Source: Acidobacteriota bacterium (lineage in GTDB: Bacteria; Acidobacteriota; Terriglobia; Terriglobales; Acidobacteriaceae). From it: a stretch of DNA of 47,564 nt. Each line of letters opens with the position of its first letter. Positions within the stretch are counted from its first letter, which is position 1. Positions 1 to 47,564 of this stretch are shown here, piece by piece. Position numbers and translations under genes: made by a program. The notes beneath the pieces are model-generated. The model was not told where the DNA came from, searched no databases, and worked only from the letters and a program-made list of their open reading frames with translations. Where the stretch lies: the NCBI GenBank assembly GCA_003225495.1, contig QIAJ01000018.1, positions 1-47,564 on the forward strand, written 5' to 3'.

Positions 1-844
1 CGAGCCGATCGATCGCAGACTCGAGTTCTTGAATATCGATTCCGCGGCGAAACTTGACATCAACATTGAGCAGCACCTGATCGGGGCCAAGTTGCATAGT
101 AAGCAAATCGCCCATGCCTTCAACCAACGGTTCTGACTGAATGATCCGTTTTACCCGCGCGATGATGGCCCGGTTAGTTCTTTCTCCCACCAGCAAAGCG
201 CCGGTCTCGCGCCCGAGCAGTATGGCCACCGCCGTTAGCAGCAGCCCAATGAGAATGGATGCGATTGGATCCAAATATGGGTTGTCAAAAACGCGTCCCA
301 GAAGAATTCCAAGGAACGCAAGGACCGCACCGACAATCGCCGCTGAATCCTCCAGAAACACGGTGAAAATGGTTGGATCTTTGCTACCGATGATCTCGTC
401 CCACACGCCCTCCTCAGGATCTTTTTGAGCCAGCAGGGCACGATACGAAATCCGCCACGAGTAGGCATCCCCGGCCGCCGCCAAAGCAAGGATCGCGTAG
501 TTCCAACCTGCATGACCAGCGAGCTCGGGATGTCGGAGATGTGATATCCCGCGGTAAAAAGCCAGCGCACCGCCAAAAGCAAAAATATAAACGGCCACCA
601 GCAGCGAATAAAAGTAGAGTACTTTGCCGTGTCCGTAAGGATGGAGCGGATCGGCAGGGCGCGCGCTGCGCCTCATTCCCAACAAAAGCAATAGTTCATT
701 TCCGATATCTGCCGTGGAATGGAAGGCCTCCGCGAGCATGGCGGAGCTTCCTGAAAATGCCGCTGCGACATATTTGCAGATGGCAATCGCCACGTTAGAA
801 GAAATCGCGACGCGCACCACTCGGTTGGAAGAACCGGGTGCCAT
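1..844 (-). CDS. Cation diffusion facilitator (CDF) metal exporter, 3' end outside window
   Basis: Read from the minus strand, an open frame starts at ATG 844 and runs off the left edge, giving 281 residues without a stop. It looks like a CDF transporter that exports divalent metals such as Zn2+ or Fe2+ in exchange for protons. Visible marks are the TM2 metal-site motif FHSTAD (residues 41-46), the loop motif HPYGHGK (68-74), several hydrophobic segments, the TM5 motif EDSA (165-168) where many CDFs have HxxxD, and the start of the cytoplasmic C-terminal domain (about 225 onward). The EDSA form resembles the SLC30A9-like branch, by family memory. Only a weak AAGG lies before the ATG. It is divergent from the H1-like gene. 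Substrate cannot be told. Confidence 0.88.
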   Translation of the reverse strand, partial: MAPGSSNRVVRVAISSNVAIAICKYVAAAFSGSSAMLAEAFHSTADIGNELLLLLGMRRSARPADPLHPYGHGKVLYFYSLLVAVYIFAFGGALAFYRGISHLRHPELAGHAGWNYAILALAAAGDAYSWRISYRALLAQKDPEEGVWDEIIGSKDPTIFTVFLEDSAAIVGAVLAFLGILLGRVFDNPYLDPIASILIGLLLTAVAILLGRETGALLVGERTNRAIIARVKRIIQSEPLVEGMGDLLTMQLGPDQVLLNVDVKFRRGIDIQELESAIDRL

Positions 845-955
845 CGCCTTGTGACGCCCTAATCCTGCCAAAGGATGCACATCTTTCGGAGTCCACATGC
901 AACAAGTGCTCCAAGGGAGCAACCTGATGCAACATTCGGAGGAGAGTCAGTCAGG

Positions 956-984
956 TTGCGACGCGAAATCGCCGGTGCTAGACT
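956..984 (+). promoter_or_regulatory. Sigma70-like promoter of the H1-like gene
   Basis: TTGCGA (956-961), a spacer of exactly 17 bases and TAGACT (979-984). The ATG at 991 begins six bases after the -10 box and no Shine-Dalgarno is present, so transcription would start at or next to the start codon (leaderless mRNA). Confidence 0.5.
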
Positions 985-990
985 GCGCGA

Positions 991-1458
991 ATGGCCATCA
1001 AGAAGAAAGGCAAGAAGAAGGCGACGCGATCCAAAAAAGCCGGTTCAAAGAGAACTAGATCCCGGAGCAAGAAGTCAAAGGCACCCAAGAAGTCCGCTGT
1101 CAAAAAGTCCACGGGAAAGAAGAAAAAGAAACCAGCACGTGCCAAGGCAGTGAGCGGAAGAACTTTGGCGGCTAAGAGCCGAACAGGCCGCAGCAACAGA
1201 CGGCGCCGTGAGCCAATCGGATTCGCAGGGAGAGGACCGAGTTCACGTTCCGGCGGACAAGCCGGCGACTTGCAAGGCGTGTCCGATTCCCAAGTTTCGG
1301 ATTCGGAGAGCGTGCGTGAGCTGCTCGAAGAAGGAAACACGATGGAAGCTGAGGTCGTAAGTGGTGTCCAGGAAGCTGGAGACCGAAGCGATAGGGAAGT
1401 GCGTACCCATCAGACTCTGGAAGACGACGTTCCCGAGGAATACTTGGACCCGGAGTAG
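991..1458 (+). CDS. Lysine-rich histone H1-like protein
   Basis: A 155-residue protein with a split character. Residues 1-60 are almost entirely Lys, Arg, Ser, Ala and Pro with runs such as KKKGKKK and GKKKKKP, like the tail of bacterial H1-like (Hc1/AlgP-type) proteins. Residues 60-95 are Arg/Gly/Ser rich. The last 60 residues are acidic and probably helical, with VRELLEEGNTMEAEVVSGV and ending EEYLDPE. A DNA- or RNA-binding, nucleoid-associated role is inferred from composition only. The conserved-looking acidic tail suggests a real gene rather than a low-complexity artefact, and the promoter just upstream supports the start. The opposite-strand frames here are shadows. Confidence 0.72.
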   Translation: MAIKKKGKKKATRSKKAGSKRTRSRSKKSKAPKKSAVKKSTGKKKKKPARAKAVSGRTLAAKSRTGRSNRRRREPIGFAGRGPSSRSGGQAGDLQGVSDSQVSDSESVRELLEEGNTMEAEVVSGVQEAGDRSDREVRTHQTLEDDVPEEYLDPE

Positions 1459-1514
1459 CAATCGGCTGAGTAAGGTCGTCCTTAGGATCTGGGGGTTGTG
1501 ATCGCGGAATGTGG

Positions 1515-2696
1515 TCAGGCATCTGCTTGTTCATCGGGACGGACCGGCAATGTGAAATGAAATGTGGGGCCGCAACCGGGCTCTGATTCAACCCATATAC
1601 GTCCCTCATGGTATTCCGCGATCTTCTTGCAGATTGCCAGGCCAACGCCGTTTCCGGCGTATTCCTCCCGCGTGTGCAGACGTTGAAAGATAACAAATAC
1701 CTTATCCTGATATTGAGACGAGATGCCGATGCCGTTATCAGCCACGCTGAAAAGCCATGAGGAGTCTTGCTTTTCTGCGGATACTCGAATGGCGGGAGCC
1801 TCTGCTGCTCGAAATTTGATGGCGTTGCCAAGGAGATTTTGGAAAAGCTGCACCAGTTGGGATTGGTCGACGGCAACGCTTGGAAGTTCGTCATAAGTAA
1901 TGACGGCGCCGCTTTCTCCTATCGCCGTTTGCAGGTTTGCCATTGCGATCTTGAGAGCTCCGTTACAATCGCCGTTTTTGCGGCCGGATTCAGCACGTCC
2001 GACCCGGGAAAATGCGAGCAAGTCGAGGATCAGTGTCTGCATGCGTAGGGCGCCCTCGACTGCATAGCCGATATACTTGTCGGCATTTTCGTCCAGTTTG
2101 CCCCGATAGCGCTCCGCCAGCAGCTGGGTGTATGCGGCCACCATGCGCAGCGGTTCCTGCAGATCGTGCGAGGCGACATATGCAAACTGTTCCAGATCGC
2201 GGTTGGAGCGCGCCAGCTCCTCAACTTTCCGTGCCAGATCTTCTTCGGCTCGTTGGCGCTGGTCGCGCAGACTCTTCTCTTGTAAAGCGCGGCGAATCAC
2301 GATCGGGAGACGCGTCAAGGCGCCTTTTAGAACGTAATCGGTCGCGCCCTGCTTGATGCAGTCGACGGCGGTCATGTCTCCAAGCGCGCCCGTGACCAGA
2401 ATCAGAGGAATATCGAGCCCTTCGCGCTGAAGGATCTCTAACGCTTCCATCCCTTTCCAGTGAGGCAGATTGTAGTCGGCAAGGACGACGTGGGGGTGAG
2501 TGGCAAGCAATTCGCGGGTAAAATCTTCGGGTGTTTGCACGACGGCGTAAGTGAAATCAAATTCCGCGCGTCGTAGGGCCCGTTCCAGCAATTCGACATC
2601 GACCGGGTTGTCCTCAACCAGGAGGAAGCGAAGCCTCTCAGCATGCGTTTCGAGTTTGACCTCTGGTGCAGCGAGCCCCGCCGTGTCAACGCTCAT
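1515..2696 (-). CDS. Response regulator-histidine kinase hybrid (REC-HisKA-HATPase)
   Basis: A 393-residue cytoplasmic protein with no membrane segment. The N-terminal receiver domain (about 23-140) has the acidic pocket E28-D29, phospho-acceptor Asp74 (VLADYNLPHW) and Lys124. A short coiled coil (about 140-170) joins it to a HisKA domain with phospho-accepting His177 in ASHDLQEP. The HATPase domain carries the N box around QNLLGNAIKF (286-295), the G1 box DNGIGIS (320-326) and GNGVGLAI (348-355). It is the last gene of a three-gene signalling operon and its start overlaps the receiver gene by 11 bases. A receiver feeding a kinase suggests a phosphorelay intermediate: phosphate may arrive from the upstream CHASE3 kinase. 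No output domain is visible. Confidence 0.9.
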   Translation of the reverse strand: MSVDTAGLAAPEVKLETHAERLRFLLVEDNPVDVELLERALRRAEFDFTYAVVQTPEDFTRELLATHPHVVLADYNLPHWKGMEALEILQREGLDIPLILVTGALGDMTAVDCIKQGATDYVLKGALTRLPIVIRRALQEKSLRDQRQRAEEDLARKVEELARSNRDLEQFAYVASHDLQEPLRMVAAYTQLLAERYRGKLDENADKYIGYAVEGALRMQTLILDLLAFSRVGRAESGRKNGDCNGALKIAMANLQTAIGESGAVITYDELPSVAVDQSQLVQLFQNLLGNAIKFRAAEAPAIRVSAEKQDSSWLFSVADNGIGISSQYQDKVFVIFQRLHTREEYAGNGVGLAICKKIAEYHEGRIWVESEPGCGPTFHFTLPVRPDEQADA

Positions 2697-3165
2697 GGTC
2701 TTGCCTACCGAGTTCTCGTACGTCGTGGTTGACGGGCGACTGGTTCACGATCATCCAATACATGCCCAAGGTTTTGACGGTGCTGCGGAACTGGTCAAAG
2801 TCCACCGGCTTCTGGATATAACTGTTGACGCCTGAGTTGTAGCTTTCCACCATGTCCCGCTCTTCTTTGGACGAGGTCATGATGACAGCCGAAATGGTTC
2901 TGGTCCGGGGATCGGCCTTTATCGCCTTGAGCACTTGGAGGCCCTCGATCTTGGGCAGCTTAAGGTCCAGCAGGACCACTTTGGGTGGATGATCAATGTC
3001 TCGCTGCGAGAATTGCCCACGACAAAAGAGAAAGTCCAAAGCCTCTTCGCCGTCACGAACGACGAGGATACTATTAGCCAGCTTTCCCTGACAAAGTGCA
3101 TGCAGGGCGAGATCGATGTCGTCCTGATTATCTTCGACCGAAAGTATGTCAACGCTTGCATTCAT
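2686..3165 (-). CDS. Stand-alone response regulator (Rcp1-like receiver)
   Basis: A 159-residue single receiver domain without an output domain, like Rcp1/CheY-type partners of PAS or phytochrome kinases. Acidic pocket ED at 11-12, phospho-acceptor Asp67 in VVLLDLKLPKIEG, a conserved Thr in VIMTSS (about 98) and Lys in IQKPVD (about 119). It overlaps the kinase before it by four bases and the hybrid kinase after it by 11, so the three are very likely translated together. It probably shuttles phosphate between the two kinases or acts by protein contact. The 20-residue C-terminal tail after the fold is polar and unexplained. Confidence 0.92.
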   Translation of the reverse strand: MNASVDILSVEDNQDDIDLALHALCQGKLANSILVVRDGEEALDFLFCRGQFSQRDIDHPPKVVLLDLKLPKIEGLQVLKAIKADPRTRTISAVIMTSSKEERDMVESYNSGVNSYIQKPVDFDQFRSTVKTLGMYWMIVNQSPVNHDVRELGRQDHER

Positions 3166-5897
3166 GATTGTCCTCCGGCTGTCATTGATGCATTTTGAGA
3201 AACGGACTGCACGAGGCCGCCGAGCGTGAAATAGAAGGTCGCTCCCTTGTCCAACTCCGCTTCCACCCAGACCTGCCCTCCGTGCTTGTGGATGATGCGT
3301 TGTACCGTGGCCAAACCGATGCCTGTTCCTTCGAAATCCTCGGGCCGATGAAGACGCTGGAATACCCCGAATAATTTATCGGCATATTTCATGCTGAAGC
3401 CGACTCCGTTGTCTCTTACGAAGATCACCGGATGTCCGTCTTTTTCGATCTGGCCGATCTCGATCACAGCCTTGGAGCGCGGCCGAGAATACTTGAGAGC
3501 GTTGCTGATCAGGTTCTGGAAGACTTGCCGGGTCAACGTCGGATCGCATTCTACAAAGGGCAAGTCGTCGATCTTCCATTCCACCTCGCGTTCCGTAGCT
3601 TCTAGCTCCAGCAGCGAAATGACATCTTTGACGATCGAACCCAAGCCCGTGACTTGAATGGAGAGCGCTTGGCGTCCCACGCGCGTCAGGTTCAAGAGTT
3701 CATCCACCAGCAGGCCCATGCGCTGCGCTCCATGCTCGATGCGCTGGAGGTGACTCTGCGCGCCTACTGGAAGAGAAGGCCCAAATTCTTCGACCAGAAT
3801 GCGTGTGAACCCGCTGATGTGTCGCAAAGGAGCACGCAGATCATGCGATACCGAGTACGTGAAAGCTTCCAGTTCCTTGTTAGCGGCTTCGAGGGCGGCA
3901 GTGCGTGTTTGCACCCGCGCTTCCAGGTCTTCATTGAGTTGTCGGATCTGTTGCTCGGAGCGGATTAGTTCCTGGGCTTGCGCGGCCAACTGTTCCTCGG
4001 CCTGTTTGCGAGCAGTAATATCCGTATTGGTTTCCAAGACCCGCACCGGCTGGCCTGAGCTGTCGCGATACAAGCTCCAGAAGCTGGAGACTACGACTTG
4101 GCTGCCGTCCCTTTTGCAATGAATCAGTTCTCCTTCCCACGTGCCAGTTTCATACAGTCTCTTTTCGATCCGATCGAAAGGTTCGGGGAACCGTGTTTTT
4201 AGTAATTCATGCGACGACTGTCCAATTGCTTCCTCACGCGTAAAGCCATAAAGCAATTCCGCGCCCCGATTCCAAAGCACGATATTGCCTGGGAGATCGC
4301 GCACCAGGACCTGAGCGAGATCCAGCACCCTGGCTTGTTCCTGCAAGGCCCCATCGATTTTCTTTTGTTCGGTGATGTCGCGCGCAATCGTGGACGCACC
4401 CATGACCGCTCCAGTGCTGTCCCTGATGGGCGAAATCGTCACCGAAATGTCAATGTGGGTGCCGTCCTTTCGAACCCGGACGCTCTCAAAATGGGTGACG
4501 CTCTCACCGCGTCCAATTCGTGCCAGAATGTCGGATTCCTCGTCCGTGCGCTCGGTGGGGAAGAGCATGAACATCTGCCTGCCGACTGCTTCCGATGTGG
4601 GGTAACCAAACATTTTTTCAGCCGCCGGATTCCAGGCGGTGATGGTCCCGTTCAGGGACTTGCTGATAATGGCATCATCGGATGACTCCACCACAGCCGC
4701 CAGCCGTTCGCGTATCTCTTCCGCGCGCTTGCGCTCGGTAATGTCGGCTCGAATGGCGACATATTGCCGCGGTTTTCCGTCTCCTCCCACAAACGGAACG
4801 ATGGTCGTGTCCACCCAGTAAATCGAACCATCTTTCGCCCGATTTCGTATTTCGCCATGCCAGACCTTCCCATTGGCAATGGCGTGATACATCTGCTGGA
4901 AAAAGTCTTTGGGGTGGTGACCGGAGTTGAGGATGCGGTGATTCTGACCGATCAACTCATCTTTGGAATAGTGGCTGATGGCGCAGAACTTATCATTGAC
5001 ATAGGTAATGGTGCCTTGAACGTCAGTGATGGCTACGATGGCATGCTGATCGAGGGCGAACTTTTGATCGGCCAGTTCTTTGAGAGCTGCCTTGCTCGAG
5101 GCGAGACTTTCGCTCACAGCATTTTCGGCACGCTGGCGCTCGACAATCTCGGACTCCAGCGCCGCCGTCCGCTCCTCCACGCGCCGCTCCAATCCGACGT
5201 TCAAGATATTGAGCTGCGCGCGCATATGAGCGTTCTTATTGATCTCGCGGCCGATTGCCAAGCCTGCGAACAGTAGAACGATGACTCCCATCCCGCTACT
5301 GGTCAGCGCGACGAAGTTCTGGAGCTGTCGTGCCGCGTGCGACCGCTTCGTGCGCTCGTCGAGCAGCCGATTCTCCTCCGCTTGCATCTCCGTCACGGTG
5401 GCGCGCACTTGATCCATCCGGCGCTTGCCTTCAACGAATAGAGACCTGGGCGGAATCGTATTGGTTCGCCATCTTTCCGCTACCATGGTTTTCGAAATTT
5501 CGATTCGGGCGACGATTTGCGATTCGAGGTGGTCGAGCCGTCGCTGCTGCATCGGATTGTCGGCGGTCAGCCGACGTAGAGCTTTCAGAGCCTGGTCAGT
5601 GAATTGGTGTGCATCCCTGTAGAGCTGCAGAAAAGATTCATCGCCAGTAGCCGCAAAGCCGCGAGAGCCGGTTTCTATATCGGTCGCATGTTGCAACGTT
5701 AGTGCCAGCGAGGTCTCGACCGCATGAGTGTGGGCGACCCATTCTGCGTCTTCGGACGCCTGCCGGGCACTTTGCGATGACAGGAAACCCATGAAACCGG
5801 TTAGCAAGACAGCCGAGGTGACGCCAGCCGCGAGCCAGCGCTTCATTGCGCTTTCAATCGGCAAGCCTTCAAACGACGTAGTAATCCGGATCGTCAT
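3162..5897 (-). CDS. CHASE3-PAS-PAS-PAS membrane sensor histidine kinase
   Basis: A 911-residue sensor. Order: TM1 (about 21-40), periplasmic CHASE3 domain (about 45-185, helical, with DIETGSRGFAATGD at 73-86), TM2 (about 197-215), coiled coil (225-285), three PAS/PAC modules (about 283-390, 398-510 and 522-630, each ending near ITE or ITA), HisKA with His685 in SVSHDLRAP, and a HATPase domain with DNGVGFS and GTGIGLAT. First gene of a three-gene signalling operon. The ligand is unknown. ATG 5897 has no clear Shine-Dalgarno; a Met at residue 19 (5843), just before TM1, is an alternative start. Confidence 0.92.
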   Translation of the reverse strand: MTIRITTSFEGLPIESAMKRWLAAGVTSAVLLTGFMGFLSSQSARQASEDAEWVAHTHAVETSLALTLQHATDIETGSRGFAATGDESFLQLYRDAHQFTDQALKALRRLTADNPMQQRRLDHLESQIVARIEISKTMVAERWRTNTIPPRSLFVEGKRRMDQVRATVTEMQAEENRLLDERTKRSHAARQLQNFVALTSSGMGVIVLLFAGLAIGREINKNAHMRAQLNILNVGLERRVEERTAALESEIVERQRAENAVSESLASSKAALKELADQKFALDQHAIVAITDVQGTITYVNDKFCAISHYSKDELIGQNHRILNSGHHPKDFFQQMYHAIANGKVWHGEIRNRAKDGSIYWVDTTIVPFVGGDGKPRQYVAIRADITERKRAEEIRERLAAVVESSDDAIISKSLNGTITAWNPAAEKMFGYPTSEAVGRQMFMLFPTERTDEESDILARIGRGESVTHFESVRVRKDGTHIDISVTISPIRDSTGAVMGASTIARDITEQKKIDGALQEQARVLDLAQVLVRDLPGNIVLWNRGAELLYGFTREEAIGQSSHELLKTRFPEPFDRIEKRLYETGTWEGELIHCKRDGSQVVVSSFWSLYRDSSGQPVRVLETNTDITARKQAEEQLAAQAQELIRSEQQIRQLNEDLEARVQTRTAALEAANKELEAFTYSVSHDLRAPLRHISGFTRILVEEFGPSLPVGAQSHLQRIEHGAQRMGLLVDELLNLTRVGRQALSIQVTGLGSIVKDVISLLELEATEREVEWKIDDLPFVECDPTLTRQVFQNLISNALKYSRPRSKAVIEIGQIEKDGHPVIFVRDNGVGFSMKYADKLFGVFQRLHRPEDFEGTGIGLATVQRIIHKHGGQVWVEAELDKGATFYFTLGGLVQSVSQNASMTAGGQS

Positions 5898-6232
5898 ACG
5901 ACAGAAACGGCTGGTTCGATAGGGAAAAACAACAAGGCCGGCATCGTGATGGGGACACCAATCGGCCTCTTACAGGTACCATCGTCGGAACTTTTCGGCT
6001 ACTTAAGGGGAAAAGAGGGCGAGGACCCAAACCAGAAGCGTGGGCGCGTACTCTTGGACCTGTTCCTCGGTGCGTAAGGTGATCACGACGGGCGAACGGC
6101 CAAGTGTTGAATTTGGCACCAGCAGTCGGCATCGCTCTCTTGCTGATTCCGAGAACGCGATTTACCGTGTGGCTATCCGCACTCTTCAACCTGTTTTTTC
6201 AAGCGCTGAGTACGGGATCGCTTCCAAACCGG
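5898..6232. other. 335-base gap between aroF and the sensor kinase gene
   Basis: No convincing protein is encoded here. Open frames exist on both strands but show no domain, no Shine-Dalgarno and an arginine/proline-rich composition typical of shadow frames. The only structure seen is the terminator-like hairpin listed at 5924-5968. The kinase promoter must lie in this gap but no good box was found. Confidence 0.5.
5924..5968 (-). terminator. Possible intrinsic terminator after aroF
   Basis: On the minus strand AGGCCG (5968-5963) pairs with CGGCCT (5940-5935), enclosing a smaller TGGTG/CATCA stem, and is followed by TGTTGTTTTT. It would end transcripts from aroF. It could instead be an attenuator in the kinase leader because it lies only about 30 bases before that start. 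Confidence 0.45.
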
Positions 6233-7264
6233 TCACGCCGCTTGACCTGCCTTCATGCCAGCCAGCGGACGTAGCGGAGCGCAAAGACCCCGCATTACCT
6301 TCTCAAATTGCGTCAGGTCGAGCGACTGCGGTCCGTCGGACAATGCGCGTTCGGGGCACGGGTGGACTTCGATGATGATCCCATCAGCACCGACCGCGAT
6401 GGCGGCACGCGCGACCGCGCCGATCAGGCTCTGTTTGCCGGTTCCGTGGGACGGATCAGCCATGACCGGCAGGTGCGAGAGTTCTTTGGCCAATGCGATG
6501 GAGGCGAGATCGATTGTGTTCCTAGTGGCGGTTTCGAAGGTCTTAATGCCGCGTTCGCACAAGACGACCTGATTGTTGCCGCCGGAAAGCAGGTATTCTG
6601 CCGCCAGGAGCCACTCCTTAACGATGGCAGAGGGGCCTCGCTTGATTAGAATCGGCTTGTTGGTAGTTGCGAGACGCCGGAGCAAGGCAAAGTTCTGCAT
6701 GTTGCGGGCTCCAACTTGAAGCATGTCGGCGTATTCGCAGATTACGTCAACATCTTCGGTGCTCATCACTTCGGTGACGACTGGCAAGCCGGTTTGTTCG
6801 CGGGCCTCGCCCAAAATTTTCAACGCTTCGATTCCTAAGCCCTGGAACTCGTAAGGAGAAGTACGCGGCTTGTATGCGCCTCCGCGGAGCATTGTGGCTC
6901 CGGCACGCTTGACGCCGTGAGCCGTTTCGAGCAGCTGTTCGCGGGACTCGACCGAGCAGGGGCCTGCGATCACCACCACTTCTTCTCCACCAATCTTCAC
7001 GCCGCCTACGTTGACGATGGACGGTTCGGGTCGCGTCTGACGGCTTACCAGTTTGAAAGGCTGGGCGATGGCGACCACAGTGTCGACGCCGGGAGCAACG
7101 GAAAGAGCTTCGATCTCGTGGCGACGTCCGCCGCTGCCTACGGCGGCGACAATGGTCCGCTCGGTTCCGCGCGTGATGTGGGGCTGGAAGCCTGCCTCCC
7201 GGATCCGGTGAATGACGTGCTCGATTTGCTCAGGGGTAGCGCTGTCCGACATATTTACGATCAT
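6233..7264 (-). CDS. aroF: 3-deoxy-7-phosphoheptulonate (DAHP) synthase, type I
   Basis: A 343-residue enzyme condensing phosphoenolpyruvate and erythrose 4-phosphate, the first step of the shikimate pathway to Phe, Tyr and Trp. Residues 1-70 form a ferredoxin-like regulatory domain as in Thermotoga-type DAHP synthases. The barrel follows with IAGPCSVES (metal-ligand Cys103), [45 protein letters not shown] and EVHPCPE. ATG 7264 is chosen because AAGGAG lies eight bases before it; an in-frame codon at 7294 lies inside the upstream terminator and is rejected. It is preceded by a leader that looks like an aromatic amino-acid attenuator, so expression is probably set by transcription termination as well as by allosteric feedback. 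Confidence 0.95.
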
Positions 7265-7286
7265 GGAAGAACTCCTTTCGAGTCTC

Positions 7287-7318
7287 AAAAACAAAAAGCC
7301 GCGATCTGTGATCGCGGC
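7287..7318 (-). terminator. Attenuator terminator (3:4 hairpin) of the aroF leader
   Basis: A perfect 9-bp stem with a 3-base loop (7298-7306 with 7310-7318), followed on the minus strand by TTTTTGTTTTT. It sits about 30 bases before the aroF start codon, downstream of the leader ORF, which is where a transcription attenuator belongs rather than at the end of a gene. Confidence 0.8.
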
Positions 7319-7420
7319 CTCGGTGCTGAACTTTGAGCAGTGTCTTTTAAGCTGACTTGCTCCAGTCTTGCACCTCCGCCGCAGATGTAAACCAAAAGCG
7401 GCTAAATCGGATGGAGGTGC
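7314..7420 (-). promoter_or_regulatory. Competing 1:2 and 2:3 RNA hairpins of the aroF leader
   Basis: Region 1 (GCACCTCC 7420-7413 plus GCCGC 7402-7398) pairs with region 2 (GCGGC 7382-7378 plus GGAGGTGC 7377-7370). The same region 2 can instead pair with region 3: GCGGC with GCCGC (7318-7314) and GGTG with CACC (7325-7322), with a 3x3 internal loop between. Region 3 is the 5' arm of the terminator. The 1:2 / 2:3 / 3:4 exclusivity is the hallmark of amino-acid attenuators of the trp/phe kind. Seen by hand pairing only, with no folding energies computed. Confidence 0.65.
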
Positions 7421-7433
7421 TAAATCGTGTCAT
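7347..7433 (-). CDS. Putative aromatic-rich leader peptide of aroF
   Basis: A 28-codon frame, ATG 7433 to TAA 7347, containing four Phe before a tight cluster Phe13-Trp14-Phe15 (the last two counted Phe are in that cluster) and another Trp at codon 24. The control cluster lies directly after the region 1 GCCGC (codons 11-12), so a ribosome stalled there would cover region 1, free region 2 and favour the antiterminator. The stop is 21 bases before region 3. No strong Shine-Dalgarno is seen before the ATG, only GGA. Too short to judge by coding statistics; support comes from its fit with the hairpins. Confidence 0.6.
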
Positions 7434-7468
7434 AGCGGTCCAGAAAGTAAAAATGTAAACATCCGCTT

Positions 7469-7636
7469 CTACTGGCTAAGCGAGTTTGCAACACTGGAGA
7501 ATGCGTTATTTGCATTACTCCCAATCAGACGCACCGTACCGATCACCAAGACCAGTATAACGGCTAGCATCACTGCATACTCAGCGATGTCCTGCCCCTC
7601 GTCTGCAGACCATAAATTTCGACAAATCTGAAGCAT
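7469..7636 (-). CDS. Flp/Fap-type pilin subunit
   Basis: A 55-residue protein. A short N-terminal leader is followed by EGQDIAEYAVMLAVILVLVIGTVRLIG, described here by parts: the EGQD...EYA box and a hydrophobic helix of about 20 residues, then a polar tail (NNAFSSVANSLSQ). This matches Flp pilins of Tad type IVb pili, which are cut by a prepilin peptidase near the Gly and polymerised through the hydrophobic helix. ATG 7636 is chosen because GGAGG sits five bases upstream; the frame extends further but without a site. No other tad/cpa genes are in the window, so the assembly machinery must be elsewhere. Confidence 0.85.
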   Translation of the reverse strand: MLQICRNLWSADEGQDIAEYAVMLAVILVLVIGTVRLIGSNANNAFSSVANSLSQ

Positions 7637-7687
7637 TGGAACCTCCAAGCCGTGGTTGCGGGGAAAAGGGAAATAATTCAGGCAGTA

Positions 7688-7716
7688 ATAATGCCGACTC
7701 AGAACCAGATTGTCAA
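7688..7716 (-). promoter_or_regulatory. Sigma70-like promoter of the flp pilin gene
   Basis: On the minus strand a perfect -35 TTGACA (7716-7711), a 17-base spacer and CATTAT (7693-7688). It gives a leader of about 45 bases containing the GGAGG site of the pilin gene. Confidence 0.6.
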
Positions 7717-7736
7717 TGCGAAGCCCAGCGCGGATT

Positions 7737-7765
7737 TTCACAGGATTCCCACGTGCGATTAGAAT
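7737..7765 (+). promoter_or_regulatory. Sigma70-like promoter of the ABC exporter operon
   Basis: TTCACA (7737-7742), a 17-base spacer and TAGAAT (7760-7765): five of six consensus bases in each box. The ATG at 7775 follows nine bases after the -10, so the mRNA leader would be at most a few bases long. Divergent from the flp promoter. Confidence 0.6.
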
Positions 7766-7774
7766 CAAACGCTT

Positions 7775-8710
7775 ATGGCTTTGGCGCTGGAATATGAAGG
7801 GATCTCGAAAGAATACTGCTCCTGGTCCCGCCGGCGGCCGGTGCGTGCGTTGCAGCAGTTTTCACTCTCCGTGGAGCGCGGAGAAGTGTTCGGCTTCCTT
7901 GGCCCGAACGGTGCTGGAAAGAGCACCGCAATTCACCTCGCCATGGGATTCATGCGGCCTACGTCGGGTGCTGGACGAATGCTTGCGAAACCATTTGGAG
8001 ATGCCGGCACCCGCAGGCGTGTGGGCTTCCTCGCCGAAAATGTCTCTCTTTACCATCGGCGGGCCGAAGCTGCCATCGGTTTCTATGGCGGCCTCAACGG
8101 ACTACACGGGCCGGCGCTCGATCGAGGCGTGAAGTCGGCGCTTGAGGCTGTGGATCTTCACTCTGAGGCGGGAAGAAGTGTCAGCCAATTCTCCCGCGGT
8201 ATGTTGCAGCGGATGGGACTCGCGCAGGCGCTGGTAAACGATCCGGAGTTGCTGATTCTCGATGAGCCTACATCGGCGCTTGATCCGGCTGCTCGCGTAT
8301 CGATTCGCGAGTTGCTGCTCGGGTTTCGAAATCAGGGCAAAACAATATTTCTCAGTTCGCACCTGCTTTCGGAAGTAGAACTGGTATGCGATCGGGTGGC
8401 GATTCTCAGCCATGGAAGGCTGTTGCGTATCGGAACACTAAAAGAAATGCTAGCGACTACGGGTCAGGTCGAGATTGTCGCGCATTCGATTTCAAACACC
8501 GTCTTTACAGATTCGATGGTCGATGGTGAACGACTGAGATTTACAGTTCCAATCGGCCGGCAGCGCGAAGCGATTGAACGTGTTTGGTCTGAGGGCGGGG
8601 AAGTCGTCAGCATTAATCCGGTGCGCAGGTCGCTGGAAGAGTTGTTTCTGGAATTGACGAATCCGGTGCCTAATGATGTTGTTGCGGGGGAGTCCGGGAC
8701 AGTGTCGTGA
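7775..8710 (+). CDS. ABC transporter ATP-binding protein
   Basis: A 311-residue ATPase of an ABC-2-type exporter. Walker A GPNGAGKST (about 43-51), Q-loop region GFLAENVSLYH, signature in an altered form FSRGMLQR (the canonical SGGQ becomes SRGM), Walker B ELLILDEPTSALDP and switch His in LSSHLLSE. The last 80 residues form the usual accessory domain of exporter ATPases. It overlaps the permease gene by four bases (GTGA), so the two are co-translated. It lacks a Shine-Dalgarno and starts right behind a strong promoter. Substrate unknown. Confidence 0.92.
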   Translation: MALALEYEGISKEYCSWSRRRPVRALQQFSLSVERGEVFGFLGPNGAGKSTAIHLAMGFMRPTSGAGRMLAKPFGDAGTRRRVGFLAENVSLYHRRAEAAIGFYGGLNGLHGPALDRGVKSALEAVDLHSEAGRSVSQFSRGMLQRMGLAQALVNDPELLILDEPTSALDPAARVSIRELLLGFRNQGKTIFLSSHLLSEVELVCDRVAILSHGRLLRIGTLKEMLATTGQVEIVAHSISNTVFTDSMVDGERLRFTVPIGRQREAIERVWSEGGEVVSINPVRRSLEELFLELTNPVPNDVVAGESGTVS

Positions 8711-9417
8711 GACCGATCGTTCTTATCGCAACTAACTTTGCGCGCGAGCAGCGCTGGCCGCTGTTTTTCCTTTTGCTATGGGTGGTGGGATGGGCCACAT
8801 TTGGAATTTTTGCCGACCCTCGCTCCGGTCCGGACGATGCACTGATGATTTTCCGGCAACTGGCGGTGTACTCGGTAACGTTCGGTCTATTCTTCGGGAG
8901 TTCTGCGATTCATTCCGACCAGCGGTCACGTCGCATCCTGGCTGTCCTGTCAAAAGGGATATCGCGCGGACAGTATGTTGCAGGATTGCTTGCAGGGATC
9001 GCGCTGGTACTCGGGATCTTTTGTTTCTGCATGGGATTCACGGCCAGTTGGCTGCTGGGCCGTTATGGCTTCAGCGAAAGCGCAATGTGGTTTGGAATGC
9101 TGGCGTTGTGGACAGTCTGCACCCTGACAGCATCGCTCACCCTCTTGCTGTCGACATTTTTACCTCCGCTGTTCGCTGCAATAGGAGCGGGGGTGTTGGC
9201 CGGCATTCCCGCCCTGCTGGCCTTGCGCGGAGATACATTCTCGAAATACGTAATTCCAGTCCATGGCCTGCTGGAGCCGTTGATCGGGGCAGATTTCGCC
9301 GAGAGCTGGAATGCAAGTATCGGCCTGGTGCTTTTGGCGTGGATTGAAGTGGCGGTCTTCTCGCTGGGAGCTGCTTGGATCTTTTCGAGACGGGATCTGT
9401 CTGTATCTGTCGAGTGA
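8707..9417 (+). CDS. ABC-2 type transporter permease
   Basis: A 236-residue integral membrane protein starting at GTG 8707 inside the stop of the ATPase gene. About six hydrophobic segments are visible: roughly 15-35, 50-70, 85-110, 125-150, 155-170 and 200-225. RSRRILAVLSKGISRGQYVAG after TM2 is the cytoplasmic coupling region typical of ABC-2 permeases, here described only by its Arg-rich loop. It forms the membrane half of the exporter with the preceding gene. The transported substance cannot be deduced. Confidence 0.85.
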   Translation: MRPIVLIATNFAREQRWPLFFLLLWVVGWATFGIFADPRSGPDDALMIFRQLAVYSVTFGLFFGSSAIHSDQRSRRILAVLSKGISRGQYVAGLLAGIALVLGIFCFCMGFTASWLLGRYGFSESAMWFGMLALWTVCTLTASLTLLLSTFLPPLFAAIGAGVLAGIPALLALRGDTFSKYVIPVHGLLEPLIGADFAESWNASIGLVLLAWIEVAVFSLGAAWIFSRRDLSVSVE

Positions 9418-9444
9418 GGACGAGGAATGCGGGAGAATCGTGCT

Positions 9445-10290
9445 TTAGGACGCCAGCACATGCGGCACTATCTTCGTTCTGCCGGAGTCATTGGCAAATT
9501 GAAACTCAAAAGTCTCATTAACCCACGGCCCCAGCAAGGTAATCCTGACCATGAAGTGTTGGCCTACAAGCAAGTGTTCCGGTTTTTTCATTAGCGGATA
9601 GTGGAAGTTTTCATTGTTGAATGCGTAAAACTCTCCCGTCTGGTCATCTCTAAACGCAATGTCCAGACTGTGTCCTTCCTCGATCCCAAACTCCATCCTG
9701 AGAGGGTCAGTCGGGGACCGGCGCCAGTCTCGAATCGATGGCTGGTCAGTATCGGCCCACCTGCCGTCGATTGCCAACAATAATCGGCCGGCCGGTATAG
9801 GTTCAAAAAAACGCAACTTAACCCGAACATCACGGGCGACGGAATTTGGGTAAGGTCCCTGCGGCTGGTTTACAAACCGCACCGCCATGAATGAGACAGT
9901 ATTCATTACATTGCCAACCGCTTGGACATCGACAGGCGCAATATAGGCCGCTTCCGGCTCGCGAAGGACAATATGTGGCCTGGCCTCCTCAATCTGTTTC
10001 AGCTTGATGTGGTATTCGTTGCGTTGAATCACTTCTTTGCGAATTACCCGCGCTGCCCCTTCAACCACGAGGAAAATATTAGCGCCGAGCAGAACGATGA
10101 TTTTCCAGTGCAATGGAAGATCATTGAGAAAGGCGAGATGGTTAAACAAGCTCTCGGTTTCCGGAAATATCCGGGTAACTGAATCGCTCCATGCAAGTAC
10201 GGCGATTACTGCATTGACGACCCACGTTAGCGGGCTCCCCAAAGTCGCTCCCCAGACCGAGCGGCGGCTCATATGTAGCGGGACTTCCAT
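9445..10290 (-). CDS. Uncharacterised membrane-anchored protein
   Basis: A 281-residue protein I do not recognise. Two hydrophobic segments (about 20-36 and 62-80) precede a short charged linker (IRKEVIQRNEYHIKLKQIEEA) and a soluble region of 170 residues rich in short beta-type stretches and aromatic residues (VKLRFFEP, FRDDQTGEFYAFNNENFHYP). The architecture suggests a cytoplasmic or periplasmic beta-sandwich domain anchored by two helices. The gene converges on the ABC exporter and is followed by nuoN; neither tells its role. The ATG at 10290 has no Shine-Dalgarno but a TACAAT box ends nine bases upstream. Confidence 0.7.
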   Translation of the reverse strand: MEVPLHMSRRSVWGATLGSPLTWVVNAVIAVLAWSDSVTRIFPETESLFNHLAFLNDLPLHWKIIVLLGANIFLVVEGAARVIRKEVIQRNEYHIKLKQIEEARPHIVLREPEAAYIAPVDVQAVGNVMNTVSFMAVRFVNQPQGPYPNSVARDVRVKLRFFEPIPAGRLLLAIDGRWADTDQPSIRDWRRSPTDPLRMEFGIEEGHSLDIAFRDDQTGEFYAFNNENFHYPLMKKPEHLLVGQHFMVRITLLGPWVNETFEFQFANDSGRTKIVPHVLAS

Positions 10291-10298
10291 GGGCGAAC

Positions 10299-10304
10299 AT
10301 TGTA
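10299..10304 (-). promoter_or_regulatory. -10 box before the uncharacterised membrane protein
   Basis: TACAAT on the minus strand, ending eight bases before ATG 10290. No good -35 at 16-18 bases was found. Fits a leaderless start. Confidence 0.35.
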
Positions 10305-10366
10305 CTCTTAGGTTAGGTGAAGTACGCAGTTAATGCAAAATAACGGACTAGCAGACGCGAAAGAAG

Positions 10367-11917
10367 TTATCGCTCTGGATTGTTGGAATAATTGATTAAA
10401 CTGCCGGAAACGGTTATTCCGTGAAGCAACTGACTGGCTGACTGGGTTGCATAGTCCAGGACCCGCCCCGGCAATACCCCTAGATAGAGCGTCGCCAGCG
10501 CGCACAGCCCGATGGCAAACCCCATGGCTGGCGGCGTCGGCATAACCGGGACTTCTCGACGCGGCTCGCTCATATACATCGAAACGATCACGCGCAGGTA
10601 GTAGTAGGCGCCTACCGCGCTGTTGACAAGTCCAATCACGGTCAGGCCGATCAGATTGGATTTCAGAGCCGCGCTAAAGATGTAGAACTTTCCGAAAAAC
10701 CCACCGGTGATCGGAATCCCGATCAGAGACATCAAGAAGAAAGTGAGGGTCGCAGCCAGCATCGGCGAACGGCGCCCCAGTCCGGCATAGTCTTCCAAGG
10801 TCAGATACTTCTCACCCGCATTCGCGAAGTGGCTGACGACTGCAAATGCGCCCACGTTCATGGCAGCATAGGCAGCGGTGTAGAACATCACCGCCGATGT
10901 ACCAAGTTCTGGTTGCGCGGCGAAAGCGACCAATACATATCCGGCGTGCGCGATCGAGGAATAGGCGAGCAGTCGCTTGATGTTGTCCTGCACGAGAGCG
11001 CCAACATTACCGAGGGTCATCGAAAGAGCGGCTGAAACCCAGATTACCCAGAAGCGCCCGGGAGCGTTGATTTCGAACATGACGCGCAGCAACACTGCGA
11101 ATGCAGCAGCTTTCGGTCCGGTCGACATCAGTCCGACGATGGGCGCGGGGGCTCCTTCGTAGACATCGGGAGTCCAAATGTGAAAGGGCGCGGAGGCGAC
11201 TTTGAACCCGAGGCCGATGAACATCAATGCCATAGCGACATACGCCAGTGCCGGTGTTCCACCTGAGCGCAGCGCGTTGCTAATAGCGTCAATATTCGTG
11301 GAACCGGTCGCGCCGAACATCATGGCGACGCCGTAGAGGAAAAACGCTGTCGCGAACGAGCCGAGCAGGAAGTACTTAAGGGACGATTCGCTGCTGGAAG
11401 CTTCGCGGCGGCGAAATCCGGCAAGAATGTACGTGGAGATCGAGGATATTTCCAGCGCGATGAAGATCAGAACCAGTTCGACCGCCGAGGACATCAGACA
11501 CATGCCGACGGTCCCGAACAGGATCAGACCATAATATTCACCGGCGCGAATACGCTGCACGGCCATGTACTCATAGGAACTCAGAATGGCCACCACCGCT
11601 ATCGCGATCACGAGTACGTGAAAGAAGATGCTGAAGCCATCCACGCGCACCATGTTCCAGAACGCGCTGCCGGGGTTTTGGGCCATCCAGTAAGTGGATG
11701 CCAGCGCGGCCAGCGCGCCGATGATCCCGATTGCACCCAGGGATTTGTGGCTGCGTTTCTCATCGAGCAGCGGGTCAACGACCATGATGATCATGCCGAA
11801 TACCGAGAGCACCAGTTCCGGCAGGATGCGCATATACTCCGCGCCGCTTGGAGCGGCAAATATCTGCGCTTGAGCGAGCAGGATTGGAAACGCATGAGCG
11901 AGCGTCGTCCAGCTCAT
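10367..11917 (-). CDS. nuoN: NADH-quinone oxidoreductase subunit N
   Basis: A 516-residue antiporter-like proton-pumping subunit of respiratory complex I. About 14 hydrophobic helices; the core Proton_antipo_M region is visible with ALEISSISTYILAGF, KVASAPFHIWTPDVYEGAP (the helix-7/8 Lys-containing region) and IKRLLAYSSIAHAGYVL. Full family length. Last gene of the nuo cluster, overlapping nuoM by four bases (11914-11917). No disruption seen. Confidence 0.95.
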   Translation of the reverse strand: MSWTTLAHAFPILLAQAQIFAAPSGAEYMRILPELVLSVFGMIIMVVDPLLDEKRSHKSLGAIGIIGALAALASTYWMAQNPGSAFWNMVRVDGFSIFFHVLVIAIAVVAILSSYEYMAVQRIRAGEYYGLILFGTVGMCLMSSAVELVLIFIALEISSISTYILAGFRRREASSSESSLKYFLLGSFATAFFLYGVAMMFGATGSTNIDAISNALRSGGTPALAYVAMALMFIGLGFKVASAPFHIWTPDVYEGAPAPIVGLMSTGPKAAAFAVLLRVMFEINAPGRFWVIWVSAALSMTLGNVGALVQDNIKRLLAYSSIAHAGYVLVAFAAQPELGTSAVMFYTAAYAAMNVGAFAVVSHFANAGEKYLTLEDYAGLGRRSPMLAATLTFFLMSLIGIPITGGFFGKFYIFSAALKSNLIGLTVIGLVNSAVGAYYYLRVIVSMYMSEPRREVPVMPTPPAMGFAIGLCALATLYLGVLPGRVLDYATQSASQLLHGITVSGSLINYSNNPER

Positions 11918-13347
11918 TGCCCCACCACCTTTGCGGCCATTTGGGCGAACGGCGCAAGCGCGGTTTGTACCGAGGGATCAATGGAACTCAGCCACAAAAT
12001 GGGAGCAACACCCATCAGCAGCGCCATTGCGGCCGCCGGCAATAATGCAGCCTTCTCGCGCAGGTTAAGGTCGGGCAGCACCTTGTTCACGTCGTGCTTC
12101 ACGACGCCGAAAAAGACCCGCTGATACATCCAGAGAAGGTAGCCTGCGCTCCAGATAATTCCGGTCGCCCCCAGGATTCCGTAGATCGGCTTCGCCTGAA
12201 AGGCTCCGCTCAATACCAGAAATTCTCCGATAAAGCCGTTGAGCAGCGGCAGCCCGACCGAGGCTAGCACCACAAACAGAAAGTACGCCGCGTATTTGGG
12301 CATCGGTGTGGCGAGCCCGCCAAAGTCCGAAATTTCGTAGGTATGCCGGCGCTCGTACAAAATGCCTGCCAGCATGAAAAGTCCACCGGTCGCGATACCA
12401 TGCGCCAGCATGACGAAGACAGCGCCGTCCAGCCCGGCCTGGGTGAAGCTGAATGTGCCGAGCACGACAAATCCCAGATGGCTGACCGAAGAGTAGGCGA
12501 TCAGCTTCTTCATGTTCGGTTGCACCAGCGAAACTAACGCGCCGTAAATGATGCCGATCAGCGCCAGCATCACGATCCACCAGGCATTTTGGTGCGACTG
12601 CTCCGGGAACAATCCAAGGTTGAAACGCAGCAGTCCATAGGTGCCCATCTTGAGAAGGACGCCCGCCAGCAGGACCGAGCCGGCAGTTGGAGCTTCCACG
12701 TGAGCATCTGGCAGCCAAGTGTGAAGAGGGAAGAGCGGAACTTTTACAGCGAAGGCAACGAAGAAACCAAGAAAGAGCCATTGGGCGGCAGCGGCGAAGT
12801 TTTCGACATGGCCGCCACGGATCGCATTCTGGATGTCGACGAAATCGAAACTGCCGGTCTTGCTGTAAAGCCAGATGATCGCGGCCAGCATGAAGACAGA
12901 CGCGATCATCGTGAACAGGAAATATTTGACGGCCGCATAGACGCGCCGCCCATGTCCGTACATGCCGATCAGCAGCGCCATCGGAATAAGCGTCGCTTCC
13001 CAGAAAAAGTAGAACAGGAAGAGATCCAGGGACGTGAAGACACCGATTAGCGCCGTTTCGAGCAGCAGCAGGAGGATGAAGAATTCTTTTACGCGCTCAT
13101 GAATCGAAGTCCACGAGATCAGCACGCACAGGGGCGTAAGGAAAGTGGTCAGTACGACCAGCCAGACGGAGATGCCGTCGATCCCCATATGGTAGTGAAT
13201 GTTGGGCGTGGTGATCCATTGCTTGTTGATCTCGAACTGGAAACCAGCGGCGCTGCGGTGCAGGTGCACTGGCAGATGCAGGGACGCGACGAATGCCAAG
13301 AGAGAAATGGCAAGGGCGAAGAGCTTGATGCAGCAAACTTCCGGCAA
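11914..13347 (-). CDS. nuoM: NADH-quinone oxidoreductase subunit M, main part, 5' end out of frame
   Basis: 477 codons of proton-pumping subunit M. From the first alignable residues (IKLFALAISLLAF) onward it is typical: MGIDGISVWLVVLTTF, WEATLIPMALLIG, KVPLFPLHTWLPDAHVEAPT and KKLIAYSSVSHLGFVVLG. The frame can begin only at a poor TTG (13347), and a stop TGA lies six codons before that. The expected N-terminus is instead found in another frame starting at ATG 13402, which overlaps the nuoL stop as ATGA, the spacing expected for the native start. About 10-11 residues of the usual first loop are missing at the switch. See the entry at 13345-13402. Confidence 0.9.
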   Translation of the reverse strand: MPEVCCIKLFALAISLLAFVASLHLPVHLHRSAAGFQFEINKQWITTPNIHYHMGIDGISVWLVVLTTFLTPLCVLISWTSIHERVKEFFILLLLLETALIGVFTSLDLFLFYFFWEATLIPMALLIGMYGHGRRVYAAVKYFLFTMIASVFMLAAIIWLYSKTGSFDFVDIQNAIRGGHVENFAAAAQWLFLGFFVAFAVKVPLFPLHTWLPDAHVEAPTAGSVLLAGVLLKMGTYGLLRFNLGLFPEQSHQNAWWIVMLALIGIIYGALVSLVQPNMKKLIAYSSVSHLGFVVLGTFSFTQAGLDGAVFVMLAHGIATGGLFMLAGILYERRHTYEISDFGGLATPMPKYAAYFLFVVLASVGLPLLNGFIGEFLVLSGAFQAKPIYGILGATGIIWSAGYLLWMYQRVFFGVVKHDVNKVLPDLNLREKAALLPAAAMALLMGVAPILWLSSIDPSVQTALAPFAQMAAKVVGQ

Positions 13348-13402
13348 GTGGAATGAACGTCACCAGCGAGAGAATGTACGGATTGAGGCTCGCGGTATTC
13401 AT
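13345..13402 (-). pseudogene. nuoM: Detached 5' end of nuoM (frameshift/deletion)
   Basis: ATG 13402 overlaps the nuoL stop codon (ATGA), the usual translational coupling. The first residues [12 protein letters not shown] and LVTFIPLAGSLL are a normal NuoM N-terminus (first transmembrane helix). After GSLL the frame changes to a sequence without similarity (HQALRPCHF...), while the family sequence resumes at once in the next frame with IKLFALA. The usual LLLxxPR-type segment between them is absent. A deletion of length 3n+2 (about 32 bases if the normal loop has 11 residues) explains both facts. Confidence 0.75.
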
Positions 13403-15363
13403 CGCACCCCCATCCAGACCATGTAGGCGATCACAGCCGCGCCGCCGGCAGCGACCCATCCAGCGTAGGAACGAAGATTGCCGGACTGCATGTGGCGCAC
13501 TCTATCGGAGACATGGCGCGCGGAGTCAGCGGCATTATTTACCGAAGCATCGACCACACCTTGGTCCACGCCTTTCCAGAGGATTTCGGTGGACCCTTCA
13601 AGTAACGGTTTTACAAACAGCGAAGCGTACAGTTCGTCAACGTAATACTTGTTGACGACAGCTTGGTAGAAGGCGCCGAAGCGAGTGGCGATGCGTTCCG
13701 GAAGTTCCGGGCGGCGGCTGTAGAGAAAGTACGCCAGGAACCAGCCGGCGAAAGCAACTGTCACGGACACTCCCATCAGAAAGAACTCCATGCCTTTGCC
13801 TGCGGCTTCTCCGCTAGCTTCTGCGACGATTTCAGCGCCGGGAGCAGTGTTAAAAACCGGAGCCAAGAAGTGCTCGAATCCGTTGCCGATTCCAACCAAG
13901 CCGCCAACCACCGACAAAATCGCGAGCACGACCAATGGCCCGAGCATGACCCATGGGCTTTCGTGAGGCAGGCCGTGACCGTGTCCATGACCGTGATCGT
14001 CGTGGCCATGAGTTTCGCTCGACCGTGAGCCGCGATAGTCGCCCGCGAACGTCATATACAACAGGCGGAACATGTAGAAGGAAGTGATGAAAGCCGTGAT
14101 CACTCCGATCAGCCAATACAGCGGGTTTGCATTGTAAGCCCGCCACAGAATCTCGTCCTTCGACCAGAAGCCCGCCAGTGGCGGAATCCCGGCAATTGCC
14201 AGGGTGGCAATCCCCATGGTGCCGAATGTCCACGGCATGAACGACCGCAGCCCACCCATCTTTCGCATGTCTTGCTCACCGCCAACTCCATGAATCACTG
14301 AACCTGCCGCGAGAAAGAGCAGCCCTTTGAAAAAGGCGTGCGTCATGAGGTGGAAAATGCCCGCCGAGAACGCGGCCACGCCGCACGCCATGAACATGTA
14401 TCCGAGTTGGGAAACGGTTGAATAGGCGAGAACTTTCTTGATGTCGGTTTGGGCGATGCCGATAGTCGCGGCAAAGAGCGCAGTCAGTGTGCCGATGACC
14501 GCGACTACGGTAAGAGCTCCGGGCGCGCGTTCAAAGATCACGTGCGATCGCGCCACCATGTAGACGCCTGCCGTTACCATGGTTGCGGCGTGAATCAGAG
14601 CGGAGACTGGTGTCGGGCCTTCCATCGCATCGGGCAACCAGACGTAGAGCGGAATCTGCGCGGACTTGCCGGCGGCTCCGACCATCAGCAACAGTCCGAT
14701 CGAAGTCAGCAGCCCGGTGCCCGCGACTTCCGGCTGCAAAGGTTGCACGGCAGCGAACACGCGCGTGAAGTCGAGAGATCCGAAATGCTGGATGATCAGG
14801 AACAGCGCAATCAGAAATCCGAAGTCGCCAATACGGTTGACTATGAATGCCTTCTTACCAGCAGACGCAGCTGAGTCCTTCGTGAACCAGAATCCGATTA
14901 GCAGATATGACGCCAGCCCCACGCCTTCCCAACCGATGAACATGAGGAGGTAGTTCTTCGCCAGCACCAGCGTCAGCATGAAGAACATGAACAGGTTCAA
15001 GTAAGACATGAAGCGGTAGTAGCCATCGTCATCCGCCATATAGCCGACAGAGTAGATGTGGATCAGGAAGCCGACGCCGGTGACGACCAGCAACATTACA
15101 AGCGAGAGCTGATCGAGATAAAAACTGAAGTCGGCCTCGAAATTACCGGCGCGAATCCAGTGGGCGAGATCGAAATAATACGGTGCCGATGCCGAGGAAA
15201 AACCGAATGCGATTTTGAGAGCGAGCAGGAACGCTGCGCCGCAGAAAACCAACGCAATGGTTGTGATCGCCTTTTTGGACGACCGGCGCCCGAAGACGCC
15301 ATTGATCGTCGCTCCCGCGAGCGGCAGGACCGGGAGCAGCCAGAGATAAGGGTTCTGCGTCAT
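13399..15363 (-). CDS. nuoL: NADH-quinone oxidoreductase subunit L
   Basis: A 654-residue proton-pumping subunit with the long C-terminal amphipathic helix typical of NuoL. Landmarks: [73 protein letters not shown] and a His-rich loop [12 protein letters not shown] around residue 452. That His stretch is common in loops and is probably not functional. It overlaps nuoK by four bases and nuoM's native ATG by four. Intact and of full length. Confidence 0.96.
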
Positions 15364-15665
15364 AATTTGAGCAGGTTTACCTGGTCAACATTCAGGGTTT
15401 CTCGCGTCCGATACACAGCAATGATGATGGCGAGCCCGACGGCTGCTTCCGCCGCAGCGACTACCATTACGAAGAAGACAAAGATTTGTCCGCTGAGAGA
15501 GTGCCATTGCGCGGCGAATGCTACGAACGACAGGTTTACGCCATTGAGCATCAATTCAATCGACATGAAAATCGTGATGATGTTGCGCTTGATCAGGAAT
15601 CCGAGCACGCCGCACGTGAACAGGATTCCACTCAGAATCAGATAAGCAGAAAGAGGGATCGCCAT
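15360..15665 (-). CDS. nuoK: NADH-quinone oxidoreductase subunit K
   Basis: A 101-residue, three-helix membrane subunit (MrpC-like). Conserved glutamates appear in [12 protein letters not shown] and [11 protein letters not shown], both in the proton path. Overlaps the nuoJ stop by one base (TGATG) and nuoL's start by four. Usual family length, intact. Confidence 0.96.
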
Positions 15666-16231
15666 CAGCGCTCCCTTCCTGAAGCAACCAGTTCGCGCAC
15701 TTCGCGTTGAGCGGGCTCGGCAGCGCTTGGCCGGGCAACGGCTTCCGGTTTGCTTGCGAGTACTACTGCGCCCATGATGGCGATCAGGATCAAAACAGAA
15801 GTGACTTCAAACGGCAACAGAAAATCGCGGAAGAGAAGTCGCGCAATGGCCCGCGGATCGCCGGGCAGGGCGAACATAGAAACCGCTGCAGTGTTGGAAT
15901 GTCGCAGCAAAATCCAGGCAATCAGGACGCCGGCGATCATAACCCCCGGTACACCAAGCATCGCCGCAACTCGGCTGCCTTTGCTACGTACTTCCTCGCC
16001 CGCGTTCAGCAACATGATCGTAAAGATGAACAGCACCATGATCGCGCCGGCGTAAACGATCACTTGAATGGCAGCGACAAACTCCGCGCCCAGCAAAAGA
16101 TACTCGCCCGCCAGGGAAGCCATCACTACCACCAGCGACAGGGCGCTGTTGATGGGATGACGCTGCACCAGAAGGTTGACTGCGCCCGCTACGCAGATTC
16201 CGCCGAAGAATAGAAACAGGATCAGATGCAT
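15665..16231 (-). CDS. nuoJ: NADH-quinone oxidoreductase subunit J
   Basis: A 188-residue membrane subunit with five hydrophobic segments and the helix-3 segment [18 protein letters not shown] that contains the conserved pi-bulge region. Its ATG follows the nuoH stop by a single base. In most complex I operons nuoI lies between these two genes; here there is no room for it. The C-terminal 25 residues ([15 protein letters not shown]...) are a polar tail beyond the last helix. Confidence 0.95.
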
Positions 16232-16232
16232 T

Positions 16233-17276
16233 TCAGTTCACGAGCCAAATTCCGGGCTTCAACGCAACTACCAGGGCTGCCAGGACCAGATTAGCAATTG
16301 CCGCCGGCAGTAAAACCTTCCAGCCAAATGCCATGAGCTGGTCATAGCGGAAACGTGGAAGCGTCCAACGCACCCAGACGTATAGAAACATAAAAAAGAA
16401 AACTTTCAGGCAGAACCACAAAACGGGCAGCAGTGACTGCACAATCGGTGGCCCGAATACCGGTCCCAGCCAGCCGCCGAAGAACAACAGCGTTGAGAGA
16501 CAGGCCACCGTCACCATGTTGGAGTATTCAGCCATGAAGAACATGGCGAATTTCATTGCACTGTATTCGGTGTGATAGCCGGCAACCAGTTCCGACTCGG
16601 CTTCCGGGAGGTCGAATGGAGTGCGATTAGTCTCCGCATATGCCGAAATCAGATAAATGAAGAACGCCAGCGTCCCAAATGGAAAGAAGAAAAAATTCCA
16701 GTGCAGATGGTGCTGCTTGTTCACGATTTCCCGAAGGCTGAAGCTTCCCGCGAAAATGAGCACCGGGATCAGCGAAAGCCCTAGCGAAACCTCGTAGCTG
16801 ATCATCTGCGCGCTGGCGCGCAGGCCGCCGAGCAAAGAGTACTTGCTGTTGGAAGACCATCCGGCCAGGGCGATTCCGTACACGCCCATGGAAGTGATGC
16901 CGAGTACCACCAGCAGTCCGATATTTAAGTCGGTGATCTGCAATTGCGTGGTGATGGGACCGATGGTGATCGAGTTCCCAAACGGGATCACCGAAATTGC
17001 CGTGATCGCAAATACCACCGCAATGATCGGCGAAGCGATATAGAGCGTCTTGTAAACGTAGGGCTGGGTGAGATCTTCCTTGAAAATGAACTTCACTCCG
17101 TCGGCCAGCGGTTGCAGCAATCCGAACGGACCTACGCGCGTGGGACCCCACCGGTTCTGAATATGCGCAGACACTTTGCGCTCCAGCCAGACGCTGTACG
17201 CAACTGCCGTAAGCAGGACGAATACCACCGCCGCAGACTTAATGATCGAGATGATGGCAAAAGTCGTTATGCTCAA
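16233..17276 (-). CDS. nuoH: NADH-quinone oxidoreductase subunit H
   Basis: A 347-residue membrane subunit forming part of the quinone chamber. Landmarks: WLERKVSAHIQNRWGPTRVG, LQPLADGVKFIFKED, NRTPFDLPEAESELVAGYHTEYS and WVRWTLPRFRYDQLM. Eight helices expected and seen. Intact. It is separated from nuoG by a 77-base spacer that holds a GC-rich palindrome. Confidence 0.96.
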   Translation of the reverse strand: MSITTFAIISIIKSAAVVFVLLTAVAYSVWLERKVSAHIQNRWGPTRVGPFGLLQPLADGVKFIFKEDLTQPYVYKTLYIASPIIAVVFAITAISVIPFGNSITIGPITTQLQITDLNIGLLVVLGITSMGVYGIALAGWSSNSKYSLLGGLRASAQMISYEVSLGLSLIPVLIFAGSFSLREIVNKQHHLHWNFFFFPFGTLAFFIYLISAYAETNRTPFDLPEAESELVAGYHTEYSAMKFAMFFMAEYSNMVTVACLSTLLFFGGWLGPVFGPPIVQSLLPVLWFCLKVFFFMFLYVWVRWTLPRFRYDQLMAFGWKVLLPAAIANLVLAALVVALKPGIWLVN

Positions 17277-17315
17277 CGAAGTGTCCGTGATTTCCTGTGG
17301 TCTTGTTGGTGTGAG

Positions 17316-17333
17316 GCGGGCGCCCTCGCCCGC
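17316..17333. repeat. GC-rich palindrome between nuoG and nuoH
   Basis: GCGGGCG and CGCCCGC flank a four-base loop (7-bp perfect stem). No T-tract follows, so an intrinsic terminator is unlikely. It may be a REP-like dispersed element or an mRNA-processing hairpin. The same 77-base spacer carries GTTAGTTGTTAGT, a short direct repeat. Confidence 0.4.
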
Positions 17334-17353
17334 TTGCTGTTAGTTGTTAGTGA

Positions 17354-18970
17354 TCAATCCGCCGCAACCTCAGTCTCTGCGCGCTTATTTTCCATAACTG
17401 AATTTAATGTATGCGAATAACGTCCCAATGTTCCCGACGTAAACAGATCGTCATTTGCAGGGACGATAAGGTCCGGGTTGTGCAAGATGCTGGGCCCGCT
17501 TACGGCAATTTCAGTGTGCTGATCGTTCCCGGCCAGCAGATTGATCCGCGAGACATCGTATCCGGGCACCACCCGCTGAATTTCATCGAGAATCGCGATC
17601 GGATCAAACGGGGTCATCTTGGGTTCGAGATTGTGGGCTTCGAGCCAGACGGCGTGACGATCGGCTTCGCCCGATTGGGCACCGCGAGTCTGTCCCATAT
17701 CGGCGCGAGTGCCACGGCCAAATGGAACGAGCTTGCGAACATCGAAACCCATCGCGTCTGCAATGCGAACGATCATCTCGAAGTCGGGTTTTGTTCCAGA
17801 AACGTCTCCCGCTTTCTTGGCGAGTTGAACATCGCCGCAGGTGTTTGTGACGGTGCCTTCTTTCTCGTAAGCATTGGCAGCCGGCAAGACAACGTCGGCA
17901 AGGCTGGCCGTCTCGGTCAGGAACATCTCCTGAACAACCACGAAACATTTGGCGAGCGCGGTGGGATCGATGCCAAGACGACCAACCGGATTCGAGCCCA
18001 TGACATACAGCGCTTTCAGCTTGTTACTGGCAGCAGCGCCCATCATTTCCGGCAGGTTCAGTCCACGTTCGGACGAGATATTGCCCCATTCAGTTCGGAA
18101 TTGCAAAGCATCGGCAAGGGTTTGATAGCCGGGTAGGAGATCGGGGTAGAGTCCCATGTCGGCGGCGCCGCGCGAATTGGAGTAGTCGCTGAGGCAGATC
18201 AGCTTGGCCCCAGTCATTGATGACGCGAATGCTACGAGCCTCTGGACGTCCGCACCGCGAAGTTCTGAACCGAAGGCAATGATCAGGTTCTGTTCGCCGC
18301 GAACCTTTTCCCGCAGACCCGTCCATGCCTGAGCGTTCGTCATGTCGGTGACAAGCGAGGAAAGCAGGGAGTCATCGCCGGCGAGGAATCCGACGGCCTT
18401 GGCCTCGGCTCCCGCCGGAACCAAGCCGAAGGCTGCTGACTGGCGGCGCAGTTTGATGGGCGCCGAGTTGATGGTGTAGAGCCGGGAACGGTGCAAACGT
18501 ACATTGTTGCGAATCTGGTAGGCGAGCAGCGGATGCTGGTTGGTAGGATCATTGCCAACCAATAGAACTGCCGGAGCTTCGAACACCTCGCGCATCGAAG
18601 CGGTCATCCCGGACTTGCCTCGCAAAGCGCGAGCGAAGGCAGCGTAATCTGCCGTGCGATGGTGATCGACATTATTCGTTCTCAGAGCGACGCGGGCAAA
18701 TTTCGAGAGCAAGTAGTTTTCTTCATTGGTGGTGCGATTTGATCCAACCACGCCGATGGCCGAACCGCCATCCTTGTCTCGAATTTCGGCAAAACGCTTT
18801 CCGATCAGCGCGAAGGCCTCTTCCCAAGTCGATGGCGTCAGCTTTCCATTTTTGCGAATCAGCGGCCGTGTGAGTCGCTCTTTGCTGTGCGCGAAGTCGA
18901 ATGCATAGCGGCCCTTGATACACAGGAAGTCATTATTGATGCCACTCTTGTCGCGGTTGTCGCCGCGCAC
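17354..18970 (-). CDS. nuoG: NADH-quinone oxidoreductase subunit G, 3' part (molybdopterin-oxidoreductase-like domain)
   Basis: 538 codons of the C-terminal half of NuoG. It opens with RGDNRDKSGINNDFLCIKG, the segment that in intact NuoG follows the CxxCxxxC motif of the Fe4S4 domain, and continues through the molybdopterin-oxidoreductase fold (GSNRTTNEENYLLSKF, LLVGNDPTNQHPL, YVMGSNPVGR, VVLPAANAYEKEGT). GTG 18970 is only a formal start. The preceding N-terminal domains lie in another frame (18933-19649) and overlap this one by 38 bases. Roughly 22-27 residues, including three Cys of the expected cluster N7, are missing at the junction. Confidence 0.88.
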   Translation of the reverse strand: MRGDNRDKSGINNDFLCIKGRYAFDFAHSKERLTRPLIRKNGKLTPSTWEEAFALIGKRFAEIRDKDGGSAIGVVGSNRTTNEENYLLSKFARVALRTNNVDHHRTADYAAFARALRGKSGMTASMREVFEAPAVLLVGNDPTNQHPLLAYQIRNNVRLHRSRLYTINSAPIKLRRQSAAFGLVPAGAEAKAVGFLAGDDSLLSSLVTDMTNAQAWTGLREKVRGEQNLIIAFGSELRGADVQRLVAFASSMTGAKLICLSDYSNSRGAADMGLYPDLLPGYQTLADALQFRTEWGNISSERGLNLPEMMGAAASNKLKALYVMGSNPVGRLGIDPTALAKCFVVVQEMFLTETASLADVVLPAANAYEKEGTVTNTCGDVQLAKKAGDVSGTKPDFEMIVRIADAMGFDVRKLVPFGRGTRADMGQTRGAQSGEADRHAVWLEAHNLEPKMTPFDPIAILDEIQRVVPGYDVSRINLLAGNDQHTEIAVSGPSILHNPDLIVPANDDLFTSGTLGRYSHTLNSVMENKRAETEVAAD

Positions 18971-19649
18971 CGATGTGATTCATCTCCCACGGACGGGTCT
19001 TGTAGCGGTACGCGCCGGACGTGAGGGCCCCGACCGGGCAGATGTCGATGCACATGCCGCACTCTTCGCACTCGAGGTGATCGTCCTGATTGGGCGCAAT
19101 GACCGAGCCGACGCCGCGATTCTGCACGCCCAGGGCCCAGACGTCCATGGCCTCGCCGCACACGCGCACGCAGCGATAACACAGGATGCAGCGCGGACGG
19201 TCGAAGTACACCACTGGAGACCACTGCTGTTCTTCCTTGTGGTTCTTTGCCTCCATGAACTTCGACTCCGCGGCGCCGTAGGAGAATGTCATGTCCTGAA
19301 GTTCGCATTCGCCGCCGGCATCGCAGACCGGACAGTCGAGCGGATGATTCCCGAGCAACAGTTCGACCATCGCCTTGCGAGCCTGACGCACTTCATCACT
19401 GTCGGTCGCGACGACCATGCCCTCAGCAACGACGGTAGTACAGGCCGTCTGGAGTTTGGGCATCTTCTCGACTTTGACGACGCACATGCGGCAAGCGCCC
19501 TGCAAAGATAAGTTCGGGTAGTAACAGAAAGAAGGAACTTCAATGCCTGCACTCTTGCAGGCTTCGATCAGCAATGTCCCGGCCGGAGCCGTGAGCTTCT
19601 TTCCGTCGACATTTAAGGTGACATCAGGCATAAAATTGTCGTTCGTCAT
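18933..19649 (-). CDS. nuoG: NADH-quinone oxidoreductase subunit G, 5' part (Fe-S domains)
   Basis: 238 codons with the electron-carrying domains: [2Fe-2S] N1b (PSFCYYPNL, GACRMCVVK, HPLDCPVCDAGGECELQ), the His/Cys-bound [4Fe-4S] N5 region, and N4 (RCILCYRCVRVC, CEECGMCIDICPVG). The family sequence runs to SGAYRYKTRPWEMNHI, then turns into GARRQPRQEWHQ and stops, because of a frame change. The normal continuation resumes in the next frame at 18970. ATG 19649 or ATG 19631 could start it; neither has a good Shine-Dalgarno. Confidence 0.88.
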   Translation of the reverse strand: MTNDNFMPDVTLNVDGKKLTAPAGTLLIEACKSAGIEVPSFCYYPNLSLQGACRMCVVKVEKMPKLQTACTTVVAEGMVVATDSDEVRQARKAMVELLLGNHPLDCPVCDAGGECELQDMTFSYGAAESKFMEAKNHKEEQQWSPVVYFDRPRCILCYRCVRVCGEAMDVWALGVQNRGVGSVIAPNQDDHLECEECGMCIDICPVGALTSGAYRYKTRPWEMNHIGARRQPRQEWHQ

Positions 19650-19705
19650 TGGTCGCTGGTCATTCGGACTTCACGTTAGCGTCGCTCTTTTTAGCTAGCG
19701 ACCAA
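19649..19705. repeat. 9-bp inverted repeat in the nuoF-nuoG spacer
   Basis: TTGGTCGCT (19649-19657) and AGCGACCAA (19697-19705) are perfect inverted repeats 39 bases apart, the first touching the nuoG start codon. Could fold over the nuoG ribosome-loading site, or be a remnant of a dispersed GGTCGCTGGTC-type repeat. Confidence 0.35.
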
Positions 19706-19727
19706 CGAGGATCGACCAAACACTGAG

Positions 19728-21047
19728 CTACGCGTATACCGGCAAGTGCTCGATCTTTCCCGTTCTTTCAAACGGACAAGGCTTGCCTTCCAGGTGATCT
19801 TCAAACTCTTGTCTGAATTTTTTTACGAATGCCATCGTCGGCATCGCAGCTGCATCTCCGAGCGGACAGAATGTTTTGCCCAGCATGTTCTCGGAGAGGT
19901 AATAGATGTTATCGATGTCCTTCATTACGCCGCCGCCGGAATGGAAACGTTTCAGCGTCTTCTCCAGCCAGTCGGTACCCTCGCGGCACGGAATGCACCA
20001 CCCGCAACTCTCATGCCGGTAAAATTTCATGGTGCGCAGGGCAAATTTGACAATGCAATTCGAATCGTCAAGCACGACCACGCCGCCGGAGCCGAGCATC
20101 GATCCTGTCTTCGCAACGCTGTCGAAGTCCATTGCAACATCAATTTCATCGATGGTTAACACCGGTGTGCTCGAGCCGCCGGGGACGACCGCCTTGAGTT
20201 CACGCCCATCTGGAATTCCGCCGCCGACGTCGTAGATCATCTTTTTGAGGTTGTAACCCATCGGAAGTTCATAAACTCCCGGCTTGTTCAGGTTGCCGGC
20301 AAGACAGAACAGGCGTGTGCCGCCATTCTTCGGAGTTCCCAGCCCGGCAAACCATTCCGCGCCGCCCAACATGATAGGAGGTACAGCGGCGAGAGTTTCC
20401 GCATTATTGATGACAGTGGGACCGCCCCAAAGTCCGACCACGGCGGGGAAGGGTGGCCGAATGCGCGGAATGCCGCGCTTGCCTTCCAGCGATTCCATCA
20501 ACGCGGATTCTTCGCCGACTTCATAGGCGCCGGCGCCACCATGCCAGTAGATGTCGAGATCGTATCCGCTGCCGAAAATATTTTTCCCGAGGAAGCCTTT
20601 CGCGTACGCGTCCTTGATCGCCTTCTGCATGATGATCGACAAATAGCGATATTCGCCGCGAATGTAGATGTAACCGGTGTGCGATCCAACTGCGATGGCC
20701 GCGATCATTACGCCTTCAATGACTGCGTGTGGATCGTGTTCGAAGATCAGGCGATCTTTGCAGGTGCCGGGTTCGCTCTCGTCGCCGTTGCACAGAACGT
20801 ATTTTGGTTGCGCCGACTGCTTCGGGACAAAAGACCACTTCATTCCCGTCGAGAAGCCGGCTCCGCCGCGTCCGCGGAGGCCCGAATTTTTGACCTCGGC
20901 AATAATGGCGTCCGGCTGCATGCCGAGCGACTTCTGCACGGCTTTGTACCCGTCCAGTTCGAGATAGCGATCGATGTTCGTCGCGCCTTTGCCGAAGCGC
21001 TTCGAAACGACCCGCACTTCATCGGGATGGGAAACCAGGGAAGCCAT
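19728..21047 (-). CDS. nuoF: NADH-quinone oxidoreductase subunit F
   Basis: A 439-residue NADH-oxidising subunit. FMN/NADH-binding glycine-rich segments LRGRGGAGFSTGMKW and GAGAYEVGEESALMESLEG, and the N3 [4Fe-4S] ligands in ESCGWCIPCREGTDW plus TFCPLGDAA. Full length and intact. It carries electrons from NADH to NuoE/NuoG. The start at 21047 follows an 84-base spacer after nuoE. Confidence 0.96.
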   Translation of the reverse strand: MASLVSHPDEVRVVSKRFGKGATNIDRYLELDGYKAVQKSLGMQPDAIIAEVKNSGLRGRGGAGFSTGMKWSFVPKQSAQPKYVLCNGDESEPGTCKDRLIFEHDPHAVIEGVMIAAIAVGSHTGYIYIRGEYRYLSIIMQKAIKDAYAKGFLGKNIFGSGYDLDIYWHGGAGAYEVGEESALMESLEGKRGIPRIRPPFPAVVGLWGGPTVINNAETLAAVPPIMLGGAEWFAGLGTPKNGGTRLFCLAGNLNKPGVYELPMGYNLKKMIYDVGGGIPDGRELKAVVPGGSSTPVLTIDEIDVAMDFDSVAKTGSMLGSGGVVVLDDSNCIVKFALRTMKFYRHESCGWCIPCREGTDWLEKTLKRFHSGGGVMKDIDNIYYLSENMLGKTFCPLGDAAAMPTMAFVKKFRQEFEDHLEGKPCPFERTGKIEHLPVYA

Positions 21048-21062
21048 AGGGAAATTTGATTT

Positions 21063-21131
21063 GTGATGGGTAATCTGATTGAAAAACCCTTTGCACCTTC
21101 AATTGCAAATTGCAAGTTGCCAATTACAAAT
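21063..21131. repeat. AT-rich short-repeat spacer between nuoE and nuoF
   Basis: The gap holds overlapping words CAATTGCAAATTGCAA, GTTGCCAATTAC and AAATTC, unlike the GC-rich surroundings. It looks like a small AT-rich repeat patch and contains no recognisable promoter or hairpin with a T-tract. Confidence 0.35.
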
Positions 21132-21614
21132 TCAGACCGTTCCTTTCTTGCTGTACTGGTCCAAAACCTGATCCATCTTGTCGACGGTCAGGTTCTCGTG
21201 AAAGTCGTAGTTGACCTGAATCGCCGGAGCCCAGCTGCAGGCGCCGATGCACTCGACTTCTTCAAGAGTGAACATTCCGTCGGGCGTGGTCCCTTTATTC
21301 TTGACTCCCAGCTTTTTCTTGCAGTGCTCCAGCAGTTCCTCGCCGCCGACGAGCATGCAGGCAATATTGGTGCAGACCTGAACGTTGTACTTTCCGCGCG
21401 GCTTAGTGGTGAGCAGCGAGTAGTAACTGATCACGTTGCGCACTTCCAAGTCGGTCAACTCGAGGCGCTGCGCGAGTTCCGTAATCACCTCATCTGTCAG
21501 AGAACCGATCTCGTCCTGCGCATATAACAACATCGGCACCAGCACCGAGCGCCTGGTCGGATAATGCCCGAGCATCTCGGCGAAGCGTCTTTCGAACTCT
21601 TCAGAAAATCGCAT
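21132..21614 (-). CDS. nuoE: NADH-quinone oxidoreductase subunit E
   Basis: A 160-residue thioredoxin-like subunit binding [2Fe-2S] cluster N1a. Ligand motifs CTNIAC (around 92-97) and ECIGACSWAP (around 130-139). N-terminal helical region with YPTRRSVLVPMLLYAQDEIG is typical. Three bases separate it from the nuoD stop. Intact. Confidence 0.96.
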   Translation of the reverse strand: MRFSEEFERRFAEMLGHYPTRRSVLVPMLLYAQDEIGSLTDEVITELAQRLELTDLEVRNVISYYSLLTTKPRGKYNVQVCTNIACMLVGGEELLEHCKKKLGVKNKGTTPDGMFTLEEVECIGACSWAPAIQVNYDFHENLTVDKMDQVLDQYSKKGTV

Positions 21615-21617
21615 GAG

Positions 21618-22628
21618 CTATCTGTCAATGTCTCCGACCACTACGTCAATCGATCCAATCGCGGCGATCACATCCGCGATCAGCCCACCTTCGCACATCT
21701 TGGCCAGCACTTGAAGGTTGGCATAAGACGGAGCACGCATGTGGACACGATACGGTTTCGCGGTCCCATCACTGACGACGTAGTAGCCCATTTCCCCACG
21801 CGGAGACTCAACTGCCTGGTAGACCTCGCCTGCCGGAACGGTAAAGCCCTCGGTGATAATCTTAAAGTGATAGATGAGGGCTTCCATTTGAGTCTTCATT
21901 TTCTCGCGGTCGGGCAGAACAACCTTGGGAGCATCGGCTTTGGTGGGTCCCTCAGGCATTCCCGCCAACGCCTGCTGAACTATGCCGATCGATTCGCGAA
22001 GTTCCTGGACGCGGCAGAGGTATCGCGCCCATACGTCGCCGCCATCGGAAACCGGGACTTTAAACTTGAAGTTTTCGTAGCCGCTATAGGGAGCATCACG
22101 ACGCAGATCGATATCCACCCCGCTGCCGCGGAGCGTGGGACCGGTTGCTCCCATCGCAATCGCGTCTTCCATGCTCAGGTGAGCCACACCTTTCACACGC
22201 ATCAAGAAGATCGGGTTGCCTGTCAGGAGTCCTTCGTATTCATCTACGTTACCGGGAAAGCGGTCGGCGAATGATTTCACCTTCTCGAAAAACCCCAAGG
22301 GTGGTTCCAGCGCGAGGCCGCCGATCCGGAAATAGGAGCTCATCATTCGCTGTCCGCTGACCATTTCGAACAGCCGCAGAATGTCCTCACGTTCACGGAA
22401 GCAATAGAGAAAAACTGTCATCGCCCCCAGATCCATGGCATGGGTACCCAGCCATACCAGGTGGGAGTTGATACGCGTGAGTTCATTCATCATGACGCGC
22501 ATCCATTGCGCCTTCGGTGGAATCTCGAGGCCCAGCAACTTTTCAACCGCCAAACAGTAGGCGAGGTTGTTAGTCATGGGGCAGAGATAGTCGATGCGAT
22601 CGGTAAGCGGAACGACCTGCTGATAGGT
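21618..22628 (-). CDS. nuoD: NADH-quinone oxidoreductase subunit D, 3' part
   Basis: About 336 codons covering most of the 49-kDa-type subunit that lines the quinone site: [20 protein letters not shown] (with the quinone-contact Tyr of the DY motif), [61 protein letters not shown] and [15 protein letters not shown] near the end. The open frame continues upstream to 22703 but that stretch ([14 protein letters not shown]...) is the wrong frame of the real N-terminus. The true start is ATG 22797; see the 5' part. Confidence 0.9.
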
Positions 22629-22797
22629 GGAGGTAGCCGATCTCCGGCATGACGCGCACGACAGTTTCGCCATCGATCTCGAGGACAAGCCGCAGCACAC
22701 CATGGGTCGAAGGATGCTGGGGCCCCATGTTCAGGACAAGAGTTTTCTCCTGACCTGCAACCGGTTCGAGCACGGCGGACGTGGGATATTGCGTCAT
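22570..22797 (-). CDS. nuoD: NADH-quinone oxidoreductase subunit D, 5' part (frame disrupted)
   Basis: Starts at ATG 22797, five bases after the nuoC stop, and gives a normal NuoD N-terminus: [19 protein letters not shown] with the His near the quinone head group, then PEIGYLH. After LH the frame turns to [12 protein letters not shown] and ends at 22570, whereas the next frame continues the family sequence with TYQQVVPL. The usual HTGIEKTCEAK segment (about 11 residues) is missing. Deletion of about 32 bases, or any 3n+2, explains this. Junction at about 22628. Confidence 0.8.
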
Positions 22798-22802
22798 GAT
22801 CC

Positions 22803-23300
22803 CTACCGGTACCCCTCTACCGGGTAGTCTTTCCGCAAGGGATGGCCTTCCCAGTTATCGGGCATCAGGATACGTTCAAGGCGGGGGTGTCCAGTGAAGC
22901 GGATTCCGAACAAGTCGAAAACTTCGCGCTCGAAGTAGTTGGCTGCCGGCCATACCGATGTGACCGACTCGATCACGGGGCTGGCGTCCTCAAGCCGTGC
23001 TTTGATCCGAACGCGTTCTTTTTTCGGAAGCGACAGAAGATGATAGACAACTTCAAAGCGCGGCTGCGACGGAAACCAGTCGACAGCGGTGACGTCGCAA
23101 AGATAGTTGAACGGACAAGGCGGATTGTCGCGAAGGATCGCGCAGGCCTCGCGAATCAATCCCTTTTCGACCCACAGTGTGAGTTCGTCGCGGTCGAACT
23201 TTGCGGCCTTGACCGCAAGGGTATTCCACTCCAGCAGCCGCGCCAGCGCCGGGTGTGACTTCAACTGCTCGATGTCGGTGATTGCGGGAGCCAGAGCCAT
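22803..23300 (-). CDS. nuoC: NADH-quinone oxidoreductase subunit C
   Basis: A 165-residue 30-kDa-type subunit of the peripheral arm. Family signature [20 protein letters not shown]... ends in the conserved [16 protein letters not shown] and [16 protein letters not shown] 23300 is used because it overlaps the nuoA stop as TAATG; the longer frame upstream lies inside nuoA. The gene directly follows nuoA, so nuoB is not in its normal place. Confidence 0.94.
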
Positions 23301-23695
23301 TAGACGTGCCCTCGCTGTCCGCGGGTCGCTCCCCAGTCGAGCACGCCCTTTTTCCAGACGTAGAAGAGACCGACCAGAACAATTGCGACGTATACCATCA
23401 TCTCCCAAAAGCCAAACATCTTGAGTTCGCGCAGGATCACTGCCCAGGGATAAAGGAAGACCGCTTCCACGTCGAACAAGATGAAGAGCATGCCGACCAG
23501 GTAAAACTTGACCGAGAAGCGTTCGCGGGCATCCCCAACGGGCGCTACGCCACATTCATAAGGGGACATTTTGGCGCGCGATGGTTTACGCTGCCCGATG
23601 AGCCAGGACAAAGTCACAATAGCGCCCGCGACCGCAAAAGCGATCATGAAATGCAGCAAAAGGGGCAGGTAACTGGCGAAATAATTGTCCGGCAT
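23300..23695 (-). CDS. nuoA: NADH-quinone oxidoreductase subunit A
   Basis: A 131-residue, three-helix subunit. Conserved MSPYECGVAPVGDARERFSVKF is represented here by SPYECG and RFSVKFYLVGMLFILFDVE, and the C-terminal helix is followed by WKKGVLDWG. First gene of the nuo cluster. No Shine-Dalgarno before the ATG; the promoter at 23708-23736 would give a leader of only about 5-10 bases. Confidence 0.96.
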   Translation of the reverse strand: MPDNYFASYLPLLLHFMIAFAVAGAIVTLSWLIGQRKPSRAKMSPYECGVAPVGDARERFSVKFYLVGMLFILFDVEAVFLYPWAVILRELKMFGFWEMMVYVAIVLVGLFYVWKKGVLDWGATRGQRGHV

Positions 23696-23707
23696 AGGAC
23701 GAGCTAT

Positions 23708-23736
23708 ATATAATCTGCGCCAAGCACTCTCGTAAA
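23708..23736 (-). promoter_or_regulatory. Candidate promoter of the nuo operon
   Basis: Minus strand TTTACG (23736-23731), 17-base spacer, TTATAT (23713-23708) within the AT-rich string ATTATATATAG. Located 13 bases before the nuoA start codon. Confidence 0.45.
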
Positions 23737-23841
23737 CATTCTAGATTAGATTTTGATTCGCAGAAGTGTCAAGCAAACTGCGCGTTTCGGAGACGTTTAA
23801 TTCGGCAATCTGTCTTCACGCACACGAAAGTCTAGTCCCTC

Positions 23842-24429
23842 ATGATCTTTGGCTTTAATACCGATATCAAGCAGCAAGACACGGTCTACCACGTGCAGAG
23901 CGAAGCCCGCGAAAGCGAGCGCCTCTTGCAGACGCAGGTATTCGTCAAAGGGCGGTGCATCGGAAAACGAGCAGTACCATATGCCTTGGTCAGCTCAGAA
24001 GGCGATGACGGGGATCCGCATAAAGAAAAAATGCTGCGCGAGCAGCATCGCCAGGTACTGGACGCCATTCGGGAAGGGAAGCTCGACTCGCTGCTCGACA
24101 AGCGGGAGAGTCCGGAAACGCTCTCGGGAATCAAGGAATTGGAAATGGAGTGGCTCAACTCCAATTCAGTGCACGCCGGCGGCAACCTGATGATGCATCT
24201 GCGGGTTACGGACGGAGGCGCCGCTGCCGAAGGCGCCCGGCTGACATTTCGCTTCGCGCGCCCCGACGCTGCTCCCTACTATGCCCAGGTTCTCACCGAT
24301 GCCAGCGGCAACGCCGAAATGAGTTTTCAGGTGGATGAGGCAGTACTCGCCGTTTCTTCTGTTCTCGTCCAGGCAAGCTACTCGGGGCGTACGGCCACTC
24401 GCAAGTTCCGCCTGCGTTCCACCGGCTAG
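23842..24429 (+). CDS. Conserved hypothetical protein
   Basis: A 195-residue protein without signal peptide or membrane segment that I do not assign to a family. Residues 1-55 look like a beta-rich module (DTVYHVQSEARESERLLQTQVFVKGRCIG). A charged helical part follows (about 60-110, REQHRQVLDAIREGKLDSLLDKRES). The last 85 residues look like an Ig-like/carboxypeptidase-regulatory beta-sandwich (LRVTDGGAAAEGARLTF, TDASGNAEMSFQV). It probably acts in the cytoplasm. Divergent from nuoA. A similar protein occurs in acidobacteria to my recollection, which is not verifiable here. Confidence 0.72.
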   Translation: MIFGFNTDIKQQDTVYHVQSEARESERLLQTQVFVKGRCIGKRAVPYALVSSEGDDGDPHKEKMLREQHRQVLDAIREGKLDSLLDKRESPETLSGIKELEMEWLNSNSVHAGGNLMMHLRVTDGGAAAEGARLTFRFARPDAAPYYAQVLTDASGNAEMSFQVDEAVLAVSSVLVQASYSGRTATRKFRLRSTG

Positions 24430-24502
24430 TACGATCTTTGCTTCTTTTAGGTTCGCCTCCTCCGCTTGCTGCTTCTTATGGGACTGTGAGAATTAGTAGC
24501 TC

Positions 24503-24766
24503 ATGAACCTCACCATCAACGGAGAGAATCGTTCCCTGGCTCCGGTGGAGAGCCTGCACGCGCTCGTCGAGCAGCTGGGCATGAAGTCGGATCGCGTGGC
24601 GATTGAACTTAACCGTGAGATTGTGCCGCGCGATCAGTGGGCGCAAACGGCCATACGCGATGGAGACCGGCTGGAGATTGTGCACTTCGTCGGTGGAGGT
24701 TCTTCGGCGATCGGAAGACGGCCTCCGTACCTTATGGAGGCCCCGTCCGGAATTGAACCGGAATAG
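24503..24766 (+). CDS. thiS: ThiS-like sulfur-carrier protein with C-terminal extension
   Basis: An 87-residue frame. The first 65 residues are a ubiquitin-like ThiS fold ([44 protein letters not shown]). ThiS normally ends at the Gly-Gly, whose carboxylate becomes the thiocarboxylate that donates sulfur for the thiamin thiazole. Here the frame runs on for about 21 residues ([10 protein letters not shown]...), encoded by a hairpin and by the antisense of a tRNA gene, and ends at 24766. Unless the tail is removed the protein could not be activated by ThiF. A stop codon may have been lost. No thiF, thiG or thiE is nearby and no TPP riboswitch is seen upstream. Confidence 0.75.
24695..24726. repeat. 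Hairpin downstream of tRNA-Arg
   Basis: GGAGG(24695-24699)/CCTCC(24722-24726) and CTTC/GAAG inside form an interrupted stem just 3' of the tRNA on the minus strand. No T-tract. It could be a processing or termination hairpin of the tRNA transcript. It also encodes the first residues of the ThiS extension. Confidence 0.4.
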
Positions 24767-24810
24767 CCGGTTTAGGAAACCGGTGCTCTATCCATTTGAG
24801 CTACGGGGCC
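24735..24810 (-). tRNA. tRNA-Arg (anticodon CCU)
   Basis: A complete cloverleaf on the minus strand. Acceptor GGCCCCG/CGGGGCC, D-arm GCTC/GAGC with loop AAATGGATA, anticodon stem CCGGT/ACCGG with loop TTCCTAA (anticodon CCT), 4-base variable loop, T-arm TCCGG-TTCAATT-CCGGA. CCA is encoded (24737-24735) after a T discriminator. It reads AGG codons. It lies antisense to the tail of the thiS frame. Confidence 0.95.
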
Positions 24811-24947
24811 ACGCGATATCCACCCAATTCTCTCACGTCAATTTAGCCCTGTCAGGCCGTTTCATGAATCGTGGTAAGGTGCGGACCAAGCCGCGATTCT
24901 TGCGCACAGGCGCGGTCCATGAGTCTTCGCGGTCAGGGAGAACCGGA

Positions 24948-27182
24948 ATGTTCCGTCTTGCATCTGTCTTTATTTTGCTAGCCCTTGCCACTGCCTCGTT
25001 TGCTCAGGACAATCCGCGACCTCAATCATTCGCGGACGCTACCGTACCTGCCGATCGTCAAGCGGGAAAATCGCGCCCGCGTATCGGAGTGGTCCTCGAA
25101 GGCGGCGGAGCCTTGGGGTTTGCCCATATCGGCGTGCTGCGCTGGTTTGAGGAGCACCACATTCCGATCGACTACATTGCCGGTACCAGCATGGGCGGCC
25201 TTATTGGAGGGTTGTATGCGACGGGCAAGAGCCCGCAACAACTGGAGCAGTTTGTCCGCGATCAGGACTGGGCAGAAATCATTGCTGGTGAAACACATTA
25301 TGAAGATCTTTCTTTTCGCCGGAAGGAAGACCAGCGTGCGTATCAGAATTCGATCGTGATGGGCCTGAAACAGCGGAAGTTGTCTGTGGGTTCCGGCTTG
25401 AATACCGGACACAACGTCAGCATGCTGATTGACCGAGAGACATTGGCGTATTCCAACATGGAATCCTTTGATCAGTTGCCGATCCCGTTTCGCTGCGTAG
25501 CGACTGACCTGGTTTCCGCGAAGGAAAAAGTATTCGAGGACGGGTCCCTGCAAACGGCGCTGCTTGCCACGATGTCGATCCCAGCACTCTTCTCGCCCGT
25601 GCGAGACGACGAACACGTTTACGTGGATGGCGGCCTGCTGGGAAATCTTCCCAGCGATGTGGTGCGAAAAATGGGCGCCGAGATTGTCATCGCGGTTCAT
25701 CTTGAAGTGGCTCCGACCGACCCGAAGAAGATTCAATCGGTGTTCGACGTGCTGGGACGGTCCATCGATGTGGTCATCCGCGATAATGAAATTCGCGGCA
25801 TGGCAGGTGCGGACCTAATCGTGAACGTCAACCTGCGGGCCTACAACTCGCTGGATTACTTCAAAGCGGACACCATCGTTGGGATCGGTGCGCAAGCGGC
25901 CGAATCGAAAGCGATGGTGCTCGCGCCGTATTCGGTTGATGATCAGTCGTGGCAGCAGTACCTGAAGGCACGGAAGGCGCGCGAGCGAGACACGGTACCC
26001 GTTCCTCAATTCGTTAAGGTGGAGGGGACGAATCCAGAGGCGTCTCGCCATCTCGAGCAATATCTTGCGCCGCTGACAGGAAAACCGGTCGACGATACTC
26101 GTATCAACAATTTGTTGACGCGCCTTACGGCAATCGGAAAGTTTGACCGCGCTGACTATGTTCTGGCGCAACGCGATGGACAAGATGGTCTCGTCATTAC
26201 AGTCCACGAGAAGAACTACGCTCCTCCTATCCTCCAGGCTGCGTTCGCGGTGGATGGCTCTGAAAATGACGATGTGACCTACACGCTTCTTACGCGACTG
26301 ACCTTCATGGATATTGCCGGATACCGCTCCGAGTGGCGCACCGATGTGCAGTTTGGGAACACGTACGGAGCCTCGACCGAACTGTACCGGCCGTTCACGG
26401 CGATGAGCAAATGGTTTGTCGCACCTCATGCCGATGCTTCGAGTTCGGCCTTCAAAGTGTTTCGCAAGAATGATCCGCAGGCGGATTACCGGCTGTATCG
26501 CACGCACGTTGGCGGCGACGTGGGATATGGATTCAGCCGCTTTAGCGAAGTTCGAGCCGGTTATGAAGTTGGATATTTAGACACACAGCTGCGCCTGGGG
26601 ACGCCGCAGTTCGCTTCAACGGCGGGCCGGGTCGGGGATACCAAGTTTCATTTCCTGAGCACGCACACCGATGACCCGATCGCTCCCCGCGACGGTTACA
26701 GTTTCGAGACTACTTTTCAATGGTTCGATACCAACCCGGGAGCAACCGGTCCCTTCCCGTCGCTACAAGGTCAGTGGATGTACTTCCAGCCCATCACAAA
26801 GCCGTCGTCGATTTTTGTCCAGGCGGAAGGCGGTACAACGTTTGGATCCCGGCGTATCGGGGTGCCGCAATTTTTTCTCGGTGGCCCGGCGCGGTTGAGC
26901 GCGTACGGCACCAACGAACTGTACGGCAATCAGTATTACTATTTTCGCGCTGGCTATTTGCATGATTTGCTTACCTTGCCGCCCTTCGTAGGGAAAAGGG
27001 TGTATGCATTCGGAGCGTACGAGTTTGGCAAAATGTATGCGGTGCCGACATCCAGCAAATTTCCCAATGATGTCGCCGCGGGAGTTCTCGCGGAGACGGC
27101 GATTGGACCCCTCCTAATCGGCGCCAGCGCGGGCGATACCGGGCACAAAAAATGGTTCTTCCAGCTGGGTCACGTTTTCTAG
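24948..27182 (+). CDS. PlpD-like patatin phospholipase with outer-membrane barrel (type Vd)
   Basis: A 744-residue protein. Signal peptide (1-20, cut after SFAQ), patatin domain (about 45-260) with oxyanion GGGALG (52-57), nucleophile Ser81 in GTSMGG and dyad Asp227 in VDGG, a POTRA-like linker (about 360-440) and a C-terminal 16-stranded-type barrel ending ...LGHVF, an aromatic last residue as in outer-membrane proteins. This is the type Vd autotransporter architecture, a lipase carried to the cell surface. ATG 24948 follows AGGGAG by seven bases; the open frame extends upstream to 24603 through the tRNA but this is not coding. Confidence 0.9.
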   Translation: MFRLASVFILLALATASFAQDNPRPQSFADATVPADRQAGKSRPRIGVVLEGGGALGFAHIGVLRWFEEHHIPIDYIAGTSMGGLIGGLYATGKSPQQLEQFVRDQDWAEIIAGETHYEDLSFRRKEDQRAYQNSIVMGLKQRKLSVGSGLNTGHNVSMLIDRETLAYSNMESFDQLPIPFRCVATDLVSAKEKVFEDGSLQTALLATMSIPALFSPVRDDEHVYVDGGLLGNLPSDVVRKMGAEIVIAVHLEVAPTDPKKIQSVFDVLGRSIDVVIRDNEIRGMAGADLIVNVNLRAYNSLDYFKADTIVGIGAQAAESKAMVLAPYSVDDQSWQQYLKARKARERDTVPVPQFVKVEGTNPEASRHLEQYLAPLTGKPVDDTRINNLLTRLTAIGKFDRADYVLAQRDGQDGLVITVHEKNYAPPILQAAFAVDGSENDDVTYTLLTRLTFMDIAGYRSEWRTDVQFGNTYGASTELYRPFTAMSKWFVAPHADASSSAFKVFRKNDPQADYRLYRTHVGGDVGYGFSRFSEVRAGYEVGYLDTQLRLGTPQFASTAGRVGDTKFHFLSTHTDDPIAPRDGYSFETTFQWFDTNPGATGPFPSLQGQWMYFQPITKPSSIFVQAEGGTTFGSRRIGVPQFFLGGPARLSAYGTNELYGNQYYYFRAGYLHDLLTLPPFVGKRVYAFGAYEFGKMYAVPTSSKFPNDVAAGVLAETAIGPLLIGASAGDTGHKKWFFQLGHVF

Positions 27183-27194
27183 CAGGGAAGCAGC

Positions 27195-28226
27195 ATGTCT
27201 CACAGAAGTCACTGCGGAGGCGCCAGCCACTCCCGTATAATTAAACAAGTGCTCAAATATTCAATCGTAGTACCTCTCCATAATGAACAGGAGAACGTAA
27301 CCGACCTGTACGCTCGGCTGAAGGCTGTCATGGAGGCCAACGGCGAAACCTTTGAGATGGTCCTGGTGGATGACGGCTCCAACGATGGCACGTTTTCGCT
27401 CCTGCGCGAGATTGCCGCGGTAGATAGCCGGGTGACCGTCGTAAAGCTGCGTCGCAACTTCGGTCAGACCGCAGGCCTGGCGGCGGGCTTTGACCATGCG
27501 CGGGGCGAATACATCATCGCTATGGACGGCGACCTTCAGCATGATCCCGCGGACATCCCTATCTTCCTGGAAAAAATTGCCGAGGGATACGACATCGTCA
27601 GCGGCTGGCGAAAAAACCGCGTGGACAACTTCTGGCTGCGTCGCTTCCCGTCACGCTGCGCCAACTGGTTGATGGCGAAGTTCAGCGGCGTAGACATCCA
27701 CGACTTTGGAACTACGTTCAAGGCGTACCGTCGCGAGATCCTGGAGCAAGTTCCGCTGTACGGAGAATTGCATCGCTTCATTCCGGCGCTGGCGTCATGG
27801 CACGGCGCAACCATCATCGAAGTCCCAATCAAGAACGTGAACCGGGAACGCGGTGCTTCACACTACGGTATTTCCCGCACCTTCCGCGTGTTCTTTGACT
27901 TGATCACGATCCGTTTTCTGTTGCGGTATCTGGCAAGGCCGCTGCACTTTTTCGGGACGGTCGGGATGTTGAGTATCTTTGCCGGGTGTTCGGTTGGTCT
28001 CTGGCTGCTGGCTCAGAAGTTGCTTCATCAAGCGGATGTCATGGTGAAGCACGGCCCGCTTATGTTGTTCGCTTCCGTGCTACTGCTAGTGGGCTTCAAT
28101 CTGCTCGCAATTGGACTTCTGGGCGAGATGCAAGTCCGGCACTATCACGAGCCAGCGCAGCGTGCGCCCTACTCGGTCGAGCGGCTGCTGCGAGCCCAGA
28201 GCGAAGAGAGCACGATCTCCGAGTAG
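27195..28226 (+). CDS. Polyprenyl-phosphate-type GT2 glycosyltransferase
   Basis: A 343-residue enzyme with a GT-A domain. YSIVVPLHNEQENV starts the fold, DDGSNDGT (about residues 57-64) binds the nucleotide sugar, the DGDLQHDP motif carries the metal-binding Asp pair, and an ISGWRKNR-like loop follows. Two C-terminal hydrophobic segments (about 255-275 and 290-315) match DPM1/ArnC/GtrB-type enzymes that load sugars onto undecaprenyl phosphate. ATG 27195 has a GGGAAG site, but the first 18 residues are not family-like and a TATAAT box at 27236 points to the GTG at 27249 as a possible leaderless start. Confidence 0.88.
   Translation: MSHRSHCGGASHSRIIKQVLKYSIVVPLHNEQENVTDLYARLKAVMEANGETFEMVLVDDGSNDGTFSLLREIAAVDSRVTVVKLRRNFGQTAGLAAGFDHARGEYIIAMDGDLQHDPADIPIFLEKIAEGYDIVSGWRKNRVDNFWLRRFPSRCANWLMAKFSGVDIHDFGTTFKAYRREILEQVPLYGELHRFIPALASWHGATIIEVPIKNVNRERGASHYGISRTFRVFFDLITIRFLLRYLARPLHFFGTVGMLSIFAGCSVGLWLLAQKLLHQADVMVKHGPLMLFASVLLLVGFNLLAIGLLGEMQVRHYHEPAQRAPYSVERLLRAQSEESTISE
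27236..27241 (+). promoter_or_regulatory. -10 box before the GT2 gene core
   Basis: Perfect TATAAT ending seven bases before GTG 27249, the codon from which family-like sequence starts. No convincing -35. Could be chance, since ATG 27195 with a Shine-Dalgarno lies upstream. Confidence 0.3.
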
Positions 28227-28298
28227 CGCCCTCCAGTCAATTCTGGTGCTTCATGCCCCGCGCAAACATGCGAGCGGCCAAGCTAATGGGCGAGGCGT

Positions 28299-28304
28299 TA
28301 TAAT
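28299..28304 (+). promoter_or_regulatory. -10 box before the aminotransferase
   Basis: Perfect TATAAT; ATG 28303 overlaps it, so the real start is probably ATG 28318 or 28333. No clear -35. Confidence 0.35.
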
Positions 28305-28317
28305 GCCATCCGCCGTC

Positions 28318-29511
28318 ATGGAACCGACAACAATGCTGGAGCTCCGTCTCGCCGGCCGGATGTCACGGCTCGGCACAGAAACCGCCTTTGAAGTCCTGAA
28401 TCGCGCCCGCGCGCTGGAAAAACAAGGCAAAGAAATCATCCACCTCGAAATCGGCGAGCCGGATTTCGACACTCCAGCGAACGTTGTTGAAGCCGGAATT
28501 GACGCTCTTCGAAAGGGCTGGACGCACTACGGCCCGGCGGCCGGCCTTCCAGAGCTGCGACAGGCCATCGCGGATTATGTAAGCAGGACGCGCAAGGTGC
28601 CTGTTTCGAGCGATGAGGTGGTCGTTGTCCCAGGCGGAAAGCCAATTATTTTCTTTACTATCCTGGCATTGATTGAATCAGGGGATGAAGTTATCTATCC
28701 CAATCCAGGATTTCCTATTTATGAGTCGATGGTCAACTACTCGGTCGGCAAAGGCGTTCCGATCCCGCTGCGGGAAGATCGGGATTTTTCGGTTGACGTC
28801 AAAGAATTAGCCTCGCTGATTACCGATCACACTCGCTTGATCATTCTCAACTCACCCCATAATCCGACGGGCGGCATCCTGACCAAGAAAGATATTCTCG
28901 AGATCGCCGAAGCGATCGGCGACCGCAACATCCTGATTCTATCGGATGAGATTTATAGCCGCCTGATCTACGACGGCGAACATTTCTCGATCATGAGCGT
29001 GCCTGGATTTAAAGAACGCACCATCCTTTTGGACGGCTTTTCGAAAACCTACGCGATGACTGGGTGGCGCATGGGATACGGAGTAATGCGGCCCGACCTC
29101 GCCAGCCAGATTGCAAAGCTCGCAACCAATGCAACTTCGTGTACCGCCAGCTTTACCCAGATGGCTGGCATCGAAGCGTTGCGCGGCGATCAGTCGTCGG
29201 TCGACAGGATGAGCAGCGAGTTCCGCCGCCGGCGCGATAAGTTCGTAGCGGGCCTGAACAACATCAAGGGTTTTTCGTGCCGGATGCCCAAGGGCGCCTT
29301 CTACGCCTTTCCGAATATTACAAAAACTGGATGGCCTTCAAAGAAACTCGCGGACGCTTTACTCGACGAAGCGGGCGTTGCTGCCCTCGCGGGCACCGCG
29401 TTTGGAGCTTATGGCGAAGGCTATCTTCGCTTCAGTGTTGCGAACTCACTTGAGAATCTGAATAAGGCCCTGGCGCGAATTGAAGAGTGGGTAGGGAAGA
29501 ATCTCAAGTAA
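28318..29511 (+). CDS. Class I/II pyridoxal-phosphate aminotransferase
   Basis: A 397-residue fold-type I aminotransferase (aspartate/alanine aminotransferase-like). EIGEPDFDTP (substrate-binding), LNSPHNPTGG, SDEIYSRLIYDG, LDGFSKTYAMTGWRMGY with the PLP Lys in SKT, and FPNITKTGWPSKK with the conserved Arg-type C-terminal part (YLRFSVAN). Substrate cannot be told from these motifs. Possible starts are 28303, 28318 and 28333; 28318 is chosen because 28303 is inside a TATAAT box and family alignment begins at LAGRMSRLGTETAFEVL. A terminator follows. Confidence 0.9.
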   Translation: MEPTTMLELRLAGRMSRLGTETAFEVLNRARALEKQGKEIIHLEIGEPDFDTPANVVEAGIDALRKGWTHYGPAAGLPELRQAIADYVSRTRKVPVSSDEVVVVPGGKPIIFFTILALIESGDEVIYPNPGFPIYESMVNYSVGKGVPIPLREDRDFSVDVKELASLITDHTRLIILNSPHNPTGGILTKKDILEIAEAIGDRNILILSDEIYSRLIYDGEHFSIMSVPGFKERTILLDGFSKTYAMTGWRMGYGVMRPDLASQIAKLATNATSCTASFTQMAGIEALRGDQSSVDRMSSEFRRRRDKFVAGLNNIKGFSCRMPKGAFYAFPNITKTGWPSKKLADALLDEAGVAALAGTAFGAYGEGYLRFSVANSLENLNKALARIEEWVGKNLK

Positions 29512-29516
29512 AAATT

Positions 29517-29555
29517 CGGCTCAACGGCAGTTCGAAGTTGAGCCGCACGATTTTT
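29517..29555 (+). terminator. Intrinsic terminator after the aminotransferase
   Basis: CGGCTCAAC (29517-29525) pairs perfectly with GTTGAGCCG (29537-29545) around an 11-base loop. CACGATTTTT follows. Stem of 9 bp, U-run of five. Confidence 0.7.
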
Positions 29556-29670
29556 CTGCGTATCCTCTGCATGGTCCTGTGGTAAAGACTTTCGCAGGCA
29601 CCCCGCAATCTACCAGTTTCATCTCTTGTTGACAATGTCCCCACCCTGAATGGGATAAACTCTTGCCACT

Positions 29671-30456
29671 ATGACCAAGATCGATAAGCATTCCGCTGGA
29701 TCGTTCTGCTGGATTGAACTCGGCACGACCGATCAAACAGCCGCCAAGGCTTTTTACAGTTCTCTGTTTGGCTGGAGCCCACAGGACTCGCCGATTGGCC
29801 CCAATGAGGTCTATACGCTCTTCAAACTGGAAGGCCGGGACGCAGCAGCCGGCTACACGCTGCGGCAGGATCAACGAGCGAATGGAGTGCCTCCCAACTG
29901 GATGATCTATATCGCCGTCGACAGCGCCGATCAGGCGGCCGCGAAAACGAAGCAGTTGGGTGGCACCGTGATCGTCCCGCCTTTTGACGTAATGGATCTG
30001 GGGCGTATGGCCGTAATACAAGATCCGGCGGGCGCCCATTTCTGCGTATGGCAGGCGGCGAAAAATAGTGGAATTGGAATCGCAGGCGTTGCCGGATCGC
30101 TTTGCTGGGCAGATCTAAGTACGCCCGATGTCAAGCGTGCCAGTGATTTCTATTCCGGTCTTTTCGGATGGCAGATTATGCCGGGCGAGAATGATAAATC
30201 AGGCTACCTGCATATCAAGAATGGCGAACATTTCATTGGAGGTGTCCCGCCCTCTGCTCACCGCCAGCCCGGAGTACCTCCACATTGGCTGGCTTATTTC
30301 TGGGTAGACGACGTCGACGCGTCCGCTGCCAAGGCGAAGCAAATGGGCGCGAAGCTCTATGTTGATCCGATGACAATCGAGAATGTCGGGCGATTGTCGG
30401 TCATCGCCGATCCACAAGGGGCAGTTTTCGCGATCTTTAATTCGCCGAAACACTAA
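29671..30456 (+). CDS. Two-domain VOC (glyoxalase/bleomycin-resistance fold) protein
   Basis: A 261-residue protein made of two repeats of the vicinal-oxygen-chelate module. The first (about 10-125) starts FCWIELGTTDQTAAKAFYSSLFGW and ends GAHFCVWQ; the second (about 140-258) starts LCWADLSTPDVKRASDFYSGLFGW and ends GAVFAIFN. Such tandem VOC proteins are common and mostly of unknown function. A lyase or resistance activity cannot be claimed. It starts at ATG 29671 and stands 10 bases before the methyltransferase, perhaps as an operon. Confidence 0.9.
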   Translation: MTKIDKHSAGSFCWIELGTTDQTAAKAFYSSLFGWSPQDSPIGPNEVYTLFKLEGRDAAAGYTLRQDQRANGVPPNWMIYIAVDSADQAAAKTKQLGGTVIVPPFDVMDLGRMAVIQDPAGAHFCVWQAAKNSGIGIAGVAGSLCWADLSTPDVKRASDFYSGLFGWQIMPGENDKSGYLHIKNGEHFIGGVPPSAHRQPGVPPHWLAYFWVDDVDASAAKAKQMGAKLYVDPMTIENVGRLSVIADPQGAVFAIFNSPKH

Positions 30457-30466
30457 GGCACGGCGT

Positions 30467-31042
30467 ATGAGCGAGACATTGCGGCGGGATTTCTTTGAGG
30501 ATTTGTACGCTCGAACATCAGACCCGTTTGACTTCGAGACGTCGGCCTACGAAGCCGCCAAGTACCAGCATACGGTGGCCATTCTTCCGCGTGACCGCTA
30601 TCACCAAGGCATTGAAATCGGTTGCTCGATTGGAGTACTGACGTCACGCCTGGCCGAGAAGTGCGACCAACTGTTGGGTATCGATATTTCAGAGCGCGCT
30701 CTCGACCGTGCGCGGGCCCGCTGCGCAGAGCTTCCAGGAGTCAAGTTCGTTCGCATGGCGGTGCCCGACGAGTTTCCCGATCAGGACTTTGACCTCATGG
30801 TTGTCTCTGAGGTTGCTTACTACTGGTCTATCGAGGACTTCACGCGCGCGAAAGATAGGATCGCCGACCACCACATGGCTGGAGGCCACCTGCTGCTCGT
30901 TCACTGGCTACCAGTTGTCGACTATCACGTCCAGACCGGAGATGTGGTGCACGAAACCTGGCTCGAGGACACGCGTTGGCGCCTGGTCCATGGCAATCGG
31001 TGTGAGCAATACCGCATCGACCTGCTTGAACGCATGCCTTAG
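30467..31042 (+). CDS. SAM-dependent methyltransferase (NodS-like)
   Basis: A 191-residue class I methyltransferase. Motif I is IEIGCSIGVLTSRLA (about 47-61), with acidic motif II LGIDISERAL, then FDLMVVSEVAYYW (motif IV region) and GGHLLLVHWLP. The N-terminus (RDFFEDLYARTSDPFDFETSAYEAAKY) is the NodS-type start. NodS methylates chitooligosaccharide amines in rhizobia; a substrate here cannot be inferred. ATG 30467 is chosen; the upstream frame overlaps the VOC gene. Confidence 0.88.
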   Translation: MSETLRRDFFEDLYARTSDPFDFETSAYEAAKYQHTVAILPRDRYHQGIEIGCSIGVLTSRLAEKCDQLLGIDISERALDRARARCAELPGVKFVRMAVPDEFPDQDFDLMVVSEVAYYWSIEDFTRAKDRIADHHMAGGHLLLVHWLPVVDYHVQTGDVVHETWLEDTRWRLVHGNRCEQYRIDLLERMP

Positions 31043-31106
31043 AGATTTGAGGGAGCTTTGAACCGCAAGCGATGAGAAAACTGCTGTTCTGCTGAGATGA
31101 CTTCAT

Positions 31107-31136
31107 TTGCACGATCTGGCAATCGAGTGATAAAAC
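31107..31136 (+). promoter_or_regulatory. Possible promoter of the propeller/phosphoesterase gene
   Basis: TTGCAC (31107-31112), an 18-base spacer and TAAAAC (31131-31136), 20 bases before the GTG start. Moderate match only. Confidence 0.35.
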
Positions 31137-31155
31137 TTCGCGAGGTCCTTAGGTC

Positions 31156-33939
31156 GTGAAAAAAATTGCACTTCTGTCGTTGTTGGGCTTATCGGCACTT
31201 GTTCTCGTATTCGTGGGTGCGCGCGCTGCGCAGCGTTCCAGCCGAATCAATCTACCGACCAGCAAAAGCCTGACCCTGCCGGTGCCCGGCTACCTCGGCC
31301 GCACCAATAGTTTTCCCGCGATCATCGCAATCAGTCCTGATGGGCTATACGCAGCGCTCCTCAATCAGGGATATGGCACGCAGGAGACGGGCGCGCGCCA
31401 GTCAATCGCGATTCTCGATCTCAGAAGCAATCAGCTGCGCGATTTCCCTGACGACCGGCTCAGCGATGAAACGACCACCCACCAGAGCTACTTTATCGGC
31501 CTTGCATTTTCGGGCGATGGGAAACATCTTTATGCGTCGATGGGGTCAATCACTGATCCTGATGGAACCAAGCCAAAGAGCACAGGGAATGGCATCGCGG
31601 TGTATCGATTTGCAGATGGAGAGGTTACTGCGGAGCGGTTTATCAAAATTGCTCCGCAGCGACTCGCCAATGGGAAAGTGGTTTCATTTGGTGTGCGCAA
31701 GACCGCTCCCGGAACCGCATTGCCTTATCCGGCGGGATTTGCTGTCGTGCCAGGCCCAAAGGGCGATCGATTGCTCGTTGCCAACAATATTTCCGACAAT
31801 GCAGTACTTCTGGATGTTGCCTCCGGCACGGTCGTGCAGTCATTCGACCTAAGCCGGAACCGCTACATTCCGAGCGCATATCCGTACACCGCAGTTGCTA
31901 ACAAGGCCGGCAGTAAAGCCTGGGTGAGCCTTTGGAATGATTCCTCAATCGCAGAACTGGATCTCGAAACGGGCAAAGTTGTGCGCCGGATTCCTTTGGG
32001 TGCGCGCGACCCCGGCCAGCATCCGACAACGATGGTGCTGAGTCCGAATGAAGACCTACTTTACGTCGCTCTGGCCAATGCGGACACTGTCGCAGCCGTG
32101 GACGTGAAAGCCGGCCTTGCTCCGCTTGTTTATTCCACTGGCCAGCAGGGCCGCGGATCCGTTCCACTGGCGATCGCTATCTCGCCAGACGGCAAGCTTC
32201 TGTACGTCGCGACTGCCTCGCTCGATGCGATTGCCGTATTTGCAACGAAAGAGGTTTCGGGTCTTATCACCAGCGGAAGCGTTTTTCCCAGCAGTGAATC
32301 ACCGATCGGCTTCATTCCGACCGAATGGTATCCGAGCGCACTCGCAATTTCCGGCAACGATCTGCTGATTGCGACGGCGAAAGGCCAGGGCAGCGGTCCG
32401 AACAATATGCAAGGGACTCTGAAGGGAGAGCGCAAAAGAAAAGAGCATCCCTACATCCCGACTTTGATCGGCGGTTCGATCGCGCGACTCAGTCTGGCGG
32501 ACATCGGGCGGAATCTCGCGGACTATACGAAACAAGTTGAAGAAGACAATCTCCTGTACACCGATCCTGGCAAATTTGAGTTTACCGGTGGAAAAAACCC
32601 GATCCGGCACGTGATCTATATCCTGAAAGAAAATCGCACTTATGACCAGGTGCTCGGCGACTTGCCGGTCGGCGATGGCGATCCCTCCCTCACCCTCTAC
32701 GGAGCCGAGGTCACTCCCAATCTTCATAAGCTGGCCCTGCAGTTTGGAGTGCTCGACAACTTCTACGATAGCGGAGAGGTTTCGGGTGACGGACACATAT
32801 GGTCGAACGCAGCAATCACTTCCGACTACAACGAGAAAAACTGGCCGATCGGCTATCGCAGCCGTGAGCGAAACTACGACGCCGATGGCACCATGGCCGA
32901 AGAGTTGCCGCTGGAGCAGGACATCCCAGACATTGACGATCCCGCTACAGGCTTTATCTGGGACAACCTCGCCAAGAGTGGCCTGACTTATCGCATCTAC
33001 GGGGAGTTCATCCAAGCTGTATGGTGCAGGAGCCAGAAGGCAAAGTCCCCCAAGGAAGGAACGCCCTCTCCGACCTCTGCGCCCTGCTCGAAAGCGTACA
33101 TCAGAAAGGGCGATCCGCTTCCGGCGACTCTTGGCAATCCTCGCGGAGGAGCAAGCCCGTGGCCCTGGCCGGTGCCGCAAATGAAACGTACGCGGCCGAC
33201 CAAGGCTGCATTGCGCGATCACTACGATCCTTCCTATCCCGATTTCAATACCAGTTATCCGGATCAATTGCGGGCTGATGAGTTCCTGCGGGAATTCGAC
33301 GAGTTTGTCAAAGCGCGGGGAACGGCGAAAGAATTGCCGCAATTCATCCTGCTGTATTTGCCTGATGACCATACCGCGGGAACGCGTCCGGGAGGACCAA
33401 CTCCACGCGCGTCAGTTGCAGACAATGACCTCGCAGTTGGTCGTGTCGTGGAGGCGGTGTCCCACAGCGCCTATTGGGACGACACCGCAATCTTTGTAAT
33501 CGAAGACGATGCTCAGGACGGGGCCGACCACGTGGACGCTCACCGCTCGACCGCGTATGTCATGAGCAAGTACTCACCGCGCGCGGAAAAGCCGCTGGTG
33601 GATTCACATTTCTATACCACCGTCAGCATGGTCCACACCATGGAAGAATTGCTAGGGCTACCGCCCATGAACCTGTTTGACGCGCACGCGCCGTTGATGG
33701 CTCCGCTGTTTTCCGGACCTGGAACGCAATCACCTTACGAGGCCGATGACAGGAACCTGCAAAGCGGGATGATCTATCGGATGAATCCTAAGACTGCGCC
33801 GGGCGCGAAGGAATCGGGCAGGATGGATTTCTCCCGACCGGACGCCGCCAATGCAGCGCGGTTGAATGAGATTTTGTGGCGGAACGAAAAGGGCGACACG
33901 CCCATGCCGGCGTCGCCTCACGCGACCGCCAAGCCATAG
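31156..33939 (+). CDS. YncE-like beta-propeller fused to phosphoesterase (alkaline phosphatase superfamily)
   Basis: A 927-residue exported protein: N-terminal hydrophobic helix (1-24, GLSALVLVFVGARA, signal peptide or anchor), a seven-bladed YVTN-type propeller (about 40-430, repeats such as SPDGKLLYVATASLDAIAVF and SPNEDLLYVALANADTVAAV), and a phosphoesterase domain (about 470-900) of the phospholipase C/acid-phosphatase kind with IRHVIYILKENRTYDQVLGD, GEVSGDGHIW and VIEDDAQDGADHVDAHRS. The domains occur joined in acidobacterial proteins to my knowledge; the natural substrate is unknown. Start is GTG with a weak AGG upstream. Confidence 0.88.
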   Translation: MKKIALLSLLGLSALVLVFVGARAAQRSSRINLPTSKSLTLPVPGYLGRTNSFPAIIAISPDGLYAALLNQGYGTQETGARQSIAILDLRSNQLRDFPDDRLSDETTTHQSYFIGLAFSGDGKHLYASMGSITDPDGTKPKSTGNGIAVYRFADGEVTAERFIKIAPQRLANGKVVSFGVRKTAPGTALPYPAGFAVVPGPKGDRLLVANNISDNAVLLDVASGTVVQSFDLSRNRYIPSAYPYTAVANKAGSKAWVSLWNDSSIAELDLETGKVVRRIPLGARDPGQHPTTMVLSPNEDLLYVALANADTVAAVDVKAGLAPLVYSTGQQGRGSVPLAIAISPDGKLLYVATASLDAIAVFATKEVSGLITSGSVFPSSESPIGFIPTEWYPSALAISGNDLLIATAKGQGSGPNNMQGTLKGERKRKEHPYIPTLIGGSIARLSLADIGRNLADYTKQVEEDNLLYTDPGKFEFTGGKNPIRHVIYILKENRTYDQVLGDLPVGDGDPSLTLYGAEVTPNLHKLALQFGVLDNFYDSGEVSGDGHIWSNAAITSDYNEKNWPIGYRSRERNYDADGTMAEELPLEQDIPDIDDPATGFIWDNLAKSGLTYRIYGEFIQAVWCRSQKAKSPKEGTPSPTSAPCSKAYIRKGDPLPATLGNPRGGASPWPWPVPQMKRTRPTKAALRDHYDPSYPDFNTSYPDQLRADEFLREFDEFVKARGTAKELPQFILLYLPDDHTAGTRPGGPTPRASVADNDLAVGRVVEAVSHSAYWDDTAIFVIEDDAQDGADHVDAHRSTAYVMSKYSPRAEKPLVDSHFYTTVSMVHTMEELLGLPPMNLFDAHAPLMAPLFSGPGTQSPYEADDRNLQSGMIYRMNPKTAPGAKESGRMDFSRPDAANAARLNEILWRNEKGDTPMPASPHATAKP

Positions 33940-33947
33940 GGGATTGT

Positions 33948-35237
33948 CTATGCCATCTCCTTCATCTTTCTAAATTCATCGAAAGCATCCAAGAAGCGGT
34001 CAATGTCCGCTTTCGACAAGTAATAGGGCGTTGAAAGCCGCAGCTTGTGCGGGTCCGCGCCCCGGATGCGGATCTTCTTTTCCTTCCACAACCACTTTTC
34101 CAGTTCCATCCGCGGGAGTGGAGGAACGTTCACAGTGGCAATCCCGCAACGCATAGTCGCGTCCGGCGAGGTCCAGGAGACGGCGCCACGCTTCAGCATT
34201 GCAGCCAGTAGATAGTCGCAGAGCTGGCGATGGCGCTTTTCGATACGATCTATGCCGATGTCATTAGCTAGCTGAATGGCAGCGCGCAATCCCGACAGCG
34301 CAGGAACGTTTGAACTGCCGATACGCTGAAAGCGCTCTGCTCGAATCTTTACGTCGTCCCAGCCTTCGGTGGCAATGGTGTTCCATACCCGGTCAATCAC
34401 TTCGTTTCGAACATAGAGGAATCCGGAACCCTTTGGCGCCTGCAACCACTTGTGTGGGCTGGATGAATAGAAATCACTGCCTAGGTCGTGCACGTTGAAG
34501 CGCATCATGCCGGGCGTGTGTGCTCCGTCGGCAGCTGACAGAATTCCTTTGCTCCGCGCCAGCGCGCTCAATTCCTTGACGGGCAGCACGACTCCCGAGA
34601 ACGTGCTGATGTGGCTGAAGAACATGACCCGCGTGCGCGGGGTGATGGCGTCCCGGAAGAGATTCAAAACCTGCGCGGGATTTTCCACCGGTCTCGGGAG
34701 GGTCACCTTTTTGACCACGATGCCGTACCGTTTGGCGCGAAGCTGCCACGGCATTTCTCCGCCGGGATGCTCCTGATCGGTCATGAGCACTTCGTCGCCG
34801 GGCTTCATATCTACGCCATTCGCGATGTAGCTGTTGGCTTCTGTGGCATTGCGGAGCAGAGCGATCTCGTCGCGATCACATCCCACAAAAGCTGCCAACG
34901 GGTCACGAAACTGGTTCCAGGACGCGTATCCCCAGATCGGGTAATCTTCCGGATCAGTCTCGTTCAGTTTTTCGGAGGCCTCATAGGCTTCGAAGATGGC
35001 GCGGAGGACAGGTGCAGGACTCGACCCCACCGTGCCGTTATTCAGATACACTTCGTCGGCGGGAATCAGGAACTGTTTGCGCAACTCCCGCCAATAGGCA
35101 TCCTCGCTGGAGTCGTAAAGAGAGCGTTCGGGAAGGTTGGCAGGCAGGGAACTGATCTGAGCCCACAGTCTCGATTGAAGGCTGATCCCGGCGCCAAGGG
35201 CTAGTGAAGATGAAAGAAAGCCACGACGGTTGATCAT
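33948..35237 (-). CDS. Tat-exported class V aminotransferase (cysteine desulfurase-like fold)
   Basis: A 429-residue PLP enzyme. Twin-arginine signal INRRGFLSSSLALGAG (residues 2-17), then the fold-type I region with YLNNGTVGSSPAPV, LRNATEANSYIANG, DQEHPGG, FFSHISTFSGVVLP, ADGAHTPGMM and the PLP Lys in SSPHKWLQAP. Export of a PLP enzyme in folded form fits the Tat route. The reaction is unknown; isopenicillin N epimerase-like or cysteine desulfurase-like enzymes share this fold. ATG 35237 is chosen at the Tat signal. GGAGG lies 13 bases upstream, rather far. Confidence 0.87.
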   Translation of the reverse strand: MINRRGFLSSSLALGAGISLQSRLWAQISSLPANLPERSLYDSSEDAYWRELRKQFLIPADEVYLNNGTVGSSPAPVLRAIFEAYEASEKLNETDPEDYPIWGYASWNQFRDPLAAFVGCDRDEIALLRNATEANSYIANGVDMKPGDEVLMTDQEHPGGEMPWQLRAKRYGIVVKKVTLPRPVENPAQVLNLFRDAITPRTRVMFFSHISTFSGVVLPVKELSALARSKGILSAADGAHTPGMMRFNVHDLGSDFYSSSPHKWLQAPKGSGFLYVRNEVIDRVWNTIATEGWDDVKIRAERFQRIGSSNVPALSGLRAAIQLANDIGIDRIEKRHRQLCDYLLAAMLKRGAVSWTSPDATMRCGIATVNVPPLPRMELEKWLWKEKKIRIRGADPHKLRLSTPYYLSKADIDRFLDAFDEFRKMKEMA

Positions 35238-35373
35238 GAATGTTTCGTTTCCTCCGGAACGCGCATAGTACACCTTCCGACAATTCCATCTTGCAGATTC
35301 CCAAGTAACTTTCGAGCCCCTGAGCGCGTCCAATTAGGAGGGTAAATCCGTCAAATCGGCTTGCAATGAGGGG

Positions 35374-35379
35374 TATAAT
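35374..35379 (+). promoter_or_regulatory. -10 box of the M48 protease gene
   Basis: Perfect TATAAT 38 bases before ATG 35417, giving a leader of about 30 bases that includes the GGAGGGG site. The -35 region is weak. Confidence 0.45.
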
Positions 35380-35416
35380 CGTTTCAAGCGCCAGGTTTCG
35401 ATGGGGAGGGGTTCAC

Positions 35417-36592
35417 ATGCAGTTCCGTAAATTACTGATTCCAATTCTTTTGATGGCCCTCATCGTGCCGGCTTCACTGGCGCAGGACCAATCCCAAAGT
35501 CAGCCTGCTGGCACTCCGCCAACCGTCACGAAGCCGGATTCCTCGAAGCCGGAGTCCAAGCCGGATTCTGTTAAACCCGACGATACCAAGGCCGCCCCCT
35601 CTGATACGACAGCGGTGCAAGGCGACCCTCCAGTTCAGGAGCCGGATGACAGCAAGGTCAAGCATGACGGCAGCAAGAATGACGTCGACGCCATCGGTAA
35701 TCGCAAGGTTGGCGGCCGGGGCATGGGCAACTGGTATTCGCTCGAAACCGAGATTCGCATGGGCAAGGAATACTCCCAGCAGGTCGAGGCGAGCGTGAAG
35801 ATGGTGAATGACCCAGTGGTGACCGAATACGTCAATCGTATCGGACAAAACCTGGTGCGGAATTCTGACGCTCAGGTCCCGTTCACGATCAAGGTCATCG
35901 ATTCCGATGAAGTTAATGCATTCGCGCTGCCTGGCGGATTCTTCTACGTGAATTCGGGTCTGCTTCTGGCGGCCGATGAAGAAGCGGAACTCGCGGGCGT
36001 GATGGCGCACGAAATTGCGCACGTCGCGGCTCGGCATGCAACACGGCAGATCACACGCGCACAGTGGGCAAATATCGGTACAATTCCGCTGATCTTCGTA
36101 GGTGGCGGTATTGGGTACGCGGTCCGTTCGGTGGCTGGTTTGGCGCTTCCAATGACCTTCCTCAGCTTCTCCCGCGGATTTGAAGCGGAGGCCGACTACC
36201 TGGGCCTGCAATACATGTACAAGAGCGGATATGACCCGCAAGCCTTTATCAGCTTCTTCGAAAAGCTTCAGGCCAAGGAAAAGCGGAAACCCGGAACGCT
36301 GGCGCGCGCCTTCTCGACTCATCCGCAGACGCCCGATCGTATCGAGAAATCGCAGGAAGAGATCGGCAGGATTTTGCCTGCGCGTCCGCAATACGTGGTT
36401 TCCACGTCCGAGTTCGATGACGTGAAGTCGCGGCTGGCTACCATCGAAAACCGGCACAAGGTTTTGGATGACAAAGAAGGAAGTAAGCCAAGCCTGCGGC
36501 GCACGTCGTCCAGCGACAAGTCGGGTAAAGACGACAAGACTGACGATGATCGTCCAACCCTCAAGCGTCGTGATGACACGAAGCAGAATTAA
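35417..36592 (+). CDS. M48-family metalloprotease
   Basis: A 391-residue protein. Signal peptide (1-22, ends PASLAQ), a Pro/Lys/Asp-rich linker (25-85), then a BepA/LoiP-type Zn-protease domain: zinc site HEIAHVAARH (198-207) and the third ligand in EAEADYLG (about 256-263). TPR-like helices follow. The C-terminal 50 residues are charged and low complexity (SSSDKSGKDDKTDDD). Probably periplasmic, acting on misfolded outer-membrane proteins. ATG 35417 has a GGAGGGG site at about five bases. Confidence 0.92.
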   Translation: MQFRKLLIPILLMALIVPASLAQDQSQSQPAGTPPTVTKPDSSKPESKPDSVKPDDTKAAPSDTTAVQGDPPVQEPDDSKVKHDGSKNDVDAIGNRKVGGRGMGNWYSLETEIRMGKEYSQQVEASVKMVNDPVVTEYVNRIGQNLVRNSDAQVPFTIKVIDSDEVNAFALPGGFFYVNSGLLLAADEEAELAGVMAHEIAHVAARHATRQITRAQWANIGTIPLIFVGGGIGYAVRSVAGLALPMTFLSFSRGFEAEADYLGLQYMYKSGYDPQAFISFFEKLQAKEKRKPGTLARAFSTHPQTPDRIEKSQEEIGRILPARPQYVVSTSEFDDVKSRLATIENRHKVLDDKEGSKPSLRRTSSSDKSGKDDKTDDDRPTLKRRDDTKQN

Positions 36593-36608
36593 TCGCCAGA
36601 GTTAGGGC

Positions 36609-36648
36609 AAAACAAAACCGGCGGCTTCGGCCGCCGGTTTTGTTTTTT
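36609..36648. terminator. Bidirectional intrinsic terminator
   Basis: A 17-bp perfect stem (36609-36625 with 36630-36646) around a TTCG tetraloop, with T runs after it and A runs before it. It sits between the convergent M48 and ABC genes and would stop both. Confidence 0.9.
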
Positions 36649-36674
36649 GAAAGCACAGAAGATAATGACATCTT

Positions 36675-37445
36675 TCAGCTCACGGCCTTGCTCCGAAATT
36701 GCCGGAGGCCCGTGGCCAGGAGCAACAGATCAAAAACTGTAAGAGCAACCAAAACCGCCAACAAAGACAAATGAGGGAACTGCGGCACAAGAGTTGCGCG
36801 CAGTCCTTCGCTGGCATAGACCAGCGGATTGATCAGTACTATCTTTTGCAGGATTGGAAAGTTATTGAGCGCGCTCCACGGATAGTACGTGCACCCGAAG
36901 AAGATCATCGGGGTTAAGACCATACTGAACATTAAACCGATATGACTCTGATTGACGCTGCATCCCAAGGCAAGGCCACCGCAGGCCGCAAACAAAGCCA
37001 CCAGCACGGTGACGCAGGCGAATGTAAGCGGGGAATCCAGACTAAAAACTACACCGGGACGCAGGATCAGCCACGCCATTGGAATCACGACCAGACCAGC
37101 AAGCAACGCCTGTAGACTTCCCGCGAGGACCTTCTCGATCGCAACCCACCAAATCTCTATTGGCGCGAGCAGACGGTCTTCAATCTCGCGAGTGAACTGA
37201 AACTCCGCGATCAGTGGCATAGCGACTGCCCAGACTCCCGTGAAGACCATGCTGATCGCCATGATGCCCGGCAGCAGCAAGCTTTTATAGGCTTCCGGCA
37301 TGTATCCGCTGCGCACCATGACTCGCCCAAAGATGAAAACGAACATCAGCGGCTGCAGGAATGTTTGCAGGATCAGCACAAAGAAGTTGCGCCTCGCCAC
37401 GTGCGCGTCGCGGACCAACATTGCGAAAAAGCACTTCCAATTCAT
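36675..37445 (-). CDS. ABC-2 type transporter permease
   Basis: A 256-residue membrane protein with six hydrophobic helices (about 20-40, 50-75, 100-130, 135-155, 165-185 and 220-245). The motif SGYMPEAYKSLLLPGI and the loop REIEDRLLAPIEIWWVAIEK between TM2 and TM3 are typical of NodJ/DRR-type exporters. It overlaps the ATPase gene by four bases and follows it. Substrate unknown, may be a drug, polysaccharide or lipid. Confidence 0.9.
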   Translation of the reverse strand: MNWKCFFAMLVRDAHVARRNFFVLILQTFLQPLMFVFIFGRVMVRSGYMPEAYKSLLLPGIMAISMVFTGVWAVAMPLIAEFQFTREIEDRLLAPIEIWWVAIEKVLAGSLQALLAGLVVIPMAWLILRPGVVFSLDSPLTFACVTVLVALFAACGGLALGCSVNQSHIGLMFSMVLTPMIFFGCTYYPWSALNNFPILQKIVLINPLVYASEGLRATLVPQFPHLSLLAVLVALTVFDLLLLATGLRQFRSKAVS

Positions 37446-38458
37446 TCGCGCAGGCTCCTTCCGGTATGGTGAAGGAATAGATTTTCAAGGCTGGGTTCGG
37501 AAATATGCACGTCCTGCAGATCTACGTTTCCGGCTGAGGCCAGCGTCGCTATGTCGCGAATGAGCGAGCCGCCACGGTCGGCATACAGATCCGCGCCATT
37601 TTGATCGTTCGCACGCACCTCCCGGACACCATTCAGAGCCCGCAACTGCTCCAGTAGATCGGGGGATTGTCTGCCGAATCGCAAGCGGAGCAAGAACCCT
37701 CCGGGCACCGAACTCTTTAACTTCGCCGGCGTGCCCAAGGCAATCGCCCGTCCGTGATCAATGATTACGAGGCGATGGCACAACGCGTCCGCCTCTTCCA
37801 TATTGTGAGTGGTGAGGAGGATCGTTTTTCCACTCTCGTTGTACTCGCGAATGATCTCCCAAAGCAACAGCCTTGTCTGCGGGTCCAGGCCGGCGCTCGG
37901 CTCGTCGAGGAAGAGTACCTTCGGATCGTGCATCATGGCACGTGCAATGGAGAGACGCTGCATCATCCCGCCCGAGAATCCACGGACCATTTGATCGGCG
38001 CGATCGCTCAACTTGAATCGTTCCAGTAGTTCGCCTGCGCGCTTCGTGCGCTGCACGGAGTCCAATCCGAAATAAGCGCCGTGAAAAAGGAGAATCTCGC
38101 GCGCGGTTAGCGAGAAATCCAGATTCGGCCGCTGCGCCACTACTCCGATCAGACGTTTTACCGGGACTTGCTCTTTCCAGACTTCGTGCTGCCCGATCCA
38201 GGCTTGACCTCCGGTCGGGCGTACTCGCGTCGTGAGAATCCCAACCGTCGTGGATTTGCCGGCGCCGTTCGGGCCCAGCAACCCGAAAACTTCACCGGAC
38301 GAAATCTCCAGTGTCAGACCACTGAGAGCGACGATCTCGGTCTTGGGCTGCTTGCCACGCTTTCCAGCTGAAGCGGAGCCGCCAAACCCTCCGCCAGCCG
38401 CGAACGGTGGTGAGGATGTATACACCTTGCGCAAGTCTTGTGTGCGAATGCCAACCAT
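37442..38458 (-). CDS. ABC transporter ATP-binding protein with Gly-rich insertion
   Basis: A 338-residue exporter ATPase. Walker A LLGPNGAGKST (about 64-74), signature FSGGMMQRLSI, Walker B KVLFLDEPSAGLDP and switch His in LLTTHNMEE. A 25-residue glycine/serine/lysine-rich stretch (SPPFAAGGGFGGSASAG...) sits between strand 1 and Walker A, where most family members have only a few residues. The C-terminal region resembles DUF4162. ATG 38458 is used; a longer frame (to 38560) is not family-like. Operon with the permease. Confidence 0.92.
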   Translation of the reverse strand: MVGIRTQDLRKVYTSSPPFAAGGGFGGSASAGKRGKQPKTEIVALSGLTLEISSGEVFGLLGPNGAGKSTTVGILTTRVRPTGGQAWIGQHEVWKEQVPVKRLIGVVAQRPNLDFSLTAREILLFHGAYFGLDSVQRTKRAGELLERFKLSDRADQMVRGFSGGMMQRLSIARAMMHDPKVLFLDEPSAGLDPQTRLLLWEIIREYNESGKTILLTTHNMEEADALCHRLVIIDHGRAIALGTPAKLKSSVPGGFLLRLRFGRQSPDLLEQLRALNGVREVRANDQNGADLYADRGGSLIRDIATLASAGNVDLQDVHISEPSLENLFLHHTGRSLRE

Positions 38459-38627
38459 AGTTGAAAAGTCACACCACTCGATCCGGGAAATGGAACGAAT
38501 TCTCGAACCGAGTCCACGTGATTTCCTGAGATGTTTCCAGAAGGTGTCGGCTGATGTCAAACCCCGCAGCCGCTCGCAATTGAGCCGACAGCGGGGTTCC
38601 AGTTACAAGCAGGGCTGATAGCGACGG

Positions 38628-38972
38628 TCAGGATCCTGCGGCCACGGATTTCACGGTGATCGTGTCACCCTTAACTTCGCCCGTCACCTTCGCCGATGCG
38701 CCCGCGAATTCGTCGAGCTTGTCCAGCGCCGTTTTGTCGGCGGTTTCGAGGGTATAGACCTTGTCGCCGACCACCAGGGCGTATTTGGAGCCGCCCTTCA
38801 CGCAAGTGCGCGTGCAGGAGGCGTCATTGCCAGCCATCTGATGTTTCGCGCCACACATGGAGTCGCTGACCTTGCCGGTCATCGTCTGGTCAGCGGCCCA
38901 GAGTGGGCTGGTTGAGAGTGCTCCAAAAAGTAAGGTAGCAAGAATACCAACTGCGAGTTTCCTGACTTTCAT
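38628..38972 (-). CDS. Small secreted Cys-containing protein
   Basis: A 114-residue precursor. Signal peptide (1-26, cut after SPLWA), mature part with SMCGAKH, a C-x-x-x-C pair (CTRTC) and an OB-like C-terminus (SAKVTGEVKGDTITVKSVAA). Such short secreted proteins with MCGAKH are familiar from acidobacteria, but their function is unknown. ATG 38972 begins MKVRKLAV, a standard signal peptide; an ATG-like start further up (39002) adds nonsense. Confidence 0.75.
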   Translation of the reverse strand: MKVRKLAVGILATLLFGALSTSPLWAADQTMTGKVSDSMCGAKHQMAGNDASCTRTCVKGGSKYALVVGDKVYTLETADKTALDKLDEFAGASAKVTGEVKGDTITVKSVAAGS

Positions 38973-39060
38973 CGGATTACTTCTCCTGACTGGGGGTTCC
39001 ACGCTGTTCTGTGGGGTATCAAATTAGAGAGTCATATCGGCACTGTGCCGTTACACTTTT

Positions 39061-40377
39061 TTATCGGGCAATGAAACGTATCGTAACATCCACCGTTTTG
39101 TCTTTTTCATTCACGGCTTCATGCACTTTGATGTCCCAGGGAACGCTCGCGGGCACGAAACGGGAGGTTTCCTCTAGAAATTTGTTCGGATACTCGCTGT
39201 CGTAGGGCTGGCCTTCACTCAACTTCCACGAACCCTGAAGGTGGGCCTTAGCCTGCGTGTCAAGGCCAATGATTTCGAATTCACCCATTTTGAACTGTTC
39301 GCCCTCTACAACGTCCAGATCGTAACGAACCGTACTATGTTCATCATCCAGGACCGGCTTTGGGGTGATATGCGCGGTCATGTATCCCTTGGTGTGGTAC
39401 AGCTTCGCCACTTTCTCCAAATCGCCGCTGAGACGCACGGCGTCCGCGGGCTGACCGGTAGGAAGGTGAATTTGGCGCAGCAGATCGTCAGAAGGGTATA
39501 CCTTGTTCCCTTTCCATTCGACGCCCGAAGTGGAATAAATCTTGCCGGGCGTTAGCGGCAGGATCGCATCCACCTCCACTTCGCCTTCCGATTGCGTCAC
39601 AACACGAGCTTGCGAGTCCCCAAACGCGGCTTTCAGGTATCCCCGCTGTAGACAGATTGGCAGAAAGTTAATTTCTGCTACTTTGGCGAGGCTCGACCGC
39701 ACGTAAGTAGATCCAGCGAGCCTGCGGGCTGCCGCTTGCAATGGCGGCAGCTGGTCGGGAGTAGCCCCGTGAAATTCAACTTCTCGAATGTGAATTTCCA
39801 GCGCCTCTACCCGGTACGAAATGCCGATCAGCGATCCGCCCTCCTGGGGCGCTTCACGCAGATAATCGACTCGTGCCGGAATTCGTTTTTCGTCGAGAAT
39901 GGCCTGTAATGCCTCCTCGAGGTGGTCCGGCATCGTTCCACCTACTGGCACCAGCAACTTGAATAGCGGTACCCGCTTCTGGATCTCCGAGAGCAGTTGC
40001 GCGTCCGTAAACCACACGAAGTTCTCGAAGTGCGCGGGAACGAGCTTGCCCTCCTCGATGTCGGTAAGTTGAAAGTCAACTTTGGTGCCTAACGGAGAAA
40101 ATGAAAACGAATAGGAAACGTCAGTAAACAATCCTGTGTCACCCAGCCGCCGCGCTGCTTCCTGTAAATCCGCTTCGGCTACATTCTGGCCGAGAGCGAG
40201 CCCGCTCGCCGGAAGGATTTCTTTTTCCGTGTAGCGCTGCGTACCCGCTACTTTGAGCCCAACTAGTTTGTACCCGGCGATCGGGGAAGACTTGTTGCGG
40301 GGGGATTTCTGAGCAGGAGCAGGCGTGATCCAAAGTAGGCATGAGACCAGCAGAACAAAAGGAGTATTGATCTTCAT
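39061..40377 (-). CDS. Secreted POTRA-repeat protein without barrel
   Basis: A 438-residue protein with signal peptide (1-22) and beta-alpha-alpha-beta-beta modules of the BamA/TamA POTRA type: YKLVGLKVAGTQRYTEKEI (about 36-54), GKIYSTSGVEWKGNKVYPSDDLLR (about 265-290) and a final module around QFKMGEFEIIGLDTQA. There is no C-terminal beta-barrel. It probably binds outer-membrane proteins in the periplasm or partners a separate barrel. It overlaps the LysR gene by four bases (40374-40377), so they share a transcript. Confidence 0.82.
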   Translation of the reverse strand: MKINTPFVLLVSCLLWITPAPAQKSPRNKSSPIAGYKLVGLKVAGTQRYTEKEILPASGLALGQNVAEADLQEAARRLGDTGLFTDVSYSFSFSPLGTKVDFQLTDIEEGKLVPAHFENFVWFTDAQLLSEIQKRVPLFKLLVPVGGTMPDHLEEALQAILDEKRIPARVDYLREAPQEGGSLIGISYRVEALEIHIREVEFHGATPDQLPPLQAAARRLAGSTYVRSSLAKVAEINFLPICLQRGYLKAAFGDSQARVVTQSEGEVEVDAILPLTPGKIYSTSGVEWKGNKVYPSDDLLRQIHLPTGQPADAVRLSGDLEKVAKLYHTKGYMTAHITPKPVLDDEHSTVRYDLDVVEGEQFKMGEFEIIGLDTQAKAHLQGSWKLSEGQPYDSEYPNKFLEETSRFVPASVPWDIKVHEAVNEKDKTVDVTIRFIAR

Positions 40378-41288
40378 CGGGTACGTTTCGCCGGAACCGT
40401 GGTCGAAAAATTCTTCTGCTTCTCTGCAATGTCGATGAAGGTCTTAGCGGCCCGGCTCAATGATTTGTCTTTACGGAAGACGAGTGCCAGGTCCCGCCGG
40501 ATTTGAGCATCGGATAACGCGAGCGCAACTAGAGCATTGGCGAGAATGTCCTCCTGAATATTCGAGCGCGCAATGAAGCCGACGCCGACATCCGCCGCGA
40601 CAAAGCGCTTCAGCAGTTCGCTCGAGTCGAGCTCCATCGCGTAGCGCGGCTTCAAGTGGCGCTCGTAGAACAAGGCTTCGAGCGCATCCCGGGTGTGGCC
40701 TCCCTTTGGTACCACCAGGGGATAGGTCGCAACCTCAGCCACTGTCACATTCCTCTTCGATGCCAGCGGATGTTTTGGCGCCGTGATGACTACCAGTTCG
40801 TCCCGGTGAATCGGGACACACTGCAGGCGATTGTCGGTCACAGGCAGTGAGACGACACCAAAATCTACGGAATTGTCACTGACTGACTCCAGAATCTTGG
40901 CGTAGTCCGAGCGTTTGATATTGACCGCCACATCGGGATAATTACGCTTGAATTGAGCGAATACCTCGGGCAGGATGTGAAGGCAAGTGCCCTCGTTTGC
41001 GCCTACCACAATGGCACCGCGTGGCACATGTTCCGTCTCCGCGATGGCTGTGAATATCGTCTTGCGCTGTTCCAAGGTTTCTTCGGCGTACTTGAAGAAG
41101 AGCTTGCCGGCCACGGTCAAGGATACCCGGCCTCCGGATCGATCGAGGAGCCGCGCTCCGACTTCTTCCTCAAGCACGCGAATTTGCGATGAAATCGCCG
41201 GCTGCGTACGGAAGCGTTTCTCCGCCGCGCGCGAGAAACTGGACAGGCGCGCGACTTCCAGGAAAATTTCGAGCTGATCAAAGTCCAT
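40374..41288 (-). CDS. LysR-family transcriptional regulator
   Basis: A 304-residue regulator. N-terminal winged HTH (about 1-60: DQLEIFLEVARLSSFSRAAE, RTQPAISSQIRVLEEEVGARLLDRS), effector-binding domain (about 90-290: GAIVVGANEGTCLHILPEVF, VPKGGHTRDALEALF). Usually such proteins control a divergent gene, but here the next gene (the TPR protein) lies in the same direction 80 bases upstream, and the POTRA gene overlaps downstream. The ligand is unknown. Confidence 0.92.
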   Translation of the reverse strand: MDFDQLEIFLEVARLSSFSRAAEKRFRTQPAISSQIRVLEEEVGARLLDRSGGRVSLTVAGKLFFKYAEETLEQRKTIFTAIAETEHVPRGAIVVGANEGTCLHILPEVFAQFKRNYPDVAVNIKRSDYAKILESVSDNSVDFGVVSLPVTDNRLQCVPIHRDELVVITAPKHPLASKRNVTVAEVATYPLVVPKGGHTRDALEALFYERHLKPRYAMELDSSELLKRFVAADVGVGFIARSNIQEDILANALVALALSDAQIRRDLALVFRKDKSLSRAAKTFIDIAEKQKNFSTTVPAKRTR

Positions 41289-41310
41289 GGCGAGGAATCA
41301 AGCCTTCAAC

Positions 41311-41316
41311 ACTATA
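41311..41316 (-). promoter_or_regulatory. -10 box of the LysR gene
   Basis: TATAGT on the minus strand, 22 bases before ATG 41288. -35 not convincing. Confidence 0.3.
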
Positions 41317-41370
41317 TCCAGCATCGCGCCCAGGCGGAAGGGGGCTTGGCGCCTGTTGAGTTTGCCTGGG

Positions 41371-43539
41371 CTACTTGCCTTTCAATTGCAAGGCTTGTTC
41401 CAACAAGGATGCAGGGTCTCGGCGGATCGCAAGAGCTTGCTTGCCGAGGCTGGACTCTAATTCTGCGCGAAGCTGCGTCGGCGATGGGACGGGAGCGCTA
41501 TTGTCTTTTACCAGGAGTGTCTCTGATCTGACAACGCAAGCGTAGGCGAATCTCTTAGGATATCCAGCTGTATTCAGAAATACGCCGTAAGCCTGCCAGT
41601 CGATGGCCTCGGCGGCCAGATCGTTCGCCGCGCGGTCCAGCTTGAGCGCCTCTTGGTAACGAGAGAGCGCATCACCCGAATTCCCAGCCTTTGATTCGAG
41701 GATCGCCTGGTTCAACGAGGCCACGCTCTCGATTCTGGGTGCATTGTTTTGGGACGCGACCGTCCGGGCCAGATTGTAAAGTTTCAGCGCACGCTCGGGG
41801 TGATGGGTACGGAGATTGCACTCCGCCAATTTCATCAGCACGGGCAAAACAATATTGGGATCGGGCGTCACGCCGGTGGCTTTCACTTTCTCAAGAAACA
41901 TCATGTATTGCGGGATAGCCGCATCAAACTTCTGCTCGCCATCCAACTGCTCCGCGAGGTAAAGGTGAGCGTAGGTTTGCGATGGATCGACCGCGAGTGC
42001 CTTCTGCCAACTGGCAACTGCGTCGACCGATCGGCCGAAATAGGCCGCTAGAATTCCGTGATTTACGAGAAGGTCCGGATCATTGGGCCACTTGGCCAAG
42101 GCTGCGGTGGCCACGGCATCAGCTTCCTCAAAACGCTGGTAAGCGGTCAAGTATTTCAGAAAAGCCATCCGCGGAGCCGGATCCGACGCGTTGGTTGCAA
42201 TTGCCCGCTGATAGGCCGCATTGGCTGCTTCGGCATCGCCTGCCTCCCCCTGCCGTTTCGCGATCCGCATTTCCAGCGATGCATCGAAAGGGTTGAGGGC
42301 CGCTGCCTTCTGCATGGAACTAAGATCGTCGTTGTGAACCACTAGCGCATAGCGCGTCTGGTCTAAGCTCGCGAGCGCCAGTAGAGAGATGGCAGTCGCG
42401 ATTCGGAACGCGCGAGGGACGACTGCTGGACTGCGCATCCATGCCCAGAGCGGGCCCGTCGTCGTCGCCGCCGTTCCCGCCGCGGCTGCAATGCGTTGCT
42501 GAGTGTTCAGAAGAAGAGCCGCAATACGCCCATCGCGAAGCTTCCAGATAGCACCGTCCAAAATGAAATGATGGATGTTCACCAATGCTGTAAAGATCAG
42601 GAAACTCGCGGTGAAGTCATAGTGGAAAATATAGCTGGCAAGCCATGGCCCGGGCACAAATAATGCCACGCCTCCCACAATGAGAATCCCGAAGTACGCA
42701 AACGGTCGCCACAATCTGCCTTCCGTCGTTGCTTCCCGTCGAGCGTAGTAGCTCGTAATCCACAAGTACTGCGCCGAGTGCATGAGCGGCAGCACACCCG
42801 TGCTGTAGCGGCTTTGCGGCAAACTGATGCCCTTCAGCATCGCCAGCAAGCCCGGGACGAAGAACCACAGGATCTGCGTGGAGAAGAGCACCAGAGGCGG
42901 CGTCATCGCCTTCCAGCCGATCTGGCGCACAAGGCCGCGAAGTCCAAAACTGGCGAATGCCACAAAGGCGGTTGCCAGGACGAGCCTGACAATAAGGGCG
43001 GTCTTTTCAGGAATTCCGATTGAGAGAAAAAGACGGTCTGACGGCCCTGTGTGCAGATTCAAAAACAAAATTGCATACGACAAAATAAAGGCAGAATAGA
43101 TGGCCTGCCGGGTATTCTCTTCAATCTGAGCGCCCGCTCGGCGAGCGAACATCATGAACAGCCCGTAATTCTGTCCGGAGTAGTGCCACGGACTCATGGT
43201 CAGGTAAAGCGTGAATATCCACGGCAGAATCGAAAATTTGAAATGCGAGAGCGCAGCAGTAAGCAAAATGAGCCCAGTGATGTGGACTGTAAAAATCCGG
43301 TACTTCTGGAAATCCGACTCGTTGTGATACGCGCGATACAGCGTCGACATGTAATGCGGGTAATTTAAGAACAATGCGAGCCCATAGAACGCGATCGCCC
43401 ATGTTGGTGCATTGGAAACCGACGAATAGCCCAGCAGGATTAACGGTAGTGACCACGCACCGCACCCGACAATGAGGTCGAGCGCCGGATTGTGAATCCA
43501 GCGGACGGGATGGGGCTCTGAAATGGCACGAGTCATCAT
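41371..43539 (-). CDS. Integral membrane TPR protein
   Basis: A 722-residue protein. Residues 1-380 contain about ten hydrophobic helices (LIVGCGAWSLPLILLGY, LALFLNYPHYMSTLYRA, YSAFILSYAILFLNLH and others), followed by four to six tetratricopeptide repeats (about 410-680; LVNHGILAAYFGRSVDAVASWQKALAVDPS, NAAYQRAIATNASDPAPRM). The HYMSTLYRAYH and WHYSGQNYG His-rich motifs in the membrane part may bind a metal or heme, but this is inference. TPR part probably periplasmic or cytoplasmic; function not known. Confidence 0.85.
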   Translation of the reverse strand: MMTRAISEPHPVRWIHNPALDLIVGCGAWSLPLILLGYSSVSNAPTWAIAFYGLALFLNYPHYMSTLYRAYHNESDFQKYRIFTVHITGLILLTAALSHFKFSILPWIFTLYLTMSPWHYSGQNYGLFMMFARRAGAQIEENTRQAIYSAFILSYAILFLNLHTGPSDRLFLSIGIPEKTALIVRLVLATAFVAFASFGLRGLVRQIGWKAMTPPLVLFSTQILWFFVPGLLAMLKGISLPQSRYSTGVLPLMHSAQYLWITSYYARREATTEGRLWRPFAYFGILIVGGVALFVPGPWLASYIFHYDFTASFLIFTALVNIHHFILDGAIWKLRDGRIAALLLNTQQRIAAAAGTAATTTGPLWAWMRSPAVVPRAFRIATAISLLALASLDQTRYALVVHNDDLSSMQKAAALNPFDASLEMRIAKRQGEAGDAEAANAAYQRAIATNASDPAPRMAFLKYLTAYQRFEEADAVATAALAKWPNDPDLLVNHGILAAYFGRSVDAVASWQKALAVDPSQTYAHLYLAEQLDGEQKFDAAIPQYMMFLEKVKATGVTPDPNIVLPVLMKLAECNLRTHHPERALKLYNLARTVASQNNAPRIESVASLNQAILESKAGNSGDALSRYQEALKLDRAANDLAAEAIDWQAYGVFLNTAGYPKRFAYACVVRSETLLVKDNSAPVPSPTQLRAELESSLGKQALAIRRDPASLLEQALQLKGK

Positions 43540-43566
43540 GCTCTCAGTAAAGGCGGAATAAACAGG

Positions 43567-43572
43567 ATTATA
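43567..43572 (-). promoter_or_regulatory. -10 box of the membrane TPR gene
   Basis: Perfect TATAAT on the minus strand, 27 bases before ATG 43539. The leader includes GAGAG, a weak Shine-Dalgarno. Confidence 0.4.
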
Positions 43573-43649
43573 GGGTTGGAACGAAACGAAAGGCGTAACC
43601 AGGAGGACACGTCTAGAAGTAACTGGGAGTTTAACCTCAAAGAGGGGCT

Positions 43650-43726
43650 GTCATGCTGAGTGAAGCGATGGACCTATTTATCCGGTCAGCATTAGAAAGC
43701 CGTTTCGTCGCTTCGCTCAGGATGAC
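43650..43726. repeat. Imperfect inverted repeat, dispersed-type element
   Basis: GTCATGCTGAGTGAAGCGA (43650-43668) and, on the opposite strand, GTCATCCTGAGCGAAGCGA (43726-43708): 19 bases with two mismatches, 39 bases apart. The word GTCATCCTGAGCGAAGCGA is common between genes in acidobacterial genomes to my knowledge. It is followed by five T. It lies just downstream of mdh and may end its transcript. Confidence 0.7.
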
Positions 43727-43740
43727 TTTTTACGGCGAAC

Positions 43741-44682
<942 letters not shown>

Positions 44683-44737
44683 TTACTGACCAATTTTTAA
44701 CCCGGGAGGACATAGAGTACATGGGGAGTCGCCTGCA

Positions 44738-46162
44738 TCACTTGGCTGCTGTCGCCACCGCTGCGCCCATGTTCTCGATGATGTGGCTGGCAAATTCACT
44801 GGTCCTGACTTTTGTCGCGCCTTCCATCAGGCGCTCGAAGTCGTATGTAACTTTTTTCTGCTCGATGGTACGTTCCATGCTCTGCTCGATGAGGTCTGCT
44901 GCTTCGCTCCATCCAAGAAAGCGAAACATCATCATTCCCGAGAGCATGACTGAACCAGGATTGATTACATCTTTATCAGCGTACTTTGGCGCGGTGCCGT
45001 GGGTCGCCTCGAAAATGGCATATCCGTCTCCGATGTTGGCGCCGGGCGCGATCCCGAGTCCGCCCACCTGGGCGGCGCAAGCATCTGAGATATAGTCGCC
45101 ATTAAGGTTAGGAGTAGCCAGAACGCTGTATTCATCGGCGCGCGTCACGACCTGTTGGAAAATCGAGTCAGCGATGCGGTCGTTGATCATCAGCTTTTTC
45201 TTCCACGCGCCATGACCGTGGGTGGTATAGATCGTATCGATACAGTTTTTCACTTCCTTGTAGAGAGCCTGGCGAAAATCATCGGTTGCGAATTCCAGCC
45301 CCGGTTCGATCAGCGCTGCATTCTGCTCAACGGTGACACTGGCATTCCTGTCCTTGTTATCGATGATCCAGCTCTCACGCTCGGTGACGACCCGATCGCG
45401 GAATTCTTCCACGGCCAATTCGTAGCCCCATTTGCGAAATGCGCCCTCAGTAAACTTCTGGATGTTGCCCTTGTGGACGAGCGTGACGGTCTTAAGGCTA
45501 TTGTCGAGGGCATGCTGGATTGCCATCCGCACAAGCCGCTTGGTGCCAGTTACGGACATAGGCTTGATCCCCACGCCGGAGTCAAGGCGCACCTGCTTTT
45601 TGCCGCCCCTCAACATGTCTTTGTTCAGGAATTCGATCAAGCGTGCGGCGTCGGGCGTACCCTGCTCCCATTCGATTCCGGCGTAAACGTCTTCGGTGTT
45701 CTCGCGGAAAATGACAACATCCATGCGCTCGGGATGCTTCACCGGCGAAGGAACGCCGCTGTAATACTTCACCGGACGCACGCAGGAGTAGAGATCCAAT
45801 ATCTGACGCAGCGCCACATTCAGCGATCGAATGCCGCCGCCCACGGGCGTGGTGAGAGGTCCTTTGATGGCGACTCGAAATTCCCGAATCGCGCCTATCG
45901 TGTCTTCAGGTAGCCAATTGTCAAATCGCGCTTTTGCTTTTTCGCCCGCGAAAACCTCATACCACGCCACGGCGCGCTTTCCGCCGTATGCCTTCTCCAC
46001 CGCAGCGTCGAATACGCGAACGGACGCTTTCCAAATGTCGCGGCCGGTACCGTCTCCTTCAATGAAGGGGATGATGGGACGATCGGGCACTCGGTATTTG
46101 CCCTTGCTGTATCCGATCGGTTGACCATCCGCGGGGACGGGAACTCCATTGAACACTGCCAT
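44738..46162 (-). CDS. icd: Isocitrate dehydrogenase (NADP+-type)
   Basis: A 474-residue enzyme oxidising isocitrate to 2-oxoglutarate. [14 protein letters not shown] begins the fold; [19 protein letters not shown] carries substrate Ser and Arg; [36 protein letters not shown], represented here by [10 protein letters not shown]; nucleotide-site GTAPKYA near the end. It looks like the bacterial NADP-linked type, but NAD use cannot be excluded. ATG 46162 has GGAGG eight bases upstream; the frame extends by six codons (46180) without a site. Operon with mdh. Confidence 0.94.
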
Positions 46163-46198
46163 GCTGCCAACCTCCATCACCAGTAAAAGAAGAGATCC

Positions 46199-46204
46199 AT
46201 TATA
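46199..46204 (-). promoter_or_regulatory. -10 box of the icd-mdh operon
   Basis: Perfect TATAAT on the minus strand 37 bases before ATG 46162; the leader would hold the GGAGG site. Confidence 0.5.
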
Positions 46205-46312
46205 AAGAATTGCGCAGGTCAGTATGTGCTGAGACTAGTTTGCAAGGGCCATTGGGACACACCCAAAAGCGCGCCGCGCAAGCGGCCCACCGAACTTGCT
46301 GTAGGTCTCGCA

Positions 46313-46840
46313 CTAACTGCGGTCGATTGTCAGCGAATTGACTACGACGTCTTTATTGGGACGATCCTGCCGGTTGCGCGCCACCTTCGAAATCTTCTCT
46401 ACGATATCCTGTCCCTCGACAACTTCGCCGAAGATCGTGTGCTTCCCGCTGAGCCAATCGGTGTTGGCAACCGTGATAAAGAACTGCGATCCGTTCGTGT
46501 TCGGACCGGCATTGGCCATCGCGAGTTTGCCGGCCTTGTCGAAGCGATGCGGAGAGCCTTTAGTTTCATCTTCGAACTGGTATCCGGGACCGCCCATACC
46601 GGTGCCTTGCGGATCGCCGCCCTGAATCATGAAGTCTGGAATTACACGATGGAAAATAGTGCCGTTGTAGAGAGGGTCTTTGCTCTTCTTGCGCGTGTTG
46701 GGATGAGTCCACTCGCGCTTGCCTTCGGCGAGTTCGGTAAAGTTGGCGACGGTCTTCGGAGCATCTTTCTCAAAAAGACGGCAAATGATGTTGCCTTCGC
46801 TGGTATTGAAAACGGCGTAAGTGCCGGGCGTGCGTGCCAT
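46313..46840 (-). CDS. Peptidyl-prolyl cis-trans isomerase (cyclophilin), cytoplasmic
   Basis: A 175-residue cyclophilin. Catalytic Arg in FHRVIPDFMIQGGDPQGTGMGG, NGSQFFI, and the FGEVVEGQDIV end. No signal peptide, so cytoplasmic. GAGGA lies six bases before the ATG. It is adjacent to a second cyclophilin with a signal peptide, a tandem duplication in the same orientation with 27 bases between. Confidence 0.95.
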   Translation of the reverse strand: MARTPGTYAVFNTSEGNIICRLFEKDAPKTVANFTELAEGKREWTHPNTRKKSKDPLYNGTIFHRVIPDFMIQGGDPQGTGMGGPGYQFEDETKGSPHRFDKAGKLAMANAGPNTNGSQFFITVANTDWLSGKHTIFGEVVEGQDIVEKISKVARNRQDRPNKDVVVNSLTIDRS

Positions 46841-46867
46841 AGGTTCCTCGTTTTCTGATTTGTGGTT

Positions 46868-47563
46868 TTATTGCGGCTGCGCCGGCTTCTTCACATTCAC
46901 GGAAGGCTTGGCTCCGGCTGCGGGTCTGGGCGCCGCCGGTCTTGCGGCTGCGCCACCATGCTGGATTTCAATGTGGGTGATCTTTACAGGACGCAGCGGA
47001 GTTTCACCGTCCGTCGCCATGCGCGCGATGTTCTTTACCAGTTCGACCGCGGCAGGATCGCACTGGCCGAAGATTGTGTATCCGCCATTGAGGCTGGGGT
47101 AGGGAACCTCAGTGATAAAGAACTGCGAGCCATTGGTATCTCGTCCGGCATTTGCATAGGCCAGGCGGCCGGGACGGTCGAACGTCAGGTCCGGTGAGGT
47201 CTCATTCTTGAACTTGTAGCCAGGATCGCCCATCCCATTGCCGGCAGGATCTCCGCCCTGAATCATGAAACTCGGAATTACTCTGTGAAAGATGGTGCCA
47301 TCGTAGAGGGGCACGCCGTGCTTCTTCGCGTGCGATACGGGGTTCGTCCAATCTTTAGTGCCATTCGCCAGTCCGATGAAATTTGCCACGCCGATAGGGG
47401 CCTCTTTGTCGAAAAGCTGGCAGCGCATGTCGCCGACGCTGGTATGGATTACGGCCACCGGCCCGGCGCTGGGTGACGGGACCGCCGTTCGGACGGGCGG
47501 TTTCGCGGCGGGCGCCGTTTGGCCGATGCCGAGCAGGGAAGTGAATGTTATCAGAGCAAGCAT
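46868..47563 (-). CDS. Peptidyl-prolyl cis-trans isomerase (cyclophilin), exported
   Basis: A 231-residue cyclophilin with an N-terminal hydrophobic helix (MLALITFTSLLGIGQTA) as signal peptide, a Pro/Ala linker and the catalytic core: FHRVIPSFMIQGGDPAGNG, NGSQFFI, FGQCDPAAVELVKNIA. Pro/Ala/Lys-rich tail (about 25 residues). Probably periplasmic folding catalyst. The start codon found (47563) touches the window edge, so an earlier start cannot be excluded. Confidence 0.92.
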   Translation of the reverse strand: MLALITFTSLLGIGQTAPAAKPPVRTAVPSPSAGPVAVIHTSVGDMRCQLFDKEAPIGVANFIGLANGTKDWTNPVSHAKKHGVPLYDGTIFHRVIPSFMIQGGDPAGNGMGDPGYKFKNETSPDLTFDRPGRLAYANAGRDTNGSQFFITEVPYPSLNGGYTIFGQCDPAAVELVKNIARMATDGETPLRPVKITHIEIQHGGAAARPAAPRPAAGAKPSVNVKKPAQPQ

Positions 47564-47564
47564 G

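Follow-up and report, generated by a model that had tools for sequence, protein, structure and literature searches.

The analysed stretch of DNA (the window) comprises 47,564 nucleotides of contig QIAJ01000018.1 from an Acidobacteriota bacterium and harbours, on its minus strand, an aroF gene whose product is a 3-deoxy-7-phosphoheptulonate (DAHP) synthase of the PRK08673/TIGR01361 type (NCBIfam NF006421, 479.2 bits; TIGR01361, 388.8 bits; Pfam DAHP_synth_1 and DAHP_snth_FXD). In 5' to 3' order, the region upstream of aroF consists of a small pilin-like gene (flp), a 35-nt spacer between the flp stop codon and the ATG of a leader ORF, the leader ORF itself with a hairpin (1:2) inside it, a third pairing region, a terminator and the Shine-Dalgarno (SD) sequence of aroF. 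The features, all on the minus strand, are the following:

7688..7716, minus strand: predicted sigma-70 promoter of flp, by consensus match only (TTGACA at 7716-7711, 17-nt spacer, CATTAT at 7693-7688)
7469..7636, minus strand: flp, a 55-aa Flp/Fap-pilin-like gene (weak Pfam Flp_Fap match and synteny)
7347..7433, minus strand: leader ORF of 28 codons plus TAA, without SD (ORF reading)
7398..7420, minus strand: region 1, GCACCTCC (7420-7413) and GCCGC (7402-7398) (sequence, folds)
7389..7397, minus strand: control codons Phe-Trp-Phe, codons 13-15 of the leader ORF (sequence)
7370..7382, minus strand: region 2, GCGGCGGAGGTGC (sequence, shuffle and co-variation tests, folds)
7314..7326, minus strand: region 3, GCACCGAGGCCGC (shuffle and co-variation tests, folds)
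7298..7318, minus strand: terminator hairpin GCCGCGATC-ACA-GATCGCGGC, 9 bp (sequence, fold)
7287..7297, minus strand: U-tract TTTTTGTTTTT (sequence)
7272..7278, minus strand: SD of aroF, AAAGGAG (sequence)
6233..7264, minus strand: aroF, DAHP synthase with an N-terminal ferredoxin-like domain (NCBIfam, Pfam)

The original prediction, an aromatic amino acid attenuator at 7287-7433, had listed a 28-codon ORF with a Phe-Trp-Phe cluster, hairpin 1:2 (8+5 bp), a competing pairing 2:3 and a 9-bp terminator with a U-tract just before the SD of the DAHP synthase gene, and all of these are present. Hairpin 1:2 is formed by GCACCTCC/GGAGGTGC (8 bp) and GCCGC/GCGGC (5 bp), its segment folding at -25.5 kcal/mol, and the Phe-Trp-Phe codons were correctly placed directly after region 1: they lie in the loop of 1:2, adjoining the inner arm of region 1 on its 3' side. 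Pairing 2:3 combines GCGGC/GCCGC with a second helix on the other side of a 3x3 loop (GGA x GAG); this helix, claimed as the 4-bp GGTG/CACC, exists but is 5 bp long (GGTGC/GCACC). The fold of the 2:3 segment, which includes additional inner pairs, has -33.6 kcal/mol. Region 3, the antiterminator partner of region 2, also holds the start of the 5' arm of the terminator, the segment of which folds at -17.1 kcal/mol; the presence of an intrinsic terminator with a U-tract between the leader ORF and aroF is read from sequence and fold. The fold of the 156-nt leader has a z-score of -4.6, with none of 200 shuffles as good, and, taken separately, pairing 2:3 (p = 0.005, the lowest value that the test can give) and pairing 1:2 (p = 0.04) of this leader are both stronger than in shuffles.

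We propose that aroF is very probably controlled by a Yanofsky-type, ribosome-mediated transcription attenuator that senses the aromatic supply, a grading that leaves aside any part played by flp. The proposal draws on the computed anatomy, its conservation, the co-varying pairings, an aromatic codon bias confined to the stretch before region 2 and the promoter pattern. RNA polymerase would transcribe the leader ORF with a ribosome trailing behind. When charged tRNA-Phe, tRNA-Tyr and tRNA-Trp are ample, the ribosome would pass the aromatic codons and cover region 2, and the 3:4 terminator would form before aroF; an untranslated leader would form 1:2, and termination would be expected there too. 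When tRNA-Phe or tRNA-Trp (in most relatives tRNA-Tyr too) is scarce, the ribosome would stall just past region 1 and mask it, region 2 would pair with region 3, the terminator would not form and aroF would be made. In the trp and pheA attenuators of enterobacteria, which are built of 1:2, 2:3 and a 3:4 terminator, stalling at the control codons likewise masks region 1. The leader studied here shares with them the four-region logic and the placement of the control codons, but in its family several aromatic amino acids are encoded instead of one, the control codons are part of the 1:2 loop, and both an SD before the leader ORF and a match to an Rfam family are lacking. The aroF gene of Escherichia coli is known mainly for its control by TyrR.

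Orthologues were drawn from 61 genomes and from 80 named loci (those ranking best among 131 relatives), the latter being mostly metagenome-assembled Acidobacteriota (labelled Terriglobia, Acidobacteriaceae, Candidatus Sulfotelmatobacter etc.), with the most distant ones belonging to other phyla. The resulting 114 loci gave 111 upstream regions (L095, L102 and L005 were skipped as partial), 92 of them distinct. With a scan rule that asks for at least four aromatic residues in 12 codons and then a terminator, within 750 nt, leader and terminator were found in 62 of the 73 distinct upstreams of orthologues with at least 67% identity (window included) and in 0/73 of their reverse complements; a stricter rule, with at least five aromatics, gave 50/73 and 0/73, respectively. 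As to the 11 upstreams missed, in L082, L083 and L092 the leader lies some 1.4 kb upstream, beyond the reach of the 750-nt scan; L090, L099 and L100 have an aromatic ORF, but the rule called no terminator there; L106 is masked by Ns; L097 and L098 offer 131 nt and 1,141 nt of upstream sequence only; the leader of L074 exists but escapes the rule, and in L088 nothing was seen. The set used for statistics consists of 60 leaders, the window's included (identity at least 67%, leader and terminator called), from which L106 and L056 (a wrong ORF call in both, and Ns in L106) and L099 (different terminator) had been dropped by hand; it was split at 86% aroF identity into 17 close and 43 diverged leaders. 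A redundancy filter left 56 leaders, 55 of which entered the covariance alignment (L049 was left out). Since the sequences are related, counts of loci are not independent of each other.

By RNAalifold, the joint alignment yielded the terminator only. The diverged group yielded the terminator, with two-sided changes at 5 of its 11 pairs, and a 6-bp core of 2:3, while no common 1:2 helix was obtained from this group as one alignment; 16 close leaders gave 1:2, 2:3 and the terminator with few two-sided changes (1/16, 2/13). These results being limited, per-sequence shuffle tests and swapped-partner permutations were used. Pairing 2:3 was stronger than in dinucleotide shuffles (200, p ≤ 0.05) in 50 of the 60 leaders and pairing 1:2 in 46. 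Exchanging a partner arm for that of another species cost pairing energy, with p = 0.0005 for both 1:2 and 2:3 among the 43 diverged leaders and p = 0.008 for 2:3 among the 17 close ones, in which co-variation of 1:2 was not significant (p = 0.13); the leaders are related by descent, and the p-values of all these pairing tests take no account of kinship. The original prediction had tied its fate in part to the conservation of the pairing and of the aromatic codons in relatives; both were found conserved, which supports the attenuator reading.

Across the 60 leaders, Phe, Tyr and Trp codons account for 362 of 1084 codons before the start of region 2 and for 14 of 701 after it, a placement that fits a stalled ribosome that would mask region 1 and not region 2. 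These counts are inflated, aromatic content having been one of the criteria in choosing the leader ORFs; the abrupt drop at region 2 is beyond what the choice of ORF alone explains. The other two reading frames contain 138 aromatic codons in 1800 over the first 48 nt. The aromatic content peaks in the codons just before region 2, reaching 88% at offset -4. Phe, the commonest aromatic residue before region 2 (234 of the 362 codons), is accompanied there by Tyr and Trp in 42 leaders, by Tyr in 13 and by Trp in two, and occurs alone in three; Tyr and Trp are concentrated in the last seven codons before region 2. The mixed Phe/Trp control cluster originally proposed holds for the window's leader, which has no Tyr codons, but this composition is unusual in the family, the window being one of the two such cases. 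TTT makes up 190 of the 234 Phe codons in the leaders compared to 114 of 391 in aroF.

The distance between the leader ATG and region 2 is a multiple of three (51, 54, 57 or 60 nt) in 53 of the 60 leaders. A test of third-position variability was negative both in close leaders (n = 16; 0.157, 0.245 and 0.182 at positions 1, 2 and 3) and in diverged ones (n = 37; 0.515, 0.612 and 0.521), and because third positions are not the most variable, the ordinary support for translation from synonymous substitutions is missing. The aroF gene has its own SD and the leader ORF has none: pairing with the anti-SD at -5 kcal/mol or better was found for 7/60 leader ORFs, 51/300 shuffles and 54/60 aroF starts. 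Conservation begins at the leader ATG, upstream positions having at most 0.34 bit except position -2 (0.66), and the codons after the ATG are conserved. On this lack of an SD, and on the adjoining pilin-like gene upstream, the original prediction was silent.

A Flp-like gene, encoding a small protein of the EYAVMLAVILVLV type, was found upstream of the leader in 51 of the 59 loci (out of 60) that had enough upstream DNA, ending 32-156 nt before the leader ATG. The match to Pfam Flp_Fap is weak (E = 0.0042 and 17.3 bits in the window, below the gathering score of 32.2; 14.4, 19.4 and 16.4 bits in three relatives), hence "Flp-like" is the safe name. An SD precedes flp in 45/51 loci, and a promoter-like site above the 95% null was found upstream of flp in 51/51, with an exact TTGACA in 50/51; the threshold was derived from 70-nt shuffles and the flp upstreams are 140 nt long, but against a matched 140-nt null all 51 remain above threshold, and an exact TTGACA occurs in the best shuffled site in 11/1020. 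In 50 of the 51 loci the interval from flp to the leader showed no terminator. Promoters of the leader itself were scored in 56 of the 60 loci, and a site above the 95% null was found in 11, all but one of which have a -10 box that ends 8-17 nt upstream of the ATG; over all 56 leaders, a -10 box is not enriched near the ATG (17/56 within 4-14 nt, compared to 25% in shuffles). By eye, L082 and L083 show a similar site (TTGACA and TATAGT, 10 nt ahead of the leader start codon). In lineages where a promoter of this kind adjoins the leader, the transcript probably starts at the ATG or within a few bases of it.

These sites are unevenly distributed: a promoter-like site of the leader's own was found in 1 of 46 loci in which flp is less than 90 nt away and in 10 of 13 loci in which flp was not found or lies at least 98 nt away (Fisher p = 4.7e-8 for sigma-70-like sites above threshold, a value that is too optimistic because the clades are few). 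The window's leader has no promoter of its own above threshold. The predicted TTGACA promoter of flp, together with the lack of an own site in leaders close to flp, suggests a flp-leader-aroF transcription unit; most simply, the leader in the lineage of the window is probably transcribed from the flp promoter. If so, the attenuator would therefore also be a regulated end of the pilin mRNA. It is conceivable, although we would give it somewhat less than an even chance, that the attenuator has been captured by the pilin gene, with a single unit driven by the flp promoter, the attenuator acting as the regulated 3' terminus of the pilin message, and a leader ORF without SD that is read by ribosomes just done with the pilin; under this reading, aroF would be expressed by starvation-gated read-through from a surface-structure gene. 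Four loci that have both flp and a promoter-like site before the leader (L048, L052, L053 and L072) could be intermediate stages. A literature search found no paper linking a Flp pilin with aroF.

The aromatic leader with its terminator that is located about 1.4 kb before aroF in L082, L083 and L092 (Pyrinomonas methylaliphatogenes K22) stands ahead of genes for chorismate mutase and prephenate dehydratase (Pfam CM_2 and PDT, confirmed for L082 and L092), and in L030 a leader and a terminator are found about as far upstream. Because the element also precedes this chorismate mutase - prephenate dehydratase - aroF arrangement, it is tied to the pathway and not to flp. Among loci with less than 67% identity, 7/16 passed the scan, including a Clostridia match (L111) that is probably spurious. 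Five distant acidobacteriotal DAHP synthase genes (L027, L028, L029, L032 and L104) have a short aromatic leader and a terminator upstream. In three planctomycetes (L108, L110 and L113), aromatic short ORFs (e.g. FGFYFYFY, YYWWFSF) were observed before a DAHP synthase gene, the terminator rule being passed by L113 only.

Among 100 further upstreams of DAHP-synthase-like genes across the phylum (taken from the matches listed, a non-random sample with many paralogues, L153 and L175 being short), a leader was found within 750 nt in five, and in 0/100 reverse complements and 0/500 shuffles; the looser rule (at least four aromatics) gave the same five matches and 1/100 reverse complements. A longer scan, up to about 2.9 kb, found a leader in 3/20 upstreams, two of them already among the five; the third (G135) shares its leader with L092, and the two are probably one genome. 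The element is characteristic of the aroF subfamily of the window and patchy and scattered elsewhere in the phylum. Leaders of other composition were also seen: in L215 and L220 (genomes G087 and G099) a Trp-rich one (NWFWWPWHF or NWFWWSWRF), with a terminator, precedes a DAHP-synthase gene that is more distant, and in L165 (genome G160) a DAHP-synthase gene is preceded by a Tyr-rich one (VYYYYSSY) and a terminator-like stem of 16 bp.

The covariance model (R1), which rests mostly on sequence (10 base pairs), matched 27 of the 61 genomes, 24 of them at E = 1.3e-11 or better, most of the matched loci having trained the model. In the window's genome it found one full-length match, namely this leader (the window is in the training set), and one weak partial match (E = 0.155), which is the same terminator on the opposite strand. 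Four same-genus genomes without a match (G005, G009, G014 and G022) have no close orthologue, since none of their AroF matches is better than 7e-107. In one genome with 6% contamination, a second match to the model (G003:C110:14653-14813, E = 8e-7) was observed by a second aroF-like gene of 72% identity. Four more DAHP-synthase-like matches are present in the window's genome, including a weak one with an internal stop (L005); no leader was found upstream of the other three paralogues, and no attenuator was seen by eye in about 390 nt upstream of trpE.

The hairpin might be merely the ordinary terminator of the flp mRNA, with the ORF, 1:2 and 2:3 incidental to it, since flp, read in the same direction, stops 35 nt before the leader, and in nearly all loci with flp no terminator was found between the two. 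We regard this as very improbable. Leaders and terminators of the same kind occur at loci in which no flp was found, most of which have a promoter-like site next to the leader, and the element also stands ahead of the chorismate mutase and prephenate dehydratase genes that precede aroF in L082, L083 and L092; furthermore, the competing pairings co-vary and the aromatic codons stop at region 2. Even slightly less credible is a leader that binds a ligand or a protein (riboswitch, T-box or TRAP-like) instead of a stalling ribosome. A structured 5' leader with terminator and antiterminator would fit any such class, but no Rfam family, including the amino-acid leaders (Trp leader, Phe leader and others), was matched at gathering score, and at E ≤ 5 nothing relevant appeared, the best chance match being sX2 (E = 1.7). 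The alignment, inspected by eye, has no conserved core outside the pairing arms and the terminator, and the aromatic ORF would stay unexplained.

Two further possibilities are variants compatible with the attenuator, and we consider each of them rather doubtful. The attenuator may answer one tRNA only, most likely tRNA-Phe, the Trp and Tyr codons being passengers. In Corynebacterium glutamicum, the leader peptide AroR, with a Phe-Tyr-Phe motif, precedes a DAHP synthase gene (aroR-aroF) subject to transcription attenuation (Mentz 2013, PMC4046766; PMC11802643), and a review reports a response to Phe and not to Tyr (PMC11802643, citing Neshat 2014); the presence of a codon is therefore no proof that its tRNA matters. 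The predominance of Phe before region 2 and the lack of Tyr in the window's leader point the same way, but most leaders keep Phe, Tyr and Trp, with Tyr and Trp clustered immediately before region 2. Alternatively, the leader may have its own promoter in the flp-linked lineages too, and aroF would be independent of flp. The onset of conservation at the leader ATG, as in a leaderless transcript, and the position of the -10 box in the strong sites agree with this, and a promoter that is not sigma-70-like would escape our scan, which covers sigma-70-like sites only; against it stand the contrast between loci near flp and the others and the lack of -10 enrichment over the 56 leaders.

Among known systems, C. 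glutamicum aroR-aroF resembles the attenuator proposed here in the mixed aromatic codons of its leader peptide, in the DAHP synthase gene and in transcription attenuation, and differs from it in belonging to another phylum and, in the passages cited, in a reported motif devoid of Trp and in that a pilin-like gene is not mentioned. The trpL attenuator RNA of Sinorhizobium meliloti is described as starting with its ATG (PMC7298713), a leaderless ORF like that expected for relatives with a leader-adjacent promoter; by that description it is concerned with Trp only, whereas the leader in the window's lineage seems to lie inside a longer transcript. The Shewanella aroF is tabled as an "attenuator sensing tyr-tRNA" (PMC2659441 Table 3, citing Camakaris 1980 on E. 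coli aroF-tyrA), and by this table row it would likewise be a DAHP synthase gene under control linked to Tyr-tRNA. The original prediction knew of no described case on an acidobacterial aroF, and our literature search found none for Acidobacteriota (word searches did not find aroF in PMC2965389 or aromatic amino acids in PMC4833913); the comparative study of Lopatovskaya 2010, outside that search, may bear on priority, and for the mixed aromatic control of a DAHP synthase gene C. glutamicum aroR-aroF is a precedent.

The class of attenuator and a DAHP synthase gene under mixed aromatic control are thus already known; less usual are the leader ORF without SD and the site behind a pilin-like gene, which together would make a variant attenuator if experiments confirm both. 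In these soil Acidobacteriota, a shortage of aromatic amino acids very probably switches on the first enzyme of their synthesis, and the attenuator may also end the mRNA of the pilin-like gene. The family invites the questions of how as many as three amino acids can be sensed by one attenuator, how a leader ORF lacking an SD comes to be translated and how attenuation works within a transcript that possibly begins with a pilin-like gene.
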